The notes beneath the pieces are model-generated. The model made no database searches. It worked only from the letters and a program-made list of their open reading frames with translations, and was not told where the DNA came from. A stretch of DNA of 64,000 bases, taken from NCBI RefSeq assembly GCF_011300875.1, contig NZ_CP049862.1, positions 2,604,001-2,668,000 on the forward strand, written 5' to 3'. The position numbers and the translations under genes were made by a program. This stretch comes from Sanguibacter sp. HDW7 (lineage in GTDB: Bacteria; Actinomycetota; Actinomycetes; Actinomycetales; Cellulomonadaceae). This document shows positions 1 through 64,000 of this stretch, piece after piece. Positions within the stretch are counted from its first letter, which is position 1, and each line of letters begins with the position of its first letter.

Positions 1-100
1 CGTCGCCCACGGGGCTCACCTGGAGCGCGAGGTTGACCTTGCCCGGTGCCCGGACGACGACACGTTCAGGCAGCCCGCTCGCACGACGCAGCCCCGTCAC
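1..100 (-). CDS. ispE: 4-diphosphocytidyl-2-C-methyl-D-erythritol kinase, N-terminal fragment
   Basis: This is the first 33 codons of a gene that continues beyond the left edge of the window. IspE phosphorylates CDP-methylerythritol in the non-mevalonate isoprenoid pathway. The visible peptide has a short leader and then [14 protein letters not shown], the family's N-terminal APGKxNLxL signature, followed by a Gly-Asp turn. The start is GTG; it overlaps the TGA stop of ksgA (bases 98-99 shared, GTGA), so translation is probably coupled. The order rpfB-ksgA-ispE is conserved in actinobacteria such as Mycobacterium tuberculosis. Confidence 0.85.
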
Positions 101-1137
101 GCGGCGGACCCGTCGGTCGGCGCTGACCCGCTGGCCGGAGCAGAGCCGTCCGACATCACAGCGCCGACGGCAGCAGCGCCCTCGGACGTCGCGCCGTCAC
201 CGGAGGCAGCAGCGTCACCGTCGGCGGCCCGACGCTCCCGCTCGCGCCGCGACGCGCGGGGCGCGGGAGCGTGGAAGCCGCCGCGCGCGAGGATCTCCTC
301 GGTGATGCGCGCGAACGTGTCGATGTCGCAGACCTCGCCGCGGGCCGACGGGTCGACGCCCGCGGCCTCGAGCGCCTCGGCAGCGGCCGCGCCCGAGCCG
401 GCGAGGCCGGCGAGCGTGGCCCGGAGCGTCTTGCGCCGCTGCGCGAAGGCAGCGTCGACGACGGTGAAGACGTCCTCGCGCGACGCGGTCGTCGACGGCG
501 GCTCGCGCCGCTCCATCGCGACGAGCGCCGAGTCGACGTTGGGCGCGGGCCAGAAGACGTTGCGTCCGATCGTCGCGGCGCGCGACGTGCGGCAGTACCA
601 GGCGGCCTTGGCCGACGGCACGCCGTAGGTCTTCGACCCGGGGGGCGCGGCGAGGCGGTCCGCGACCTCCAGCTGCACCATGACGAGCACGCGCTCGAGC
701 GAGTCGAAGCGCTCGAGGAAGTGCAGCAGCACGGGCACGGAGACGTTGTACGGAAGGTTTGCGACGAGCGCGACGGGCGGCGGCCCGGGCAGCTCGGTGA
801 CGGTGAGGGCGTCCTGCCCGACGAGCGAGAACCGCTCGGCCGCGTCCGGCTGGAACGTCGCGACCGTCGTCGGCAGCTCGGCTGCGAGGACCGGGTCGAT
901 CTCGACCGCGACGACGCTCGCGCCCGTCTCGAGGATCCCGAGCGTGAGCGAGCCGAGGCCCGGGCCGATCTCGACGACGTGCTCACCCGCCGAGACGCCC
1001 GCGGTCCGCACGATCTTGCGCACGGTGCCCGCATCGATGACGAAGTTCTGGCCGAGCGTCTTCGTCGGCCGCACGCCGAGCCTCTCGGCGAGCTCCCGTA
1101 CCTGGACGGGGCCGAGAAGGGTGGCGGCAGAAGTCAT
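97..1137 (-). CDS. ksgA: 16S rRNA (adenine1518-N6/adenine1519-N6)-dimethyltransferase RsmA/KsgA
   Basis: KsgA dimethylates two adjacent adenines in the 3' hairpin of 16S rRNA late in 30S assembly. The protein is 346 aa. It opens with LGQNF at about residues 28-32, has the SAM-binding motif [12 protein letters not shown] at about 54-65, and the catalytic NLPY motif at about 126. After the usual end of the family fold there are roughly 50 extra residues rich in Gly, Ser, Ala and Asp, which look disordered. I chose the ATG at 1137 instead of an upstream in-frame codon because a TAGGCT -10 box lies exactly 7 bases before it. The gene ends overlapping the ispE start. Confidence 0.95.
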
Positions 1138-1144
1138 GCCCACG

Positions 1145-1150
1145 AGCCTA
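1145..1150 (-). promoter_or_regulatory. -10 box of ksgA (leaderless)
   Basis: TAGGCT on the minus strand, followed by 7 bases and then the ksgA ATG. With the usual -10 to +1 distance, transcription would begin at the start codon, so the mRNA would be leaderless. No Shine-Dalgarno sequence is present. Confidence 0.55.
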
Positions 1151-1174
1151 CGCGGCCCGGCCCGCACGCAAGAA

Positions 1175-1213
1175 TCCGGGCGCCTGGCTGCGCGTGGCAG
1201 CCGGACGCCCGGA
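1175..1213 (-). terminator. hairpin after rpfB
   Basis: Stem TCCGGGCG/CGCCCGGA (1175-1182 with 1206-1213) with an inner GGCTGC/GCAGCC stem and a 5-base loop, 18 bases past the rpfB stop. There is no U-tract, as is common for actinobacterial terminators. It ends just before the ksgA -10 box, so it would separate rpfB from ksgA transcription. Confidence 0.55.
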
Positions 1214-1230
1214 CTCGTGGGACTGCAGGC

Positions 1231-2463
1231 TCAGCGGAGGCCGAGCTTGGCCGAGCAGTGGGGCCACTGGCCCCAGCCCGAACGCGCCTGGAGGATCTTG
1301 GCGCGCTTGGTCTGCTCCGCGGCCGTCGCCTGCGAGGGCAGGCCCTTGCCGCCGACCGAGCGCCACGTGGCGACCGAGAACTGATAGAGGCCGTGGTACG
1401 CGCCGCTCGCCGAGACGGCGTTGGCACGCCCGCCCGACTCGCACTGCGCAAGACGCTGCCAGACCGTGCCCGACGGCGCCTTGCCCTGGTCCTTCGAGGA
1501 CGCGGGCGTGCTCGTCGCGGGACGCTTCTTGGTCCCGACGACCTTGACCTCGGTGACGGGCTTCGTCGTGACCTTCTCGGAGATCTTCTCCTTCTCGACG
1601 ACGTCGCCGTCGACCGTGCGGACGCGGTGGACGGTCGTGCGGACGCCGTCCTTGCCGGCGGTGCGCACGAGGGTCGCCTGGTCCGTGTAGCGGTCGGAGT
1701 CCTTGACCGTCTCGGTCTCGTGGGCGATCTTCTTCGTCGAGGACTTCTCGGTGACCTCGACACGGCGCACGACGACGGTGAGCACACCGGTCTCGCCGTC
1801 GGCGAGGGTGGAGCCGTCAGCGGCGCGGTCGTCGACGAGGACCTCGTCGAGATCGCCGAGCTCCACGTCCGCGGCGGCGAGCGCCGCGTCGACGCTCGAG
1901 ATGCCTGCGGCGACGGGGAGGACCTCGCCCTCGACGAGCACCTGGACGGCCTCGTCGAGCGGGAGGCGCACACCGATCTCGGCGCGCTCGGAGGAGCGGG
2001 AGGCGACGAGGTGGATGTCGGCCTCACGCTGCTCGAGCGTGTCGAGCACCTCGGAGGCGTCGAGCGCGGTCGTCCACACGGACTCGGAGTCCTCGCCGTC
2101 GGAGACGGTGACCTCGCGCCCGTAGCGGACGACGACGGTCTCGCCGTCGGCGAGCGCGGAGGACGCGGCAGGGGCGACGACGTCGCGCGTGCTGGTCTCG
2201 ATGCCGAGCTCGTCGAGGAGGTTGCCGACGGATCCGGCCCACGTGTCGACGTCGACGGTCTTGCCGTCGACGTCGAGGCTCACGGTCTTGTGGGCGTTCG
2301 TGGCGATCGCGACGCCCGCACCGCCGAGCGCGAGAGCGACGGCGGTCGTGCCGACGATCCACGGTCGGCGCCTGAGCGGCCTGCGTGCGTGCACCTCCCC
2401 CGTCGTCCCGAAGGTGGGGTCGGTGCTCTCCGCACGCGTGGCGCGGCTCAGGGGGTTGTGCAT
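1231..2463 (-). CDS. rpfB: resuscitation-promoting factor RpfB-like, DUF348-G5-Rpf
   Basis: This is a secreted or membrane-anchored muralytic enzyme of 410 aa that promotes regrowth of dormant cells. The N-terminus has a basic stretch (RRPLRRRP, about 27-34) and one hydrophobic segment (about 35-56). Three DUF348-type beta repeats follow, beginning near VSLDVDG, then a G5 domain ending around residue 300, a short Lys/Ser-rich linker, and a C-terminal Rpf transglycosylase domain. That domain has the expected W-x-R-L-A-x-C-E-S-G-G start with the catalytic Glu, GLYQF, and a Cys near the C-terminus (W-P-H-C). Same place in the gene order as M. tuberculosis rpfB. It has its own promoter and an unusually long leader of about 280 bases. 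Confidence 0.93.
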   Translation of the reverse strand: MHNPLSRATRAESTDPTFGTTGEVHARRPLRRRPWIVGTTAVALALGGAGVAIATNAHKTVSLDVDGKTVDVDTWAGSVGNLLDELGIETSTRDVVAPAASSALADGETVVVRYGREVTVSDGEDSESVWTTALDASEVLDTLEQREADIHLVASRSSERAEIGVRLPLDEAVQVLVEGEVLPVAAGISSVDAALAAADVELGDLDEVLVDDRAADGSTLADGETGVLTVVVRRVEVTEKSSTKKIAHETETVKDSDRYTDQATLVRTAGKDGVRTTVHRVRTVDGDVVEKEKISEKVTTKPVTEVKVVGTKKRPATSTPASSKDQGKAPSGTVWQRLAQCESGGRANAVSASGAYHGLYQFSVATWRSVGGKGLPSQATAAEQTKRAKILQARSGWGQWPHCSAKLGLR

Positions 2464-2744
2464 CGGTGTCCAGACGTCGACCTGTCCGGCACCGGCGTCG
2501 ACGCTCCACGCACCCGCAGGGGCACGGTCCTGGTGTCACGCCCTGGGCGTGACCTGAGGTCCGTGGTGCGCTGGGCGCACGCGGCGTGGGGTCGAGACCG
2601 GATCCGGTTGTTGGACCGTCCCCGTGAGGGTGGCGCCCTCCCCGGCCGGGGCGGGACGGCCGCGACGGCCGTCCGTCGTCGACCTGCGGGGGCGTCCGGA
2701 GGTCCTCGTGAGACCCCCGTCCGAGCCGCGGGGCGACGGACGAA
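2464..2744 (-). other. long 5' leader of rpfB
   Basis: About 280 bases separate the predicted transcription start from the rpfB ATG, and I see no credible gene here. The most structured element is a perfect 9-1-9 palindrome at 2535-2553 (GTCACGCCC, one base, GGGCGTGAC). The hallmarks of the cyclic-di-AMP riboswitch, which controls rpf genes in some actinobacteria, are absent. No good ribosome binding site is seen just before the ATG. The leader may hold an unrecognised regulatory RNA or an operator; that is inference. Confidence 0.4.
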
Positions 2745-2750
2745 CGGTCT

Positions 2751-2780
2751 ACCGTAACCGGAGCGTGACCTTCGCTCCAA
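2751..2780 (-). promoter_or_regulatory. rpfB promoter with MtrA-box-like direct repeat
   Basis: On the minus strand a TTGGAG -35 (2775-2780), an 18-base spacer and a TACGGT -10 (2751-2756) form a plausible promoter. GTCAC-N6-GTTAC lies in the spacer and runs into the -10 (2754-2769), a perfect match to the GTNAC-N6-GTNAC pattern described for the response regulator MtrA, with half-sites 11 bases apart. MtrA control of rpfB is reported in M. tuberculosis. Binding here is inferred. Confidence 0.5.
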
Positions 2781-2902
2781 GTCTTCGTGGGACAGATCAC
2801 CCACGCCCTGGGGCCGGCCTGGGGGCCGGAACCCACACACCGGGGCCTGTGGTCAGGGCTGCACGTCGACGGTCTGGCGAGCCCTCCTCAGCGAGGAGCG
2901 GC

Positions 2903-4072
2903 CTAGTACCAGCCGACGTCGTCGGAGTGGGCGAGCGCCTTGCAGGGGCCCGAGTAGCGGCCCGCGATGTAGCGCAGCCCCCAGTCGATCTGCACGCTCG
3001 GCGTCGTGAGATACCGAAGGCCGGCGTCGTTCGTGCGCCAGTCGGACCCGAAGTGCAGGCTCATGATCGCCTGCGGGATCCCGCGCGCCGTCGACGACGG
3101 GTTCGCGGCCTTGTAGCTCCAGTTGCTCTCCCGCTCCCACAGCGTGACGAGGCACCGGTACTCGCCGTTGTCCCAGCCGCGCGCCGCGACCTTGCGCTTC
3201 GCGAGCGCCTTCGCGGAGGCCGGGGTCGTCCCGGCGGTGCCGGGCGGCGCGGTCGTCGGGGCAGAGGTCGGCTCCGGCTTCGGGGTGGGCTTCGACGTCG
3301 GCGTCGACGAGGGCTCAGGGTCCGGGCCTGCCGAGGGTCCCGGGTCAGGATCCGTCGAGGGCTCGCCCGACGGCGATCCCTCCGACGGCGACGGGTCCGG
3401 CGTGCCCGGTGCGGGCTCGCCGTCGGCCGGCGTCGTCGGCCTCGCGGGCGTCGTCGTGGGGTCAGGCGACGGCGTCGCACCGGTCCCGACCCGCACCGTG
3501 CCCGCGACGGGCTCGCGCAGGACGACCGAGACGATCTCGGAGCGCGAGGACTCGACACCGCCGACCGACGCGACGAGGAACGTCGACACCGACCGCCCGG
3601 GTGACCCCGCCGAGACGACGCGGCGCTCTCCCGCAGCGAGCGACGGGTCCTCGATCTCGTCGACGTCAGGCTCGATGTCGACCTCGACCGTCTCGTGCGA
3701 CCACTCGACGTCGACGACCTCGACCCGCATGCCGCTGACGACGGGGGCGTCGAGGTCGTGGGAGACGGCGCGGTCGCCGAGGACGACGTCCTGCTCGACG
3801 AGCAGCGCCGTGACGTCGGCTGCGGCCGTGAGGACGGGACGCTCGATGCCGTCGACGACGAGCTCGACCGGGATGGCCGGCCCGCGGGCCGTGCTGCGGG
3901 AGGCTGGAGTCTGGGGCGCTGTCGGGTCGGTCGTCGCCGCGAGCACGGGGCCGTCGCCGGTCCACGGCGTGCCGCCCGGAACGAGGCTCGTGAGGGTGAG
4001 GGTCGTCGCCGCGGCGACGACGAGGACGACGGCGGAGGAGACCGCGGCACGCGCGGTCCGGCGGGACGTCAC
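2903..4072 (-). CDS. G5-domain and lytic-transglycosylase-like cell wall protein (second of tandem pair)
   Basis: Predicted exported peptidoglycan-active protein of 389 aa. A signal or anchor segment (about 10-30) is followed by one DUF348-like unit (starting VELVVDGIERPVL), a G5 domain, a linker of about 80 residues made almost only of Pro, Thr, Ser, Glu and Asp, and a C-terminal lysozyme-like SLT domain. That domain contains L-W-E-R-E-S-N-W with a candidate catalytic Glu, then A-R-G-I-P-Q-A, and ends D-V-G-W-Y. The GTG start at 4072 lies 4 bases after the stop of the upstream paralogue, giving a two-gene operon. It lacks the Rpf-type catalytic domain, so calling it an Rpf would be wrong. 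Substrate bond unknown. Confidence 0.85.
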   Translation of the reverse strand: MTSRRTARAAVSSAVVLVVAAATTLTLTSLVPGGTPWTGDGPVLAATTDPTAPQTPASRSTARGPAIPVELVVDGIERPVLTAAADVTALLVEQDVVLGDRAVSHDLDAPVVSGMRVEVVDVEWSHETVEVDIEPDVDEIEDPSLAAGERRVVSAGSPGRSVSTFLVASVGGVESSRSEIVSVVLREPVAGTVRVGTGATPSPDPTTTPARPTTPADGEPAPGTPDPSPSEGSPSGEPSTDPDPGPSAGPDPEPSSTPTSKPTPKPEPTSAPTTAPPGTAGTTPASAKALAKRKVAARGWDNGEYRCLVTLWERESNWSYKAANPSSTARGIPQAIMSLHFGSDWRTNDAGLRYLTTPSVQIDWGLRYIAGRYSGPCKALAHSDDVGWY

Positions 4073-4076
4073 AGGC

Positions 4077-5027
4077 TCAGTACCAGCCCCGGGCGTGGGA
4101 GTGGTCGAGCGCGCCACAGGGAGTGCCGTAGCGGTTCTTGATGTAGCCGAGGCCCCAGATGATCTGCGTGCGGGCGTTCGTGCGCCAGTCCGAGGCGACC
4201 GAGGCCATCTTGGTGCCGGGCAGCGACTGCGGGATGCCGTACGCGCCTGAGCCCTTGTTGTGCGCGGTGACCCGCCAGTTGGACTCGCGCGTCCAGAGCC
4301 TGTCGAGGCACGTGAACTGGCTCGCGTCCCAGCCGCGCTCGGCGACGAGCGACTTCGCGAGCGCGCGCGCCTGGTTGGGCGAGAGGACCTTCGCCGAGGA
4401 GTCGGGGACGGACATCGTGCCGACGCGCACGACCTCGTCGCGCATCTCCGCGACGACGACGCTCGTGAGTGCCGTGCGCTCGATCTCCGTGCCGTTCGCC
4501 GACCGGACGAGGTACGTCGTCGTCGACTCGCCGTCGACACCGCGCGTCTCGACGATGCGGGTGCCCTTGACGAGGTTCGCGTCGTCGACCTCGGACGAGC
4601 CGTGCTCGACCTTCTCGGTGACGGTCTTCGTCCTCTCCGTCACGGCTGCGATCTCGATGCGCAGCCCGTCGGTGACGGGCATGTCGAGGTCGGTGAGGAC
4701 GACTGCGTCGTCCGCGACCGTGATGCCCTCGGCGTGGAGAGCGGCGCCGACGGTCGGGTGGGTCGTCGTCACGGAACGCTCCGCGCCGTCGACGACGATG
4801 GTGATGGCCGTGGCGCGGGCCGAGCCGCGCGAGGCGACCTCACGGTCGCGTCCGTCGAGGTCGTCGACGACCGTGGCCGCGAGGGCGACGGGAGTGTCGG
4901 ACGCGAGGTCGGAGCCCGCGTAGGCGGCCGTGCCGCCGAGGAGGACCGCGATGACCGCGATCTGGGCCGGGAGCCGGAGCGGCGTACGGCGGGCATGCTG
5001 CTCGCGTCGCGCTCGGCGGGTCTCCAC
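4077..5027 (-). CDS. G5-domain and lytic-transglycosylase-like cell wall protein (first of tandem pair)
   Basis: Paralogue of the next gene, 316 aa, with the same plan minus the long linker: an anchor segment (about 20-38), a DUF348-like unit (ITIVVDGAERSVT), a G5 domain (about 125-205), and an SLT-like domain with L-W-T-R-E-S-N-W, A-Y-G-I-P-Q-S and the same terminal G-W-Y. I set the start at the GTG at 5027 because GGGAGA sits 7 bases upstream; an in-frame GTG at 5066 would add 13 residues but has a poorer ribosome site. Together with rpfB this makes three G5 wall hydrolase-like genes in a row. Confidence 0.85.
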   Translation of the reverse strand: METRRARREQHARRTPLRLPAQIAVIAVLLGGTAAYAGSDLASDTPVALAATVVDDLDGRDREVASRGSARATAITIVVDGAERSVTTTHPTVGAALHAEGITVADDAVVLTDLDMPVTDGLRIEIAAVTERTKTVTEKVEHGSSEVDDANLVKGTRIVETRGVDGESTTTYLVRSANGTEIERTALTSVVVAEMRDEVVRVGTMSVPDSSAKVLSPNQARALAKSLVAERGWDASQFTCLDRLWTRESNWRVTAHNKGSGAYGIPQSLPGTKMASVASDWRTNARTQIIWGLGYIKNRYGTPCGALDHSHARGWY

Positions 5028-5130
5028 GGTGCTGTCTCCCTGGGGTCGATCGTCGTCCACGGTCACGGACGCCCCCGATTCAACCCCGGCCGGGGTGCCC
5101 GTGGCAACACGCGGTGACCGTTCTCACCTG

Positions 5131-5164
5131 CGGGACCTCCGGCCTTGACAGAGCCGGGGTCCCG
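5131..5164 (-). terminator. hairpin after tatD
   Basis: CGGGACC/GGTCCCG outer stem plus CCGGC/GCCGG inner stem with a 9-base loop, 12 bases past the tatD stop. It separates metG-tatD from the G5 gene pair. No U-tract. Confidence 0.6.
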
Positions 5165-5175
5165 TGGCGCGCGAC

Positions 5176-6084
5176 TCACCACGGGCCGTAGAGGCGGTCG
5201 GCGTTCGCGCTGGTCGCGGTCGCGATCTCGGCCTCGGTGAGGCCGAGGGTCGTGGCGACGAAGCGCACGGTGTGCGGCAGGAGGTAGGGCGCGTTGGGGC
5301 GGCCACGCGCGGGCACGGGCGTGAGGTACGGGGCGTCGGTCTCGACGAGGAGGCGGTCGAGCGGCGTGACGCGCAGCGCGGCCCGGAGGTCGTCGTTCGC
5401 GTTGTACGTCACGGGCCCCGCGAACGACAGGTACCAGCCCTGCGCGGCGCAGAACGACGCCATCTCGGCGTCGCCCGAGAAGCAGTGGAAGACGACTGAT
5501 TCGGGTGCGCGGTCGCGCGCGAGGACGTCGAGGACGTCCGCGTGCGCGTCGCGGTCGTGGATCTGCACGGGCAGGCCCGTCTCGCGCGCGAGCGCGAGGT
5601 GCGCGCGGAACGCCTCCCGCTGGACCTCGCGGGCGCGCTCGCCGCCGCGGAAGAAGTCGAGTCCCGTCTCCCCGACGGTCCGCACGCGCGGGTGCCGCGC
5701 GAGCTCGGCGATCTCAGCGAGCGCGTCGTCGAGGCTCACCTCGTGCCTCGGCAGGGGCGCGGGCTCGAGCCCGTCGGGCGCGACCTCGCGGATCCCCGCG
5801 TGCAGGGGCGCCTCGTTGGGGTGGATCGCGACGCCGCCGACGAGCTCGGGGTGCTCCTCGACGAGCCGGGCGGTCGCACGCGCGGCCTCGAGGTCGCAGC
5901 CGATCTGCACCATGCGCGGCACGCCGACGGCGACGGCACGATCGATCGTCTCGCGGACGCTCGGGTGCGGGTCCTCGGGGCCGAGGACGTCGTGGATCGA
6001 GTCGAGGTGCGTGTGGCCGTCGACGGCCGGCACCTCGAGCGGCGCCGGGTCAGCGGCCCAGCCCCGCTCGCGGCGGCGTCCCAC
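5176..6084 (-). CDS. tatD: TatD-family metal-dependent DNase
   Basis: TIM-barrel metal-dependent hydrolase of 302 aa. Family members are 3'-5' exonucleases or deoxyribonucleases linked to DNA repair. Metal ligands are visible as V-D-G-H-T-H-L-D near residue 22, V-G-E-T-G-L-D-F around 137, I-H-D-R-D near 172, F-H-C-F-S-G near 198 and L-V-E-T-D-A-P-Y near 247. The GTG start lies one base after the metG stop (TGA-C-GTG), so the two are cotranscribed and probably coupled. The pairing metG-tatD is conserved in actinobacteria. Confidence 0.93.
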   Translation of the reverse strand: MGRRRERGWAADPAPLEVPAVDGHTHLDSIHDVLGPEDPHPSVRETIDRAVAVGVPRMVQIGCDLEAARATARLVEEHPELVGGVAIHPNEAPLHAGIREVAPDGLEPAPLPRHEVSLDDALAEIAELARHPRVRTVGETGLDFFRGGERAREVQREAFRAHLALARETGLPVQIHDRDAHADVLDVLARDRAPESVVFHCFSGDAEMASFCAAQGWYLSFAGPVTYNANDDLRAALRVTPLDRLLVETDAPYLTPVPARGRPNAPYLLPHTVRFVATTLGLTEAEIATATSANADRLYGPW

Positions 6085-6085
6085 G

Positions 6086-7693
6086 TCAGGCCTCGGCCGG
6101 GTCCTCGAGGCGCGGGAAGAGCGCGTCGCCCTTCGTGATGATCGTGCCGGCCGGCAGCACGCCGAAGGTGCCGGCGTCCTGGACGCGCTGCAGGTCCAGC
6201 GCGCCGAGCGCGGGCTCCGCCCCGAGCTGCTCCCACAGCGACGCGGTCGCCTTCGGCAGCACGGGGTGCAGGAGCACCGCGAGCGAGCGCAGCGAGTTCG
6301 CGAGCGTCACGAGGATCGTCGCGAGCCGGCCGCCGTCGCCGAGCGCGGCCGGGTCCTTCGCGACCTTCCACGGCTCGGTGTCGGTGACGTAGTGGTTCGC
6401 GGCGTCGACGAGCGTCCACACCGCGTTGATCGCCTCGTGCGGCGCGATGCGGTCGATCGCAGCCTCCGCGTCGGCCGTCGCCCGGGCGGCGACACCCGCG
6501 AGCGCGAGGTCGATCTCCTGGGCCCCCCCGGCCGCGGGCAGGACGCCGCCGAAGTACTTGCCGACCATGGCCGCGACGCGCGAGGCGAGGTTGCCCAGGC
6601 CGTTCGCGAGGTCGCCCGCGTACCGCGCCGACATGTCCTCCCACGAGAACGAGCCGTCCGAGCCGAAGGAGATCGCACGCATGAAGTAGTAGCGGAACGC
6701 GTCCGAGCCGAAGTGGTCGATGACCTGCGCAGGTGCGATGCCCGTGAGCTTCGACTTGCTCATCTTCTCGCCGCCGACGAGCAGCCAGCCGTGCGCGAAC
6801 ACCGTCGTCGGCAGGGGCAGGCCGGCAGCCATGAGCATGGCCGGCCAGATGACCGCGTGGAACCGGAGGATGTCCTTGCCGACGAGGTGGACGGACGCGG
6901 GCCACCGACGCGCGAACTGCTCCGCGCCCGGGCCTTCGGTGTCACCGAGACCCACGGCCGTCGCGTAGTTGAGCAGCGCGTCGAACCACACGTAGAGGAC
7001 GTGCGAGGAGTCCCACGGCAGCGGGATGCCCCAGTCGAAGGTGTTGCGGGAGATCGAGAGGTCCTTCATGCCGCCCTTGACGAACGCCATGACCTCGTTG
7101 CGCGCGGAGGCCGGCTGCACGAACTCGGGGTGGGACTCGTAGAGCTCGACGAGCCGGTCCGCATAGGCGGACAGACGGAAGAAGTAGTTGTCCTCCGAGA
7201 GCCAGTCGACGGGCCGCGAGTGGATGGGGCACACCTTCTGCCCCGCGTCCTCGCCCGTGCCGTCGACGAGGTCGCCGTCGAGCTTGTACTCCTCGCAGCC
7301 GACGCAGTAGTAGCCCTCGTACTTGCCCTGGTAGATGTGGCCCGCGTCGAAGAGGCCCTGGAGGAACCTCTGGACCCGCTCGGTGTGACGCTCCTGCGTC
7401 GTCCGGATGAAGTCGTCGTTCGTCGCGTCGAGCGTCGCGAGGACGGGCTGCCACTCCTCGGTGACGAGGCGGTCCGCCCACTCTTGCGGCGTCACGCCGT
7501 GCTTCGCCGCGGTGTTCATGACCTTCTGGCCGTGCTCGTCCGTGCCGGTGAGGAACCACGTGTCGTCGCCGCGCTGGCGGTGCCAGCGCGCGAGGACGTC
7601 CGCCGCGACCGTCGTGTACGCGTGCCCGATGTGGGGGGCGTCGTTGACGTAGTAGATCGGCGTCGTGATGTAGAAGGACGAGTTCTGGGCCAT
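6086..7693 (-). CDS. metG: methionyl-tRNA synthetase
   Basis: Charges tRNA-Met in the cytosol. 535 aa, a class I synthetase with P-H-I-G-H at about 20-24 and K-M-S-K-S at about 308-312. A knuckle around C-V-G-C and a later C-P-I-H is only partly cysteine-rich, so the zinc site may be reduced compared with E. coli. No C-terminal tRNA-binding (Arc1p-like) domain is present, which fits the shorter actinobacterial form. The ATG at 7693 is chosen because a TAGGAT -10 box lies 7 bases upstream (leaderless) and the protein begins with the family's Y-I-T-T-P-I-Y-Y-V-N. First gene of metG-tatD. Confidence 0.97.
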   Translation of the reverse strand: MAQNSSFYITTPIYYVNDAPHIGHAYTTVAADVLARWHRQRGDDTWFLTGTDEHGQKVMNTAAKHGVTPQEWADRLVTEEWQPVLATLDATNDDFIRTTQERHTERVQRFLQGLFDAGHIYQGKYEGYYCVGCEEYKLDGDLVDGTGEDAGQKVCPIHSRPVDWLSEDNYFFRLSAYADRLVELYESHPEFVQPASARNEVMAFVKGGMKDLSISRNTFDWGIPLPWDSSHVLYVWFDALLNYATAVGLGDTEGPGAEQFARRWPASVHLVGKDILRFHAVIWPAMLMAAGLPLPTTVFAHGWLLVGGEKMSKSKLTGIAPAQVIDHFGSDAFRYYFMRAISFGSDGSFSWEDMSARYAGDLANGLGNLASRVAAMVGKYFGGVLPAAGGAQEIDLALAGVAARATADAEAAIDRIAPHEAINAVWTLVDAANHYVTDTEPWKVAKDPAALGDGGRLATILVTLANSLRSLAVLLHPVLPKATASLWEQLGAEPALGALDLQRVQDAGTFGVLPAGTIITKGDALFPRLEDPAEA

Positions 7694-7700
7694 GGGGTCA

Positions 7701-7706
7701 ATCCTA
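7701..7706 (-). promoter_or_regulatory. -10 box of metG (leaderless)
   Basis: TAGGAT on the minus strand, then 7 bases, then ATG. No Shine-Dalgarno sequence lies between, so a leaderless transcript is expected. Confidence 0.55.
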
Positions 7707-7761
7707 GGGCGGCGGCGGCCGCCGCCGCGCCGCGTCCTGGGAAACGTCCGGGACCGCGGGC

Positions 7762-8964
7762 TCAGGACCGTCCGAGCGTGAGCCGCCAGACGCGGTCGTC
7801 GCCGGCCCGCGGCTCGCCGCGCCCGTCGGTCGCGCTCGAGGAGACGAGCAGGGTGCCGCCCGGCTCGGCGAGGACGCCGCGGAGACGGCCGAGGCCGTCG
7901 AGGACGACGGTCGGGGTCGCAGCGCCCTCCGCGAGCTCGGCAAGGTCGACGCGCCACAGCCGCTCGCCGCGCAGCGCCGCGACGTACACGCCCTCGTCGG
8001 TGACGGCGAGGCCGGACGGCGAGGCCTCGTCGGTCGTCCACGTGACGAGCGGGTCCTCGAAGCCGTCGTCCGTGCCACCCGTGCCCTCGACCTCGGGCCA
8101 GCCGTAGTTGCGGCCCGGGAGGATCTGGTTGAGCTCGTCGAACGTGTCCTGGCCGAGCTCCGAGGCGAACATGCGGCCGTCGGCGTCCCAGCCGAGACCC
8201 TGGACGTTGCGGTGCCCGAGGCTCCACACGGGCGACCCCGGCACGGGGTTGCCGGGCGCCGGCTCGCCCTCGGGCGTGAGCCGCAGGATCTTGCCGTTGA
8301 GCGAGTCCGGGTCCTGCGCCGTGCGCGGCTCGGTCGCGTCGCCCGTCGCGACGTAGAGCATGCCGTCGGGCCCGAAGGCGACCGCGCCGCCATCGTGGAA
8401 CTGGGCCGACGCGATGCCGTCGAGCAGCGTCGTCAGCTCGCCGAGCGTCGCACCCGTGAGCGTGCCGCGCAGGACGGCGTTGCCGTCGGTCCCCGTGCGC
8501 TGGACGACGATGTCCGACGTCCCGGGGGCGACGGCGACGCCGAGCAGCCCCGACTCCCCACGGTGGACGGTCTCGCGCGCGAGCGCGTCAGCGCCCGGCC
8601 CGGTCACGGGAGTCGTCGTGCCGTCGGGCGCGACCCGCACGAGCGTGCCCGTGTCGCGCAGGGTCACGAGGAGGTCGCCGCCCGGCAGGAGCGCCATGCC
8701 CCACGGCGCCGCCAGGTCGTCGACGACCTCGGTACGGTCCGTCACGGTGACGTCGACCGGCCCGGGCGGCGTCGTCGCCGTGGGCTCGGGGCTCTCCTCC
8801 GGGGTGGTCGCGCCCGCGGTGGGGGTCGGGGTCACGGGCGTCGGCCCGGGACCGGGCCGACGGTCGAGCACGATCCCCACGACGACGACCGCGACGGCCG
8901 CGAGGAGCGCGAGGACGACGACGAGCACGCGCGTGCGCCGCGCGACGCGCAGCCGCGCGGTCAC
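7762..8964 (-). CDS. secreted PQQ-dependent sugar dehydrogenase-like (GSDH) beta-propeller protein
   Basis: Predicted exported protein of 400 aa. A single hydrophobic segment (about 12-33) is followed by a Pro/Thr-rich stalk (to about 68) and a six-bladed propeller of the glucose/sorbosone dehydrogenase family. Family landmarks include A-A-P-W-G-M-A-L-L-P-G-G-D-L, E-S-G-L-L-G-V-A, the H-D-G-G-A-V-A-F metal/cofactor region, S-L-G-H-R-N-V-Q-G and N-Y-G-W-P-E. In characterised members the His of the second and the Arg-Asn of the third motif contact PQQ; whether PQQ is bound here is unknown. The true substrate cannot be told. GTG start with a GGAGAGGG ribosome site upstream. Monocistronic, following the MarR-like gene on the same strand. 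Confidence 0.85.
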   Translation of the reverse strand: MTARLRVARRTRVLVVVLALLAAVAVVVVGIVLDRRPGPGPTPVTPTPTAGATTPEESPEPTATTPPGPVDVTVTDRTEVVDDLAAPWGMALLPGGDLLVTLRDTGTLVRVAPDGTTTPVTGPGADALARETVHRGESGLLGVAVAPGTSDIVVQRTGTDGNAVLRGTLTGATLGELTTLLDGIASAQFHDGGAVAFGPDGMLYVATGDATEPRTAQDPDSLNGKILRLTPEGEPAPGNPVPGSPVWSLGHRNVQGLGWDADGRMFASELGQDTFDELNQILPGRNYGWPEVEGTGGTDDGFEDPLVTWTTDEASPSGLAVTDEGVYVAALRGERLWRVDLAELAEGAATPTVVLDGLGRLRGVLAEPGGTLLVSSSATDGRGEPRAGDDRVWRLTLGRS

Positions 8965-8992
8965 CGTGCCGCCCTCTCCACCGCCCGGCGCG

Positions 8993-9460
8993 TCACGCGT
9001 CCCCCTGCCAGCCGAGGTTGCGGGCGACGTGCTGGAGCGTGAGGACCGTGACCTCGTAGTCGCGCGCGGCCAGGCCGCGCGTCATGGCGCTGCGGGCCTC
9101 GCCGAGCCCCGCCTGGAGGTCCGCGTACGCCTCCTCCCCCGCCACCGTCACGGCGAGCCCGCCGACGTCCGCGGGCGCGCCCTCGAGGTGCGCGGGACCC
9201 GCGACCCAGCCGCGGGCGCGGAGGTCCTCGAGGTGCGGGACCGTCGTCGCGGAGCCGGTCGCACCGAGGAGCGCGTCGACCTGCGCGGGGCTGCTCGCCC
9301 CGTCACGCACGACGGCGAGCACCTGCCAGTGCCGCCGCGTGAGCCCCGCCTCGTCGTAGACCCGACCGAACGCGTCCTCGACGAGCCCCTCGACGAGGCC
9401 GAGCCAGTACCCGAACGGGCGGGAACCGCCCGGACCTGCGAACGCACCTGTCGACGCCAT
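8993..9460 (-). CDS. MarR-type winged-helix transcriptional regulator
   Basis: 155 aa. The helix pattern R-R-H-W-Q-V-L-A-V-V, a helix-turn-helix (P-A-Q-V-D-A-L-L-G-A) and a short wing (R-G-W-V-A...L-A-V-T-V-A-G-E) match the MarR fold, although the wing lacks the common DxR motif and overall resemblance is moderate. A GGGGGAG ribosome site supports the ATG at 9460. It lies 28 bases upstream of the GSDH-like gene, so the pair may be cotranscribed. No ligand or target can be assigned. Confidence 0.7.
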   Translation of the reverse strand: MASTGAFAGPGGSRPFGYWLGLVEGLVEDAFGRVYDEAGLTRRHWQVLAVVRDGASSPAQVDALLGATGSATTVPHLEDLRARGWVAGPAHLEGAPADVGGLAVTVAGEEAYADLQAGLGEARSAMTRGLAARDYEVTVLTLQHVARNLGWQGDA

Positions 9461-9541
9461 GTCTCCCCCTCCGTCTGCCTGACCCGACCATCCTCGCGCA
9501 GGCCGGGGGTGTGCGCGAGGGTTGCGTGCCGAGTGGAGCGC

Positions 9542-10381
9542 TCAGCGGCCCCGTGCCGCGAGCGCGGCCTCGTAGAGGTCGCGCTTCGCGACGCCCGCGC
9601 GCACCGCGACCTGCGCGACCGCGTCCTTGAGCCGGACGCCGCCGTCCGCGAGCGCGAGGACCTCGGGGACGAGGTCGGCGGGCTCGGCCGCGGCCGGCGC
9701 CTCGGCCCCCGCGACGACGACGCAGATCTCGCCGCGCAGCTGCTCCGCGGCCGCGCGCTCCGCGAGCTCGCCGAGCGTGCCGCGCAGAACCTCCTCGTAC
9801 GTCTTGGTGAGCTCGCGGCACACGGCCGCGGGGCGGTCGGCGCCGAACGCCCCGGCCATCGACGCGAGCGTCGAGTCGATCCGGTGCGGGGACTCGAAGA
9901 AGACCATCGTGCGTCGCTCGTCGGCGAGGGCCCCGAACGTCCGCGCGCGGTCCCCGTCCTTGCGGGGCGGGAAGCCCTCGAAGCAGAAGCGGTCGGTCGG
10001 CAGGCCCGAGAGCGCGAGGGCCGTGAGCACGGCGCTCGGCCCCGGCGCGGCCGTGACGCGCAGGCCGCGCTCGACGGCGCGCTGCACGACGCGGAAGCCC
10101 GGGTCCGAGACCGTGGGCATGCCGGCGTCCGAGACGACGAGGACGGTCCCGCCGCCCTCGACGACGTCGCACAGGTCGTCCGCGCGGTCCGACTCGTTGT
10201 GCTCGTGGTGGGAGACGAGGCGCCCGGGAACCTTGAGGTCGAGGCGCGCGGCGAGCGCGAGGAGACGCCGTGTGTCCTCGGCCGCGACGACGTCGGCCTC
10301 GACGAGGAGGCGCCGCAGGCGCGGCGAGGCGTCCTCGACGTCGCCGATCGGGGTGGCCGCGAGGATGAGCGATCCGGTCAT
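9542..10381 (-). CDS. rsmI: 16S rRNA (cytidine1402-2'-O)-methyltransferase RsmI
   Basis: 279 aa tetrapyrrole-methylase-fold enzyme that 2'-O-methylates C1402 of 16S rRNA. Motifs: L-A-A-T-P-I-G at about 7-13, A-E-D-T-R-R-L around 34-40, [20 protein letters not shown], and F-F-E-S-P-H-R; the C-terminal helical domain ends K-R-D-L-Y-E-A-A. Start ATG at 10381. Divergent from the mannosyltransferase with only about 60 bases between starts, an arrangement common in actinobacteria. Confidence 0.95.
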
Positions 10382-10431
10382 GCCCACAAGACTGCCACGG
10401 CCCGTCCCCTGCCCCGACGCGACTGCTCCCC

Positions 10432-10437
10432 TACGAT
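10432..10437 (+). promoter_or_regulatory. -10 box of pmt, decides its start codon
   Basis: TACGAT followed by 7 bases and GTG at 10445. An in-frame ATG at 10436 overlaps this box, so if the box is real the ATG would be outside the transcript and GTG 10445 the start. Confidence 0.5.
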
Positions 10438-10444
10438 GTCTGAC

Positions 10445-12133
10445 GTGACGACCGCCCCCACGCCCGCCGGCACCGCCGACGACGAGCTCCCCGACGTCGT
10501 CGCGCCGACCGACGTCGTCGTCGAGCCGCTCCCCGACGTCGTCGAGTCGACCGAGCGGCGCCTCCTGCGCGAGCTCCTCGGCGAGCGTGCCCTGCGCCTC
10601 GGTCTCACCGCGCAGGACCGCCTGTGGGGCTGGCTCGGTCCGTTGCTCGTGACGGTCCTCGCGGCCGTCCTGCGGGTGTGGGACCTCGGCCGGCCCAGGA
10701 CGCTCGTGTTCGACGAGACCTACTACGTCAAACAGGCGTACTCGCTGCTGCAGGTCGGGTACGACGCGGCCTGGCCCGACGAGCCCAACGCCTCCTTCGA
10801 GGCCGGCAACCGCGACATCTTCCTCGACAGCGCCGAGTACGTCGTCCACCCGCCCGTCGGCAAGTGGATGATCGCCCTCGGGCTCAAGCTCGGCGGCGCC
10901 GACAACACGTGGGCCTGGCGCCTCGCGACCGCCGTCGTCGGCGTCCTCGGGGTGTGGATCGTCGCGCGCGTCGGCCGCCGCCTGTTCTCCTCGACTGTCG
11001 CGGGCGTCGTCGCCGGCGGCATCTTCGCGATCGACGGCGTCGGCATCGTCCACGCGCGCACGGGCCTGCTCGACAGCTTCGTGATGTTCTGGGCGCTCGT
11101 CGGCTTCGCGTTCGTCGTCCTCGACCGCTTCGACTCCCGCCGCAGGCTCGCGCGGCGCGCCGCCGCGCTCCTCGACGCCGGCCAGGGCCTCGGGCGCTGG
11201 GGGCCGCACCTCGGTATCCGCTGGTACCGGCTCGCCGCCGCGGTCGCGCTCGGACTGTGCATCGGCACGAAGTGGTCGGGCGCGTACTTCCTCGCGGTCC
11301 TCTGCGTCCTCGTCGTCCTCTGGGACGCCTCCGCGCGACGCACCGTCGGTGTCACGGGCTGGGCCAACGGCACGCTCTGGAAGGACGCCGTCCCGGCGGC
11401 CGTGACGATGGTGCCCCTCGCGGGCCTCACCTACCTCGCGTCGTGGAGCGCCTGGTTCGCCAACACGGGCTCGTACAAGCGGCTCTGGGCGGAGGACAAC
11501 CCCGGCCAGGGCATCCAGTGGCTGCCCGCGCCGCTGCGGTCCTTCGTCGAGTACCACGTGCAGATGTGGGACTTCCACACGGGGCTCACGACACCCCACA
11601 CGTACATGTCGAACCCGTGGGGCTGGCTGCTCCAGCTGCGCCCGACGTCCTTCTACTACCGCTCCGTCGAGCGCGGCGGCGAGCTGCCCGACGGCCTCGG
11701 CGCGTGCGCGTACGAGAAGTGCTCGGTCGCGGTGACGTCGCTCGGCAACCCGCTCGTCTGGTGGCTCGGCACGGCGGCGCTGCTCCTGGCGGTCGTGTGG
11801 GTCGTGTGGCGCAAGGACTGGCGCGGCGTCGCGGTGCTCTCCGGCATCGTCGCCGGCTGGGCGCCGTGGCTGCTCTACTCGCACCGCACGATCTTCACGT
11901 TCTACACGATCGCCTTCGCACCCTGGGTGTACCTCGCTCTCGGCTACGCCGTCGCGCTCGCGCTCGAGCACACGGAGGGATCACCGGGCCGACGGCGCCT
12001 CGTGCGCCGGATCCTCTGGGTGGTCGGCGGGCTCCTCGTCGCCGTGAGCGTGTTCTTCTACCCCATCTGGACCGCCAAGGTCGTGCCCTTCGAGTTCTGG
12101 CAGTGGCACATGTGGCTGCAGTCCTGGATCTGA
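10445..12133 (+). CDS. pmt: polyprenol-phosphate-mannose--protein O-mannosyltransferase (PMT family)
   Basis: Integral membrane GT-C glycosyltransferase that moves mannose from polyprenol-phosphate-mannose to Ser/Thr of exported proteins. 562 aa from the GTG (565 from the ATG at 10436). After a 60-residue Asp/Pro/Val-rich cytosolic tail come about ten membrane helices. The first extracytoplasmic loop carries the catalytic acidic pair in V-F-D-E-T-Y-Y-V, followed by H-P-P-V-G-K-W, both diagnostic of PMT. The C-terminal four-helix module and W-Q-W-H-M-W-L end are also typical. The Pro/Thr-rich linkers of nearby exported proteins are the sort of substrate it would modify (inference). Confidence 0.93.
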
Positions 12134-12219
12134 TCCCCGAAGGCGTCGGCACCGACGATTTCGCGGAGCGCTGAGAGCGGGCGACGGGTAAACCACTCCC
12201 GGATGTCGGAGGCCAGGGT

Positions 12220-12225
12220 TATCGT
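12220..12225 (+). promoter_or_regulatory. candidate -10 box of the ABC exporter operon
   Basis: TATCGT, 34 bases before the GTG at 12260. A GGAAGG ribosome site at 12247-12252 indicates a leadered mRNA here. No convincing -35. Confidence 0.35.
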
Positions 12226-12259
12226 CGGACGTTGCCCACGTCCGACGGAAGGCTCCCCG

Positions 12260-13996
12260 GTGACACTTCTGCGTCTCGCGCTCCGACATGCCCGCCCCTA
12301 CTGGTGGTGGATCGCCGCGGTCGGCGTCCTCCAGCTCGCCTCGACCATCGCGGCCCTCTACCTGCCGAGCCTCAACGCCCGCATCATCGACAAGGGCGTC
12401 TCGCTCGGCGACGTCGACTTCATCTGGAGCACCGGCCTCCAGATGCTCCTCGTGTGCCTCGCCCAGGTCGTCACGGCGATCGCCGCCGTCTACTTCGGTG
12501 CGCGCACCTCGATGAGCATCGGCCGCGACCTGCGCCGCGAGGTGTTCCGCAAGGTCGACTCGCTCGGCTCCCTCGACGTCTCCCGCTTCGGCACCGCGAC
12601 GCTCATCACGCGCTCGACGAACGACGTCCAGCAGGTGCAGATGCTCGTCCTCATGACGCTGAACTTCATGGTGTCGACGCCCATCATGTGCATCGGCGGC
12701 ATCGTCATGGCGCTGCGCGAGGACCCGGGTCTGTCGTGGCTCGTGTGGGTGTCCGTGCCGCTGCTCTTCGTCATCGTCTCGATCCTCGTCGTCAAGCTCC
12801 TGCCGCTGTTCCGCCAGATGCAGGACCGCGTCGACGGCATCAACGACGTCCTGCGCGAGCAGATCACCGGTATCCGCGTCATCCGCGCGTTCGTCCGCGA
12901 GCCCTTCGAGGCCAAGCGCTACCAGGACGCGAACTTCGCGATCACCGACGTCTCGATCAAGGTCGGCAACCTCTTTGTCCTCATGTTCCCCGTCATCATG
13001 ATGATCCTCCACCTCGCCACGGCCGCCGTGCTGTGGTTCGGCGGGCACCGCGTCGACGCCGGCCAGATCCAGGTCGGGGCGCTCACCGCGTTCCTCCAGT
13101 ACCTCCTGCAGATCCTCGTCGCCGTCATGATGGGCACCTTCATGATGATGATGATCCCGCGCGCCGTCGTCTCCGCCGAGCGCATCGACGAGGTCCTCGA
13201 GGCCGTCCCCACGATGAAGGCTCCGGCCGAGGGCTCCGCCGCGGCGCCGCAGGGCGGCGACGTCGTCCTCGACCACGTGACCTTCGGGTACCCCGGCGCC
13301 GAGCTGCCGGTCCTCGACGACGTGTCGTTCACGGCCCGCGCGGGACGGACCACCGCGATCGTCGGCTCCACCGGCTCCGGCAAGACCACCCTCCTCGGGC
13401 TCATCCCGCGCCTCTTCGAGGCCCAGCAGGGCACCGTGTCGATCGGCGGTGTCCCCGTCTCCTCGCTCGGCCGCCACCAGATCGCGGGACTCGTCGGCCT
13501 CGTGCCGCAGAAGCCCTATCTCTTCTCCGGGACTATCGCGTCCAACCTGCGCTTCGGCCGGCCCGAGGCCACGGAGGCCGACATGTGGCACGCGCTCGAG
13601 GTCGCGCAGGCCGCAGACTTCGTCCGCGCCAAGCCCAAGGAGCTCGACGAGCCCGTCGCGCAGGGCGGCACGAACGTCTCCGGCGGCCAGCGCCAGCGCC
13701 TGTGCATCGCGCGCGCGCTCGCCGCGCAGCCGCAGGTCTACCTGTTCGACGACTCGTTCTCCGCGCTCGACGTCACGACCGACGCCCTCCTGCGGGAGGC
13801 GCTCGCGGACGCGACCGCAGGGGCGACCGTCATCATCGTCGCGCAGCGCATCTCGACGATCCGTACCGCCGACCACATCGTCGTCCTCGACGACGGCAAG
13901 GTCGTCGGCGAGGGCACGCACGACGCGCTGCTCGCATCGAACGAGACCTATCGCGAGATCGTCGAGTCCCAGATGAGCATCGAGGGGGTGGCCTGA
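12260..13996 (+). CDS. ABC exporter half-transporter, subunit with degenerate catalytic Walker B
   Basis: 578 aa type IV ABC half-transporter: six membrane helices (about 1-310) then a nucleotide-binding domain with Walker A G-S-T-G-S-G-K-T-T, signature N-V-S-G-G-Q-R-Q-R and Walker B V-Y-L-F-D-D-S. The Asp after the Walker B Asp replaces the catalytic Glu. In heterodimeric exporters this marks the degenerate site, and the partner encoded next door has the matching non-canonical signature. The start is GTG 12260, 7 bases after GGAAGG; an upstream in-frame ATG at 12203 lies before the -10 box. The stop shares one base with the partner's ATG (TGATG). Substrate unknown. Confidence 0.92.
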   Translation: MTLLRLALRHARPYWWWIAAVGVLQLASTIAALYLPSLNARIIDKGVSLGDVDFIWSTGLQMLLVCLAQVVTAIAAVYFGARTSMSIGRDLRREVFRKVDSLGSLDVSRFGTATLITRSTNDVQQVQMLVLMTLNFMVSTPIMCIGGIVMALREDPGLSWLVWVSVPLLFVIVSILVVKLLPLFRQMQDRVDGINDVLREQITGIRVIRAFVREPFEAKRYQDANFAITDVSIKVGNLFVLMFPVIMMILHLATAAVLWFGGHRVDAGQIQVGALTAFLQYLLQILVAVMMGTFMMMMIPRAVVSAERIDEVLEAVPTMKAPAEGSAAAPQGGDVVLDHVTFGYPGAELPVLDDVSFTARAGRTTAIVGSTGSGKTTLLGLIPRLFEAQQGTVSIGGVPVSSLGRHQIAGLVGLVPQKPYLFSGTIASNLRFGRPEATEADMWHALEVAQAADFVRAKPKELDEPVAQGGTNVSGGQRQRLCIARALAAQPQVYLFDDSFSALDVTTDALLREALADATAGATVIIVAQRISTIRTADHIVVLDDGKVVGEGTHDALLASNETYREIVESQMSIEGVA

Positions 13997-16113
13997 TGGC
14001 CCGCACCGACCGCCGGCGCACCGACGCCGCACAGCCGGACGCCGGAGCCGAGGCCACGGCGGCTGTCGCCGTCGCCGAGGAGGAGCTCGACTTCACGCCG
14101 GGAGAGATGGACGGCGACCCGTTCATGGGCGGACCGCCCGCACGCAAGGCGCAGAACTTCTGGCCGTCGGCCAAGCGCCTCGTCGGGCTGCTCGCCCCCG
14201 AGAAGGCGCTCATGAGCATCGTGCTCGCCTTCGTCGTCGGCAGCGTCGTCCTGTCCGTCATCGCGCCCAAGGTTCTCGGCCGTGCGATGGACGTCATCTT
14301 CAGCGGCTGGATCGGCGTCACGATCAGCAAGCAGTTCCCCGCCGACATGCCGCTCGAGACCATCGTCGCGACCCTGCGCGCCCAGGGGCAGGACACGTTC
14401 GCGGACATGCTGCTGCGCTCGGGCGCCGTGCCCGGCCAGGGCATCGACTTCGACCGTCTCGCGGTGCTCATCGCGACCGTCCTCGGCCTCTACGTCGTCT
14501 CCTCGATCTTCATGTGGGCGCAGGGCTTCATCCTCAACCGCCTCGTCATGCGCGTCGTCTACAACCTGCGCGAGGAGATCGAGCACAAGCTCAACCGTCT
14601 GCCCCTGTCGTACTTCGACACGCGCCAGCGCGGCGACGTCATGTCACGCGTGACGAACGACGTCGACAACGTGCAGTCCGCCCTCCAGCAGGCGTTCAGC
14701 CAGCTCGTGCAGTCGATCATGATGGTGCTCGGCATCCTCGTCATGATGTTCGTCGTGTCGTGGCAGCTCGCGCTGCTCGCGCTCATCGCCCTGCCGCTGT
14801 CGGGAGCGGTCGCCGGCATCATCGGCGTCCGTTCGCAGCGCCTCTTCAAGGCGCAGTGGGCGCACACCGGAGCCGTCAACGGCCACGTCGAGGAGACCTT
14901 CTCGGGCCTCGACCTCGTCCGCGCCTACGGTCGTGACGAGGTCATGCTCGACGAGTTCGACGAGCGTAACGACAAGCTCTTCCAGGCGTCGTTCGGCGCG
15001 CAGTTCGTCTCGGGCATGATCATGCCCGCGATGACCTTCGTCTCCTACCTCTCCTACGTGCTCATCGCCGTCGGCGGCGGCCTGCGCGTCGCGTCCGGCA
15101 GCATGACGCTCGGTGACGCGACGGCGTTCATCCAGTACTCGCGCGAGTTCACGCAGCCCATCGCGGAGATGGCCGGCATCGCGAACATGCTCCAGTCGGG
15201 CGTCGCCTCGGCCGAGCGCACGTTCGAGCTGCTCGACGCCGAGGAGGAGGAGCCCGACGACGCGTCGGCCACGCTGCCCGCGCGCACCGACGGGCACGTC
15301 GAGCTCCGCGACGTCTCGTTCTCCTACGACCCCGCCAGCCCGCTCATCGAGAACCTCTCGCTCACCGTGCAGCCGGGGCAGACGGTCGCGATCGTCGGTC
15401 ACACGGGCGCCGGCAAGACGACGCTCGTCAACCTCATCATGCGGTTCTACGAGATCCAGGGCGGGCAGATCCTCCTCGACGGCGTCGACGTGCGTGACCT
15501 CACGCGCTCCGACCTGCGCGGACAGGTCGGCATGGTCCTCCAGGACGCGTGGCTGTGGGGCGGGACCATCCGCGACAACATCCGCTACGGCCGCCTCGAC
15601 GCGACCGACGAGGAGATCATCGAGGCGGCGAAGGCCACGATGGTCGACCGCTTCGTGCGGCAGCTGCCCGACGGCTACGACACGGTCGTCGACTCCGACG
15701 GCGGCTCCGTCTCCGCCGGCGAGCGGCAGCTCATCACGATCGCGCGCGCGTTCCTCTCGCAGCCGTCGCTGCTCATCCTCGACGAGGCGACGAGCTCGGT
15801 CGACACCCGCACCGAGCTGCTCGTGCAGCACGCGATGCACGCGCTGCGCTCCGACCGGACGTCGTTCGTCATCGCGCACCGGCTCTCGACGATCCGCGAC
15901 GCGGACCTCATCCTCGTCATGGAGGCGGGCCGCATCGTCGAGCAGGGCAACCACACAGAGCTGCTCGAGCGCGGCGGTGCCTACCGCGAGCTCTACGAGA
16001 GCCAGTTCCGCGGCGGGCCGGAGTCCGCGCCCGGGGACGACGAGACGTCCGACGACGAGTCGTCGGCCGACGCGGCCGACGTGACGGACGAGGACGCACC
16101 GGATCAGGCGTGA
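13996..16113 (+). CDS. ABC exporter half-transporter, subunit with canonical Walker B
   Basis: 705 aa partner of the preceding gene. An acidic N-terminal tail of about 60 residues precedes six membrane helices; between the first two is an unusually long loop (about residues 105-160). The NBD has Walker A G-H-T-G-A-G-K-T-T, Walker B L-L-I-L-D-E-A-T with the catalytic Glu, and H-loop I-A-H-R-L-S, but its signature is S-V-S-A-G-E-R-Q-L instead of SGGQ. Thus the site formed by this signature and the partner's Walker motifs is doubly degenerate while the other is canonical, the pattern of BmrCD/TM287-288-type heterodimers. It ends in a Asp/Glu/Ser-rich tail. Likely exports drugs, lipids or peptides; not resolvable. 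Confidence 0.92.
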   Translation: MARTDRRRTDAAQPDAGAEATAAVAVAEEELDFTPGEMDGDPFMGGPPARKAQNFWPSAKRLVGLLAPEKALMSIVLAFVVGSVVLSVIAPKVLGRAMDVIFSGWIGVTISKQFPADMPLETIVATLRAQGQDTFADMLLRSGAVPGQGIDFDRLAVLIATVLGLYVVSSIFMWAQGFILNRLVMRVVYNLREEIEHKLNRLPLSYFDTRQRGDVMSRVTNDVDNVQSALQQAFSQLVQSIMMVLGILVMMFVVSWQLALLALIALPLSGAVAGIIGVRSQRLFKAQWAHTGAVNGHVEETFSGLDLVRAYGRDEVMLDEFDERNDKLFQASFGAQFVSGMIMPAMTFVSYLSYVLIAVGGGLRVASGSMTLGDATAFIQYSREFTQPIAEMAGIANMLQSGVASAERTFELLDAEEEEPDDASATLPARTDGHVELRDVSFSYDPASPLIENLSLTVQPGQTVAIVGHTGAGKTTLVNLIMRFYEIQGGQILLDGVDVRDLTRSDLRGQVGMVLQDAWLWGGTIRDNIRYGRLDATDEEIIEAAKATMVDRFVRQLPDGYDTVVDSDGGSVSAGERQLITIARAFLSQPSLLILDEATSSVDTRTELLVQHAMHALRSDRTSFVIAHRLSTIRDADLILVMEAGRIVEQGNHTELLERGGAYRELYESQFRGGPESAPGDDETSDDESSADAADVTDEDAPDQA

Positions 16114-16137
16114 CACCCGCCTGATCCCCGCACGGAG

Positions 16138-16172
16138 CCGAGGGCCCGCGACCACAGGTCGCGGGCCCTCGG
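16138..16172 (+). terminator. strong GC hairpin after ABC exporter
   Basis: Perfect 16-bp stem (16138-16153 with 16157-16172) with a 3-base loop, 24 bases past the exporter stop. No U-tract. Confidence 0.75.
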
Positions 16173-16254
16173 CCGTCCGTGTCATCACCTGCACGGTCGC
16201 GTGCGCGTCCTGCCGCCCGCGGGCCCGGTCCGGTGGGCCGCCGCGACTGGCGAC

Positions 16255-16260
16255 TACCGT
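16255..16260 (+). promoter_or_regulatory. -10 box of ald (leaderless)
   Basis: TACCGT, 6 bases (GGAGCC), then ATG. The transcript would begin at the start codon. The GGAG in between is too close to act as a Shine-Dalgarno. Confidence 0.5.
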
Positions 16261-16266
16261 GGAGCC

Positions 16267-17400
16267 ATGCGCATCGGTGTTCCCACGGAGACCAAGACCC
16301 ACGAGTATCGCGTCGCGTGCACGCCCGGCGGCGTCCACGCGCTCGTCGCGGCGGGCCACGAGGTGCTCGTCGAGGCCGGCGCAGGTGCGGGCTCCGCGAT
16401 GCCCGACGACGAGTACGTGGCGGCCGGCGCGACCGTCGTCGCGGACGCGGCCGAGGTCTGGGAGCGCGCGGAGCTCGTCTGCAAGGTCAAGGAGCCGACG
16501 CCCGCCGAGCACGCCTTCCTGCGGCCGGGGCTCGAGCTCTTCACCTACCTCCACGCGGCCGCCGACCTGCCGCTCACGCGTGCGCTGCTCGACCACCGGG
16601 TCACGAGCTATGCGTACGAGACGGTCACCGGGCCGACGGGTGGCCTGCCGCTGCTCGCGCCGATGAGCGAGATCGCGGGCCGGCTCGCGGCGCAGGTCGG
16701 CGCGGTCGAGCTCATGCGCTCGCGCGGCGGCCGCGGCATCCTCATGGGCGGCGTGCCGGGCACGCCGCCGGCGAAGGTCGTCGTGCTCGGCGGCGGGACC
16801 GTCGGGCGCAACGCGGCGCAGATCGCGCTCGGCATGCGCGCGGACGTCACCGTCGTCGACGTCTCGCCGGAGACGCTGCGGGCGATCGACACCGAGACGG
16901 GCGGTCACGTGCGGACGGCGGCGTCGAACGCGTGGGAGATCGAGCCGTTCCTCCTCGAGGCCGACCTCGTCGTCGGGGCCGTGCTCGTGCCGGGGGCGCG
17001 GACGCCGCACCTCGTCTCGGACGCGCTCGTCGCGCGGATGCGCGAGGGCTCGGTGCTCGTCGACGTGGCGATCGACCAGGGCGGCTGCTTCGAGGTGTCG
17101 CACCCCACGACGCACGACGACCCCGTCTACCAGGTGCACGGCTCGCGGGTGTACGCGGTCGCGAACATGCCCGGAGCGGTGCCGGTGACGTCGACGCGGG
17201 CGCTGACGAACGCGACGCTGCCGTACCTGCTCGAGCTCGCCAGCGGCACGCCCCTCGCGGTCGGGGCAGACGACGGCGACCACGGGCCGCGCCGGGCGTC
17301 GCTGCGCGCGGGCCTGCGCGCCGGGCTCACGACGAGCGAGGGACTCGTCCGGCACGTGGGCGTCGCCGACGCCCATGGCCTGCCGCTCGCCACCCTCTGA
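16267..17400 (+). CDS. ald: alanine dehydrogenase
   Basis: NAD-dependent oxidative deamination of L-alanine to pyruvate, reversible; cytosolic hexamer in characterised enzymes. 377 aa, full length. Starts M-R-I-G-V-P-T-E-T-K as in the family; substrate-site K-V-K-E-P at about 77-81 and the H-A-A-A-D region (His about 97) correspond to the catalytic Lys and His; NAD fold V-V-V-L-G-G-G-T-V-G at about 175-184; V-D-V-A-I-D-Q-G-G-C and V-A-N-M-P-G-A-V-P further on. Flanked by terminators on both sides, so monocistronic. Confidence 0.96.
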   Translation: MRIGVPTETKTHEYRVACTPGGVHALVAAGHEVLVEAGAGAGSAMPDDEYVAAGATVVADAAEVWERAELVCKVKEPTPAEHAFLRPGLELFTYLHAAADLPLTRALLDHRVTSYAYETVTGPTGGLPLLAPMSEIAGRLAAQVGAVELMRSRGGRGILMGGVPGTPPAKVVVLGGGTVGRNAAQIALGMRADVTVVDVSPETLRAIDTETGGHVRTAASNAWEIEPFLLEADLVVGAVLVPGARTPHLVSDALVARMREGSVLVDVAIDQGGCFEVSHPTTHDDPVYQVHGSRVYAVANMPGAVPVTSTRALTNATLPYLLELASGTPLAVGADDGDHGPRRASLRAGLRAGLTTSEGLVRHVGVADAHGLPLATL

Positions 17401-17440
17401 CCGTCTGTACCCTCCGTCTCCACGACGCGCGCGACGCGGA

Positions 17441-17473
17441 GGGCGGTCTCCCGCGCTGCGCGGGAGACCGCCC
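17441..17473. terminator. bidirectional terminator between ald and the transporter operon
   Basis: Perfect 15-bp stem (17441-17455 with 17459-17473), 3-base loop, lengthened by flanking CGGA/CTCCG. Lies between two convergent genes and probably serves both. Confidence 0.75.
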
Positions 17474-17519
17474 CTCCGTGCCTCGAAGCCGTCGGGCGAC
17501 CCCGAGGCGGCCGCGACGC

Positions 17520-18242
17520 CTAGGACGCCCCGACCCGCTCGACCACACCGAGCGCGTCGAGCAGCTGCAGCCGCAGGTCGCCGAAGCCCGGCACGCCACG
17601 TCGACGCGGGCGTGCGAAGGGCACCGTGACGTCAAGACCGACCCGACCGTCCGTGAGCACGACGACCCGGTCGGCGAGGAGGATCGCCTCGTCGACGTCG
17701 TGCGTGACGAGCAGCGCTGCAGGCCGGTGCCGTCGGCACAGGTCCGCGACGAGCATCTGCATGCGGATGCGTGTGAGGGCGTCGAGCGCCGCGAACGGCT
17801 CGTCGAGCAGCAGCACGCCCGGGTCGCGCACGAGTGCTCGCGCGAGCGCCACCCGCTGGGCCTCGCCCCCGGACAGCTGGGTCGGCCACGCTCGCTCACG
17901 TCCCTCGAGCCCGACCTCCGAGAGCGCCGCGAGCGCCTGGGCGCGCGACTCCCGCCCGCGCCGCCGACCGAGGAGCACGTTGCCGAGAAGCCGCGTGCCC
18001 GGCAGCAGCCGCGGCTCCTGGAAGACGACCGACAGCGGCTCGCCCACCTCGACGTCGCCGTCGTCGTGCGTCTCGAGCCCCGCGAGGATCCGCAGGAAGG
18101 TCGTCTTGCCCGAGCCCGAGGGACCCAGGAGCGCGACGAACTCCCCCGGTGCGACGTCGAGCGAGAACCCGTCGAGCACCGCGCGGCCGTCGAACGCACG
18201 CGTGACGTCGCGCGCGGAGATGCCTGTCGCCCGCGCGCTCAT
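17520..18242 (-). CDS. ABC transporter ATP-binding protein, SsuB/TauB type
   Basis: Cytosolic ATPase of 240 aa for a nitrate/sulfonate/taurine-class importer. Walker A G-P-S-G-S-G-K-T-T (about 40-48), Q-loop F-Q-E-P-R-L-L, signature L-S-G-G-E-A-Q-R, Walker B L-L-L-D-E-P-F, H-loop V-T-H-D-V-D-E-A. The Q-E-P-R-L-L-P form is typical of SsuB. Last gene of a five-gene operon; its ATG overlaps the permease stop (ATGA). Substrate not evident from sequence. Confidence 0.9.
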   Translation of the reverse strand: MSARATGISARDVTRAFDGRAVLDGFSLDVAPGEFVALLGPSGSGKTTFLRILAGLETHDDGDVEVGEPLSVVFQEPRLLPGTRLLGNVLLGRRRGRESRAQALAALSEVGLEGRERAWPTQLSGGEAQRVALARALVRDPGVLLLDEPFAALDALTRIRMQMLVADLCRRHRPAALLVTHDVDEAILLADRVVVLTDGRVGLDVTVPFARPRRRGVPGFGDLRLQLLDALGVVERVGAS

Positions 18243-19231
18243 GCGGCTCGCCCCGCGACCCGGTAGGGCAGGAGCACCCGCTCCAGACCCCGGACGAGCA
18301 GGTCGACCCCCAGCCCCCACAGCGCGTAGATCGCCACGATGACGACGAGCACGTCCGTCTGGAAGTACTGCTGCGCCGACGTCATGAGCGCGCCGAGCCC
18401 CCGCGGGGCGTTGGTGAGCTCTGCGACGATGAGCGCGAGGAGCGACACCGACAATGACACGCGCAGCCCGACGAGCACCGACGGCACGGCCCCCGGGAGC
18501 ACGACGCGGGCCACGAGCGCCGGGCCTCGCAGGCCGAAGACGCGCGCGGCCTCGACGACCTTGCGATCGACATGGCGCACCCCCGCATGGATGTTGAGGT
18601 AGAGGGGGAAGGTCGCAGCCGTCGCGATGATGATCGTCTTCGGCAGCTCGCCGATGCCGAACCACAGGACGAGCAGCGGTGCGACCGCGAGGAACGGGAT
18701 CGTCCGGAGCATCTGCAGCGTCGGGTCGAGCAGCTCGTCGGCAAGGCTCGAGAGACCCGCGACGACCCCGAGGAGGATCCCGAGCGAGGCGCCGATCGCG
18801 AAGCCGGTCGCGACACGCACGAGCGAGACCTCGAGGTTCTCGGCGAGCACCCCGCTCGCGACGAGGTCGCGCGCGGTCGCGACGACCTGCCAGGGCGCGG
18901 GGAAGATCCGCTCCGGGACGCGCCCGGACGCTGATCCCCATGCCCAGGCCGCCAGCAGGGCGGCCGGCACGGCGGCACGCCGCAGCACCTGCCCCATGCG
19001 ACGGACGGCGCGCCGGCCGCCGCCGGCGACCGTGCGGGTGCGCTGCCGTGGGTGCCGCGCAGGCCCGACCGGCGAGGTCGCGGCCAGGGCGTCGCGGGAC
19101 GCCGCCGTGCTCCCGGCACCGGTCTCGCGGGAGTCGCCGGCGGTCCCCGGGACGGAGGCCTCGGGGACGGAGGCCCCGGGGCTGGAGGCCCCGGGGACGG
19201 GGGTCCGCACCGTGGCGGCACGCGCGCTCAT
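18239..19231 (-). CDS. ABC transporter permease, SsuC/TauC type
   Basis: Inner membrane permease of 330 aa with about six helices and a BPD_transp_1 core; the coupling motif E-A-A-R-V-F-G-L-R-G-P contacts the ATPase. Odd feature: about 80 N-terminal cytosolic residues are low complexity (Pro-Gly-Ala-Ser repeats such as P-G-A-S-V-P-E-A-S-V-P-G), encoded by tandem near-repeats of about 18 bases at 19140-19205. This tail is not part of the family fold; a later start is conceivable but the ATG at 19231 overlaps the binding-protein stop (ATGA), which favours it. Confidence 0.88.
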   Translation of the reverse strand: MSARAATVRTPVPGASSPGASVPEASVPGTAGDSRETGAGSTAASRDALAATSPVGPARHPRQRTRTVAGGGRRAVRRMGQVLRRAAVPAALLAAWAWGSASGRVPERIFPAPWQVVATARDLVASGVLAENLEVSLVRVATGFAIGASLGILLGVVAGLSSLADELLDPTLQMLRTIPFLAVAPLLVLWFGIGELPKTIIIATAATFPLYLNIHAGVRHVDRKVVEAARVFGLRGPALVARVVLPGAVPSVLVGLRVSLSVSLLALIVAELTNAPRGLGALMTSAQQYFQTDVLVVIVAIYALWGLGVDLLVRGLERVLLPYRVAGRAA

Positions 19232-20277
19232 GGCGCGACCCACCCGTCGACGTCGAACTCCTTCGCGCCCGAACCGTTCCCCGTGAGGAACTCGAGCGTC
19301 GTCCGGACGGTGGCGAGGCCCTGCGGGTCGACCCGCTCGGTGCCGTACGCCCAGAGGTTTGCCTGCAGGACGACGTCGACGGGTGTGCCCGTCGTCTCCG
19401 ACACCCAGGTGGCGTACGCATCGTGGTCGGCCTCGATCGCGTCGGCGCCCGCGCGGTAGACCTCCCACACGGCGTCCGCGAGCCCGGGCTGCGCCGTCGC
19501 GGTCGCCTCGGCCGTGAGCGTCACGTTCGTCGCGAGAAGGTCCGGGTCGTCGACGCTCGCGCGGCTGAGGACGTGGAAGTCGTTGCGCGCGAGCCACAGG
19601 CCGGCGGTCGTCGCGGGCAACGGCACCGCGTCGACGTCCCCGCGCTGCAGCGCGGGCAGGGCGTCGGCGAAGAGGAGGTTGACGAGCTCGACGTCCTCGA
19701 GGACACCCGCGCGCTCGAGGACCGCACGGCCGTACTTGTCGAAGTTCGAGCCGAACTGCAGCGCGACCTTCTTGCCCGCGAGACCCTCGACGGACGTGAT
19801 CGACGCGTCCCGCGTGAGGAACCAGATGTCCGACGAGGGCCGGGCGATCGCGAGCGCCGTCACTGGGCGGTCGCTCGCGCGCGCCTGCGTCGCGGGCGTG
19901 TCACCGATGAACCCGACCGTGACGTCGCCCGAGAGCAGCGCCTCGACGACGGGCGGTCCGTTGCTGAAGCCGACGAACTTGTCGTATACGTATCCGTGCG
20001 GCGCGAGGATCTTGTCCGCGAGGCCGCGTGCGACGGCGTAGCCGAAGGGCCCGGTCTCGGTCGGCGTCGTGCCGGGACCGCCGTTCCACGGTGCTCCGAC
20101 GACGAGGGGCGTGAGCCCTCCGGGCGCGTTCGGGGTGGAGCCGGTCGCGTCGGCGGTGGCCGAGCACGCGGCGAGGGCGAGGGCGGCGGCCGCGGCGAGC
20201 GCGGTCGCGAGAGGGCCGCGGGCACGGCGGCGGGACGGCGTGTCGGACGGTGTGCGGGCAGAGCGGAGCCAGGTCAT
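19228..20277 (-). CDS. substrate-binding lipoprotein, SsuA/NMT1-like
   Basis: 349 aa predicted lipoprotein: basic N-region, hydrophobic stretch, and lipobox L-A-A-C at about 36-39. The mature part is an NMT1/SsuA-like two-lobe binding protein (V-V-E-A-L-L-S-G-D-V-T-V-G-F-I-G-D-T-P, G-K-K-V-A-L-Q-F-G-S-N and the Q-R-G-D-V-D-A-V region). The class binds small sulfonates, nitrate, taurine or thiamine precursors. A GGAGG site 6-7 bases before the ATG supports the start. It follows the ferredoxin gene by 104 bases and overlaps the permease start. Confidence 0.88.
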   Translation of the reverse strand: MTWLRSARTPSDTPSRRRARGPLATALAAAAALALAACSATADATGSTPNAPGGLTPLVVGAPWNGGPGTTPTETGPFGYAVARGLADKILAPHGYVYDKFVGFSNGPPVVEALLSGDVTVGFIGDTPATQARASDRPVTALAIARPSSDIWFLTRDASITSVEGLAGKKVALQFGSNFDKYGRAVLERAGVLEDVELVNLLFADALPALQRGDVDAVPLPATTAGLWLARNDFHVLSRASVDDPDLLATNVTLTAEATATAQPGLADAVWEVYRAGADAIEADHDAYATWVSETTGTPVDVVLQANLWAYGTERVDPQGLATVRTTLEFLTGNGSGAKEFDVDGWVAP

Positions 20278-20381
20278 GGGGTCCTCCAGGACGAAAGGGT
20301 GGGCGGGTTGGACGAAGGGCAGGGCAGAGGGCGGAACGGCGGCCGGGCGGTCAGAGGAGACCGCGGCCGGGTCGGGAACCG

Positions 20382-20690
20382 CTAGGCGTCCGCGACGGCG
20401 GGGTCGGCTCGGCTCCAGCCGACGCGGCGCCGGTAGAGCCCGAGCATCCCCGCCTCCTCGAGCGCGTCGCGGTCGTGGGCGCGCGAGCCGGGCGGCTCGG
20501 GCGTGCGCAGCGGGCTCACGAAGATCGCCTCGGCGGGGCACCAGGCCTCGCACTGGAAGCACGTCTGGCAGTCCGACTGGCGCGCGATCGTCGGCACGCC
20601 GCCGGGGACGGCGTCGAAGACGTTGGTCGGGCACACGCGCACGCAGATGTCGCACAGCGTGCAGCGGACGGGGTCGACGAGCTCGATCAC
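20382..20690 (-). CDS. 2x[4Fe-4S] ferredoxin, AprB-like electron carrier
   Basis: 102 aa with two four-cysteine motifs in the first half: C-T-L-C-D-I-C-V-R-V-C-P (about 10-21) and C-Q-T-C-F-Q-C-E-A-W-C-P (about 41-52), each CxxCxxCxxxCP, so two [4Fe-4S] clusters. The C-terminal 45 residues are Arg/Asp/Ala-rich and probably wrap around a partner, as the tail of AprB does around AprA (analogy). It sits 45 bases after the flavoprotein gene and likely passes electrons to or from it. Confidence 0.88.
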   Translation of the reverse strand: MIELVDPVRCTLCDICVRVCPTNVFDAVPGGVPTIARQSDCQTCFQCEAWCPAEAIFVSPLRTPEPPGSRAHDRDALEEAGMLGLYRRRVGWSRADPAVADA

Positions 20691-20735
20691 GGTGTCTCCT
20701 TCGGGTCGGTGGTGGGGGTGCGGGGAGCGCGGGGC

Positions 20736-22427
20736 TCACGCAAGGGCGGCGAGCGCCGCCCGGGAGGGCGCGTGGTCGGGTCCTGTGCGCGGGGTCTCGG
20801 GGTCGGTGGCGACCCACGGGTCGCCGAGGCCGCCGACGAGGAGGCGGCGTGCCTGCGCAGGGTCCTCCTCGGGGTGGTCGAGGCGGTGATGCATGCCGCG
20901 GGTCTCGGTGCGGGCTGCGGCGGCGGCGAGCACCCAGCGGGCGGTCTGGAGCATCCCGGCGACCTCCCGCGTGCGGAGCGCGGACGCGGAGCGGGGACCG
21001 TCCGCGGGGACGAGGACGCCGGGGGCCGACGCGAGCGCGCGCAGCCGAGCATCTCCGTCGCGGAGGATGGCGGCGTCCTTGAGGACGGAGCGCGCGGGTG
21101 GGTGGGTCTCGGACTGGACGGCGTCGAGGACGGCACGCGGCGTCGGCGTCGTCGGTCCGGGCGCGGTGCCCCGCAGGCCGAGCCCGCCCGCGGGCCGCGG
21201 GGTTCCGCGGTAGGGAGGGAGGCTCCGGGCCTCGTCGGCGGCCGTGCGCCCCGCCCACGTGCCTGTCGCGACGGCCCACGAGAGGTTGGGGCCACCGGCG
21301 CCGGTCGCGGCTCCGACGAGGCGGTCTCGCGCGGCGACGTCCCCGGCGGCGTAGAGGCCGGGCACGCCGGTGGACGCGTCGAGGCCGGCGAGGTGGAGGC
21401 CTCCGGTCCCGCGGACGGTGCCCTCGGTCACCCAGTCGATGGGGAAGTGCTCGGTGAAGGGGTCGATGCCGAGCTTGTCGGTCACCATGAAGAAGTTGGG
21501 CATGGCGGCGCGGGCGTCGGCGCGGCGCTCGGGCGGCACCTGGTCGAGGCGTGCGGTGATCGTGCCTCGCTCGGAGGCGCGGAGCAGCTCGATGCGCGTC
21601 GCGTGGAGGTCGCGGTAGTGCAGGGGCCGGCCCTCGTGGTCCCGGTAGGACGCGGCGACCATGAAGCCGTTCTTGTCCATGGACGTGCCGAGCGGGACCA
21701 TGCCGTAGAAGCTCGACATCTCCATGGATGACAGGTGGGCGCCGACCTCGGCGGCCATGAGGTGGCCCTCGCCGGTGTCGACGTCGCCGCCGAGGGCGTG
21801 GCTGCGCCACGTCGTGCCGCCTGTGGCGAGGACGACGGCGCCGGCGTGGACGGTCCAGGGGCGTCCGGCGCGCGGCTGGACGCCCTGGGCGCCGCGGACG
21901 CGGCCGTCGTCGTCGCGGAGGAGCTCGAGCGCGGGGCTGTGGTCGAGGATGCGCGCGCCGCCGCGTCGGGTCCGGCCGCGCAGGAAGCGCAGGTAGTCGG
22001 GGGCGGTGCCCGCGAGGGTGCGGTCGTCGCCGCGGCTGCGGTCGGTGTCGCGGGTCGCTCCCCTGGGGCGGTAGCCCCAGCCGTCGACGAGCGCGGTGCG
22101 GGACCATGCCTCGTCGAGGACCGCCTCGATCCAGCGACGGTCGGTGAGGTGGCCGCCGCGGGCCTCGCGGACGGCGATCTCGGCGTCGCGCCGGGCGGCG
22201 TCCGGCGGCAGGAGCCAGTGGGCGACGCCCGCGGCGGCCGCGACGCCGGAGGTGCCGCACCACCCCTTGTCGACGAGGACGGTGCGGGCTCCGTGCTCGG
22301 TCGCGGCGATGGCGGCCCAGGTGGCGGCGGGGCCTCCGCCGACGACGAGGACGTCGGCGGTGAGGGTGATGCCCTGGGCGTCGTCGTGGTCGACGGTGGG
22401 GGCCGGGGCGCGGCGCGGAGCTGTCAT
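20736..22427 (-). CDS. FAD-dependent oxidoreductase, fumarate reductase/AprA-like flavoprotein subunit
   Basis: 563 aa. Rossmann FAD motif V-L-V-V-G-G-G-P-A-A at about 26-35 and V-D-K-G-W-C-G-T-S-G; A-V-V-L-A-T-G-G-T at about 200; M-E-M-S-S-F-Y-G in the capping domain; and C-terminal FAD site V-P-G-L-Y-A-A-G-D-V-A followed by G-G-P-N-L-S-W-A. This is the succinate dehydrogenase/fumarate reductase/adenylylsulfate reductase alpha superfamily. With a two-cluster ferredoxin next door it resembles an AprAB pair, but I cannot confirm AprA substrate residues. First gene of the operon with the SsuABC-type transporter, suggesting it oxidises or reduces an imported small (sulfur?) compound. Weak ribosome site. 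Confidence 0.85.
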   Translation of the reverse strand: MTAPRRAPAPTVDHDDAQGITLTADVLVVGGGPAATWAAIAATEHGARTVLVDKGWCGTSGVAAAAGVAHWLLPPDAARRDAEIAVREARGGHLTDRRWIEAVLDEAWSRTALVDGWGYRPRGATRDTDRSRGDDRTLAGTAPDYLRFLRGRTRRGGARILDHSPALELLRDDDGRVRGAQGVQPRAGRPWTVHAGAVVLATGGTTWRSHALGGDVDTGEGHLMAAEVGAHLSSMEMSSFYGMVPLGTSMDKNGFMVAASYRDHEGRPLHYRDLHATRIELLRASERGTITARLDQVPPERRADARAAMPNFFMVTDKLGIDPFTEHFPIDWVTEGTVRGTGGLHLAGLDASTGVPGLYAAGDVAARDRLVGAATGAGGPNLSWAVATGTWAGRTAADEARSLPPYRGTPRPAGGLGLRGTAPGPTTPTPRAVLDAVQSETHPPARSVLKDAAILRDGDARLRALASAPGVLVPADGPRSASALRTREVAGMLQTARWVLAAAAARTETRGMHHRLDHPEEDPAQARRLLVGGLGDPWVATDPETPRTGPDHAPSRAALAALA

Positions 22428-22448
22428 GGGTGGGAACGTACGGCCTTC

Positions 22449-22465
22449 TGGACCAAAAAGGTCTA
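22449..22465. promoter_or_regulatory. inverted repeat upstream of flavoprotein operon
   Basis: TGGACC-AAAAA-GGTCTA, one mismatch, 22 bases before the flavoprotein ATG. It resembles the corynebacterial McbR sulfur-regulator box (TAGAC-N6-GTCTA) but with one base more spacing and one arm mismatch, so the identity of the regulator is open. Confidence 0.35.
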
Positions 22466-22508
22466 GATAAAGCCCTCATCCCGCATCGCGAGACGAACCA
22501 GGAGCATT

Positions 22509-22523
22509 CCTAGCCTGGCTAGG
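22509..22523. promoter_or_regulatory. operator palindrome at the MMPL promoter
   Basis: Perfect 7-1-7 palindrome CCTAGCC-T-GGCTAGG lying 2 bases before the -10 box. Its 13-base core differs at a single position from the palindrome upstream of the MarR gene at 31232, so the same repressor probably binds both. Confidence 0.6.
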
Positions 22524-22525
22524 TA

Positions 22526-22531
22526 TATAGT
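22526..22531 (+). promoter_or_regulatory. -10 box of mmpL-like gene (leaderless)
   Basis: TATAGT, 6 bases, GTG at 22538. No Shine-Dalgarno. A repressor on the adjacent palindrome would block RNA polymerase. Confidence 0.6.
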
Positions 22532-22537
22532 GACGGC

Positions 22538-24691
22538 GTGACTGCAAACCGACCCCGCGCCCGCCTCTTGCGCAGCCTCGTCCCCGCACTCCTCGTCGTC
22601 GTCTGGCTCGGCCTCGCCTCCTTCGGCGGGCCGCTCTTCGGACGTATCTCCGAGGTCTCGTCGAACGACCCCACGGCGTACCTGCCGACGAGCGCGGAGG
22701 CCACGCAGGTCCAGAAGCAGCTCACCGGGTTCCTCGGCAGCGACGCGATCCCCGCGGTCGTCGTCGCGGTCCGTGACAGCGGCCTCACCGAGGCCGACCT
22801 CGCAGCGCTCGGCACCGCGGCCGAGGCCGCAGCCACGCTCCCCGAGGTCGCGGGCGGCGCAAGCCCCGCGATCCCGTCCGAGGACGGCAAGGCCGTCCAG
22901 GTGTTCGTACCGCTCAGCACGCAGTCCGACCTCGGAGAGGGCGTCGAGGCGATCCGCGCGGCGTTCGCAGCCGACGTCCCCGACGGCGTCGAGGTGCTCG
23001 TCACCGGGCCCGCAGGCCTCTCCGCCGACCTCGGCGACGCCTTCGCCGGCATCGACGGCCTTCTCCTCGGCGTCGCGCTCGCCGCGGTACTCATCATCCT
23101 CGTCGTCGTCTACCGCTCCCCCGTCCTGCCGCTGCTCGTCCTCATGACGAGCGTCTTCGCACTGTGCGCGGCGCTCGCAACCGTGTGGCTGCTCGCCAAG
23201 GAAGGCGTCGTGCTGCTCTCGGGGCAGACGCAGGGCATCCTCTTCATCCTCGTCATCGGCGCCGCGACCGACTACGGGCTGCTCTACGTCTCACGCTTCC
23301 GCGAGGAGCTCCGCGTCCAGCCCGACCGGTGGGCCGCGACCCGCGCCGCCCTGCGCGGCGCGCGCGAGCCCATCCTCGCGTCGGGCGGCACCGTCGTCGC
23401 GGGCCTCCTGTGCCTGCTGCTCTCCGACCTCCAGTCGAACCGCGACCTCGGCCCCATCGCCGCGATCGGCATCGTCTGGGCGATGATCGCGTCGTTCACG
23501 CTCCTGCCCGCGCTGCTCGCGCTCACGGGCGGCGCGGCGTTCTGGCCGCGACGCCCCCAGCCCCTCACGGCGGAGCAGGCCGCCGACCCCCACACCCGCA
23601 TGCCGCAGCGCGGCCTGTGGCACGCGCTGCCGGGCGCCGTCGCACGCCGCCCGCGCGCTCTCTGGGTGGGGACGACGGCCGTCCTGCTCCTCGCGTGCGT
23701 CGGGCTCACGCAGCTCAAGGCCGACGGCGTCGCGCAGTCCGACCTCGTCATGGGCGACTCCCCCGCACGCACGGGCCAGCAGCTGCTCGCGCAGCACTTC
23801 CCGGGCGGCTCCGGCTCCCCGACCTACGTGCTCGCCCCGGAGGCGGGCCTCGACGAGGTCGCACGGACCGTCCTCGGGACGCAGGGGGTCGCCTCGCTCG
23901 CCGTCACCGCGAAGGACTCCCCGTCGGGCACCGCCCCCGTCACCGCCGACGGCATCCAGGCCGTCGGTCGCCCCGGCACGGAGCCGCCCGCCCCGACCGT
24001 CGTCGACGGCCAGGTCCTCCTCCAGGCGACCCTCACCGACGCCGCCGACTCCGCAGCCGCCGAGTCGACCGTGCGCGCCCTGCGCGCGAGCGTCGGCGAC
24101 GACGTCCTCGTCGGCGGCTCGACCGCGACCGCCATCGACTCCGACGACGCCTCCGTGCACGACCGCAACCTCATCATTCCCGTCGTGCTGCTCGTCATCC
24201 TCATCATCCTCGGGCTGCTGCTGCGCGCGGTCGTCGCGCCGATCCTCCTCATCGCGACCGTCGTGCTGTCCTTCGGCGCGACGCTCGGCGTGAGCGCGCT
24301 GGTCTTCAACCACGTGCTCGACATGCCGGGCGCCGACCCCGCCGTGCCGCTGTTCGGCTTCGTCTTCCTCGTGGCGCTCGGCATCGACTACAACATCTTC
24401 CTCATGACCCGCGTCCGTGAGGAGTCGCTCGCCCACGGCACGCACCACGGCATCACGCGCGGGCTCGCCATCACGGGCGGCGTCATCACGTCAGCAGGGC
24501 TCGTGCTCGCCGCGACGTTCGGCGCCCTCGCCGTCCTGCCGATCCTCTTCCTCGTGCAGCTCGCGTTCATCGTCGCGTTCGGCGTGCTCATCGACACGTT
24601 CCTCGTGCGGACCGTCCTCGTGCCCGCGCTCGGCTACGACCTCGGCCGCGTCATCTGGTGGCCGTCGCGGCTCGCGAAGGGCGAGCGGTGA
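22538..24691 (+). CDS. MMPL-family RND transporter
   Basis: 717 aa inner membrane exporter of the RND/MMPL class. Two similar halves: each has one helix, a large extracytoplasmic domain (about 35-165 and 400-530) and five more helices. Proton-relay type residues are seen in A-T-D-Y-G-L-L-Y (about 246-253) and the matching G-I-D-Y-N-I-F-L in the second half. In Corynebacterium glutamicum an MMPL gene (cg0722) lies inside the crt operon; here the gene lies 3' of a converging crt operon and shares an operator with its regulator, so a role with carotenoids or other polyprenyl lipids is likely. GTG start, leaderless. Confidence 0.9.
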   Translation: MTANRPRARLLRSLVPALLVVVWLGLASFGGPLFGRISEVSSNDPTAYLPTSAEATQVQKQLTGFLGSDAIPAVVVAVRDSGLTEADLAALGTAAEAAATLPEVAGGASPAIPSEDGKAVQVFVPLSTQSDLGEGVEAIRAAFAADVPDGVEVLVTGPAGLSADLGDAFAGIDGLLLGVALAAVLIILVVVYRSPVLPLLVLMTSVFALCAALATVWLLAKEGVVLLSGQTQGILFILVIGAATDYGLLYVSRFREELRVQPDRWAATRAALRGAREPILASGGTVVAGLLCLLLSDLQSNRDLGPIAAIGIVWAMIASFTLLPALLALTGGAAFWPRRPQPLTAEQAADPHTRMPQRGLWHALPGAVARRPRALWVGTTAVLLLACVGLTQLKADGVAQSDLVMGDSPARTGQQLLAQHFPGGSGSPTYVLAPEAGLDEVARTVLGTQGVASLAVTAKDSPSGTAPVTADGIQAVGRPGTEPPAPTVVDGQVLLQATLTDAADSAAAESTVRALRASVGDDVLVGGSTATAIDSDDASVHDRNLIIPVVLLVILIILGLLLRAVVAPILLIATVVLSFGATLGVSALVFNHVLDMPGADPAVPLFGFVFLVALGIDYNIFLMTRVREESLAHGTHHGITRGLAITGGVITSAGLVLAATFGALAVLPILFLVQLAFIVAFGVLIDTFLVRTVLVPALGYDLGRVIWWPSRLAKGER

Positions 24692-24725
24692 GCACACCCC
24701 CGCCCGCGGCGCTGCGGGGCGAGCG

Positions 24726-25226
24726 GTGAGGATCTGGTCGCTCGACCCCCGCGTGCTCGACCGCGTCGGGCTCGTCGCGTGCTGGCGCGAGACGCTGCTC
24801 GCGCAGGCCGTCCTCGCCGGACGGACCCGCGGCTACACGCAGCACCCGCAGCTCGAGCGGTTCCGTGAGGCGCCCGACCCGCTCGCCGCGGTCGGCGCGT
24901 ACCTCACGGGGCTCGCGGACGAGGCCGACGCGCGCGGCTACCGCTTCGACCGCGCGCGCATCGACCGGCCGGGCCCGACGGGCGCGGGCACGTCGGGCGC
25001 GGGCACGTCGGGCGGGGACACGGACCGTCCCGTTCCCCGGCTCACCGTGACGACGGGCCAGCTGGCGCTCGAGCGAGCGCACCTCGCTGCCAAGCTCGCG
25101 CTGCGGGCGCCCGACGACCTCGCCCGGCTCGGCGCCCACGCACGGGCTCACCCGCTGTTCGACGTCGTCGACGGTCCGGTGGCGTCGTGGGAGCGAGCGC
25201 CGATGCCCGAGGACGCGCGGACCTGA
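24726..25226 (+). CDS. pyrimidine dimer DNA glycosylase (endonuclease V/DenV type)
   Basis: 166 aa. DenV-type enzymes cut the glycosyl bond of UV-induced cyclobutane pyrimidine dimers and nick the abasic site. The N-terminus V-R-I-W-S-L-D-P-R-V-L-D-R and the core L-V-A-C-W-R-E-T-L-L-A-Q-A-V-L and T-R-G-Y-T-Q-H-P-Q-L are the family signature; the conserved Glu of W-R-E and the N-terminal region form the active site in T4 DenV. A Gly/Thr/Ser repeat insert (G-A-G-T-S twice) at about 83-100 and a longer C-terminus are unlike short homologues. GTG start, 34 bases after the MMPL gene, so probably the same operon. Confidence 0.85.
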   Translation: MRIWSLDPRVLDRVGLVACWRETLLAQAVLAGRTRGYTQHPQLERFREAPDPLAAVGAYLTGLADEADARGYRFDRARIDRPGPTGAGTSGAGTSGGDTDRPVPRLTVTTGQLALERAHLAAKLALRAPDDLARLGAHARAHPLFDVVDGPVASWERAPMPEDART

Positions 25227-25316
25227 CGACCGCAGGACGCGTCGCGCCGAGGGAGGTCAGAGCGACGACGACCGAACCCGCTGCCGCCGCGCCACGCCCG
25301 GTCGAGGGCCCGTCGG

Positions 25317-25346
25317 GCGCCCGCGACACCTCCTTGTCGCGGGCGC
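25317..25346. terminator. bidirectional terminator between UV glycosylase and crt operon
   Basis: Perfect 12-bp stem (25317-25328 with 25335-25346), 6-base loop, between convergent genes; 6 bases past the end of the crt operon. Confidence 0.7.
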
Positions 25347-25352
25347 GGCCGC

Positions 25353-26555
25353 TCAGCGGTCGAGGAGGATCGCGAGGACGACGAGCGTCACGACGAAGCC
25401 GCACACCTGGTTGAGCCAGAGGAAGCGTCGCCAGCCGGCGTTCGCCGTCTCGCACGTCGCGTCCGTGACGTGCCGGTGCGGCCACACGTTGAGAAGGTGG
25501 AGCAGCGGCACGAGCGCCGCGACGTGTCCGGGCCAGCCCGCGCCGACGAGCAGGACGACCGCGGCGAGCGCGTAGGCGGCCAGCGCGAGCCGCGTCGTGA
25601 GCCGAGCCCCGAGCACGGTCGCGACGGAGCCGATGCCCGCCTCGCGGTCGGCGCGCACGTCCTGCACCGCGCCGAACGCGTGCGAGGCGACGCCCCAGCA
25701 GAAGAACGCGACGAGCACCGCGACGACCTCGCCCGTCCATGCCCCGCCCGCGAGCGCGACGCCGTAGACGGCTGGCGCCACGAAGTGCGTCGAGCTCGTG
25801 AGCGAGTCGAGCACGGGACGCTCCTTGAGCCGCAGCGGCGGGGCGGAGTAGCCGACGACGGCGACGACCGCGACGAGGAGCACGGCGTTCGCGAGCGCCG
25901 TGCCCGCGACGAGGAGGACGACGAGGAACGGCACGTTCGTCACGACGGCAGCGACGAGCGTCGTCCGGTGGAGCCCTCGCTCGAGGACGATCCCCTCGAT
26001 GCCGCCCTTGCGCGGGTTTGCGACGTCGGAGTCGTGGTCGAAGACGTCGTTGATGCCGTACATCGCGAGGTTGTAGGGGACGAGGAGGAAGAGGGCCGCG
26101 ACCGTGCCGAGCCACCACGACGTCCCGCCCGCGAGGAGGTACGCGGCGACGAAGGGGTAGGCCGTGTTGATCCACGAGACGGGGCGGGAGGTGCCGACGA
26201 GGCGGGCGAGCGTCCGGCGGCGCGCGTCGTCACGAGCCTCTCCCCCGCCCGGCGCGACGGCGGCCGCGAGCACGGGTAGGACGAGCGCCGACGCGACGGG
26301 CCACGCAAGGTCCTCGACGGGGGCGAGGCCGACGCGCAGGCCGAGCAGCTGCGACTCCTCGAAGCGGAAGAGGTCGGCGGCGATCATCGCCGAGTCGAAG
26401 ACGACGGTGAGCACGACGAGGACCAGGGCGGTGACCGTCGTCGCGGCCCCGAGGCCCGCAGGCAGCGTCCCGCGACGCCGCGCGACGGCCCGCAGCCCCA
26501 CGTGCGCTGCGGCGGCGAGCGCGAGGACGACTGCGGCGAGCGTCGCGTACGTCAT
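25353..26555 (-). CDS. fused C50 carotenoid cyclase subunit and lycopene elongase (CrtYf-CrtEb)
   Basis: 400 aa membrane protein with two parts. Residues 1-100 are a heterodimeric lycopene/C50 cyclase domain (three helices; F-R-F-E-E-S...P-V-E-D-L-A-W with the conserved acidic pair). Residues about 115-400 are a UbiA prenyltransferase with N-D-V-F-D-H-D-S-D at 169-177 and D-V-R-A-D-R-E-A-G later, the two Mg-diphosphate motifs; this half resembles CrtEb, which adds two dimethylallyl units to lycopene. In C. glutamicum these are separate genes (crtYf, crtEb); a fusion is also known, as I recall, in Dietzia (lbtBC). ATG overlaps the crtYe stop (ATGA). Last gene of the operon. Confidence 0.88.
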   Translation of the reverse strand: MTYATLAAVVLALAAAAHVGLRAVARRRGTLPAGLGAATTVTALVLVVLTVVFDSAMIAADLFRFEESQLLGLRVGLAPVEDLAWPVASALVLPVLAAAVAPGGGEARDDARRRTLARLVGTSRPVSWINTAYPFVAAYLLAGGTSWWLGTVAALFLLVPYNLAMYGINDVFDHDSDVANPRKGGIEGIVLERGLHRTTLVAAVVTNVPFLVVLLVAGTALANAVLLVAVVAVVGYSAPPLRLKERPVLDSLTSSTHFVAPAVYGVALAGGAWTGEVVAVLVAFFCWGVASHAFGAVQDVRADREAGIGSVATVLGARLTTRLALAAYALAAVVLLVGAGWPGHVAALVPLLHLLNVWPHRHVTDATCETANAGWRRFLWLNQVCGFVVTLVVLAILLDR

Positions 26556-26908
26556 CGGTCCCGCCTCCTGCGTCGCTCCTGGACGCGCAGGCACGCTGCG
26601 GCCACGACGAGCGTCACGTACGGCAGGAACACGACGAACACGAGCTCCTCGAGCGGCAGGTGCGGTGCGACCTCGACACCGAGGAGCGCGTCGCCGCCAC
26701 CGCGGCCGTAGAAGCCGGCGCGGATCGCGACGACGTCCCACGCGAGCAGCAGGAGCGCCCCGAGCACGACGACGGCGACGACGCGCAGACCCGAGCCGAG
26801 CGGACCGACCGCCTCGCTGCGGGCACCGAGCAGCAGCCGCCACCGCAGGTCGATCGCGAGCACGCCCGCCCCGGAGACGAGCAGCGCGGCGAGGTAGGCA
26901 CCCGTCAT
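26552..26908 (-). CDS. crtYe: C50 carotenoid epsilon-cyclase subunit (CrtYe-like)
   Basis: 118 aa small membrane protein with three helices, of the lycopene cyclase domain family. It has W-D-V-V-A-I-R-A-G-F-Y-G around 57-68 and P-L-E-E-L-V-F near 86-92, the conserved region with Glu-Glu. In C50 pathways two such subunits form the cyclase that closes rings on flavuxanthin-type intermediates; the partner is the N-terminal domain of the next gene. Overlaps crtI upstream (ATGA) and the fusion gene downstream (ATGA). Confidence 0.87.
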   Translation of the reverse strand: MTGAYLAALLVSGAGVLAIDLRWRLLLGARSEAVGPLGSGLRVVAVVVLGALLLLAWDVVAIRAGFYGRGGGDALLGVEVAPHLPLEELVFVVFLPYVTLVVAAACLRVQERRRRRDR

Positions 26909-28521
26909 CGGCGGCCTCCGTCCTGGGACGAGGGCCGGCGCACGTGGACGGGTGCGCCGGCCCCCGCGTCCCGGCCGGGCGCCCGCGCGAGCGTGTCGCG
27001 CGCGACCTGAGCGCTCAGCAGGCACATGGGAACGCCGACGCCCGGGACGGTGGACGCCCCGGCGTGGACGAGCCCGTCGACGTGGCGCGAGGTGCTGCGG
27101 GCCCGGAACATCGCCGACTGCCGCAGCGTGTGCGCGGGGCCCAGCGCCCCGCCCCGCCACGCGTGGAGGTCCGCCGCCATGTCGCCCGGTCCGACCGTGC
27201 GCCGGACGACGACGCGCTCGGCGAGGTCGGGGATCCCGGCCCACGCGCCGAGCTGCGCGACGGCGCGATCGGCGATGTCCTCGACGCCCGGGTCGCCCGC
27301 GCCGTCGAGGCCGCCTCGTCCGAGCGCGGGGTCCGCGTGGACGGGGACGAGCACGAAGAGCGTCTCGTGCCCTGCCGGTGCGACGCCGGGATCGGTCCGG
27401 GAGGGCGCGCACACGTAGATCGACGCGGGGTCCGGCAACGGGCGTCGGCCGTCGACGGCGTCGAAGCCCGTCGTCCAGTCGCGCGTGAACATGAGCGTGT
27501 GGTGCGTGAGCTGCGGGAGCTCGCCGCGTACGCCGAGGTGCACGAGCACCGCGCCGGGCCCGGGGTCGCGCCCGGCCCACCAGCGTTCCGGGTAGGTGCG
27601 GAGGTGGGCGGGCAGGATCTGCGTCTCGAGGTGGTGGAGGTCGCCCGCGTGGACGACGACGTCGGCGTCGATCGTGCGCGGGCCGCCCGGGCCGAGCACG
27701 TCGACCCCTGTGACGTGCGCTCGCGGCCGGCGCGCCGTCCGGATCCGGCCGACGCCCCGCGAGGTGCGGACCGCCGTCACCTCGGTGCCGAGCGTGATCC
27801 GCACGCCGGCCTCCTCGGCGAGGCGCGCGAGCGACCGCGTGACCTCGCCGAAGCCACCGCGGGGGTAGCGGACGCCGTCGACGAGGTCGAGATGGCTCAT
27901 GAGGTGATACATGCTCGGCGCCCGCTCGGGCCGGGTGCCGAGGAACACCGCCGGGTAGCCGAGGATCTGCCGGAGGCGACGGTCGGCGAAGCGCGACCTC
28001 ACGTGGCGGTCGAGCGGCACGACGAGCAGCCGCACGAGCGTCGGCAGCCGTCGCAGCAGGGCGGGCACGAAGAGGTCGCGGAGGCGGCCGAAGTCGGTGC
28101 GCAGAAGGTGGTCGACGGCCGTGCGGTAGACGTCGTGGGCCTCGTCGAGGTAGCGGCCCAGACGCTCCCCGGCGCCGGGCTCGACGGATTCGAAGAGCGC
28201 CGTCGCGGCCGCGCGGCCCGACCGGACGTCGAGCGGCGCGGCGTCCTCGGCCAGGACGCGGTAGGCGGGATCGAGCGCCACGAGGTCGAGCTGGGCGGCG
28301 GTCGTCGTGCCGACCTCGGCGTAGTAGCTCTCGAACACCTCGGGCATGAGGAACCACGACGGGCCGAGATCGAACGTGAAGCCCGCGTGCTCCCAGGTCC
28401 CCGCGCGTCCGCCGACGACGTCGAGCCGGTCGACGACCTCGACGTCGTCCCCCTCGCGGGCAAGGAGGGTCGCGGCCGCGAGCCCGGCCACCCCCGCGCC
28501 GACGACGACGACGCGGCTCAC
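26905..28521 (-). CDS. crtI: phytoene desaturase
   Basis: FAD-dependent desaturase of 538 aa, converting phytoene to lycopene at the membrane. N-terminal dinucleotide motif V-V-V-G-A-G-V-A-G-L (about 4-13), then V-V-G-G-R-A-G-T and D-L-G-P-S-W-F-L-M-P, all typical of CrtI. The C-terminal FAD/hydrophobic signature G-L-V-H-A-G-A-S-T-V-P-G-V-G-V-P-M is present. A GTG at 28521 overlaps the crtB stop (GTGA). The last 25 residues after the family end are Arg/Asp/Gly-rich. Confidence 0.95.
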   Translation of the reverse strand: MSRVVVVGAGVAGLAAATLLAREGDDVEVVDRLDVVGGRAGTWEHAGFTFDLGPSWFLMPEVFESYYAEVGTTTAAQLDLVALDPAYRVLAEDAAPLDVRSGRAAATALFESVEPGAGERLGRYLDEAHDVYRTAVDHLLRTDFGRLRDLFVPALLRRLPTLVRLLVVPLDRHVRSRFADRRLRQILGYPAVFLGTRPERAPSMYHLMSHLDLVDGVRYPRGGFGEVTRSLARLAEEAGVRITLGTEVTAVRTSRGVGRIRTARRPRAHVTGVDVLGPGGPRTIDADVVVHAGDLHHLETQILPAHLRTYPERWWAGRDPGPGAVLVHLGVRGELPQLTHHTLMFTRDWTTGFDAVDGRRPLPDPASIYVCAPSRTDPGVAPAGHETLFVLVPVHADPALGRGGLDGAGDPGVEDIADRAVAQLGAWAGIPDLAERVVVRRTVGPGDMAADLHAWRGGALGPAHTLRQSAMFRARSTSRHVDGLVHAGASTVPGVGVPMCLLSAQVARDTLARAPGRDAGAGAPVHVRRPSSQDGGRR

Positions 28522-29444
28522 GCGACGCCCTGCCGGACGACGGGCCGCACCCTCCGGCCGCGAGCGCCCCGGGGCCGGCGGGCCGCGGCGTCGCGCAGCA
28601 GCGCACCACCGACGACGCGTGCCTTGCGGGCCGCAGGGACGCTGACGCGCGTCGAGGCGATCGCGTGCGCAGGCGTCGTCCGCAGGCGGCGCGAGAGCTC
28701 GGCGAACAGCGCGGTGGCGGCGACGACGGCCCGCCGGGCGCCCGGCGGCAGAAGAGGTACCGCGGTGCGGGCGAGGGCGATCTCGGCGTCGACGTCGTCG
28801 AGCGCGGCGTCGCGGGCCGCGTCGGTCGGCGCTGTCGCGAGGTCCGCGAGGTACCTCCTGCCGCGCTCGTCGAGGTCCGCGCCGAGGTCGCGGACGAAGT
28901 TCACCTTCTGGAAGGCCGAGCCGAGCGCGCACGCCCCGGGCGCGGCCTCGTGCAGCAGCCGCTGCCGGTCGGCCGGGGGGAGGTCGGCCGCGAACACGCG
29001 CAGGCACATGAGGCCGACGACCTCCGCCGAGCCGTGGACGTACGTCGCGAGCGACGCGGGGTCGTGGTCGCCCTGCACGAGGTCGGTGCGCATCGCCGCG
29101 AAGAACGGCTCCGTGAGCGTCGCGTCGATCCCGCAGCGCAGCGCCGCGAGGGTGAACGCGTGGACGACGAGGTTCGTCGAGCAGCCCCGGACGAGCGAGA
29201 GCGCGACCTCGTCCTCGAGGTCGTCGAGCAGTCGGGTGCGTGCGTCGGGCGCCACCTCGTCGAGCGCACCGTCGACCACCTCGTCGGCGAGACGTACGAG
29301 CCCGTACACCGCGCGGACGTCGGCGCGCTGCCCCGGCGGCAGGAGCCTCACAGCGAGGGAGAAGCTCGTCGAGTAGCTCGCGATGACCGTCTCGCTCGCA
29401 GCGCGCGCCGCGGCGTCGTAGCGGGCACGCTCGGACGCGCTCAC
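28518..29444 (-). CDS. crtB: phytoene synthase
   Basis: Condenses two geranylgeranyl diphosphates to phytoene. 308 aa with S-Y-S-T-S-F-S-L near 23-30, first acidic motif V-R-L-A-D-E-V-V-D (DxxxD, about 50-58), and the second region N-F-V-R-D-L-G-A-D (about 188-196), followed by R-G-R-R-Y-L. GTG at 29444 overlaps crtE (GTGA); an upstream extension lies inside crtE and is rejected. The final 30 residues are Arg-rich. Confidence 0.95.
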   Translation of the reverse strand: MSASERARYDAAARAASETVIASYSTSFSLAVRLLPPGQRADVRAVYGLVRLADEVVDGALDEVAPDARTRLLDDLEDEVALSLVRGCSTNLVVHAFTLAALRCGIDATLTEPFFAAMRTDLVQGDHDPASLATYVHGSAEVVGLMCLRVFAADLPPADRQRLLHEAAPGACALGSAFQKVNFVRDLGADLDERGRRYLADLATAPTDAARDAALDDVDAEIALARTAVPLLPPGARRAVVAATALFAELSRRLRTTPAHAIASTRVSVPAARKARVVGGALLRDAAARRPRGARGRRVRPVVRQGVA

Positions 29445-30580
29445 GCCTCGGCCCCCGCGTTGACGGGCGTCGCGTCGACGGGCGTCGCTGCGACGGGCGT
29501 CCCGACTGCGACTGCCGCGAGCGCGTCGACACATGCCCCTGCGCAGAGGAGGTCGAGCAGCGCGTCGGGCACTCCCGCGGCGCGGCCGACGTGGAGCGCG
29601 CTCGCGATCCGGTCGTCCGCGAGCCGCGCGACGGCGTCCGGCACGCCGTGCGCGACGAGCGCGCGACGGACGGGTTCGGCGCCCGCAGCGTCAAGCGTGA
29701 CGTCGCCCAGGACGCGTAGGACGTCGGGCCATGCACCCGTGCCGGCCGCGACCGCGACGACCGCCGTCGCGCGCCCGGCGCGCAGGTCGGAGACGCACGA
29801 CTTGCCGGTCGCGGCGGGGTCACCGAAGGTCCCGCGCAGGTCGTCGCGGAGCTGGAAGGCGACGCCGACGAGCCGCCCGACGTGCTCGAGCGCCGGCGCG
29901 AGGGCGAGCGCGGACGGCGTCCCGACGAGCAGCGCGGCGGCGCGCAGCGGCCACACGAAGGTGTAGACGGCAGTCTTGCGCTCCGCGGTCGCAAGGACCG
30001 TCGCGAGAGGCGGCCGCGCGGCGGCGAGCACGGTGGTGTCGGCGAGCTCGCCGGCCGCGGACTCCGCGACGACGTCACCGAGAAGGTCGAGCAGGCCTGC
30101 GCGCGTCGCGGCGGGGACGTCGAGCGACGCGACCGCGCTCACGGCGCGGACGAGCGCGAGGTCACCCGCGAGGATGCCGCCTGCGAGCGCCGCGTCGGCG
30201 ACGCCGGCGGGCGACGCGCCACGGGCACGTGCGGCGGCACCGTGGCGGGCTGCGGCGGTGGGGCGGCCGCGGCGGACGTCGTCGTGGTCGATGACGTCGT
30301 CGTGGACGAGGAAGGCGGTGTGGAGGAGCTCGGTCGCGTCGGCGAGGGCCAGGGCGAGGTCGTCGCGCTCGCCGCCGAGCGCGCGGTAGGTCGCGAGGAG
30401 CAGCGCGGGACGGACCCCGCTGCCTCCGTCGGCGGCGTCGGCGAGCGCGTCCCACAGGGACGCGAGGTGGCCGTCCGGGTCGGGCAGGCGCGTGGCTTCC
30501 CGGCGCAGCGCGTCGACGAGCGCGTCGGACGTCCAGGTGGGGTCCGGCGCGGACGAGCGCCCGATCGCGACGGCGCTCAC
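29441..30580 (-). CDS. crtE: geranylgeranyl diphosphate synthase
   Basis: Trans-isoprenyl diphosphate synthase of 379 aa, making the C20 precursor of phytoene. First Asp-rich motif H-D-D-V-I-D-H-D-D (DDxxxxD type, about 92-100) with R-R-G-R-P following; second motif F-Q-L-R-D-D-L-R-G at about 255-263. C-terminal tail has a repeat of A-T-P-V units (about 358-376). GTG at 30580 overlaps the idi stop (GTGA). Confidence 0.94.
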   Translation of the reverse strand: MSAVAIGRSSAPDPTWTSDALVDALRREATRLPDPDGHLASLWDALADAADGGSGVRPALLLATYRALGGERDDLALALADATELLHTAFLVHDDVIDHDDVRRGRPTAAARHGAAARARGASPAGVADAALAGGILAGDLALVRAVSAVASLDVPAATRAGLLDLLGDVVAESAAGELADTTVLAAARPPLATVLATAERKTAVYTFVWPLRAAALLVGTPSALALAPALEHVGRLVGVAFQLRDDLRGTFGDPAATGKSCVSDLRAGRATAVVAVAAGTGAWPDVLRVLGDVTLDAAGAEPVRRALVAHGVPDAVARLADDRIASALHVGRAAGVPDALLDLLCAGACVDALAAVAVGTPVAATPVDATPVNAGAEA

Positions 30581-31158
30581 CGGAGGTCCTCGAGGGCAGC
30601 GAGCTCGCGGAGCTGTGCGACGGCCCAGGGGCTGAGGGACCAGGGCGCGCAGACGCTCGTGCGGCCGAGGTCGGCCGCGTCGACCCATGTGACCTCGACG
30701 GCCTCGCGGGGGTCGGGCGTGACGGGTGGCCTCCGGCCGGGCACGCGGGCGAGGACGACGGGGCACAGCTCGTTCTCGACGGTGCCGTGGGCGTCGACGG
30801 CTCTGTAGCGGAAGTCGGGCAGGACGACGTCGAGGTCCGTGAGGGTCGTGAGCCCGAGCTCGGCGCGGCCGTGGCGGAGGACGGCGTCGAGGAGGTCCTC
30901 GCCGGGCCGCGGATGGCCGCAGAACGCGTTGGTCCAGACGCCGGGCCAGGACCGCTTGGTGAGGGCGCGGCGGCTGAGGAGGACGGAGCCGTCGTCGTCG
31001 ACCACGTGGCACGAGAACGCCAGGTGCAGAGGTGTCTGCGCGCCGTGGACCCTCTCGCGGGGTGCCGTTCCCGTGGGCCGACCGGCGTCGTCGAGCAGGA
31101 CGACGTCGTCGGTGGAGTCGTGCGTAGACGTGCTGGGCGGCGGTGCGAGCTGTGTCAT
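30577..31158 (-). CDS. idi: isopentenyl-diphosphate delta-isomerase, type 1
   Basis: Nudix enzyme of 193 aa interconverting IPP and DMAPP, supplying DMAPP both for chain start and for the C50 elongation step. Visible: T-A-P-R-E-R-V-H, L-H-L-A-F-S-C-H, W-T-N-A-F-C-G-H-P-R-P-G-E (catalytic Cys in F-C-G-H) and the later E-N-E-L-C-P-V with the active-site Glu. ATG at 31158 has GAGGAG 5 bases upstream; an in-frame upstream codon at 31209 would run through the operator. First gene of the crt operon. Confidence 0.95.
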   Translation of the reverse strand: MTQLAPPPSTSTHDSTDDVVLLDDAGRPTGTAPRERVHGAQTPLHLAFSCHVVDDDGSVLLSRRALTKRSWPGVWTNAFCGHPRPGEDLLDAVLRHGRAELGLTTLTDLDVVLPDFRYRAVDAHGTVENELCPVVLARVPGRRPPVTPDPREAVEVTWVDAADLGRTSVCAPWSLSPWAVAQLRELAALEDLR

Positions 31159-31193
31159 CGCGGCTCCTCGGCAGTTGGTTGCTCGCCACGTTA

Positions 31194-31206
31194 CTAGACA
31201 GGCTAG
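31194..31206. promoter_or_regulatory. operator in the idi-marR intergenic region
   Basis: CTAGACAGGCTAG, a near-palindrome (reverse complement CTAGCCTGTCTAG). It differs by one base from the core at 22510-22522. It lies 36 bases before idi and 13 bases before the marR -10, so it could control both directions. Confidence 0.6.
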
Positions 31207-31219
31207 CAATCTGTCACGC

Positions 31220-31225
31220 TAGGAT
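31220..31225 (+). promoter_or_regulatory. -10 box of crt regulator (leaderless)
   Basis: TAGGAT, 6 bases, GTG at 31232: the same geometry as the MMPL gene. Confidence 0.55.
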
Positions 31226-31231
31226 GACGTC

Positions 31232-31735
31232 GTGCACGAGACGGCCCCGGGACCCGACACCCCCTACTGGTACGCCGACGACGGCGTGCGCGAGCTGCTC
31301 CTCGCCCTGCGCCGCTTCCGGATGGCCGACACCGGCATGCGCCGCCGCACCGCACGCGCGATGGACATGAACGAGTCCGACATGATGGCGCTCCAGCTCG
31401 TCGTCGCCGCCGAGCGACACGGCACCGTCGTCACGCCCAACGCCGTCGCCCTCCACCTCGACATCTCGACCGCCTCGACGACCAAGCTCATCGATCGGCT
31501 CGAGGACGCCGGCTACCTCGTGCGCGCGCCCCACCCGCGGGACCGTCGCTCGGTGCGGCTCGTCCCCACGGAGCACGCCCACGACGAGATCCGCGCACGG
31601 CTCACGCACATGCACGCGGAGATGGAGCGGGTCGCGCGCGCCGTGCCGGCGACCTCACGAGCGGACGTCGCGGCGTTCCTCGACGGCATGGCGAACGTCC
31701 TCGACCACCAGGAAGGCATCGCGCCGCTCACCTGA
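31232..31735 (+). CDS. MarR-family regulator of the crt operon (CrtR-like)
   Basis: 167 aa winged-helix protein. Recognition region H-L-D-I-S-T-A-S-T-T-K-L-I-D-R-L (about 71-86) followed by the wing R-A-P-H-P-R-D-R-R-S-V-R-L (with the DRR core) is classical MarR. It is divergent from idi-crtEBI, as CrtR (MarR family) is divergent from the crt operon in C. glutamicum, where geranylgeranyl diphosphate relieves repression. By analogy it represses idi-crt, itself and the MMPL gene. Ligand and sign of regulation are inferred. Confidence 0.85.
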   Translation: MHETAPGPDTPYWYADDGVRELLLALRRFRMADTGMRRRTARAMDMNESDMMALQLVVAAERHGTVVTPNAVALHLDISTASTTKLIDRLEDAGYLVRAPHPRDRRSVRLVPTEHAHDEIRARLTHMHAEMERVARAVPATSRADVAAFLDGMANVLDHQEGIAPLT

Positions 31736-31764
31736 GGACCCATCCACCCGGAGCGAATACGTCA

Positions 31765-31805
31765 GTTGGGGCCTGCGCGCACGAGACGTGTGCACAGACC
31801 CCAAC
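31765..31805. repeat. intergenic palindrome, family 1 copy A
   Basis: Nested hairpin: GTTGGGG/CCCCAAC outer arms and GCGCACG/CGTGTGC inner arms around AGA. It lies between convergent marR and nanE and could act as terminator. Cognate copies are at 61.7 and 62.7-62.8 kb. Confidence 0.7.
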
Positions 31806-31835
31806 AGTCAGGCCGCCGGCAGGCGGGAGCCCAGG

Positions 31836-32513
31836 TCAGCGGGCGTCGATCGCCTCGACGAACCAGCCCGTGATCGTCGACGGGTGCGTGATCGCCGTCC
31901 CGACGCACACCGAGAACGCCCCGAGCGCCATCGCCGCCGCCGCCTGCGCGGGGCTGTGGACGCGCCCCTCGACGACGACCGGCAGCGTGCACGCGGCGAC
32001 TACCTCGGCGACGAGCTCGAGGTCCGGACCCTCGGTGCGCGGCCGCTCCCCCGAGTACCCGGCGAGCGTCGTCCCGAGCACGTCGACGCCCGCGGCCTCG
32101 GCCTCGAGCGCGTCGGCGAGCGAGCCGCAGTCGGCCATGAGCAACGCGTCGGACCGCTCGCGGAAGCGGGCGACAGTCTCCGCGAGCGTGAGGCCGTCCG
32201 GCCGCGGACGTCGCGTGCCGTCGAGCGCGACGACGTGCGCGCCGGCCTCGGCCACGGCGAGCGCATGCTCGAGCGTCGGGGTGATGAAGACGCCGTCGGC
32301 GCCGTCCTTCCACAGGCCGATGACCGGCACATCGACGGCCTCGACGGTCGCGCGGACGTCGCCGACGCCCTGGACGCGGACGGCCGCAGCCTCGCCGCGG
32401 ACGACGGACGCGGCGATCTGCGCCGTCGTGCGCGGATCGCGCATGGGCTCGCCCGGGTAGGCCTGGCACGAGACGACGAGGCGGCCCTGCAGGCCTGCGA
32501 GCAGCGGGTTCAC
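31836..32513 (-). CDS. nanE: N-acylglucosamine-6-phosphate (ManNAc-6-P) 2-epimerase
   Basis: TIM-barrel epimerase of 225 aa turning ManNAc-6-P into GlcNAc-6-P in sialic acid catabolism. L-V-V-S-C-Q-A-Y-P-G-E-P-M at about 12-24, R-V-Q-G near 47, catalytic Lys in I-G-L-W-K-D around 65-70, L-M-A-D-C-G near 124, and V-V-V-E-G-R-V-H-S-P (catalytic Glu) near 180. GTG overlaps the nanK stop (GTGA). Last gene of the operon. Confidence 0.92.
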   Translation of the reverse strand: MNPLLAGLQGRLVVSCQAYPGEPMRDPRTTAQIAASVVRGEAAAVRVQGVGDVRATVEAVDVPVIGLWKDGADGVFITPTLEHALAVAEAGAHVVALDGTRRPRPDGLTLAETVARFRERSDALLMADCGSLADALEAEAAGVDVLGTTLAGYSGERPRTEGPDLELVAEVVAACTLPVVVEGRVHSPAQAAAAMALGAFSVCVGTAITHPSTITGWFVEAIDAR

Positions 32514-33517
32514 GGGTGGTTCCTTCCGAAGAGTGGTGCAGCCCCGGCAACGTCGGGCACGGCAGCGCCCGTCGCCGTCGGGTCCGCAAGACCGCGGGCG
32601 CGGGCGAGCGCCCGGTGGGCACCGCGTGCCGCGCCGACGACGGCCGCGTTCTCGAGCGTCGCGGGCACGACGCGCACGTCCGCGAGGACGTCGACGAGCT
32701 CGGCGCGCAGCGCGGACTCCATGGCGTCCCACCAGCCACCGCCGGCGCGCGCGAGGCCGCCCGCGAGGACGACGACGGCGGGGTCGAGGACCGTGACGAC
32801 GCCGGCGGTCGCGCGGCCCACGACCGTCGCCGCGTCGACGACGGCACGCACCGCGAGCGGGTCGCCGGCCTCGGCGCGGGCGACGACGTCGCGCGTGTCG
32901 GGGCTCGCGGGGTCGCCGCCGAGGGACAGATACCGGCGGTGGAGCGCCGGGCCCGCCCCGAGAGCCTCGAGGTGGCCGGGTCGCCCGCACGGGCACATGA
33001 GCCCGTCGGCGCCCGGAGCGGGCACGTGGCCCATCTCGCCGGCGACGTGGTGCGCGCCGCGCAGCACCGTGCCATCGAGGACGATCGCCGCGCCGACGCC
33101 CGTGCCGACGGCGACGACGAGCGCGCTCGGCGCGCCCGCGGCCGCGCCGAGCCAGGCCTCCCCGGCGGCGTGGGCGTCGACGTCGTTCTCGACGTGGACG
33201 ACGTCCGTCCCGAGCCGCTCGCGCAGCCCCGCGGCGACGTCGGTGCCGGGCCAGCCCGGCATGACGTCGGTCGCCGAGACGATCGTCGCCCGGCCCACGT
33301 CGACGACGCCGGCCGTGCCGACGCCGAGCGCCGCGGGCGTGCCGACGCCGAGGGCGCGGACGGCGTCCGCGACGGCGTCGAGCACGGCCTGCGGGCCGGC
33401 CGCGGCGGGCGTCGGGACGGTGCGGACCGTCCCGACGCTGCCGTCGGCGCCGACGACCGCGGCGGTCGTCTTGGTCCCGCCGAGGTCGACGCCGACGACG
33501 GGTGCGAGCATGGTCAC
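32510..33517 (-). CDS. nanK: ROK-family kinase, probable N-acetylmannosamine kinase
   Basis: 335 aa. ATP motif V-G-V-D-L-G-G-T-K-T (about 7-16), catalytic V-E-N-D-V-D-A-H (about 107-114, DxD), V-G-T-G-V-G-A-A and H-H-V-A-G-E-M-G-H. The ROK zinc motif reads C-P-C-G-R-P-G-H-L-E, with His where the consensus CxCGxxGCxE has the last Cys. Position between nanA and nanE makes ManNAc the expected substrate. I chose the GTG at 33517 that overlaps the nanA stop; an ATG two codons later (33511) is possible. Confidence 0.9.
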   Translation of the reverse strand: MTMLAPVVGVDLGGTKTTAAVVGADGSVGTVRTVPTPAAAGPQAVLDAVADAVRALGVGTPAALGVGTAGVVDVGRATIVSATDVMPGWPGTDVAAGLRERLGTDVVHVENDVDAHAAGEAWLGAAAGAPSALVVAVGTGVGAAIVLDGTVLRGAHHVAGEMGHVPAPGADGLMCPCGRPGHLEALGAGPALHRRYLSLGGDPASPDTRDVVARAEAGDPLAVRAVVDAATVVGRATAGVVTVLDPAVVVLAGGLARAGGGWWDAMESALRAELVDVLADVRVVPATLENAAVVGAARGAHRALARARGLADPTATGAAVPDVAGAAPLFGRNHP

Positions 33518-34452
33518 GCGGGCGTCACCACGGTGAGGCCGGCCGCGCGGACGATCTCGGTGATGCGCTCGACGGCGGGGCCGACGATCGGCTGGACCGG
33601 GTACGCCATCATCGGGGTGTCGCAGATGCCCTGGAGGGCCATCGCGACCTTGAACGCGCCGACGCCGCGGGCGTCGAGCGAGCGCTCGGGCGACTGGAAG
33701 ACGATCTCGAAGAGCGCCGCGATGCGGTCCTGCTCGACGCGCACCTGCGCCCAGTCCCCCGCCTGCGCGGCGTCCCACAGGCGGCTGTAGCCCTGCGGGT
33801 CGACGTTCGCGAGGCCCGGGACGACGCCGTCGGCCCCGAGGAGCAGCATGCCGTCGACGACGACCTCGTGCCCCGTGAGCAGCGCGAGCGGCGAGCCCGC
33901 GGCGGCGTTGGCCGCGACGAGGCGTCGGAAGCCGACGTCGTCGCCCGAGGAGTCCTTGACGCCCGCGATGACGCCCTCGGAGCCGAGGCGCACGAGCATG
34001 TCGGCGCCGAGCTTGGAGTGCACGCGCACGGGGACGTCGTACGCGTAGACCGGCACGGGGCTGGCCGCGGCGACGGCGCGGAAGTGAGCCTCGATCTCGC
34101 CCGCGTCGGGCAGCGCGTAGAACGGCGCGGTGACGACGACGCCGTCGACGCCGATCGCGGCGGCGGCCGCGACGGCCTGCTGGACGCGGCGCGTCGTCAT
34201 CTCGATCGCGGCGGCGACGACGGGCACGCGGCCCGCGGCCGTCTCGACGACCGTGCGCAGGACGAGCTCGCGCTGCGCGTCGTCGAGGTAGGCGACCTCG
34301 GCGGTCGAGCCGAGCGCGAAGATGCCGTGGACACCGCCCTCGACGAGGTGGTCGACCGTGCGGCGCAGCGAGGGGACGTCGATGTCGCCGTCGGCGGTGA
34401 AGGGGGTCGCGATCGGGGGGACGATGCCGGTGAGGCGGAGCGTGGAGGTCAT
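33514..34452 (-). CDS. nanA: N-acetylneuraminate lyase / dihydrodipicolinate synthase family aldolase
   Basis: 312 aa class I aldolase. Schiff-base Lys in I-A-G-V-K-D-S-S-G (about 165-173), catalytic Tyr in V-Y-A-Y-D-V-P (about 136-142), and L-G-S-T-A-E-V near 47-53, where the family's GTTGE-type loop is G-S-T-A-E. Sequence alone would allow another DHDPS-family aldolase, but its operon with nanK, nanE and a Sat-type transporter supports sialic acid cleavage to ManNAc and pyruvate. AGGAAA ribosome site. The 91-base gap upstream has only small hairpins. Confidence 0.88.
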   Translation of the reverse strand: MTSTLRLTGIVPPIATPFTADGDIDVPSLRRTVDHLVEGGVHGIFALGSTAEVAYLDDAQRELVLRTVVETAAGRVPVVAAAIEMTTRRVQQAVAAAAAIGVDGVVVTAPFYALPDAGEIEAHFRAVAAASPVPVYAYDVPVRVHSKLGADMLVRLGSEGVIAGVKDSSGDDVGFRRLVAANAAAGSPLALLTGHEVVVDGMLLLGADGVVPGLANVDPQGYSRLWDAAQAGDWAQVRVEQDRIAALFEIVFQSPERSLDARGVGAFKVAMALQGICDTPMMAYPVQPIVGPAVERITEIVRAAGLTVVTPA

Positions 34453-34543
34453 GTCATTTCCTGGGTGTGGGTCGTCGGCCCGGACGGGCCGGCAGTGCGG
34501 GCGGGCGACGAGACGTCGCCCGAGGGACGGGTGGTGACGGTGC

Positions 34544-35347
34544 TCAGGCGTGCAGCAGCGACGGCGCGGCGCCGAGCAGGGAGCGGGTGTAGGGGTCGGA
34601 CGGGTTCGCGAACACCTGCTCCGCAGGCCCCTCCTCGACGACCTTGCCGCGGCTCATGACCGCGATGCGGTCCGAGACGTAGCGGACGGTCTGGATGTCG
34701 TGGGAGATGAAGACCATGGCGAGGCCGAGGCTCTCCTTGACGTCCGCGAGGAGGTTGAGGATCTGGGCACGGACGGAGACGTCGAGGGCGCTCGTCGGCT
34801 CGTCGGCGACGATGACGGACGGATCGAGGACGAGTGCCCGGGCGATCGCGACGCGCTGGCGCTGTCCGCCCGAGAGCTGCGTCGGCAGCATCGCGAGGGC
34901 CGACGCCGGCAGCCCGACGAGCGAGAGGATCTCGCGCACCTTCTCGACGCGGCTCGCGGCCGAGCCGATGCCGTGGACGTCGAGCGGGTCGCGCAGGGCG
35001 TCCTTGATCGACATGCGCGGGTTGAGCGCGGTCGCGGGGTCCTGGAAGACGGCCGAGACGACGCGGCCGATCTCCTTGCGACGCTTGCCCGAGCGGCTTC
35101 CCTCGGCGCGGCCCTCGAAGAAGACCTCGCCGCGCGTGGGCTGCTCGAGGCCGAGCAGGACGCGGGCCGTCGTCGTCTTGCCCGAGCCGGACTCCCCGAC
35201 GATACCGAGGGTCTGGCCGGGCATGACCGACAGCGAGACGCCGTCGACCGCCTTGACGATGACGGGCTTGAGGATCGTGCCCGTGCGTGACCGGTAGTGC
35301 ACGTCGATGTCGCGCAGCTCGATGACCGGGGTCGGCGTGGTGCTCAT
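34544..35347 (-). CDS. satD: ABC transporter ATP-binding protein, oligopeptide/SatD type
   Basis: 267 aa ATPase of the Opp/Dpp class. Walker A G-E-S-G-S-G-K-T-T (about 50-58), Q-loop V-F-Q-D-P, signature L-S-G-G-Q-R-Q-R, Walker B V-I-V-A-D-E-P-T, C-terminal Opp extension around N-P-S-D-P-Y-T-R-S-L-L. Pairs with the ATPase half of the fused gene upstream, whose stop overlaps its ATG (ATGA). Gene name by analogy with satD of Haemophilus ducreyi (C. glutamicum siaEFGI is the actinobacterial counterpart). Confidence 0.88.
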   Translation of the reverse strand: MSTTPTPVIELRDIDVHYRSRTGTILKPVIVKAVDGVSLSVMPGQTLGIVGESGSGKTTTARVLLGLEQPTRGEVFFEGRAEGSRSGKRRKEIGRVVSAVFQDPATALNPRMSIKDALRDPLDVHGIGSAASRVEKVREILSLVGLPASALAMLPTQLSGGQRQRVAIARALVLDPSVIVADEPTSALDVSVRAQILNLLADVKESLGLAMVFISHDIQTVRYVSDRIAVMSRGKVVEEGPAEQVFANPSDPYTRSLLGAAPSLLHA

Positions 35348-37308
35348 CGGGTACCTCCGTGGGCGAGGACGACGGGCTCGTCGTCGTGCGCGGCGTAGAA
35401 GTGGTCGGTCCCGTCGATGCGGCGCAACGTCGGGCGCACGGCGCTCGCGACCCGGTGGTGGGTCGAGCGGGGTGCGAAGCGGTCGCCCGCGGGGAAGTCC
35501 CGCGGCGAGGGCACGACGCCGGGCACCTGGTGGAGCCGCTCGGCGCCGGACTCGATCGAGAGGACGGCGCCCAGCAGCCCGCGGGTGTACTCGTGGACGG
35601 GCTGGACGAGGAGCTCGCGGGTGGGCGCCTGCTCGACGACCTGGCCCGCGTACATGACGGTGACCCGGTGGGCGAGCTCGGCGACGAGCGCGAGGTCGTG
35701 GCTGACGAACACGAGCGCGAAGCCGAGCTTCTCGCGCAGCTCGTGGAGGAGCGCGACGACCTGCTTCTGGACGGTGACGTCGAGAGCGGTGGTCGGCTCG
35801 TCGGCGATGACGACGGCCGGGTCGCGCGTGAGCGCCATGGCGATGAGCACGCGCTGGCGCTGGCCGCCGGAGAGCTCGTGCGGGTAGGACCGCAGGGTGC
35901 GCTCGGGGTCGAGCCCGACGAGCGTGAGCAGGTCGGCCGCGGTGCGTGTGCCGCCGCGCGAGGTGAGCTGCTTCATCTGGGTGCGGATGAGCATCGACGG
36001 GTTGAGCGAGGAGAGCGCGTCCTGGTAGATCATCGCGATCTCGTGCCCGCGCAGGGATCCCCGCTCCTTGGCGCTCATCTTCAGCAGGTCGCGACCCTTG
36101 TAGAGGATCTCGCCGGAGACGACGGCGGTGCGGTCGAGCAGGCCCATGATGGCGAGGCCGGTGAGGGACTTGCCGGAGCCGGACTCGCCGACGAGGCCCA
36201 TGGTCTCGCCCGGGCGGACGTCGAACGAGAGGCGGTCGACGATGTCGACGTCGCCGTGCTGCGCGGGGAAGCGTACGCAGAGGTCGCGGACCGCGAGGAC
36301 GGGGGCGTCCTCGCGCGTGTAGACGAGGCGCTCGGGACGGGCGAGCTCGCGCTCGCGCAGAAGGGCGAGCGAGCTCGTGAGGATCTCCTCGACGACGGGG
36401 TCGGAGACCTGCGCCTCGACCTCGGCCTTCGTCTCGTCGGGCAGCGAGCCGCGGCCCTTGCGGGCGACCATCGCGTCCGTGAGGCCCTCGGAGAGGACGT
36501 TGAGCGCGAGGACGGTGAGCATGATCGTCAGGCCGGGGAAGAACGTCGCCCACCAGTAGCCGCTCATGACGAGCGCTCGGCCGTCGGAGATGATGTTTCC
36601 CCACGACGGCTCGGGCGCCGGGACGCCGGCCTGGATGAAGGACAACGACGCCTCGAAGACGATCGCGTCGGCGACGAGCACGGTCGTGAAGACCATGACG
36701 GGGGCGGCGACGTTGCGCACGACGTGCTTGGCGACGATCCACGCGGTCGGGGCGCCCATGACCTTCGTCGCGGCGACGTAGTCCTCGCCGTAGGCGGCGA
36801 GGACGTTGGCGCGGACGACGCGCGTGAGCTGCGGCGTGTAGAGGAAGGCGATCGTCAGGACGAGGACGGGCAGCGAGCGGCCGAGGACGGAGACGAAGAC
36901 GGCGGCGAGTGCGATGCCGGGGAAGGACATGATGATGTCCATGACTCGCATGAGGACCTCGGAGGTCCGCCGGCCGGCGGTTGCGGCGATCGAGCCGAGG
37001 ACCGAGGCGGCTGCGAGGGCGACGACGGTCGCGCCGAGGCCGATGACGAGCGAGTAGCGGCCGCCGTGGAGCACGCGCGAGAAGATGTCGCGGCCCTGGC
37101 GGTCGGTGCCGAACCAGTGCTCGGCGCCCGGTGCCTGCACGGGGGTGCCGACGGCGAGCGGGTCGAACTGCGCGACGACGGGCGCGAGCACTGCGCTGAG
37201 GATGACGAGGGCGAGGAACCCGAGGGCGATCTTCGAGCCGAGCGGCAGCGCGGCGAGGCGCAGGCCGGGGGCCGAGAGGCGTTCGGTGAGCTTGCGGCGC
37301 ATGGTCAC
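35344..37308 (-). CDS. satC: fused ABC permease and ATP-binding protein, SatC type
   Basis: 654 aa. Residues 1-290 are a DppC-like permease (H-W-F-G-T-D-R-Q-G-R-D-I-F at about 64-76, five to six helices, coupling loop near A-A-T-K-V-M-G-A). Residues about 335-610 are an Opp-type ATPase with Walker A G-E-S-G-S-G-K-S (374-381), signature L-S-G-G-Q-R-Q-R and Walker B V-V-I-A-D-E-P-T. A permease-ATPase fusion is the hallmark of SatC in sialic acid ABC systems, though such fusions also exist in peptide transporters. The GTG at 37308 overlaps the satB stop (GTGA); an ATG lies 2 codons later. Confidence 0.88.
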   Translation of the reverse strand: MTMRRKLTERLSAPGLRLAALPLGSKIALGFLALVILSAVLAPVVAQFDPLAVGTPVQAPGAEHWFGTDRQGRDIFSRVLHGGRYSLVIGLGATVVALAAASVLGSIAATAGRRTSEVLMRVMDIIMSFPGIALAAVFVSVLGRSLPVLVLTIAFLYTPQLTRVVRANVLAAYGEDYVAATKVMGAPTAWIVAKHVVRNVAAPVMVFTTVLVADAIVFEASLSFIQAGVPAPEPSWGNIISDGRALVMSGYWWATFFPGLTIMLTVLALNVLSEGLTDAMVARKGRGSLPDETKAEVEAQVSDPVVEEILTSSLALLRERELARPERLVYTREDAPVLAVRDLCVRFPAQHGDVDIVDRLSFDVRPGETMGLVGESGSGKSLTGLAIMGLLDRTAVVSGEILYKGRDLLKMSAKERGSLRGHEIAMIYQDALSSLNPSMLIRTQMKQLTSRGGTRTAADLLTLVGLDPERTLRSYPHELSGGQRQRVLIAMALTRDPAVVIADEPTTALDVTVQKQVVALLHELREKLGFALVFVSHDLALVAELAHRVTVMYAGQVVEQAPTRELLVQPVHEYTRGLLGAVLSIESGAERLHQVPGVVPSPRDFPAGDRFAPRSTHHRVASAVRPTLRRIDGTDHFYAAHDDEPVVLAHGGTR

Positions 37309-38261
37309 ACCGTCCTGATCCGCGGGTTGACGAGCACGTAGAGCATGTCGACCACGATGTTGATGATGACGAAGGCGAGCGCGACCGTGAGGGTCACGCC
37401 CTGCACGAGGTTGGGCTCGTTGTTGGTGACGCCGTTGAGGATGAGCGTGCCCATGCCGGGCAGCGCGAAGATGATCTCGATGACGACGGCGCCACCCATG
37501 AGGTAGCCGATGCGCAGTCCGAGGACGGTGATCGGCGTGATGAGGGCGTTGCGCAGGACGTTGCGGCCGACGACCTCGGCGCGCGGGATCCCGGCGCCGA
37601 TCGCGGTGCGGACGTAGTCCTTGTCGAGCTCCTCGACGACGGCGGTGCGCACGACGCGCGTGAGGGATCCGGCGACGGGCACGCCGAGCGCGAAGGCCGG
37701 CAGCGCGAACCGGGCGAGGTACCCGGCGGGGTCGTCACCGAAGGCAGGCAGCGGACCCGAGGCGGGCAGGATCCCGAGCTTGAGCGTGGCGCTCTGGATG
37801 AGCAGGACGGCGAGCCAGAACGACGGGGTCGCGAGGCTGATGACAGAGAGGAAGCGGATGGCCTGGTCGGGCCAGCGGTCGCGGTAGAGCGCGGCCGTGA
37901 CGCCGAGGAGCGCCGCGATGACGACGGCGATGAGCAGACCGAGGAACGTCAGCTGCAGGGTGATGGGGAACGCGCGGGTGACCTCGTCGACGACGGGCGT
38001 CTGGCGTGCGGAGAACGTGCCGAGATCACCCTGGACCATCCCGACGAGGAAGTTCCAGTAGCGCACGAGGAGGGGCTCGTCGAGGCCGTGCTGGAGCCTG
38101 TAGGCGGCACGGGCCTCGAGCGAGGAGCTCTCGCCGAGCGCGGTGATCGCGGGATCGATCTTCGAGAACGACATCACGACGAACACGAGGAACGTGATGC
38201 CGAGGATCATGACGGGAAGCTGGACGAGTCGTCGGCCCGTGAGTCGCAGCAGTGCGTTCAC
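37305..38261 (-). CDS. satB: ABC transporter permease, DppB/SatB type
   Basis: 318 aa inner membrane permease with about six helices. Typical DppB opening L-R-L-T-G-R-R-L-V-Q-L-P-V-M-I-L-G-I-T-F and C-terminal G-A-V-V-I-E-I-I-F-A-L-P-G-M-G motif. GTG start with AAGGAG 8 bases upstream. Partners are the permease half of SatC, SatD and SatA. Confidence 0.9.
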   Translation of the reverse strand: MNALLRLTGRRLVQLPVMILGITFLVFVVMSFSKIDPAITALGESSSLEARAAYRLQHGLDEPLLVRYWNFLVGMVQGDLGTFSARQTPVVDEVTRAFPITLQLTFLGLLIAVVIAALLGVTAALYRDRWPDQAIRFLSVISLATPSFWLAVLLIQSATLKLGILPASGPLPAFGDDPAGYLARFALPAFALGVPVAGSLTRVVRTAVVEELDKDYVRTAIGAGIPRAEVVGRNVLRNALITPITVLGLRIGYLMGGAVVIEIIFALPGMGTLILNGVTNNEPNLVQGVTLTVALAFVIINIVVDMLYVLVNPRIRTV

Positions 38262-38300
38262 GTTGCGGGCTCCTTACAAGCGGGGGAGTTGCGGAAGTGC

Positions 38301-38333
38301 GGGTGCGGCGGCCGTGTCCCGGCCGCCGCACCC
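38301..38333 (-). terminator. intercistronic hairpin between satA and satB
   Basis: Perfect 13-bp stem (38301-38313 with 38321-38333) and 7-base loop, directly after the satA stop and before the satB ribosome site. Probably a leaky terminator or 3' stabiliser that keeps binding-protein mRNA more abundant than the membrane parts, as in many ABC import operons. Confidence 0.6.
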
Positions 38334-38339
38334 GGGGCG

Positions 38340-39944
38340 TCACTTGGTGACGACGCCCGCCTCGAGGAAGTTGAGGCCGGTCGTGCTGATGGGGCTGAAG
38401 TTCTTCAGCGAGCTCGTCGACCACGCCGTGGGGAGCTGGCGGTGGAAGAGCGGGTACAGCGTGACCTCCTCGGACATGATGTCCATGGCGTCGTTCCACT
38501 CGGTCTGCTGGGCGTCGCCGGACGTGCGCAGCGCCTTGTCGAGGTGGTTGGTGAGCTCGGTGAACTTCTCGGAGCCGGCCCAGCCGGTGCGGGACTTGGT
38601 CCAGACGTTGTCGCCGAACCACCAGCGGGACAGGATGTCGACGTCGTTGCCGAAGACCGACGGGTCACCGGGGGCGACCATCACCTGGTAGTCGCCGGCG
38701 TCGACCTTGGTGTACTGGCCCGAGGACTGACCGACGTCGAGGGTGACCTTGACGCCGACCTTCTCGAGGTCCTGCTGGATGAGCGGGAGGACGTCTGCGA
38801 CCCAGCCGGTGTCCGTCGCGAGGAGCGTGATGCTGAGGTTGCTCACGCCGGCCTCGGCGAGGAGCGCCTTGGCCTTCTCGGGGTCGTACGCGTACTGCGT
38901 CGATGCCTCGTGGTAGTTCGGGTGCGTCGAGGGGAGGAAGCTCGTGGCGGGCTCGGCGGCGTCGAGCATGCCGTTCTTGACGAGCGACTCCTTGTCGAGC
39001 GCGTAGTGGAAGGCCTGGCGCACGCGGACGTCGTCGAACGGCGCGGACTTGGTGTTGAACATCATGAAGAGCAGGCCGAAGGCCTGGACCTTCTCGGCCT
39101 TGAGGCCCTCGACGCCCTGCAGGGTCGGGAGGTCGATGAGCGGGACGTCCTCGATCGCGTGGACCGTGCCGGACTGCAGCGCCGTGACGCGCGCGGCGGG
39201 GTCGGACAGGAGGTTCCACGTCATGCCGGCGGCCTGGGCGGGCTTGGGGCCGGTGTACTTGTCGAAGCGCTCGAACGTGATCTTGTCGTCAGGCGTGGCC
39301 GACGTGATCTTGTAGGGGCCGGTGCCCGTGGGGAGCGCGGTGAAGGCGTCGAGGTCCTTCTCGACGATCGCCTTGGGGACGATCTTCACGGCGGAGAGGC
39401 GCTCCATGTAGAGCGAGAACGGGAACTTGAAGCTGATCTTCACCGACGTGTCGTCGACCTTCTCGACCTTGTCGACGAAGGAGATGAAGTCGCGGTAGAG
39501 CGAGTTGTTGGCGGGGTCGAGGACGCGCTCGTAGGAGAAGACGACGTCGTCGGCCGTCACCGGGGAGCCGTCGTGGAAGACGGCGCCGTCACGGAGGGCG
39601 ACGGTGATCGCGGAGTCGCCGTCCTCGGTGATCTTGCCGGCGAGGGCCTCGTAGGGGACGCGGGTGACGCCGTCGAGCTCGGTGAGCCCCTCGAGCGTGT
39701 GCCAGTTGGCGGCGACGGTGACGGCGCCGGAGGTGGTCATCGGGTCGAAGCCGCCGCCGAGCGAGTAGGAGATGCCTGCCTCGATCGTCGCGTTCTTGTC
39801 GATGTCGCCCGTGGCTGCGGAGCCTCCGGACGTGGGGTTGGCGGTGGTGCCGCCGGAACCGCACGCCGTGAGCGCGAGGGCGAGGACGGCTGCTGCGGCA
39901 GCGACGGCGCTGCGGCGGCGGAGCCGCGAGGTGGTGGTCTTCAT
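38340..39944 (-). CDS. satA: sialic-acid/oligopeptide-class substrate-binding lipoprotein SatA
   Basis: 534 aa lipoprotein of the SBP_bac_5 family. Signal peptide with R-L-R-R-R-S, hydrophobic stretch, lipobox L-T-A-C at about 25-28. The mature part has family landmarks: L-R-D-G-A-V-F-H-D-G-S-P-V-T-A-D-D-V near 117-134, G-T-G-P-Y-K-I near 208, and V-R-Q-A-F-H-Y-A-L near 310. First gene of the operon; GGAGG ribosome site. Sialic acid is inferred from the nanAKE genes behind it; a peptide ligand cannot be excluded. Confidence 0.87.
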   Translation of the reverse strand: MKTTTSRLRRRSAVAAAAAVLALALTACGSGGTTANPTSGGSAATGDIDKNATIEAGISYSLGGGFDPMTTSGAVTVAANWHTLEGLTELDGVTRVPYEALAGKITEDGDSAITVALRDGAVFHDGSPVTADDVVFSYERVLDPANNSLYRDFISFVDKVEKVDDTSVKISFKFPFSLYMERLSAVKIVPKAIVEKDLDAFTALPTGTGPYKITSATPDDKITFERFDKYTGPKPAQAAGMTWNLLSDPAARVTALQSGTVHAIEDVPLIDLPTLQGVEGLKAEKVQAFGLLFMMFNTKSAPFDDVRVRQAFHYALDKESLVKNGMLDAAEPATSFLPSTHPNYHEASTQYAYDPEKAKALLAEAGVSNLSITLLATDTGWVADVLPLIQQDLEKVGVKVTLDVGQSSGQYTKVDAGDYQVMVAPGDPSVFGNDVDILSRWWFGDNVWTKSRTGWAGSEKFTELTNHLDKALRTSGDAQQTEWNDAMDIMSEEVTLYPLFHRQLPTAWSTSSLKNFSPISTTGLNFLEAGVVTK

Positions 39945-39974
39945 TGATCCTCCATACATAGTGACGTGAGACAG

Positions 39975-40003
39975 ATGACGTCTGACGTCTGACCTATTAG
40001 GAT
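39975..40003 (+). promoter_or_regulatory. gntR promoter with tandem TGACGTC operator
   Basis: ATGACG (39975-39980), 17-base spacer, TAGGAT (39998-40003). The region 39976-39993 contains TGACGTC twice in tandem plus TGAC, and each TGACGTC includes the palindrome GACGTC. Placed between gntR and satA starts, this is the best candidate operator for the GntR protein acting on both directions. Confidence 0.5.
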
Positions 40004-40037
40004 GACGATAAGTTCTTCCCGACAGGAGGGTCAAGTC

Positions 40038-40814
40038 ATGCGAGGTCACGAATCTGCAACCGAGGCGCTCGGCCGCGGTGCGGCGGTCCCGACGCCCACA
40101 CGGCGCGACGAGACGGCCCGGCGCATCAAGGAGCTTGTCCTGCGCCGCGGCCTGCAGCCGGGCGACCCCATGCCCACCGAGACCGAGCTCTGCGAGCTCC
40201 TCGGCGTCTCGCGCTCGAGCGTCCGCGAGGCCGTCCGCACCCTCTCGACCCTCGACATCGTCGAGGTACGCCACGGACGCGGCACCTTCGTCGGCGAGAT
40301 GCGTCTCGACGCGCTCGTCGAGACCCTCGTCTTCCGGGGCGTCATCACCGCGGGCGACGACGTCCATGCGCTGCGCGAGGTCGTCGAGGTACGCCAGACC
40401 CTCGACGACTCCGTCGCCGAGCGCGTCACCGCGTCCTTCCGTGACACCGAGAACCCCGAGCTCCACGCGCTCGTCGACGAGATGGTCGAGGCCGCCGAGC
40501 GCGGCGAGACCTTCCTCACCGCCGACCGCGCGTTCCACGCGGCGCTCCTCGCACGCATCGACAACACGCTCGTCGGACAGCTCGTCACCGCGTTCTGGGA
40601 CGTCCACTCAGCCGTCATGCCGCGGCTCGGTCTCCAGCTGCCCGACGATCTCAGCGAGACCGCGCGGGCGCACGGGGACATGCTCCGCGCGGCCGAGGCC
40701 GGCGACGCCGCCGCGTTCCGCGCCGCGGTGACGGAGCACTACGCGCCGCTGCGCCGCATGCTCGACAACGCGGATCTCACGGACGACCACGACCCTCAGC
40801 CCACGCCGGCCTGA
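40038..40814 (+). CDS. GntR-family (FadR subfamily) regulator, probable sialic acid operon repressor
   Basis: 258 aa. N-terminal winged helix with L-P-G/ P-T-E-T-E-L-C-E-L-L-G-V-S-R-S-S-V-R-E-A (recognition helix about 50-66) and R-H-G-R-G-T-F-V; C-terminal all-helical FCD domain with F-H-A-A-L (about 166-170) and a metal-type His in H-Y-A-P-L-R-R. AGGAGGG at 40024-40030 gives the ATG at 40038 as start, not the upstream in-frame ATG at 40002 which overlaps the -10. Divergent from satA; likely a NanR-type sensor of sialic acid or its catabolites (inference from context). Confidence 0.87.
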   Translation: MRGHESATEALGRGAAVPTPTRRDETARRIKELVLRRGLQPGDPMPTETELCELLGVSRSSVREAVRTLSTLDIVEVRHGRGTFVGEMRLDALVETLVFRGVITAGDDVHALREVVEVRQTLDDSVAERVTASFRDTENPELHALVDEMVEAAERGETFLTADRAFHAALLARIDNTLVGQLVTAFWDVHSAVMPRLGLQLPDDLSETARAHGDMLRAAEAGDAAAFRAAVTEHYAPLRRMLDNADLTDDHDPQPTPA

Positions 40815-40991
40815 CGCTCCCCCGCCCCACCCGAGCCTCGCGACGGATCGCCGCCTCCCGACCGTCGAACGGTCGGAAGGCCGCGGTCCGTCGTCGCGTC
40901 TCCCCCTGGGCTCCCGACCGCGCGGGTCGGGCTCACGGGCCGGGCTCGGCCCGGTCGGAACCGCAGGATCCTGCCGGTCCCGGAAAACGTT

Positions 40992-41023
40992 GAGGGCCGC
41001 ATCCCGACTGGGATGCGGCCCTC
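40992..41023 (-). terminator. terminator after tRNA-Ala
   Basis: Perfect 14-bp stem (40992-41005 with 41010-41023), GACT loop, 4 bases past the tRNA 3' end. On the minus strand it is followed by AACGTTTTCC, a short U-run. It may also end gntR transcription from the other side. The stretch 40815-40991 otherwise shows only small GC hairpins. Confidence 0.75.
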
Positions 41024-41027
41024 GCTG

Positions 41028-41100
41028 TGGAGCTAAGGAGATTCGAACTCCTGACCTCTTCGATGCGAACGAAGCGCGCTACCAACTGCGCCATAGCCCC
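41028..41100 (-). tRNA. tRNA-Ala, anticodon CGC
   Basis: 73-nt cloverleaf: acceptor GGGGCTA/TAGCTCC with discriminator A, D-arm GCGC...GCGC, anticodon stem CTTCG/CGAAG with loop TTCGCAT (anticodon CGC, reads GCG), T-arm AGGAG-TTCGAAT-CTCCT. CCA is not encoded. Confidence 0.95.
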
Positions 41101-41167
41101 GTGAAGCGAGAACTACGTTAGCACGCGGTGGGCCTCCGACAGAAATCGGCGCCCTCCCGCAGGCGGT

Positions 41168-42463
41168 TCAGGCGCCCGACGCGCGACGCCGCGCGAGGAT
41201 CGCGTCGAGCCCCAGGCCGAGGCCCTCGGTCGTCGTCCCAGGCTCCTCCGCGGAACCTGCCGTCACGCCGGAGGTGCCGGCAGCACCGGCGCGCTCAGCG
41301 GCGTTCGCGGGCGTCGTCACGTCGGCGTCGGCGAGCGGCGCGACCTCGCGACGGGGCGCGGCGGCCTTCATCGTGTACGTCGGGCGCGGGAGCGAGAATC
41401 CTCCGAGGACGCGGTCGCCGTCGGCCTCCGCGGCAGGACGCTCGACGACGGTCCGGGTGATCGTCTCGGCGACCACGGGCGCCTCGACGACGGTCGTCGT
41501 AGAGATCAGGTCGACAGGCGTCGCGGAGGCCTCGTCGACGGCAGCCACGGCGGCGTCGGCTGCCCGCACGGCATCGGCGCGCTCACGGGTGGCCGACGAG
41601 CGCTCGGCCGCGGCCGTCGCACGCTCGAGGACCTCGACGCTCGAGATCATCTGGGTGGCCGTCTGGCTCGCGTGGACGGCGCGGCCGGTGACGCTCGCGG
41701 TGCGCGCGGCCTCGCCGCGGCGCGGCGCGGTGCTCGACGCGGGGCGTGCGGCGGGTCGCGACGTGCGGGCTGCAGCGGGTCGCGACGCGCGAGCCGCGGC
41801 CTGCGCGTCGGAGCGGCGGGCGGCCACCACGGCCCGGCGGCCGAGCGCGAGGACGCCGCCGAGCGCGACGGTGAGGGCCGTCGGCACCGCGACGTGGAGG
41901 GAGAAGGCGCTCACCGCCGTCCAGGCGATCGCGGACGCGGCGAGGAGCGTGAGGGTGAGCGCGAGTCGGCGGCGGGCCGCAGCTGCGCGGCGCTCGGCGA
42001 GCGCACGCGCGCGGGCACGCTCGGCGCCCGAGGTGCGCTCGACTCCCTCGGTGCGCGCGGGGGCCGCGGTGCGGGCGGAGCCCGACGGGGTCGTGCCCGT
42101 CGACGGTGCAGCGGGCGCGTTGGCTCGGCCCGCGGGCGCGCCGGGACGGCGCTGCGAGGCGATGACCGGTCGGTCCATGGTGACGACTCCTTCCGCTGCG
42201 ACGACGGGCTGCGCGACGACGACGGGCATCGGGCCCGTCAGCAGCCTGCCGTGGGGAACCTGTCCCGGAGGGCAGTCACGCGACGCCCCGGGCTCCTCCC
42301 GACCTTCGCGCCGGGCGACCGCGAGGATCCGCATGGCGCCCGAGTGCCGGTCCTCGGTGCGGGCCTCGACGACCTGCGACCTCTCCGACACACGCTGTGG
42401 CAGGAGGTACACCGCCCAGAACGCGGCGATGGCAAGCACCGCCGCCCCGGCCAGATTCTCCAC
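41168..42463 (-). CDS. divisome protein SepX/GlpR-like membrane protein
   Basis: 431 aa. N-terminal membrane helix directly after the start (about 3-20; V-Y-L-L-P-Q-R-V), a long Ala/Arg/Pro-rich cytosolic stretch with R-A-R-A-R repeats, two further helices (about 170-220), then an Ala/Thr/Val-rich tail. The architecture and the place beside rimJ-moeA-galU match actinobacterial SepX/GlpR, a septum protein studied in Streptomyces. Little more than helix layout is conserved, so the name rests partly on synteny. GTG at 42463 is supported by a TACCGT box 6 bases upstream. Confidence 0.75.
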   Translation of the reverse strand: MENLAGAAVLAIAAFWAVYLLPQRVSERSQVVEARTEDRHSGAMRILAVARREGREEPGASRDCPPGQVPHGRLLTGPMPVVVAQPVVAAEGVVTMDRPVIASQRRPGAPAGRANAPAAPSTGTTPSGSARTAAPARTEGVERTSGAERARARALAERRAAAARRRLALTLTLLAASAIAWTAVSAFSLHVAVPTALTVALGGVLALGRRAVVAARRSDAQAAARASRPAAARTSRPAARPASSTAPRRGEAARTASVTGRAVHASQTATQMISSVEVLERATAAAERSSATRERADAVRAADAAVAAVDEASATPVDLISTTTVVEAPVVAETITRTVVERPAAEADGDRVLGGFSLPRPTYTMKAAAPRREVAPLADADVTTPANAAERAGAAGTSGVTAGSAEEPGTTTEGLGLGLDAILARRRASGA

Positions 42464-42469
42464 TCCCCG

Positions 42470-42475
42470 ACGGTA
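42470..42475 (-). promoter_or_regulatory. -10 box of sepX/glpR-like gene (leaderless)
   Basis: TACCGT on the minus strand, 6 bases, then GTG. Confidence 0.5.
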
Positions 42476-42591
42476 TGCGAGCGGTGGCGCGGTCCTCGGC
42501 ACGCCCTCCGGCGTGTCTTACACCGGTGTTATTCAACCCGGCCCAGGGACGCTCGAGACACCCGGAGCACCCGCACCGGAGACGGGCGACC

Positions 42592-43197
42592 CTAGGCCCC
42601 CGTGCGTGCCCGCAGCCGCGCGAGCAACCCGCCGGGAACCTCCTCGGCAGTGACGGCGAACACCCTGTGGTCGCGCCAGCGCCCGTCGATGTGGAGGAAC
42701 CTCTCGCGCAGCCCCTCCTCGCGCAGCCCGAGCTTCTCGACGACGCGCAGGCTCGGGCCGTTCTCGGGCCGGATCGCGATCTCGATGCGGTGCAGCCCGA
42801 CGTCCGCGAAGCAGTGGTCGACGACGAGCGCGACCGCGGTCGGCACGATGCCGCGCCCCGCGACGGCCTCGTCGACCCAGTACCCGATCGACGCGGTGCA
42901 CGCTGACCCGCGGACGATGCTCGCGACCGTCACCTGGCCGACGAGCCGCCCGTCGAGCTCGACGACGAACGGCAGGTGCGTGCCGGCGCGCGCCTGGGCG
43001 CGCGCCGCGGCGACGTAGGACCCGAACGAGGCGGACGGCACCCCGGAGGGCGACGTCGCCTCCCACGGCTCGAGCCAGGCCGCGTTGCGGGCGCGCGCCA
43101 CGGACCACGCGCGCGCGTCCCGGCGGCGCAGGGGCCGGACGGTCACCGTCCCGGCGGCCGTCGACGTGCGCAGCGTCGCGGGCCAGCCGGCGCTCAT
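42592..43197 (-). CDS. GNAT N-acetyltransferase, RimJ-like
   Basis: 201 aa GNAT enzyme of the RimJ/RimL group, acetylating N-termini (of ribosomal proteins in characterised members). V-T-V-R-P-L-R-R-R-D at about 18-27, acetyl-CoA region V-D-E-A-V-A-G-R-G-I-V-P-T-A (about 109-122), H-R-I-E-I-A-I-R-P-E-N-G-P-S (N-x-x-S motif about 137-150), L-G-L-R-E-E-G and a C-terminal W-R-D-H-R-V-F. ATG overlaps the moeA stop (ATGA). Confidence 0.9.
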   Translation of the reverse strand: MSAGWPATLRTSTAAGTVTVRPLRRRDARAWSVARARNAAWLEPWEATSPSGVPSASFGSYVAAARAQARAGTHLPFVVELDGRLVGQVTVASIVRGSACTASIGYWVDEAVAGRGIVPTAVALVVDHCFADVGLHRIEIAIRPENGPSLRVVEKLGLREEGLRERFLHIDGRWRDHRVFAVTAEEVPGGLLARLRARTGA

Positions 43198-44426
43198 CCC
43201 TCGAGCACCAGGCAGTGCACGCGCGAGCCGAGCCGCACGAACGTCTCCCCCTCCGGGACGACAGCGAGCGCGTTCGCCGAGGCGAGCGCGGTGAGCGACA
43301 TCTGGTCGATCGCGCGCGGGTCGGCGACCGGCACGACCTTGTAGCCCTCGTCGGGGCTCCCCGTGAGGTGCGCGGGCACGAACTCGCGCCTGCCTGCGGG
43401 GCTGTTCCACTCGGCGTCGGCGTAGGCGACGACCGACGGGCGGAAGAGCTCGGAGTGCCCCGCGATCTCGAGCAGGGCCGGCCGCACGAAGACCTCGTAC
43501 GCGACGAGCGCCGCGACGGGGTGCCCGGGCAGGGCGACGATCGGCACGACGCCGTCGTCCTCGCCGATCGAGCCGAAGCCGTGGCCGCGCCCGGGCGCGA
43601 GCGCCACGTGGTCGAAGCGCACGGTGCCGAGCGGGCCGAGCACGTCCTTGAGCGTGTCGTGGCTGCCCTCCGAGAGACCGCCCGTCGTGAGGACCAGGTC
43701 CGCCCGCACGAGCTGGTCGGCGAGGACCTCGCGCAACGTCGCGCGGTCGTCGCTCACGGGCGGCACGGGGATCGCGACGGCGCCCGCGTCCTCGACGGCG
43801 ATCGCGAGCGCCTGCGCGTTCGCCTCGAACACGCCTGCGCCGCCACCTCGCCGTCCGGGCACGCGCAGCTCGTCGCCGACGGGCACGATGACGACGCGAG
43901 GGCGCGGGTGGACGCGCAGGTGGGAGCGTCCGAGCGCCGCCGCGAGGGAGATCTGCCGCGCCCCGAGACGCAGGCCGGCGGCGAGGACGACGGTCCCCGC
44001 ACGCGCGTCGGCCCCGACCCGTCGGACGCCCGAGCCCACGCCGACCGAGCGGCGCACACGCACCTGCGCGGTGCCGTGGTCGGTGTGCTCGAGCGGGACG
44101 ACGGCGTTCGCGCCGACCGGCAGGGCGACGCCCGACGAGATGCGCACGGCCTGCCCGACGACGAGCCGCTCCGGCTCCTCGGCGGCCGACCACAGGTCTG
44201 CGACGACCGGGAGGGTCACCGGGGACGCATCCGTCGCTGGGTGGACGTCGTCGGCCCGCACCGCGTAGCCGTCGTGCGCGGCCGTCGCGTGGGCCGGGAC
44301 GTCGGCGACGACGGTGACGTCCTCCGCGAGGATGCAGCCCGCAGCGTCGCCGAGGACGACCTCGAGCGGCGGGACGGGGCTGAGCCCCGCGAGGATCTCG
44401 GCGAGATGCGCCTGGACGCTCAGCAC
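43194..44426 (-). CDS. moeA: molybdopterin molybdenumtransferase MoeA
   Basis: Inserts molybdate into adenylated molybdopterin, the last step of Mo cofactor synthesis. 410 aa with the domain order of MoeA: A-T-A-A-H-D-G-Y-A-V-R near 47-57, I-S-S-G-V-A-L-P-V-G-A-N near 95-106, V-P-V-G-D-E-L near 176-182, T-T-G-G-L-S-E-G near 245-252 and A-L-P-G-H-P-V-A-A near 299-307. GTG start 7 bases after galU; its stop overlaps rimJ. No other Mo-cofactor genes are in view. Confidence 0.95.
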   Translation of the reverse strand: MLSVQAHLAEILAGLSPVPPLEVVLGDAAGCILAEDVTVVADVPAHATAAHDGYAVRADDVHPATDASPVTLPVVADLWSAAEEPERLVVGQAVRISSGVALPVGANAVVPLEHTDHGTAQVRVRRSVGVGSGVRRVGADARAGTVVLAAGLRLGARQISLAAALGRSHLRVHPRPRVVIVPVGDELRVPGRRGGGAGVFEANAQALAIAVEDAGAVAIPVPPVSDDRATLREVLADQLVRADLVLTTGGLSEGSHDTLKDVLGPLGTVRFDHVALAPGRGHGFGSIGEDDGVVPIVALPGHPVAALVAYEVFVRPALLEIAGHSELFRPSVVAYADAEWNSPAGRREFVPAHLTGSPDEGYKVVPVADPRAIDQMSLTALASANALAVVPEGETFVRLGSRVHCLVLEG

Positions 44427-44433
44427 GGCAGCG

Positions 44434-45354
44434 TCACGCGTCGAGCGTCGGGACGTAGCCCCGGAGCCAGTCCCGGAACTCCGGGCCCAGGTCGTCGCGC
44501 TCGGACGCGAGGCGCACGACGGCCTTGAGGTAGTCGAGCTTGTCGCCCGTGTCGTAGCGGCGGCCGCGGAAGACGACGCCGTGCACGCCGCCGCCCTGCT
44601 CGGCCGGCATCGTCGCGAGCTCGGCGAGAGCGTCGGTCAGCTGGATCTCGCCGCCGCGGCCCGGCGCGGTGCGCTCGAGGACCTCGAAGACGGCGGGGTT
44701 GAGGACGTAGCGGCCGATGACGGCGAGGTTGCTCGGCGCGTCCTCGGGGGCGGGCTTCTCGACGAGGCCCGTCACACGCACGACGTCGTCGGCGGGGACG
44801 CCGTCGACCGTGCCGACCTGGGGCGCGGCCTCGGCGGCGGCGCAGCCGTACATCGAGACCTGCGCGGGGTCGACCTCGAGCAGGGCGACGACGGAACCGC
44901 CCGTGCGGCGAGCGACCTCGATCATCGCGGGCAGCACCGGGTCGCGCTCGTCGATGAGGTCGTCGCCGAGGAGGACCGCGAACGAGTGGTCACCCACGTG
45001 GTTCTTGGCCCGCAGCACGGCGTGGCCGAGGCCCATGGGCTCGCCCTGGCGGACGAAGTGCACGTCGGCGAGGCCGCTCGACTCACGCACCGCGGCGAGG
45101 CGGGCATCGTCGCCCTTGGCCTCGAGGTTCGCCTCGAGCTCCGGCACTCCGTCGAAGTGGTCCTCGAGCGACCGCTTCGACCTGCCCGTGATGAACAGGA
45201 CGTCGTCGAGACCGGCCGCGGTGGCCTCCTCGACGACGTACTGGATCGCGGGCTTGTCGACGACGGGGAGCATCTCCTTGGGCGTCGACTTCGTCGCGGG
45301 GAGGAACCTGGTGCCCAGGCCTGCGGCAGGGATGACAGCCTTCGTGATCTCCAT
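44434..45354 (-). CDS. galU: UTP--glucose-1-phosphate uridylyltransferase
   Basis: Makes UDP-glucose for envelope glycans. 306 aa, full length: nucleotide motif A-V-I-P-A-A-G-L-G-T-R-F-L-P-A-T-K (about 6-22) with catalytic Lys region, K-E-M-L-P-V-V-D-K-P, E-E-A-T, L-L-G-D-D-L-I, E-K-P, and G-G-E-I-Q-L-T-D. Leaderless start with TAAGGT 6 bases before the ATG. Leads galU-moeA-rimJ. Confidence 0.97.
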   Translation of the reverse strand: MEITKAVIPAAGLGTRFLPATKSTPKEMLPVVDKPAIQYVVEEATAAGLDDVLFITGRSKRSLEDHFDGVPELEANLEAKGDDARLAAVRESSGLADVHFVRQGEPMGLGHAVLRAKNHVGDHSFAVLLGDDLIDERDPVLPAMIEVARRTGGSVVALLEVDPAQVSMYGCAAAEAAPQVGTVDGVPADDVVRVTGLVEKPAPEDAPSNLAVIGRYVLNPAVFEVLERTAPGRGGEIQLTDALAELATMPAEQGGGVHGVVFRGRRYDTGDKLDYLKAVVRLASERDDLGPEFRDWLRGYVPTLDA

Positions 45355-45360
45355 GGAGAC

Positions 45361-45366
45361 ACCTTA
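45361..45366 (-). promoter_or_regulatory. -10 box of galU (leaderless)
   Basis: TAAGGT on the minus strand, 6 bases, then ATG. Confidence 0.55.
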
Positions 45367-45440
45367 GCGACCAGCAGGCTCGGACCCGACCTGGGACCGT
45401 CGGAGGCGGCCGGATCGCGAAAGTTTGGGATGATGGGGTC

Positions 45441-46085
45441 ATGAGCGGAGCAGCGCAGCCCATCCATGTCCCTCCCGGTCTCGAGCCGGAGGACGCGAAG
45501 TCGATGTTCCGCAAGGCGGTCCGCTCGGCCCGGGAGAACCGCCCCGCACGACGTCGCCAGGAGGCCGCCGCCGGCTTCGTCCACGCGCTCGCCGACTTCG
45601 AGCACCTGCGCGACGCCCGCTGCGTCGCCGCCTACGTCTCCCGTCCCGCGGAGCCCGGCACGCTCCCCCTCCTCGAGGACCTCGCGCTGCGCGGCGTGCG
45701 CGTCCTGCTGCCCGTGCTCGGCTCAGGCCTCGAGCGCGACTGGGCGCCGTTCGCCGGCGCCGACGACCTCCTCGAGCGCGCACCGGGCCGCCCGCCGGAG
45801 CCCGGCACGGCGCATCTCGGCGCCGAGGCCCTCGCGGAGGCCGACGTCATCATCGCGCCCGCGCTCGCCGTCGACACGTCGGGCGCCCGGCTCGGTCAGG
45901 GCGGCGGCTGGTACGACCGCGCTCTCGGCCACAAACGTCCGGACGCGAAGGTCGTCGCGCTCGTCTTCCCCGAGGAGATCTACGACGCGGACGACTCGCC
46001 GATCCCGACCGAGGCGCACGACGTCGCCGTCGACGCGATCGCGACGCCGTCGGGCTGGCGCTGGACCGACCGCCGCGGGGCCTGA
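45441..46085 (+). CDS. 5-formyltetrahydrofolate cyclo-ligase
   Basis: 214 aa enzyme (fau/ygfA type) that recycles 5-formyl-THF to methenyl-THF using ATP. N-terminal basic K-A-V-R-S-A-R-E-N-R region (about 26-35), and the C-terminal signature R-L-G-Q-G-G-G-W-Y-D-R-A-L (about 149-161). Divergent from galU, 86 bases apart. No clear ribosome site before the ATG, so start is by length and synteny. Confidence 0.93.
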   Translation: MSGAAQPIHVPPGLEPEDAKSMFRKAVRSARENRPARRRQEAAAGFVHALADFEHLRDARCVAAYVSRPAEPGTLPLLEDLALRGVRVLLPVLGSGLERDWAPFAGADDLLERAPGRPPEPGTAHLGAEALAEADVIIAPALAVDTSGARLGQGGGWYDRALGHKRPDAKVVALVFPEEIYDADDSPIPTEAHDVAVDAIATPSGWRWTDRRGA

Positions 46086-46120
46086 TCGAGGACGTCGACG
46101 ACGGGCCCCATCCCCTGCAC

Positions 46121-46164
46121 CGACGGCGGGGCCGGTGACCTTCGGGTCACCGGCCCCGCCGTCG
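46121..46164. terminator. 20-bp stem, TTCG tetraloop, bidirectional terminator
   Basis: Perfect 20-bp inverted repeat (46121-46140 with 46145-46164) closed by TTCG, lying between convergent genes. The most stable hairpin in the window. Confidence 0.85.
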
Positions 46165-46211
46165 TCCCGGGTCTGCTGCCTCGTCCCGGGTCTGCTGCGT
46201 CGCGCCGCGGG

Positions 46212-48854
46212 CTACTCGTCGCTCGGCACGAGGCGCAGCGTGTCGCCGGCCGATCGGGTGACGGCGTCGGGCGTGAAGGGCCAGGCGAAGGTCTCGCCGA
46301 TGCTCCACGCCTCGAGCTGGTCGGAGTAGTGAGGGTGCCCGGGGTGCCCGGAGGTGCCGGTGACGACGACCCACGTAGAGGAGTCGAGCGCGGCGAGGTC
46401 GACGACCATGCGCATCGAGGGGCCCGACGTCACCTGGAAGTCGGTCCGCCCGGACGAGGTCCGCTCGGAGGCGTCCCAGCCGGTCGCGTCGACGATCGAC
46501 GAGCCGCCGCCGAGCTGGACGGCGCCGGGGTTGACGAAGGCGCGCACGGGCCACGGGATCGACTCGCCGCCGAGGACCGGGTGCTCGAGCCGCAGCTGGT
46601 GCAGGCGGCCCCACTGCCACTCGCCTGTGTCGCGGCCGAGCGCGGTCGTCAGCTCGAGACGTGCGTCGACGAGCGCCTGGCGCAGGATCTCGTCGCGCGT
46701 CTCGACGACGTCGACGGTCGTGCGGTCGTCCCACAGGCGCGCCTCGGGGTCGTCGAGGAGCTCCGTCACGACGGCGAGCCATCGGCTCGACCCGCTCGGA
46801 CGCACCGAGTCCGGCAGGTCGTCGGCGAACGCACCGTCGACGATCTGCGCCCACACGGCGTTGAAGTACGCGGCGGCCGGCGACGACGGGTCGGTGTTGT
46901 AGTCCCAGTCCCGCAGCAGTTCCTGGCCCTGCGCCGCGAACGCGTCGTCGAGCTTGATGCTGAGGAGCGTCGGGACGAGCGCGGCCGCGAAGGGGCTCCA
47001 CACGTCCGACTGGATCGCCGACATGGTCTCGGCGGAGAGCTTCTGGTTCCTCGCTGTCGCGGTCCCGAGCAGCGTCCCGATGCGCTGCGAGCGGTAGCCG
47101 TAGTCCCAGTCGGACGTGAGGTAGGGGCCCTTCCCCGCGGGGAGGACGGCCTGGTTCGCTGCGACGACGACGCCGGAGGCCGGGTCGAGGACCGCGGGCA
47201 TGTCCGCGGGGTCGACGAGGCCCTGCCAGTCGTAGGCGGGGTCCCAGCCGGGCCGCGGCCACGTGCCGTCGGACGGCACAGGACCGGCCACCTGGCCGCG
47301 CAGCGGGATCGCGCCCGGCGCCTGGTAGCCGATGTGGCCGTCGGTCGTCGCGAAGACGATGTTCTGCGAGGGCACCGCGAAGAGCGCGGCGGCCGCGGCG
47401 ACGTCGTCGGCGGTCGCGGCACGGTTGAGCGCGAAGATCGCGTCGGCGGTGCGGTTCGGCGTGAGCGCGGTCCACCCGAGCGCGACGCCGTACGTCACGC
47501 CGCCGACGCCCGCGTCGGCGAGGGGCGAGAACATCGAGGCCAACGCCTCGCCGTACTCGCCGGAGATGATGGGCCCGTGGATGGTCTCGGCGACATCGAT
47601 GACGATGTCGTCGCCGCCGTTGACCTTGATGGTCTCCTGGCGGACGGTGAGCGGCTGCCACGCGCCGTCGCGCAGGTAGGAGTCGTCACGGATCGCCTCG
47701 ACGAAGAAGTCGGTGACGTCAGCGCCGAGGTTCGTCAGGCCCCACGCGAGGTCCGCGTTGTGGCCGATGATGACGCCGGGCAGGCCCGAGAACGAGAACC
47801 CTGCGACGTCGTAGGGGCAGGCGTCGGACACCTGAGCGCACCGGAGCCCGACCTGCGCCCAGATGCTCGGCGCGGCGAGCGAGAGGTGCGGGTCGTTCGC
47901 GAGGAGCGGCTTGCCGCTCTCGGCGAGGTCGCCGGAGACGACCCACGAGTTGGAGCCGGTGCCCTCGCCGCGGCCGACCTGGTGCGGCACGGCAGCGAGC
48001 GCGTCGGCGGTCGCGTCGAGCGCCGCGCGGACTCCCGCGTCCTCGAGCGGGAGGCCGTCGTCGGCGCTGTTCGCGCCACCCGTGCCCCCCTCGACCGCGG
48101 CTGCCGCGGCGCGGCGCTCGTCACGGGTCGTCGCGGCCTCGTCGGCGTCGAGGATCGGAGGGTTGGCCGCGTCCGGGTACGCCGGGAAGAGCGACTCGAC
48201 GAGGTCGACGTCGCGCAGCGTGCCGTACGCGGCCGCGCGCTCGAGCTCCTCGTCGAAGTTGCCGCGGAGGTCCCACGCCATCGCCTTGAGCCATGCGACG
48301 GAGTCGATCGGCTGCCACGGCTCGGGGTCGGAGACGTTCACCTGGACGCCGAGCACCGCGTACTCGAGCGCGAGCTCGGACGGCGAGCGGTCCGTGAGGT
48401 ACGCGTTGACGCCCTCGGCGTACGCGGTGAGGTTGTCACGCGTGTCCTGGTCGAGGAGGTCCCACTCGCGCTCCGCGACGCGCCGCCACCCGAAGGCGCG
48501 GATGACGCGGTCCGCGGAGATCGCGTCCGGGTTGTCCCCGACGAGCTCGGAGAGCCGGCCCGAGGTGACGTGGCGGCGGTAGTCCATCTCGAAGAAGCGA
48601 TCCTGCGCGTGGACGTAGCCCTGCGCACGGAAGAGGTCCGCGCTCGTCGTCGCCGTGATGTAGGGGACGCCACGCGCGTCGCGCTCGACGGTGACGGGGC
48701 CGACGAGCCCGTCGATCGTCACCGCGCCCGAGGTCGTCGGGAACGAGCGGCGCACGACGACGACGGCCGTGACGGCCGTCGCGACGAGGACGACGACGAG
48801 CAGCGACACGAGGGCGAGGAGCACCTTGCGAGGTGCGGAGAGTCGGCTGAGCAC
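46212..48854 (-). CDS. penicillin acylase family (Ntn-hydrolase) protein
   Basis: 880 aa, predicted exported or membrane-anchored: one hydrophobic segment (about 8-32), then the acylase alpha region (Y-V-H-A-Q-D-R-F-F-E-M-D-Y-R-R-H), a spacer, and the beta chain whose N-terminal nucleophile Ser lies in G-T-G-S-N-S-W-V-V-S-G, the autocleavage site. Further family motifs: L-L-A-N-D-P-H-L and G-L-T-N-L-G-A-D-V-T-D. Members hydrolyse beta-lactams, acyl-homoserine lactones or unknown amides. The GTG at 48854 is preceded by TAGGCT-N7, so I prefer it to upstream codons at 48878 (GTG) and 48884 (TTG). Confidence 0.9.
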   Translation of the reverse strand: MLSRLSAPRKVLLALVSLLVVVLVATAVTAVVVVRRSFPTTSGAVTIDGLVGPVTVERDARGVPYITATTSADLFRAQGYVHAQDRFFEMDYRRHVTSGRLSELVGDNPDAISADRVIRAFGWRRVAEREWDLLDQDTRDNLTAYAEGVNAYLTDRSPSELALEYAVLGVQVNVSDPEPWQPIDSVAWLKAMAWDLRGNFDEELERAAAYGTLRDVDLVESLFPAYPDAANPPILDADEAATTRDERRAAAAAVEGGTGGANSADDGLPLEDAGVRAALDATADALAAVPHQVGRGEGTGSNSWVVSGDLAESGKPLLANDPHLSLAAPSIWAQVGLRCAQVSDACPYDVAGFSFSGLPGVIIGHNADLAWGLTNLGADVTDFFVEAIRDDSYLRDGAWQPLTVRQETIKVNGGDDIVIDVAETIHGPIISGEYGEALASMFSPLADAGVGGVTYGVALGWTALTPNRTADAIFALNRAATADDVAAAAALFAVPSQNIVFATTDGHIGYQAPGAIPLRGQVAGPVPSDGTWPRPGWDPAYDWQGLVDPADMPAVLDPASGVVVAANQAVLPAGKGPYLTSDWDYGYRSQRIGTLLGTATARNQKLSAETMSAIQSDVWSPFAAALVPTLLSIKLDDAFAAQGQELLRDWDYNTDPSSPAAAYFNAVWAQIVDGAFADDLPDSVRPSGSSRWLAVVTELLDDPEARLWDDRTTVDVVETRDEILRQALVDARLELTTALGRDTGEWQWGRLHQLRLEHPVLGGESIPWPVRAFVNPGAVQLGGGSSIVDATGWDASERTSSGRTDFQVTSGPSMRMVVDLAALDSSTWVVVTGTSGHPGHPHYSDQLEAWSIGETFAWPFTPDAVTRSAGDTLRLVPSDE

Positions 48855-48861
48855 GGGTCCG

Positions 48862-48867
48862 AGCCTA
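48862..48867 (-). promoter_or_regulatory. -10 box of penicillin acylase gene (leaderless)
   Basis: TAGGCT on the minus strand, 7 bases, then GTG at 48854. Confidence 0.5.
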
Positions 48868-48969
48868 GTCCCGACCACCGACAACGGCAGGGGTGGTCCA
48901 TCGAGCCGCGCGACGCGAGCACCTCGCGACGTGTGACGGGCCGCACGGCGCGGCGCGCGCCGTCGGACG

Positions 48970-48975
48970 TATAGT
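48970..48975 (+). promoter_or_regulatory. -10 box of FmdB-family gene
   Basis: TATAGT, with a leader of about 70 bases and an AAGGAG ribosome site (49038-49043) before the GTG. Confidence 0.5.
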
Positions 48976-49051
48976 TGGCACTCGGAACGACGGAGTGCCA
49001 GCCCACGGCGGCCCGTCGCGGCCCCGCACCCGCCAGCAAGGAGAGAGAACC

Positions 49052-49327
49052 GTGCCCACCTACGCGTACACGTGCACCGCGTGCGGTCACAGCTTCGACA
49101 TCCACCAGTCCTTCGCGGACGACGCCCTCACGGTGTGCCCCGAGTGCTCGGGCCGGCTGCGCAAGATCTTCTCGACCGTCGGCGTGACGTTCAAGGGCTC
49201 GGGCTTCTACCGCACGGACTCGCGCTCGGGCTCGTCGTCGAGCGTGTCCTCGACGCCCTCGAAGCCGGCCGCATCGCAGCCCGCGGCGTCGACGCCCGCG
49301 GCGAGCAAGGCGTCGGGCGCGGCCTGA
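49052..49327 (+). CDS. FmdB-family zinc ribbon protein
   Basis: 91 aa. N-terminal P-T-Y-A-Y-T-C-T-A-C-G-H and C-P-E-C-S-G form a four-Cys zinc ribbon of the FmdB/CxxC family; then K-I-F-S-T-V-G-V-T-F-K-G-S-G-F-Y-R-T-D-S, the family's conserved end, and a Ser/Ala/Pro-rich tail. Role unknown; FmdB was named from a regulator of formamidase. GTG start with AAGGAG 8 bases upstream. Confidence 0.9.
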   Translation: MPTYAYTCTACGHSFDIHQSFADDALTVCPECSGRLRKIFSTVGVTFKGSGFYRTDSRSGSSSSVSSTPSKPAASQPAASTPAASKASGAA

Positions 49328-49407
49328 CGCCGCCGGGCAGCCCGCCCACAGCGACGGCGGCCGCCCGGCCCGTCCACATCACCCGAGCTCCCACGGCGAT
49401 GTCGACC

Positions 49408-49413
49408 TAGCGT
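49408..49413 (+). promoter_or_regulatory. -10 box of SAF-domain gene (leaderless)
   Basis: TAGCGT, 6 bases, ATG at 49420. Confidence 0.5.
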
Positions 49414-49419
49414 CGGCCC

Positions 49420-50115
49420 ATGACCCGACCCCACCGGCCCGACGCCCGCGGGCGTTCCGTCGCCCGGAGCCGACGCGCCCGCGCGTTCCGCGTCCTCGCC
49501 TGGCGCGGCCGGCACGTCCTCGTGAGCCTCGCCCTCGGGGTGCTCGCCGCAGCCGTCGTCACGGCGGCGAGCCCTCCCCCACCCCCGCAGCGTGCGGTCG
49601 TCGTCCTCGCGCACGACGTCGTCGCGGGCGAGCCGCTCGAGGCGTCCGACCTCACGAGCACGACCGCCCCCGTCGACGGGGCGCAGCCCTGTGCGCTCAC
49701 GACGCCCGGCGACGCCGTCGGCGCCTCGCCCGCGGTCGACCTCACGCGCGGCACCCACCTGTGCCCCGAGCTCCTCGTGCGCGGCACCGCCGACCTGCCG
49801 CCCGGCACGGCGGCCGTGCCCGTGCGTCTCGCCGACCCGCGCGTGGCCGCGCTGCTCCTCGCGGGAACCCGCGTCGACGTCGTCGTGCCCTCCACCCCCG
49901 ACCCCACCGGGGACACTGCGGCCGCCGAGGGCCGCGTCCTCACGCACGACGCCCTCGTCCTGCCCGCTCCCGCGGCCACGGAGGACGAGGGCGGGCTGCT
50001 CGGCGGGACGACGGCGGCCGAGCCTGTCGTGCTCCTCGCGGTCCGGGTGAAGGACGCGCCGGTCGTTGCGGCGTCGGCGGTTTCGGGGGGCCTCGCGGTC
50101 GTCCTCGTGGGATGA
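49420..50115 (+). CDS. SAF-domain (CpaB/RcpC-like) membrane-anchored protein
   Basis: 231 aa. Arg-rich cytosolic start, one membrane helix (about 33-50), then a SAF domain V-V-V-L-A-H-D-V-V-A-G-E-P-L-E-A-S-D-L (about 60-78), the hallmark of CpaB-type pilus assembly proteins and related factors. The rest is an all-beta RcpC-like part. No other Flp/Tad pilus genes are visible, so a pilus role is only a family association. Lies 39 bases before mscL and may share its transcript. Confidence 0.82.
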   Translation: MTRPHRPDARGRSVARSRRARAFRVLAWRGRHVLVSLALGVLAAAVVTAASPPPPPQRAVVVLAHDVVAGEPLEASDLTSTTAPVDGAQPCALTTPGDAVGASPAVDLTRGTHLCPELLVRGTADLPPGTAAVPVRLADPRVAALLLAGTRVDVVVPSTPDPTGDTAAAEGRVLTHDALVLPAPAATEDEGGLLGGTTAAEPVVLLAVRVKDAPVVAASAVSGGLAVVLVG

Positions 50116-50154
50116 TCGGCGCGCACACAGCGGACACAGCGCAGGAGGAACGCC

Positions 50155-50568
50155 ATGAAGGACATCTTCGAGGGCTTCAAGAACTTCATCTCACGAGGCA
50201 ACGTCGTCGAGCTCGCGGTCGCGGTCGTCATCGGCGGCGCGTTCGGCAAGATCGTCACGAACATCGTCGACGCGATCATCACGCCGCTCATCGCTGCGGT
50301 CTTCGGCTCGCACAGCCTCGCAAGCGCGCTGAGCTTCTCGATCAACGGCGCCCAGTTCCAGCCTGGTCTCGTCCTCGACGCGATCATCGGCTTCCTCGCG
50401 GTCGCCGCGGCCGTCTACTTCCTCATCGTCCTGCCGATGAACAAGCTCGCCGAGCGTCGTGCGCGTGGCCTCGAGCCGGAGCCCGAGGTCAAGGCCGACG
50501 ACATCCAGCTGCTCGAGGAGATCCGCGACCTCCTCCGCGCCCAGGCTGGCGGCACGCCCCAGGCCTGA
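50155..50568 (+). CDS. mscL: large-conductance mechanosensitive channel
   Basis: 137 aa homopentameric membrane channel that opens on osmotic downshock. N-terminal F-K-N-F-I-S-R-G-N-V-V-E-L-A-V-A-V-V-I-G-G-A-F (split here: amphipathic N-helix then TM1, about 8-30) and TM2 with Y-F-L-I-V-L-P-M-N; charged cytosolic helix at the end (E-E-I-R-D-L-L). GGAGG ribosome site. Confidence 0.96.
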   Translation: MKDIFEGFKNFISRGNVVELAVAVVIGGAFGKIVTNIVDAIITPLIAAVFGSHSLASALSFSINGAQFQPGLVLDAIIGFLAVAAAVYFLIVLPMNKLAERRARGLEPEPEVKADDIQLLEEIRDLLRAQAGGTPQA

Positions 50569-50588
50569 CGCCCCGTAGCATCCCGCCG

Positions 50589-50634
50589 AGAATCCGGGTA
50601 GCAGCTCGCACACGCGGCCTGCTACCCGGATTCT
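50589..50634. terminator. long hairpin after mscL (GTAGC-type element i)
   Basis: Perfect 16-bp stem (50589-50604 with 50619-50634) with a 14-base loop containing GCACAC. Probably the mscL terminator. Shares GTAGC arms and the GCACAC centre with two elements just downstream. Confidence 0.7.
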
Positions 50635-50678
50635 TGCGTTCCGGGGCGCCCAACGTTCCCTGCCGCCCACGCTCTCCC

Positions 50679-50778
50679 GACTCGTAGCGCCCCCGCACAC
50701 AACGGCAGCGTGCAGACGCGCTACCCGTCGCCCCACACCCCGACTCGTAGCGACACTGCGCACAACGGGAGTGTGCAG
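50679..50778. repeat. two imperfect copies of a 37-base element (GTAGC-type ii and iii)
   Basis: Copy 1 at 50679-50715 and copy 2 at 50742-50778, spaced 63 bases, both starting GACTCGTAGCG and ending GTGCAG around ACAACGG. Copy 1 with its 3' flank forms a hairpin (GTAGCGC/GCGCTAC arms, GCAC/GTGC inner arms). The region 50635-50806 has no gene. Confidence 0.65.
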
Positions 50779-50806
50779 GGGTGCTCCGGGTCGCTCGGGA
50801 GCGGGG

Positions 50807-51088
50807 TCAGTCTCGGTAGCCTGCGCCGCCCCAGTGGGGCGGAAGGTCGCGCAGCAGATCGGCGTCGTGGCTCGAGGTGCCCTTCTCGGACCAGCCCTCC
50901 TGGCGCTCATCCACGCTCGTGCCGGCGACGACACCCGACTCGGTGCCCTGGCGCACGACGCGACGGTGCCGCCGCCGAGGCGTCGCACCCACAGCGGCCT
51001 CGTTGGCGCCCTCCGCACCCTCCTGCGCGTCCGCCACGTCGCCCTGCGGGCGGTCCGCCGACGGCTGCTCGGACGACTGCTCGCTCAT
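50807..51088 (-). CDS. small conserved hypothetical protein downstream of helicase-like gene
   Basis: 93 aa, acidic first half (E-Q-S-S-E-Q-P, D-A-Q-E-G-A-E-G), a basic patch R-R-R-H-R-R-V-V-R-Q in the middle, and a C-terminus W-S-E-K-G-T...D-A-D-L-L-R-D-L-P-P-H-W-G. I recognise no domain; the PPHW ending recurs in actinobacterial small proteins, as I recall. ATG overlaps the stop of the 1606-aa gene (ATGA), so the two are made together. Predicted soluble. Confidence 0.7.
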   Translation of the reverse strand: MSEQSSEQPSADRPQGDVADAQEGAEGANEAAVGATPRRRHRRVVRQGTESGVVAGTSVDERQEGWSEKGTSSHDADLLRDLPPHWGGAGYRD

Positions 51089-54000
51089 CGACCCAGGAGC
51101 CTGCGCACCGCCGCGGACACGGCCGCATCGACGCGGTTGGAGCGACGCACGACCCCGAGCTCGGCGCGCAGGGCGCCCGCGAGCTGCTGCTCGTCGCGCA
51201 CGACGCCGTCGGACGCGATCCACCGCGCGAGCGCGTCGAGGTCGTTGTCGCCGTACGCGCTGATCGGCAGGCCGGGCTGCACGTCGGGCCGCGACGGGCG
51301 GGGGCCGTCAACACTGTCGCCTGCGAGCGACGCGAGAAGGTCCGGCTGCACGCCGCCCACCATCGCGAACCCGCCCTGGAGGACCGCCTCGCCACCCAGC
51401 GCCGTCGTCGCCTCGCGCGGGCCGCGCACGAACGCGCGCGGCTCGGCGACCACCTCGTCGGGGAGGTCCGCGGCCGACGCGGTCGAGGCGACCGACGCGG
51501 ACGACGTCGACGAGGTTGCGCTCCGGCCCGTGACGCTGCTCGCGCCCGAGGCCGCGGACGCCGCCGACGCTCCGCTCACGGCCGACGCGCCGCTCATGGC
51601 CGAGGCTCCCGACGTCGCAGAGACGCTCGAAGCCGCAGAGGATGCAGACGCGGTCGACGTAGCAGACCCGGCGCTCGCGTCCGACACCGCGGACAGACTC
51701 GACGGCTCAGCTGTCTCGGCTGTCTCCTCAGGGGTCGTCGCCCGGGGCGACGCTGCTGCGGGACGCGGCAGGGCGCCCGCAGGCGCTTCGGCAGCGGATG
51801 CAGCGTCGTCCGTCGTCGGCGCAGGACCTGCGGCGTCCCCAACACTGTCGACGTCGCCGTCGCCGGCGGGTGCCTCGGCCGTGGGTGCCGACGCGGCAGA
51901 CACCGTCCCGCTGTCACCAGCACCCGCCGACTCGGCACGCGCGGCGGGCACGCCCTCGGCGAGCTCGTCGGTCGTGTGCCCGAGCGCCATGCCGCCGAAG
52001 AGCGGCGCCTGACGCAGCGCGGCCGCCGCCTCGAGAGCTGCGGTGCGGATGCGGTTGGCCTCCTTGACCGGGTCGAGGAACGCGGCGGCGCTCCACACCT
52101 GGACGACCCGCCAGCCGAGGCGCTCGAGGTGCTCGGCACGCTGACGGTCGCGGACGCGCACGGACTCCTCGGCGATATACGCGTCGTCGTCGGTGAGAAC
52201 CGCGACGAGCATGCGCTCGGGCAGGTCGGGGTGGCCGACGACGAGCGGGATGCGCTCGCCGCCGGGCAGCCCGAAGTCGGTGTCGACGAGCAGGCCTGCG
52301 CGCCAGAGCCGCTCGGCGAGGTCGATGACGAGGCGGTCGGGGTTGAGCCCGGTCTCCGCTCCCTCGACCCGCACAGGGGCGGCACCTGCGAGAGCGCGGC
52401 GCTCGGCGAACGCGAGGAGGTCGGCGAGCAGCCTCGTCCCGGGGGCGCGGAGCCGCTCGGGGTCGAGATCGCTCGCCGAGAACGAGGTGACGACCTGCAG
52501 CCGTGCACGCGAGACGCTGAGGGCGTCGAGGAGCAGCGCCTCACCGGTGGGCTCGGCGACGGCTCCGAAGCGGTGCAGGACGCGTCCGTGGGGCGTGCGG
52601 CCGAAGCCCACGGTGAGGATGACGGCGTCGCGCGCGAGGCCCGCGACCGCGGAGATGTCGGCGACGACGACGGGCTCGGGCTGCTCGGCCGAGAAGAACG
52701 TGGCGAGCCCGGGGTTGCGGCGGACCTCCGTGTGGAGGGCCTCGCGGACGCGCTCGGCGTGGGTCGCGGAGAGCGCGACGATCGCGAGGGACTCCTCGGG
52801 GCGGACGAGCGCGTGCTCGACGGCCATCTCGACGACGCGGCCGACCTCGGCCTGCGTCGTGAGGACGGTGCCGTCGTCGGCGGGGACGCCGACGCCTGCG
52901 ACGTCCTCGAAGGTCACGAGCTCGTGCGCGACGGGCAGCGGCGTGGGGTGCAGGACGCCGTCGTAGCCGTGGGCGACGAGCAGCTCGACGAGCCCCTGGT
53001 CGCGCGACGAGACGTCGGCGGTGACGGCGAGCGACGGCAGGAGACGCGCGAGGTCGCGGACGCCCGAGCCGGAGGCGCGGCGGGGGTCCCCGACGACGAC
53101 GACCTGCCGGGCGCGGGCGATCGCGGGCAGGAGCGCGTCGATCGGCAGGTGGTGGACGGCGTCGAGGACGACGAGGTCGACGGTGCGGGTCGGCGGCAGG
53201 ACGTGCGGCACGAGCGTGGGGCTCGCGACGACGACGGGTCGCAGCGCACGCACGAGGGCCGGGTAGCGGTCCATGGCGTCGCGCAGCCCGCCGAAGCGGC
53301 CTTCGAGGAGCTCGGCGAAGAGCTCCTCGGCGTCGTCGGGGTGGCGGCGGACGGCGAGGGTGATGCCGGAGAGCGCGGCGACGAGCACGGGGCCGGGCAG
53401 GCCGGCGACGTGCGCACGGTCGAGGTCGCGGAAGCGCTGTGCGAGCGCCTCGAGGCCTGCGCCGTCGTAGATCGCGAGCGAGCGGTCCTCGGCGAGGATG
53501 CGCTCGAACGCGGTGGCCCACCAGGCGAGCTCGAGCTCGGCGACGACGAGCCCGACCTCGACGCGTCGCTCGCGGAGGTCGGCGACGAGCTCGCCGAGCC
53601 CGGCCGCGTCGAGGGCGCGCACGAGGCGCGTGCGCTCGGGCAGCGTGTCGAGGGCCTCGCGGTCGTCGGCGAGGGCGCGCAGGCGAGCGGCGAGGTCGTC
53701 GAGCGGGGTGTCGAGGAGCGCGGCGCCGGCGGGCGTCGTCGCGAGCACGGCGCCGAGCTCGTCAAGGCCGGCGACGAGCGCGTCCCAGGTCTGCTCCATC
53801 TCGGCGAGGCCGTCGGGCAGGATGGGCCAGCCGCCGCCGGGGCACACGGCGGTCCAGGCCTCGCGCTGCGCCTGGACGTCGATGAGCGCGGCGTGGAGGT
53901 CGGGCACGCGCATGCCGGGGCGCAGCATGTCCTTGGCCTGCTTGACGAGGCGGCGGCGCTGGAGCGTCGTCATGTCGTCGGGCTGCTCGCGGCGGGTGCG

Positions 54001-55905
54001 GGCGTCCGCGGTCGCGGCGACGAGGCCTGCGGCGGTGCGCTCGAAGATGAGGGGCTGGAAGACGTCGAGGGTCGTGCGCAGGCCGTCGAGCATGGTGAGG
54101 CGGTCGCCCCACTCGCGGACCGTGCGGGGCTCGACGAGCCCGGCCGTGCGGCGGACGTGCTCGATCTGCGCGACGACGGCCGGCAGGAGCGTGTCGGCGA
54201 GGTGCGCGGCGCCGGCGAGGGCGGCCGCCGCGGCGTCGTCGTCGACGAGGTCCGCTCCGAACCAGGGGGTCGCTCCGGGGCGCAGCGTGAACGCGCCGAG
54301 CTCGCTCGCGCGGACGAGGTCGTCGGCCGCGTCGAGGCGTGCGTCGCCGCGCAGCGCGGTTGCGGCGTCCAGATCGAGGCGCACGTGCGTCGACGGGGAG
54401 GGTCGCTCGGCGGTGAGGCGCGCGAGCGACTGCAGGACGTCGTACGCGGAGACGTCCCAGGGCGCGCGCACGAGGTGCAGCGAGCGCATGTACCCGGCGA
54501 GCCGGCGGCGCGTGTCGATGAGGTCGGCGCGCGTGCGGCCGAGCGCCTGGCGGTCGACGTACGGCGGCTCGAGCGTCATCGCGGCGAGCAGGCGCCGGGA
54601 GACGCCGGCGCGCCACGACGACGACGGCTCGATGTCGAGCACGAGGTCGTCGATGCCGTGCTCGGCCATGCGCGCGAGGACCTGCTCGGCGGCGCGGCGG
54701 TGCCCGGGCACGTAGAGGACGGAGCGGCCCGACGCGGCGGCGTCGGCGAGGATCGCGGTGACGGTGCCGGCGATGTCGGCGCCCGCGGGCGCGTCGACCA
54801 GCACGTGCCGGCCCGACGTCACGGCGTCGAGGACGTGGCGCTGGGTGCGGTCGAGGTCGCCGACGCCACGCTCGTCGGCCGGGTCCTCGTCGCCGAGGCG
54901 CACGGGCGGGAGGTCCTGGGCGACGTGCACGCGCGCGGCGGCCGCGGCCGTGTCCTCGGGCAGCTCGGCCGCGGGGACGTCGGACTCCTTGGCGTGCTGG
55001 ACGAGGTGCGCGTCCTCGAGGTCGAGGTGCGCGAGAGCGACGACGAGGTCGTTGTGCTCGAGCCCGGCGAGCGCGTCGAGGTCGTCGACGAGCGCCTGAC
55101 CGGGGTGGACGAACGAGCCGACGAGCAGCTTCTCGACGAGCTCGAAGCCAGGCAGGACGGCCGTGCCGAGGGCGTGGACGCGCTCGGTGACGGCGCGGGG
55201 GTCGAAGCCGCCGCCGTCGAACGCGCTCGCGGCGAGCGCGGTGGGGTCGAGGAGCGCGCCGCGGGCGCGCAGGGCGCGCGCGAGGAAGGGGTTGAGCTCG
55301 GCCGTCGGCTCGAGGCCGATCTCGAAGTCGCCGTCGCCCGACGCGCGCTCGGTGAGCCGCACGGGGCGCAGGAGCACGGGGGCGTGGACGGTGCGCGGGC
55401 CGACGGGGGCGTCGTCGTCGCTCTCGGCGCCGGGGTCTGCGGCGGAGCCGGCGATACGGGCGAGCGCGGCGACGTCGTCGTGCGAGCTCGACGACGCGGC
55501 GTCGACGGTCCAGGAGGCGACGCCGATCGCGAGGAACGTCGGGGCGATGCCGTAGCGCTCGGTCTGCTCGGTCGCGCGCGCGGCGACCGCTCGGGCGCGG
55601 CGGCGCGCGGTGGGCAGCGAGACGCCCTCGCGGAAGAGGTTGGCGAGCGCGGTCGTGCGGCCGGCGAAGAGCTGGGCGACGCCGGACGGGTGGGCGTGCG
55701 TGAGCTCGAGGACGGCCTCGCCGAGGAGGTCGACGTCGGCGAGCGAGGAGACTCCGGCGCGGTCGGAGAGCGTGCGGCGCCATCCGGCGACGGCACGCGC
55801 GACGACCTGGGGCGTCGTCGGTGGCACGACGATGCGCGGGGCTGCGGGCGCGGGCGTCTGCCCGTCGTGCTCCCCCGGGGTGCTCTGGTTGGCGGCGACG
55901 TTCAC
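51085..55905 (-). CDS. giant SF1-helicase-like protein with degenerate motor and Vsr-like (MTES_1575) nuclease-fold domain
   Basis: 1606 aa. The layout matches DUF4011/AAA_11-12 helicase plus very-short-patch-repair-like proteins. N-terminal 340 residues are helical. The Walker A position reads D-A-P-A-G-A-D-I-A-G-T (371-381) with no Lys; the Walker B position V-D-L-V-V-L-D-A-V-H-H (909-919) lacks Glu; helicase motif III-like V-V-V-V-G-D-P-R-R is at 935-943 and V-S-R-A-R at 1131-1135. Residues about 1185-1290 resemble the MTES_1575 fold (V-R-D-R-Q-R-A-E-H-L-E-R-L-G-W-R-V), then an Ala/Ser/Thr linker (about 1320-1480) and a C-terminal domain (D-N-D-L-D-A-L-A-R-W-I). An inactive ATPase is predicted. 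GTG start, TAGCGT box 6 bases upstream. Confidence 0.82.
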   Translation of the reverse strand: MNVAANQSTPGEHDGQTPAPAAPRIVVPPTTPQVVARAVAGWRRTLSDRAGVSSLADVDLLGEAVLELTHAHPSGVAQLFAGRTTALANLFREGVSLPTARRRARAVAARATEQTERYGIAPTFLAIGVASWTVDAASSSSHDDVAALARIAGSAADPGAESDDDAPVGPRTVHAPVLLRPVRLTERASGDGDFEIGLEPTAELNPFLARALRARGALLDPTALAASAFDGGGFDPRAVTERVHALGTAVLPGFELVEKLLVGSFVHPGQALVDDLDALAGLEHNDLVVALAHLDLEDAHLVQHAKESDVPAAELPEDTAAAAARVHVAQDLPPVRLGDEDPADERGVGDLDRTQRHVLDAVTSGRHVLVDAPAGADIAGTVTAILADAAASGRSVLYVPGHRRAAEQVLARMAEHGIDDLVLDIEPSSSWRAGVSRRLLAAMTLEPPYVDRQALGRTRADLIDTRRRLAGYMRSLHLVRAPWDVSAYDVLQSLARLTAERPSPSTHVRLDLDAATALRGDARLDAADDLVRASELGAFTLRPGATPWFGADLVDDDAAAAALAGAAHLADTLLPAVVAQIEHVRRTAGLVEPRTVREWGDRLTMLDGLRTTLDVFQPLIFERTAAGLVAATADARTRREQPDDMTTLQRRRLVKQAKDMLRPGMRVPDLHAALIDVQAQREAWTAVCPGGGWPILPDGLAEMEQTWDALVAGLDELGAVLATTPAGAALLDTPLDDLAARLRALADDREALDTLPERTRLVRALDAAGLGELVADLRERRVEVGLVVAELELAWWATAFERILAEDRSLAIYDGAGLEALAQRFRDLDRAHVAGLPGPVLVAALSGITLAVRRHPDDAEELFAELLEGRFGGLRDAMDRYPALVRALRPVVVASPTLVPHVLPPTRTVDLVVLDAVHHLPIDALLPAIARARQVVVVGDPRRASGSGVRDLARLLPSLAVTADVSSRDQGLVELLVAHGYDGVLHPTPLPVAHELVTFEDVAGVGVPADDGTVLTTQAEVGRVVEMAVEHALVRPEESLAIVALSATHAERVREALHTEVRRNPGLATFFSAEQPEPVVVADISAVAGLARDAVILTVGFGRTPHGRVLHRFGAVAEPTGEALLLDALSVSRARLQVVTSFSASDLDPERLRAPGTRLLADLLAFAERRALAGAAPVRVEGAETGLNPDRLVIDLAERLWRAGLLVDTDFGLPGGERIPLVVGHPDLPERMLVAVLTDDDAYIAEESVRVRDRQRAEHLERLGWRVVQVWSAAAFLDPVKEANRIRTAALEAAAALRQAPLFGGMALGHTTDELAEGVPAARAESAGAGDSGTVSAASAPTAEAPAGDGDVDSVGDAAGPAPTTDDAASAAEAPAGALPRPAAASPRATTPEETAETAEPSSLSAVSDASAGSATSTASASSAASSVSATSGASAMSGASAVSGASAASAASGASSVTGRSATSSTSSASVASTASAADLPDEVVAEPRAFVRGPREATTALGGEAVLQGGFAMVGGVQPDLLASLAGDSVDGPRPSRPDVQPGLPISAYGDNDLDALARWIASDGVVRDEQQLAGALRAELGVVRRSNRVDAAVSAAVRRLLGR

Positions 55906-55911
55906 CCCGCC

Positions 55912-55917
55912 ACGCTA
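55912..55917 (-). promoter_or_regulatory. -10 box of helicase-like gene (leaderless)
   Basis: TAGCGT on the minus strand, 6 bases, then GTG at 55905. Confidence 0.5.
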
Positions 55918-56238
55918 ACCGGGGGCGCCGTCATGGCCGCGTTGCCACGCCGCGCACGGGATCGTGCGGATGCGTGGGGGCCGCTCAGCGGCCGGGCTCG
56001 CGGGCTCCGGGCCCGGGCATGAGGGACGGCGCGCACCACGCAGGGGGCAGGCGATGCGCGCCGTCATCGAGAAGTTTGCATGTTCAACCACCTGGTGTCA
56101 ATGCAGGTGAGGGAACCCCTTTCACGCGTGTCGCGCGGCACGCGACGCGGTGCCGCGAAGCCGCTCGGAGGACGCCGCGCAGGCACGTCGCCGTCGGCAG
56201 GGTAGGCTTCCTCCGTGCGCGAGCAGGTCCCGCGCAGC
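55918..56238. other. intergenic region upstream of tRNA-Arg
   Basis: About 320 bases with no gene that I can support. Most is GC-rich; 56070-56110 is a notably AT-richer island with GTTTGCATGTTCAAC. A TAGGCT at 56203-56208 is a possible -10 for the tRNA 31 bases downstream. No promoter for another gene was recognised. Confidence 0.4.
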
Positions 56239-56311
56239 GCGTCTGTAGCTCAGGGGATAGAGCACCGCTCTCCTAAAGCGGGTGTCGGCAGTTCGAATCT
56301 GCCCAGGCGCA
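56239..56311 (+). tRNA. tRNA-Arg, anticodon CCT
   Basis: 73 nt plus encoded CCA at 56312-56314. Acceptor GCGTCTG/CAGGCGC (one G-T pair), D-arm around GCTC...GAGC, anticodon stem CCGCT/AGCGG with loop CTCCTAA (anticodon CCT, reads AGG), T-arm GGCAG-TTCGAAT-CTGCC. Confidence 0.95.
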
Positions 56312-56383
56312 CCATCGCGCGGCTCCCCGTCCCGCATACGGAGCACCTGGGCAGCTGGACCCGGCCCGTGGAAACATGGACGC

Positions 56384-56917
56384 ATGACGTCCTCCCCTGA
56401 CCTCGAGCTCGCCGCCGCCCTCGCCGCCGACGCGGCCGAGGCCGCGGGAGCACTGCCCGACGATCCCGCCGCGGTGCGCATCGAGCGCGTCGGCCCCCGC
56501 CAGTACATCGGGTACAACGGCCGCGGCGCCGTCGTCCACATCGGCTCTGCCGAGCACGACGAGCGATTCACGCCCGGAGAGCTGCTCAAGATCGCGCTCC
56601 TCGGCTGCACGGGCCTGTCGACGGACGTGACGCTCGCGCGCCGCCTCGGCGACGACTACGACGCGACGCTGCACGGCGCGACCGTGAAGAACGTCGCGGA
56701 GGAGCGCTACACGCAGGCGCACGAGCGCCTCGAGATCGATCTCTCGTCGCTCGATCCCGAGGCCGCCGCGCGTCTGCTCACCGCGGCGGCGCGGGCCGTG
56801 GACAAGAACTGCACGGTGGGGCGCACGGTCCAGGCCGGTGCGGAGGTCGTCCTGACATTCGTCGACACGGCGACGGGGGCCGCGACGGTCCACGTGGCGC
56901 AAGAGGTTGCACGATGA
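56384..56917 (+). CDS. OsmC/Ohr-family protein
   Basis: 177 aa of the OsmC superfamily, whose members are thiol-dependent hydroperoxide reductases. A Cys in A-L-L-G-C-T-G-L-S (about 69-77, after P-G-E-L-L-K-I) and a second Cys in D-K-N-C-T-V-G (about 141-147) match the two redox cysteines; the Arg/Glu partners cannot be placed with certainty. Start ATG 56384 is 70 bases past the tRNA. Its stop overlaps the next ATG (ATGA). First of a three-gene operon. Confidence 0.87.
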   Translation: MTSSPDLELAAALAADAAEAAGALPDDPAAVRIERVGPRQYIGYNGRGAVVHIGSAEHDERFTPGELLKIALLGCTGLSTDVTLARRLGDDYDATLHGATVKNVAEERYTQAHERLEIDLSSLDPEAAARLLTAAARAVDKNCTVGRTVQAGAEVVLTFVDTATGAATVHVAQEVAR

Positions 56918-57714
56918 CTGCCGGCGACCCCTTCGAGCGCTTCGCGGGCGTCCCGGGGACGCACCTCGTAGGTCGCGCGATCGACACGGCCGTCCGCGTG
57001 CCGTCGTCCGTCATCCGCACGCACGTCGAGCAGCTGCGCCGGCGCAACCCGGAGGCGACCCCTGCGCAGATCCTCGCGATCCTCGACTCCGAGTTCCTCG
57101 CGCTCGTCCAGACGACGGGCGGCGCGGTCGGCGGCACGGCGGCGATCCCCGCGGTCGGCACGGCGGTCGCTGCGACGCTCACGGCCGCGGACGTCGCGGC
57201 GTTCTTCGCGGCGGCCGCCGCGTACACGCTCGCGGTCGCTGACGTCCACGGGGTGGAGGTCGACGACGTCGCACGCCGGCGGACCCTCCTGCTCGCGTCG
57301 GTCCTCGGCGAGGACGGCTCGCGCGCCGTCGCGGCCGCGGGCGTGAGCCCCGCGGCGTGGGCGCGCGTAGGCCTCGCGACGATGCCGTCGACGACGATCC
57401 AGCGGGTCAACAAGGTCCTGGCAGGACGCTTCGTCAAGAAGCACCTGCTGCGCCACTCGAGCGTCCTGCTGGGGCGTCTCGTGCCGTTCGGCATCGGGGC
57501 CGCGATCGGGGTCCTCGGCGGGCGCGCGCTCGGCAAGGGCGTCGTCACGCAGGCGCGTGCGGCGTTCGGCGAGCCGCCGACGGCGTTCGGCCCGCTCGTG
57601 CGCGTCGTCGAGGTCGAGTCGGCGGGCGCGCCGCCGCAGCTCGTTCCCGCTCCCCCGCTCGCTGGAGGCCCGTCCGGCGGGGACCCGCAGACCGGGCAGC
57701 CCACGGAGGACTGA
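56914..57714 (+). CDS. conserved hypothetical protein with Gly/Ala-rich hydrophobic segments
   Basis: 266 aa. Not recognised with confidence; some resemblance to EcsC-like proteins. Helical N-terminus (V-I-R-T-H-V-E-Q-L-R-R-R-N-P), a Gly/Ala-rich hydrophobic hairpin (about 65-110), a basic stretch K-V-L-A-G-R-F-V-K-K-H-L-L-R, a second hydrophobic Gly-rich helix (about 187-210), and a Pro/Gly-rich tail. Could insert into or lie on the membrane. Translationally coupled to the OsmC gene and one base from the DDAH gene. Confidence 0.75.
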   Translation: MTAGDPFERFAGVPGTHLVGRAIDTAVRVPSSVIRTHVEQLRRRNPEATPAQILAILDSEFLALVQTTGGAVGGTAAIPAVGTAVAATLTAADVAAFFAAAAAYTLAVADVHGVEVDDVARRRTLLLASVLGEDGSRAVAAAGVSPAAWARVGLATMPSTTIQRVNKVLAGRFVKKHLLRHSSVLLGRLVPFGIGAAIGVLGGRALGKGVVTQARAAFGEPPTAFGPLVRVVEVESAGAPPQLVPAPPLAGGPSGGDPQTGQPTED

Positions 57715-57715
57715 G

Positions 57716-58531
57716 ATGACGCGTCCGCTCCGGCTGCTCATGTGCCCGCCCGCCGAGTTCACGGTGCGGTACGAGATCAACCCGTGGATGGACGCCTCAC
57801 GTCCCGTCGACACGGCGCGCGCGGTCGCCCAGTGGGAGGCCCTGCGTGCCTCGTACGTCGCGGCGGGTCACGCCGTCGAGATCATCGAGCCACTGTCGGG
57901 CATGCCGGACATGGTCTACGCGGCCAACGGTGCGACGGTCGCGGGCGGCGTCGCGTACGCGGCCCGATTCTTCGTCGCGGAGCGGCGCGAGGAGGCACCC
58001 GCATATCTCGCGCGTCTCACTGAGCTCGGCCTCACCCCGTACGACGCCGCCCGCGTCAACGAGGGCGAGGGCGACCTGCTCGTCGCAGGCGACATGCTGC
58101 TCGCGGGCACGGGCTGGCGCACGGAGCGGGCCGCGCACGCGGAGGCGTCGCGCGCGCTCGGCCTGCCGGTCGTGACGCTCGAGCTCGTCGACGCCCGCTT
58201 CTACCACCTCGACACCGCGCTCACAGTGCTGAGGGGCACCACCGGGGAGGCAGGGGACGTCGACGTCGCCTACTTCCCCGGCGCGTTCTCCGCCGCATCC
58301 CAGGAGGCGCTGCAGCGCCTCTTCCCGGACGCCCTGCTCGCAACCGAGACCGACGCGGCGACGTTCGCCCTCAACGCCCTGAGCGACGGCGAGCGCGTGT
58401 GGCTCGGCGCGGGCTCGCCGTCCTGGGAGGCGCGGCTGCGCGAGCGCGGCTACACGCCCGTGCCGGTCGACGTCTCGGAGATCCTCCGGGGCGGCGGCTC
58501 CGTGAAGTGCTGCACGCTCGTGCTGCGCTGA
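57716..58531 (+). CDS. ddaH: dimethylarginine dimethylaminohydrolase-like amidinotransferase-superfamily enzyme
   Basis: 271 aa penteins-fold enzyme. Catalytic Cys is in the C-terminal G-G-G-S-V-K-C-C-T-L (Cys265/266); a His in F-Y-H-L-D-T (about 161-166) and the N-terminal P-E/A-x-F region with Asp residues complete the expected Cys-His-acid set. Hydrolyses methylated arginines to citrulline, or acts on a related guanidino compound. GGAGG ribosome site. Last gene of the OsmC operon; the physiological link is unclear. Confidence 0.88.
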   Translation: MTRPLRLLMCPPAEFTVRYEINPWMDASRPVDTARAVAQWEALRASYVAAGHAVEIIEPLSGMPDMVYAANGATVAGGVAYAARFFVAERREEAPAYLARLTELGLTPYDAARVNEGEGDLLVAGDMLLAGTGWRTERAAHAEASRALGLPVVTLELVDARFYHLDTALTVLRGTTGEAGDVDVAYFPGAFSAASQEALQRLFPDALLATETDAATFALNALSDGERVWLGAGSPSWEARLRERGYTPVPVDVSEILRGGGSVKCCTLVLR

Positions 58532-58559
58532 GCGACGCTGCGCGACTCTGGACGCCGCC

Positions 58560-58588
58560 GGGCGGCGCCCAGCACGCAGGCGCCGCCC
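58560..58588. terminator. terminator between ddaH and usp
   Basis: Perfect 10-bp GC stem (58560-58569 with 58579-58588), 9-base loop, between convergent genes. Confidence 0.65.
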
Positions 58589-58607
58589 CAGAGCTCCTCG
58601 GAGCCGC

Positions 58608-59594
58608 TCAGCCCTGCTCCGCGGTCTCCTGCGGCGTGTCAGCGGCGGCCGCTCGCTTCGTCACGACCATGACGGGGCACTTGGCGTGGTGCAGCACGGC
58701 CTGGGACGTCGAGCCGAGCAGCAGGCCCGCGAACCCGCCGCGCCCACGCGAGCCGACGACGACGAGGTCGGAGGCCGTCGAGAACTCGGTGAGGAGCTCG
58801 GCGCCCGTGCCGTCGAGGACGATGCGGCGGACGGTCTGCCCGGGGTGGTCGGCGAGGACACGGTCGACGATGACGCCGAGGCCCTCGGCGACGTCTGCGA
58901 GGACGGCCTCGTGGTCGACGGCCGCCGGGAGCCACGCGAGCATGCCGGCGCCGGAGCCGACGGGCACGCCCGCGACGGCGACGAGCTCGCAGTCCCAGAT
59001 CTTCTGCTGTCGCAGCGCCGCGCGCAGCGCGTCCTCGGCGGTCGGCGAGCCGTCCATGCCGACGACGATACGGCGCAGCGGGAAGAGGGGCCGCTGGTCG
59101 ACGGGGTCGAGCCCGGCGTTCGACGCGACCGAGCTGATCGCGGTGCGCTCGCCGTCCTCGCCGAGGTAGGGAACGACGACCGTCGGGCAGTGGCTGTGCG
59201 CGGGCAGGGCCGACGACACGGTGCCGAGCAGGCGGCCGGCGAAGCCGCCGTGACCGCGCGTCCCGACGACGACGAGCCGGTGCTCCTTGGAGAGGTCGAC
59301 GAGCGCGCCCGCAGGGTCACCCGTCGTCACGGTCGCGGTGACGGCGACACCCTGTGCGGCGGCGCGCGCCTTGGCCTCCTCGAGGACCGTGCGGGCGCCG
59401 TCGAGGATCGCCGTGTCGTCGAGCGCCGCGTAGCCGCCGTCGAGCGAGGCCGCGGTGAACGAGGGCAGGGAGTACGCGCAGACGACGTGCAGCGGCCAGC
59501 CGAGCTTCTTCGCCTCTGCGGCCGCCCAGTCGAGCGCGTGGAGGCTCGGGGCCGAGCCGTCGACTCCAACCAGGACTACGTCTCGGTGCGGCAA
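58608..59594 (-). CDS. tandem-domain universal stress protein
   Basis: 328 aa with two USP domains (about 1-150 and 160-315). Each ends in the ATP-binding loop: G-T-R-G-H-G-G-F-A-G-R-L-L-G and G-S-R-G-R-G-G-F-A-G-L-L-L-G, the G-x2-G-x9-G-S type. Starts are V-L-V-G-V-D-G-S and I-V-V-G-M-D-G-S. The start codon is TTG at 59594, set by AAGGAGG 6 bases upstream (59601-59607); no ATG or GTG fits as well. Probably stress/dormancy related. Confidence 0.93.
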   Translation of the reverse strand: MPHRDVVLVGVDGSAPSLHALDWAAAEAKKLGWPLHVVCAYSLPSFTAASLDGGYAALDDTAILDGARTVLEEAKARAAAQGVAVTATVTTGDPAGALVDLSKEHRLVVVGTRGHGGFAGRLLGTVSSALPAHSHCPTVVVPYLGEDGERTAISSVASNAGLDPVDQRPLFPLRRIVVGMDGSPTAEDALRAALRQQKIWDCELVAVAGVPVGSGAGMLAWLPAAVDHEAVLADVAEGLGVIVDRVLADHPGQTVRRIVLDGTGAELLTEFSTASDLVVVGSRGRGGFAGLLLGSTSQAVLHHAKCPVMVVTKRAAAADTPQETAEQG

Positions 59595-59711
59595 GGGGTG
59601 CCTCCTTCTCGAGGTGACGACGCGCAAGGACCACGTCGTCCTACCGCCGACTTTACTCGTCCTGGACCTGCTCTTGCACACCGTGCGGTCCGGCATCACC
59701 CTGCGGACGCC

Positions 59712-59745
59712 GACGGCCCGGCACCCTTGCGGGGGCCGGGCCGTC
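59712..59745 (-). terminator. terminator after nlpC-type gene
   Basis: Perfect 11-bp stem (59712-59722 with 59735-59745), 12-base loop, 14 bases past the NlpC/P60 stop. Confidence 0.7.
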
Positions 59746-59759
59746 GGGACGGGCGCGCG

Positions 59760-60530
59760 TCAGCTGACGCGGATGAAGACCGGGTTGCTCTGCCAGATCT
59801 TGCGGAACTGGACCGTCTTGCCGGGGCGCGGGGCGTCGATCTGCGAGTTGCCGCCCGCGTAGATCGCGATGTGGCCCGGGGTCCAGATGAGGTCCCCGGG
59901 GCGGGCGTCAGCCCGGGAGATGACCTTGCCGGCGTAGCGCTGGGCGCTCGACGAGCGGGGCAGGTCGATGCCGAGCTGCGCGTAGACGTACGACGTGAAG
60001 CCGGAGCAGTCGAACCCGCGGGGCGTCGTGCCTCCGTAGACGTACGGGACGCCGACGTAGCGGGCCGCGATCTCGAGGACCTTGGAACCCGACACGCTCT
60101 GCGGGATCGGGTTGTTCTCGACCTTCGGCGCGGGGGCCTCGGTGCGGTCGTTCGAGCGCGAGGCGGGGGTCTCGGTGCGTGCCGGGGCGACGGGCGCCTG
60201 GCGAACCTCGGGAGCCGGGGTGACCTTGACGATCTCGATGTCGTCGATGTCGTCGGCCCAGGAGCCCTCGGAGACGGTGACGGCGGGCGCGGCAGAGAGC
60301 TGAGCGCGGGCCTGCGAGGTGAGGGCCGAGACGTCTGCGGAGCCGAGCGCGAGAGCATCGGCGCCGACGGCGGCGTTGGCGGGGGCCACGGCCATCGAGA
60401 CGAGGAGGCCGGAGGAGGCTGCGACGACGGCTGTGCGCCGTCCGATGCCCTCTCCTGCGACGTCGACGATGACCTGGCCGAGGGGGCGGCGCGCGGCACG
60501 GTGCCGCCCGCGGGTGCTGCTGAGGGTCAC
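59760..60530 (-). CDS. NlpC/P60 peptidoglycan endopeptidase
   Basis: 256 aa exported gamma-D-glutamyl-meso-diaminopimelate type endopeptidase. N-terminal basic region with export signal (about 32-54, A-N-A-A cleavage), a linker of about 90 residues rich in Ala, Pro, Val and Asp, and a C-terminal NlpC/P60 domain (145-256): catalytic Cys175 in F-D-C-S-G-F, His220 in P-G-H-I-A-I-Y and a polar third residue further on. No LysM or coiled coil. ATG start. Its expression is under a cyclic-di-AMP riboswitch and a promoter overlapping an MtrA-like box. Confidence 0.93.
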   Translation of the reverse strand: MTLSSTRGRHRAARRPLGQVIVDVAGEGIGRRTAVVAASSGLLVSMAVAPANAAVGADALALGSADVSALTSQARAQLSAAPAVTVSEGSWADDIDDIEIVKVTPAPEVRQAPVAPARTETPASRSNDRTEAPAPKVENNPIPQSVSGSKVLEIAARYVGVPYVYGGTTPRGFDCSGFTSYVYAQLGIDLPRSSSAQRYAGKVISRADARPGDLIWTPGHIAIYAGGNSQIDAPRPGKTVQFRKIWQSNPVFIRVS

Positions 60531-60545
60531 TGCTGGCCTCTCTCC

Positions 60546-60712
60546 AACGCCTGCGAAGTTAGCTGTCGGGTTCGGGCTGAAGAGTGCCCGGCCGTCAGGA
60601 CCGAGGTCCTTCCGGCTTCACCCCGGGCCTCGTGTCTCCACGAGGCCAAGGTGGTTCCCCCGCCTCTGCCAGCGGTTCATCGTGTCCGCTTCCGGTGGCA
60701 GAGCTCGGCGTT
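60546..60712 (-). promoter_or_regulatory. cyclic-di-AMP riboswitch (ydaO-yuaA type)
   Basis: The minus strand shows the conserved core of this class: GAACCACCTTGG, GGGTGAAGCC and CCCGAACCCGACAGCTAAC followed by CGCAGGCG. The P1 stem is formed by AACGCC (60707-60712) with GGCGTT (60546-60551). It sits 15 bases before the NlpC/P60 start codon. In actinobacteria this riboswitch typically turns off cell wall hydrolases when c-di-AMP is high. Confidence 0.9.
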
Positions 60713-60752
60713 CCGGTCGCGGGCCCGTCCGGAGAACCGGTCGGGCAGATCG

Positions 60753-60793
60753 AAGGTACCTCACCCACCCTGGTCATGTCACGCTCAGATCAC
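60753..60793 (-). promoter_or_regulatory. nlpC promoter with MtrA-like box
   Basis: GTGACA -35 (60777-60782), 18-base spacer, TACCTT -10 (60753-60758), placing the start about 30 bases before the riboswitch. GTGAT-N6-GTGAC (60778-60793) overlaps the -35 and matches the MtrA pattern with one mismatch. Confidence 0.5.
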
Positions 60794-60838
60794 GGTCTGT
60801 GAGGAGGTGTCGGGAATTCACGTACCGCGACACCACGC

Positions 60839-60871
60839 GAGGGGCGCCGCACCCTCGGTGCGACGCCCCTC
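60839..60871 (-). terminator. terminator after dtxR
   Basis: Outer stem GAGGGGCG/CGCCCCTC and inner stem GCACC/GGTGC with a 3-base loop, 21 bases past the dtxR stop. Confidence 0.7.
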
Positions 60872-60892
60872 ACGAGACGGGTGCGAATCCGC

Positions 60893-61594
60893 TCAGGCCT
60901 CCACGAAGACGTGCCGGAAGACCTCGACGGGCAGGTCGGCGCCGTGCTCGGCGTCGGCCGAGGCCACCTCGAGCCGCTCGCCGCGCCGGACGATCGAGAT
61001 CTGCGTGCCCGGCGTCACGCCGGCCGACGAGAGCCGCGCGAGGAGCTCGACGTCCGTCTGGAGAGGCTCGCCGAGCCGTGCGACCGTCCCGGCACACGTG
61101 GCGTCGTCGTCGAGACCCTCATGGACGGTCTGGAGCGAGACGACGCCGTCGAGGAAGGCGTCGATCGTGCGCGTGTCGCCGAGCTCGTCGAGGCCCGGGA
61201 TCGGGTTGCCGTACGGCGAGATCGTCGGGTGGTCGAGCAGGTCGACGAGGCGACGCTCGACCCGGTCGCTCATGACGTGCTCCCAACGGCAGGCCTCGTC
61301 GTGGACGAACTCCCAGTCGAGCCCGATGACGTCGGTGAGCAGGCGCTCCGCGAGGCGGTGCTTGCGCATGACGCGCATCGCCTTCGCGTGGCCGCCCTCG
61401 GTGAGCTCGAGGTGGCGGTCGCCCGAGACGACGACGAGGCCGTCACGCTCCATGCGTGCGACCGTCTGCGAGACGGTCGGGCCTGAATGGCCGAGCCTCT
61501 CGGCGATGCGGGCGCGAAGCGGGACGATTCCCTCCTCGACCAGCTCATAGATGGTCCGTAGATACATCTCGGTGGTGTCGATGAGGTCGCTCAC
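60893..61594 (-). CDS. iron-dependent repressor DtxR/IdeR
   Basis: 233 aa metal-dependent regulator. Every metal residue of DtxR falls at the same number: Met10, Cys102, Glu105, His106 (site 2) and His79, Glu83, His98 (site 1). Helix-turn-helix [16 protein letters not shown] (about 30-45). The C-terminal third is an SH3-like domain, as in IdeR rather than in short MntR. Likely controls siderophore and iron storage genes elsewhere. GTG start with GGGAGG about 11 bases upstream, and a TAGACT -10 at 61629-61634. Confidence 0.93.
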
Positions 61595-61678
61595 GGCGCC
61601 CAGCCTCCCTGTGTCGTCGGTCCGGGCCAGTCTAGGCCGTCCTTCTCGCACCCGCGCCGCCCTTCTCTTGGTGGCCGT

Positions 61679-61695
61679 GCACACGAATCGTGTGC
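61679..61695. repeat. intergenic palindrome, family 1 copy B
   Basis: GCACACG-AAT-CGTGTGC core with weaker outer arms (TTGGTGG / CCCCCA). Lies between dtxR and the divergent DUF559-like gene. Confidence 0.6.
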
Positions 61696-61777
61696 ACAGC
61701 CCCCACAGACACCCCGCTTCGGGACTGGGGGCTGTGGATAGGCGGTCCGGGGATCCCTCGCGCGGCAGGGTGGGGGC

Positions 61778-62665
61778 GTGGCGGAGCACTCTCCCGCGTC
61801 CTGGACGCCCCGAACCCGCACGCACGCCGTCTTCCTCCGACGAGACGCGTACGCGGCCGGGATGACCCGCCGACAGGTCGACCACCGCCTCTCGCGCGGC
61901 ATCTGGCGGTACGTCGTCGCCGGGGTCATCGCGCACCGCGACCACGTCGTCACGGCCACCGATCTCGTCCTCGCCGCAGGACTTGTCCGGCCCGGGTGTC
62001 TCGTCGTCGGGCGGGTCGCCGCCGCGTACCACGGCGTCCCCGTCCCGCTGAGGCTGCCCGTCGCGATCCAGGTCGACTCCCCGGGGCGGTCCGTCCCGTC
62101 CGGCTTCGTCGGCCGCATGGTGACCGTCGATGCTCCGGGGATCCTCCGCGTCGGAGGGATCGCGCGCGTCGCGCCGGACAGGTGGTCGTACGTCGACGCG
62201 CTCGCGACCATGCCCTGGGACGACGTCCGCAACCTCTACGCCTACCTGGTGACGCACGCCCGTCTGGGGCCGGAGCACCTGCGTGAGCACCTCGCGGCCC
62301 ACCCCCACCGGCGTGGCAACGGCCAGCTCCGGGAGCTGCTGCGGCGTAGCGCGTCGGGCGCGCTCAGCGAGGCTGAGGAGCTCATGCACGCGTTGCTACG
62401 ACGCGCCGGCATCACGGGCTGGGAGGCGAACACCCGGATCGACCTGCCAGGCCTGCGCGTGCGCCCTGACGTCGTGTTCCGCGCGGCTCGCGTCGTCATC
62501 GAGGTCGACGGGCGCCGGACGCACGCGTCGCGGCTCGTCGCCGATCATCGGCGGGACGCGGCGTTGACAGCGGCAGGGTGGACCGTCGTGCGGGTCACGT
62601 GGTGGGACCTCGTCGAGCGGCCGGACGCGCTCATCGCTCAGATCCGCCAGATCCTCACGCGCTGA
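61778..62665 (+). CDS. AbiEi-antitoxin-like N-terminus with DUF559/Vsr-like C-terminal domain
   Basis: 295 aa. N-terminal part ([20 protein letters not shown]) is the AbiEi-like helix-turn-helix seen in actinobacterial proteins; the C-terminal 100 residues have an endonuclease-like core with V-R-P-D-V-V-F, V-I-E-V-D-G and [19 protein letters not shown], the PD-(D/E)xK-type DUF559 pattern. No toxin partner adjoins. Such genes are common in Micrococcales and their role is unknown. GTG start. Confidence 0.8.
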
Positions 62666-62683
62666 GCCCCTCCCCCGCCAGGC

Positions 62684-62725
62684 GCTGCACGTCTGTTGGG
62701 GGCAGCGCACACGATCCGTGTGCAC
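62684..62725. repeat. intergenic palindrome, family 1 copy C
   Basis: 42 bases identical to copy D, 107 bases upstream of it; inner hairpin GCACACG-ATC-CGTGTGC. Just after the DUF559-like gene. Confidence 0.8.
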
Positions 62726-62751
62726 CGGCCACAACTGAACCCACGCCCTGA

Positions 62752-64000
<1,249 letters not shown>

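Follow-up and report, generated by a model that had tools for sequence, protein, structure and literature searches.

The five-gene block at positions 17520-22427 of the window (the whole 64,000-nucleotide stretch of Sanguibacter sp. HDW7 DNA that was analysed) is, judging from its sequence, likely to be an AsfAB-type operon that scavenges sulfur from an organic sulfonate-like anion. The block is complete, with all five genes on the minus strand, and is flanked by two candidate control elements:

20736..22427, minus strand: asfA-like FAD flavoprotein (P0001), 563 aa; PF00890 and PF02910 over cut-off; fumarate reductase/AprA superfamily
20382..20690, minus strand: asfB-like 2[4Fe-4S] ferredoxin (P0002), 102 aa; GTG start; two CxxCxxCxxxCP motifs
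19228..20277, minus strand: SsuA/NMT1-like substrate-binding lipoprotein, 349 aa; PF09084 over cut-off
18239..19231, minus strand: SsuC-like ABC permease, 330 aa; PF00528; best NCBIfam match SsuC
17520..18242, minus strand: SsuB-like ABC ATPase, 240 aa; PF00005; best NCBIfam match PRK11247
22448..22466, no strand: putative operator, palindrome CTGGACC-N5-GGTCTAG, ending 21 nt ahead of the asfA start codon
17441..17473, no strand: putative terminator, perfect 16-bp inverted repeat past the last gene of the operon; absent from the list of the T-tract terminator scan

The genes are separated by gaps of 45 and 104 nt, followed by two 4-nt ATGA overlaps, and a consensus scan of 17300-22700 found no sigma-70-type promoter. 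The identical five-gene set was found together in seven further genomes of the same family (L026-L032), and because it recurs in them the arrangement is not due to chance; the surroundings of the block in these genomes were largely not common between genera. The original prediction of one compact block that joins uptake genes to a redox pair is supported.

Asf proteins are already in print. According to the available part of a review (PMC4267179), the asfRABC genes of Pseudomonas putida S-313, whose cluster includes a binding protein and an ABC transporter, are needed to obtain sulfur from aromatic sulfonates, and a transposon in asfA led to loss of aromatic sulfonate use while aliphatic sulfonate use was kept. 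In the available text on Cupriavidus metallidurans CH34, asfRAB is placed on CHR2 and AsfA/AsfB are named reductase-ferredoxin (PMC2864759). The same paper states for CHR2 the length of the unannotated record analysed here (2,580,084 bases), in which only one place matched at E<=1e-5; this was taken as the AsfA/AsfB pair. The window flavoprotein was 42% identical to the CH34 flavoprotein over residues 22-563, and the window ferredoxin was 56% identical to its CH34 partner. A tree, in which long branches were flagged, gathered 74 AsfA-like rows into one clade (100/100) with the window and CH34 flavoproteins inside and six outgroup rows outside; the clade, with the CH34 row as published AsfA and the S-313 AsfA not among the rows, excludes NadB- and AprA-like proteins. 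The eight cysteines in the two motifs of the AsfB-like ferredoxin were invariant in 9 aligned sequences. The window pair resembles the CH34 pair in full-length homology and in clade, and shares with asfRABC and CH34 AsfAB a flavoprotein and a 2[4Fe-4S] ferredoxin adjoining an ABC importer and a binding protein of the sulfonate type. It differs from asfRABC in having no LysR gene visible on the scanned upstream side, in a palindrome that in relatives goes with an Rrf2 gene, and in belonging to a divergent subclade with fixed substitutions.

AsfA relatives were detected in 9 of 149 genomes (the window genome counted; G104, at 31% identity, left out). Alignment A3 comprised 48 of 60 extracted sequences together with P0001. 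Gene neighbourhoods were analysed around the best 80 of 191 relatives, a sample seeded from conserved peptides that therefore leans to typical AsfA; after removal of nine (L113, L120, L122-L128; 23-31% identity), 71 loci from the best 80 of 191 were counted. In 65 of these 71 loci a ferredoxin lay no more than 500 bp from asfA, and 45 had a match to the binding protein at up to 5 kb; the linked binding protein and ABC transporter, a feature of the family, are present in the window operon. In other phyla, asfAB adjoin sulfur genes, for example ssuD, serine O-acetyltransferase and a PLP enzyme with a transsulfuration tag. Organosulfur, the earlier guess, is supported as the likely substrate class. 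The proposal of an assimilatory system not yet described is not supported: the pair fits a family whose asfRABC genes appear in the available parts of PMC4267179, PMC2864759 and PMC9694294. A first report of an unknown system was rejected in view of asfRABC in PMC4267179 (available part), and the operon probably represents a kind already described, of which the window carries a divergent branch.

We then compared the redox proteins with enzymes of known structure. The AsfA flavoprotein matched the alpha subunit of PAPS reductase 8a8o with an E-value of 5e-29, an hhalign alignment to it spanned P0001 residues 21-532 at about 20% identity, and the AsfB-family profile matched the beta subunit, 8a8o_C, with 4e-10. 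The available description of 8a8o makes it the assimilatory AprAB-like PAPS reductase of Methanothermococcus thermolithotrophicus, with FAD and two [4Fe-4S] clusters. Because both redox proteins are homologous to its subunits, the AprAB architecture does occur in assimilation, in agreement with the earlier view that the window pair is not dissimilatory. Like 8a8o, AsfAB combines a fumarate reductase-family alpha flavoprotein with a 2[4Fe-4S] beta subunit, both homologous; unlike 8a8o, to which identity is only about 20%, AsfAB is linked to importer genes and by alignment does not keep the catalytic His and Asn. The catalytic residues of APS reductase, H398 and N74 in A. fulgidus, correspond to T341 and W71 in P0001, an indirect and approximate assignment because it was transferred through the homologous PAPS reductase. 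The AprA-type model NF005331 scored 29.9 bits on P0001 against a cut-off of 557, and no AprA sequence matched over cut-off in the nine genomes searched. A dissimilatory APS reductase was rejected, given a model score far below cut-off and differing residues at the aligned catalytic positions.

AsfA shares the FAD fold family, with PF00890 and PF02910, of succinate dehydrogenase, fumarate reductase and L-aspartate oxidase. The dicarboxylate-site residues of FrdA, H232 and R390, and its FAD-linking H44 (FrdA numbering; the printed chain is offset by one) align to Y241, T375 and G61 of the window AsfA. In contrast to SdhA, FrdA and NadB, AsfA thus has neither the FAD-linking His nor the dicarboxylate-site residues at the aligned places. 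Succinate dehydrogenase and fumarate reductase were rejected on account of these residues, and FAD is probably bound non-covalently. All NCBIfam models shown for the flavoprotein scored below their cut-offs, and the domain search recognised no separate NAD(P)H-binding domain in the window AsfA.

The curated SsuA, SsuB and SsuC models were the best matches of the importer, all below cut-off, so its components are relatives of the alkanesulfonate importer and not certified members. The lipoprotein scored 84.6 bits with TIGR01728 (cut-off 163.5), the permease 205 bits with the SsuC model (cut-off 347) and the ATPase 228 bits with PRK11247 (SsuB; cut-off 395). The nearest solved sequences to the lipoprotein were SsuA 2x26 (1.3e-10) and the taurine binder 6ssy (2.6e-10), and at E<=1e-3 it matched only itself in the genome; its LAAC at residues 35-38 is presumably the lipobox. 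The components thus resemble SsuA, SsuB and SsuC best, but unlike SsuABC with SsuD/SsuE the window operon has no SsuD or SsuE.

The absence of SsuD, TauD and a flavin reductase from the operon, already remarked in the original prediction, was confirmed, and the analysis was extended to the whole genome. TauD (PF02668) and PF01613 had no match genome-wide. The genome encodes eight LLM-class (PF00296) proteins, besides two fragmentary matches, and has three PF03358 FMN-reductase matches; none of the eight passed the SfnG or NtaA/DmoA cut-off, and there was no SsuD match at E<=1e-15 among them. A CE1758/CE1759-type pair at G000:C1 about 1.630-1.632 Mb exceeded both cut-offs (TIGR04036, 715 bits; TIGR04037, 269 bits); a MarR gene sits between its two genes, and the pair is unlinked to the window operon. 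Going from 0-2 kb out to 8-10 kb around asfA (71 loci from the best 80 of 191 relatives), binding-protein hits dropped from 0.087 to 0.017 per kb (roughly 5-fold) and permease hits from 0.105 to 0.004 (roughly 26-fold). For ATPase hits, many of which belong to unrelated ABC genes, the corresponding densities were 0.079 and 0.030 per kb. LLM density in successive 2-kb bins was 0.058, 0.049, 0.027, 0.053 and 0.030 per kb, an uneven rise of about twofold, so that the guess of a tight clustering of monooxygenases with asfAB was only weakly borne out; importer genes were clustered with asfAB more tightly. NtaA- or SsuD-type genes occurred within 6 kb in at least 24 of the 71 loci (from the best 80 of 191), a lower bound because the MsnO8-type LLM present in L031 and L032 escaped the seeds, and 27 of the 39 loci in this sample with both ABC genes within 6 kb had no NtaA- or SsuD-type gene within that distance.

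Because the palindrome at 22448-22466 lies just ahead of asfA, its distribution was analysed. The exact form CTGGACC-N5-GGTCCAG occurs upstream of asfA in L027, L028 and L029, and four genomes, all from one genus (L027-L030), have an Rrf2 gene adjoining it; the palindrome is absent from L026, though that genome has Rrf2. With the pattern TRGACCN5GGTCYA the window palindrome was the sole match in the 3.35-Mb genome, and the reversed control pattern also gave one match. The McbR-type motif TAGAC-N6-GTCTA was discarded for this site, where the spacing is 7. Among the genes scanned, no regulator gene adjoins the window operon (the upstream neighbour is an MMPL gene). A 59% identical Rrf2 protein is encoded elsewhere in the window genome, at G000:C1:996394-996858; the CymR-like Rrf2 beside the operon in relatives scores below the CymR cut-off. 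Rrf2 relatives were present in 63 of the 149 genomes, against 9 of the same 149 for AsfA, and beyond the genus of L027-L030 the idea that Rrf2 and asfA form a dedicated pair found no support. In the available text on Rhodococcus qingshengii IGTS8, a CymR/Rrf2 protein was detected only in dibenzothiophene culture. Transcription may be controlled at this putative operator by an Rrf2/CymR-like protein.

A LysR gene precedes asfA in L031 and a 93% identical one lies near asfA in L032; none was seen on the scanned upstream side of the window operon. With a single LysR query, none of the 71 loci (from the best 80 of 191) had a match within 3 kb; an iterated profile identified LysR-like ORFs within 6 kb in 8 of these 71, three of them within 3 kb. 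Over the 17.5 kb that surround the CH34 pair the same profile gave no LysR-like ORF, although the available part of the CH34 paper writes asfRAB (PMC2864759). LysR was for these reasons not treated as defining the AsfAB family, and the scarcity of LysR-like ORFs near AsfA loci, with none around the CH34 pair, made us hold the AsfAB reading slightly less firmly.

In the proposed mechanism, the lipoprotein, permease and ATPase would take up an organic sulfonate-like anion under shortage of sulfate or cysteine. AsfA, with FAD, and AsfB, with two [4Fe-4S] clusters, would form an electron-transfer pair making the redox step that frees sulfur, probably as sulfite, which the nitrite/sulfite reductase-family protein of the cell could reduce; the Rrf2 protein encoded elsewhere in the genome is the candidate regulator. 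The AsfAB reading comes in two forms, which differ in what AsfAB does. The pair could supply electrons to an unlinked two-component FMN monooxygenase such as the CE1758/CE1759-type pair, a form to which we give somewhat less than an even chance. It is the published view of asfAB (PMC4267179, available part). Both models of the CE1758/CE1759-type pair pass in this genome, with the MarR gene between the two, and NtaA-type monooxygenases lie near some asf loci elsewhere; but the pair is unlinked to the operon and comes with an FMN reductase and a MarR regulator of its own. In addition, well-studied flavoproteins of this superfamily, namely succinate dehydrogenase, fumarate reductase, aspartate oxidase and APS/PAPS reductase, act on small organic or sulfur substrates and are not NAD(P)H:ferredoxin reductases. 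Because AsfA by alignment keeps the catalytic residues of neither fumarate nor PAPS reductase and shows no separate NAD(P)H domain, and importer genes cluster with asfAB more tightly than monooxygenase genes, the published label of a monooxygenase reductase can be questioned.

Alternatively, AsfAB could be an AprAB-like flavo/iron-sulfur enzyme that needs no monooxygenase partner and itself converts the imported compound, for instance by reductive or oxidative activation, which is possible but rather unlikely. Homology of both subunits to an assimilatory PAPS reductase with FAD and two [4Fe-4S] clusters, the lack of a recognised NAD(P)H-binding domain, the 27 of 39 importer-bearing loci without an NtaA/SsuD-type gene, the modest LLM enrichment beside that of binding protein and permease, and a genome with no TauD match and no passing SsuD, SfnG or NtaA/DmoA all point this way. 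Against it, T341 and W71 occupy the aligned positions of the catalytic His and Asn, so that the APS reductase mechanism is not simply transferable; NtaA- or SsuD-type genes do lie near at least 24 of the 71 loci (best 80 of 191), the drop in ATPase density is modest, and P. putida S-313 reportedly converts arylsulfonates to phenols, a sign of oxygenation in its branch. Outside the AsfAB reading, the operon might serve a non-sulfur nutrient such as a carboxylate or thiamine precursor, which we consider improbable. The ligands of NMT1/SsuA-like proteins are diverse, the lipoprotein does not reach the SsuA cut-off, and the published phenotype belongs to another branch of the family; however, the adjoining CymR-like Rrf2 (below cut-off) in relatives, the sulfur genes beside asfAB in other phyla and the absence of fumarate reductase catalytic residues at the aligned places speak for sulfur, as does the AsfAB relationship with its aromatic sulfonate phenotype (PMC4267179, available part).

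Within the AsfAB family, the window AsfA belongs to a six-member subclade whose stem is long, at 1.12 changes per column. W207, S234 and D368 are common to all six members; at these positions at least 96% of the 68 other AsfA carry F, G and E. Because of this stem and these changes at near-invariant positions, the substrate of the window operon may differ from that of typical AsfA. A more novel but rather unlikely reading is that AsfAB is not a monooxygenase reductase but a free-standing AprAB-like enzyme acting on imported organosulfur, of which the window clade would be a version with its own substrate and Rrf2/CymR-type control.

The enzyme chemistry matters since asfA serves as a soil marker gene for aromatic sulfonate use (PMC9694294, PMC4267179, available parts) and the open-licence literature searched, in its available parts, gave no account of it; no AsfAB-like proteins were found in the accessible portions of PMC8557817 and PMC7661421. 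The palindrome common to relatives provides a first regulator hypothesis. Since neither SsuD, NtaA/DmoA, SfnG nor TauD was recognised in its genome, this compact operon would offer a clean setting in which to distinguish whether AsfAB cleaves or activates sulfonates or feeds an oxygenase.

The original prediction had placed an operon at 22427-17520, and its position was borne out by five minus-strand genes, arranged in this order:

First gene, minus strand: flavoprotein, 563 aa (PF00890, PF02910)
Second gene, minus strand: 2[4Fe-4S] ferredoxin, 102 aa
Third gene, minus strand: SsuA/NMT1-like lipoprotein, 349 aa
Fourth gene, minus strand: permease, 330 aa
Fifth gene, minus strand: ATPase, 240 aa

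The lipoprotein and permease genes share 4 nt, as do the permease and ATPase genes, and gaps of 45 and 104 nt separate the flavoprotein from the ferredoxin gene and the ferredoxin from the lipoprotein gene, respectively. A perfect 16-bp inverted repeat lies directly past the last gene. The five genes are predicted to form one operon. Its upstream neighbour, in divergent orientation, encodes an MMPL-family protein. Between the two, near the MMPL start, lies a palindrome at 22506-22526, ATTCCTAGCC-N-GGCTAGGTAT, with arms 90% complementary; it could serve the MMPL gene as an operator.

A tblastn search of a plasmid collection with the flavoprotein matched 61 records, with query coverage of 80% or more in 58; those opened belonged to Pseudomonadota, Actinomycetota, Bacillota and Cyanobacteriota. 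The Cupriavidus metallidurans CH34 replicon of 2,580,084 bases held a single matching place, a flavoprotein-ferredoxin pair 42% and 56% identical to the window proteins. Because there was one match in that record, this pair presumably corresponds to the published CH34 asf locus; a search of the surrounding 17.5 kb turned up no LysR-like asfR. The asfRABC system is described as comprising a LysR regulator and a reductase/ferredoxin system together with a binding protein and an ABC transporter; Pseudomonas putida S-313 with a transposon inserted in asfA could no longer use aromatic sulfonates but still used aliphatic ones (PMC4267179). The window operon is most likely this known kind of system, in divergent form.

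The divergence was apparent in a tree of 80 rows, 74 AsfA-like and six outgroup, in which the AsfA-like rows grouped together (support 100/100). The window flavoprotein fell into a six-row clade with those of L026, L028, L029, L031 and L032 (support 100/100), on a stem of 1.12 changes per column. Long branches and the letter make-up of the window row drew warnings from the program, so the deep joins are unsure. W207, S234 and D368 occur in all six members; of the 68 other AsfA proteins, at least 96% have F, G and E at these positions.

To describe the neighbourhoods of asfA elsewhere, the best 80 of 191 relatives were fetched as loci and 71 were used. In 65 of the 71, a ferredoxin gene lay no more than 500 bp from asfA. 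Within 5 kb, there were binding-protein matches in 45 loci, both permease and ATPase matches in 33, and LLM matches in 23; the LLM counts are lower bounds because the MsnO8-type LLM of L031 and L032 was not picked up by the seeds. From 0-2 kb to 8-10 kb around asfA, matches per kb fell from 0.087 to 0.017 (binding protein), 0.105 to 0.004 (permease), 0.079 to 0.030 (ATPase) and, unevenly between, 0.058 to 0.030 (LLM). ORF clustering placed ATPase and permease both within 6 kb in 39/71 loci and an NtaA- or SsuD-type LLM gene in 24/71; 27 of the 39 ABC loci had no such LLM gene within that distance.

Two asfAB pairs lie near each other in L013, L058, L077, L082, L084 and L096 (also L079, L091 and L119). 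The tree places the two AsfA proteins apart in L077, L082, L084 and L096, suggesting that they are paralogues whose roles differ. Four Nocardia loci (L109, L110, L111 and L112) encode AsfA-clade proteins and have no AsfB match in the nearest 500 bp; at a distance of 503-561 bp each has an ORF from a single family, malic-enzyme-like in L109, and a ferredoxin-independent branch is possible. In a groundwater Chloroflexi MAG (G152, locus L123), 45 stretches match the AprA model, all under its cut-off, AprA/FrdA-like flavoproteins being greatly expanded in this one genome.

The flavoprotein was matched at E<=1e-20 in 10 of 149 genomes, both numbers including the window genome. The other nine are eight relatives at 46-70% identity and a genome at 31%, the latter not counted as an AsfA carrier. 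No match at this threshold was obtained in five other genomes of the genus (G001-G005). The five genes occur together in seven loci (L026-L032), and L033 carries a rearranged set of transporter genes. Few flanking ORFs are common between genera; the window and L033 have a PF03013-type ORF in common (61%), and L026 has a weak match to a 399-aa ORF of the window.

Upstream of asfA, the palindrome CTGGACC-N5-GGTCCAG is exact in L027, L028 and L029; the window version (22448-22466) has one mismatch and ends 21 nt before the start codon. The pattern TRGACC-N5-GGTCYA matched the 3.35-Mb window genome once, at this site, but the reversed control also matched once, so that a single match is no more than chance would give and the argument is one of position. 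An Rrf2 gene (PF02082) adjoins the palindrome in L028; its product resembles CymR and IscR, scoring under the cut-offs of both. Counterparts 95-97% identical adjoin the palindromes of G075, G086 and G047, in the last near a contig end, separate from the asfA contig (C72, locus L030). The window genome encodes a 59% identical protein (G000:C1:996394-996858) among SRAP and type II secretion-like genes, with no recognised sulfur gene around it. In the published account of Rhodococcus qingshengii IGTS8, a CymR/Rrf2 protein was detected solely in dibenzothiophene culture, its gene likewise not adjoining sulfur genes. Counting against control of the palindrome by Rrf2, L026 lacks the palindrome before asfA though its genome has an Rrf2 protein (48%), and G083 and G059 have neither palindrome before asfA nor Rrf2 match, carrying a LysR gene instead.

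As to catalysis, the AsfA profile matched succinate dehydrogenase (2e-35), fumarate reductase (about 4e-32), the alpha subunit of the assimilatory PAPS reductase 8a8o (5e-29, in one stretch, positions 9-504 of 532) and APS reductase (2.6e-22). The AsfB profile matched the PAPS reductase beta subunit at 4e-10, although many ferredoxins score equally or better. Residue placements are approximate at about 20% identity: in the FrdA alignment, with the printed chain offset by one, the FAD-linking His falls on G61 of AsfA, and His232 and Arg390 on Y241 and T375; in the PAPS reductase alignment, T341 and W71 stand at the places of the catalytic His and Asn of AprA. AsfA would thus appear to be a distinct catalytic subfamily. 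A domain profile search recognised no separate NAD(P)H domain in the window flavoprotein, PF07992 matching over no more than the first 119 of its 291 positions. For such a subfamily, the role of a plain NAD(P)H:ferredoxin reductase seems to fit less readily than that of an enzyme acting directly on a small substrate.

The window genome has eight LLM-class proteins and two fragmentary matches. None of the eight matched an SsuD model at E<=1e-15, their SfnG and NtaA/DmoA matches were all under cut-off, and neither TauD nor PF01613 had a match in this genome. One LLM protein passes TIGR04036 and is encoded alongside MarR and TIGR04037 FMN reductase genes, the three in a row. This row of CE1758-type LLM monooxygenase, MarR regulator and CE1759-type FMN reductase (L161:4026-6345; G000:C1 about 1.630-1.632 Mb) is predicted to supply a two-component monooxygenase. 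The genome also encodes a nitrite/sulfite reductase-family protein, under curated cut-offs, near a siroheme synthase-like gene, which makes it plausible that this host could assimilate released sulfite.
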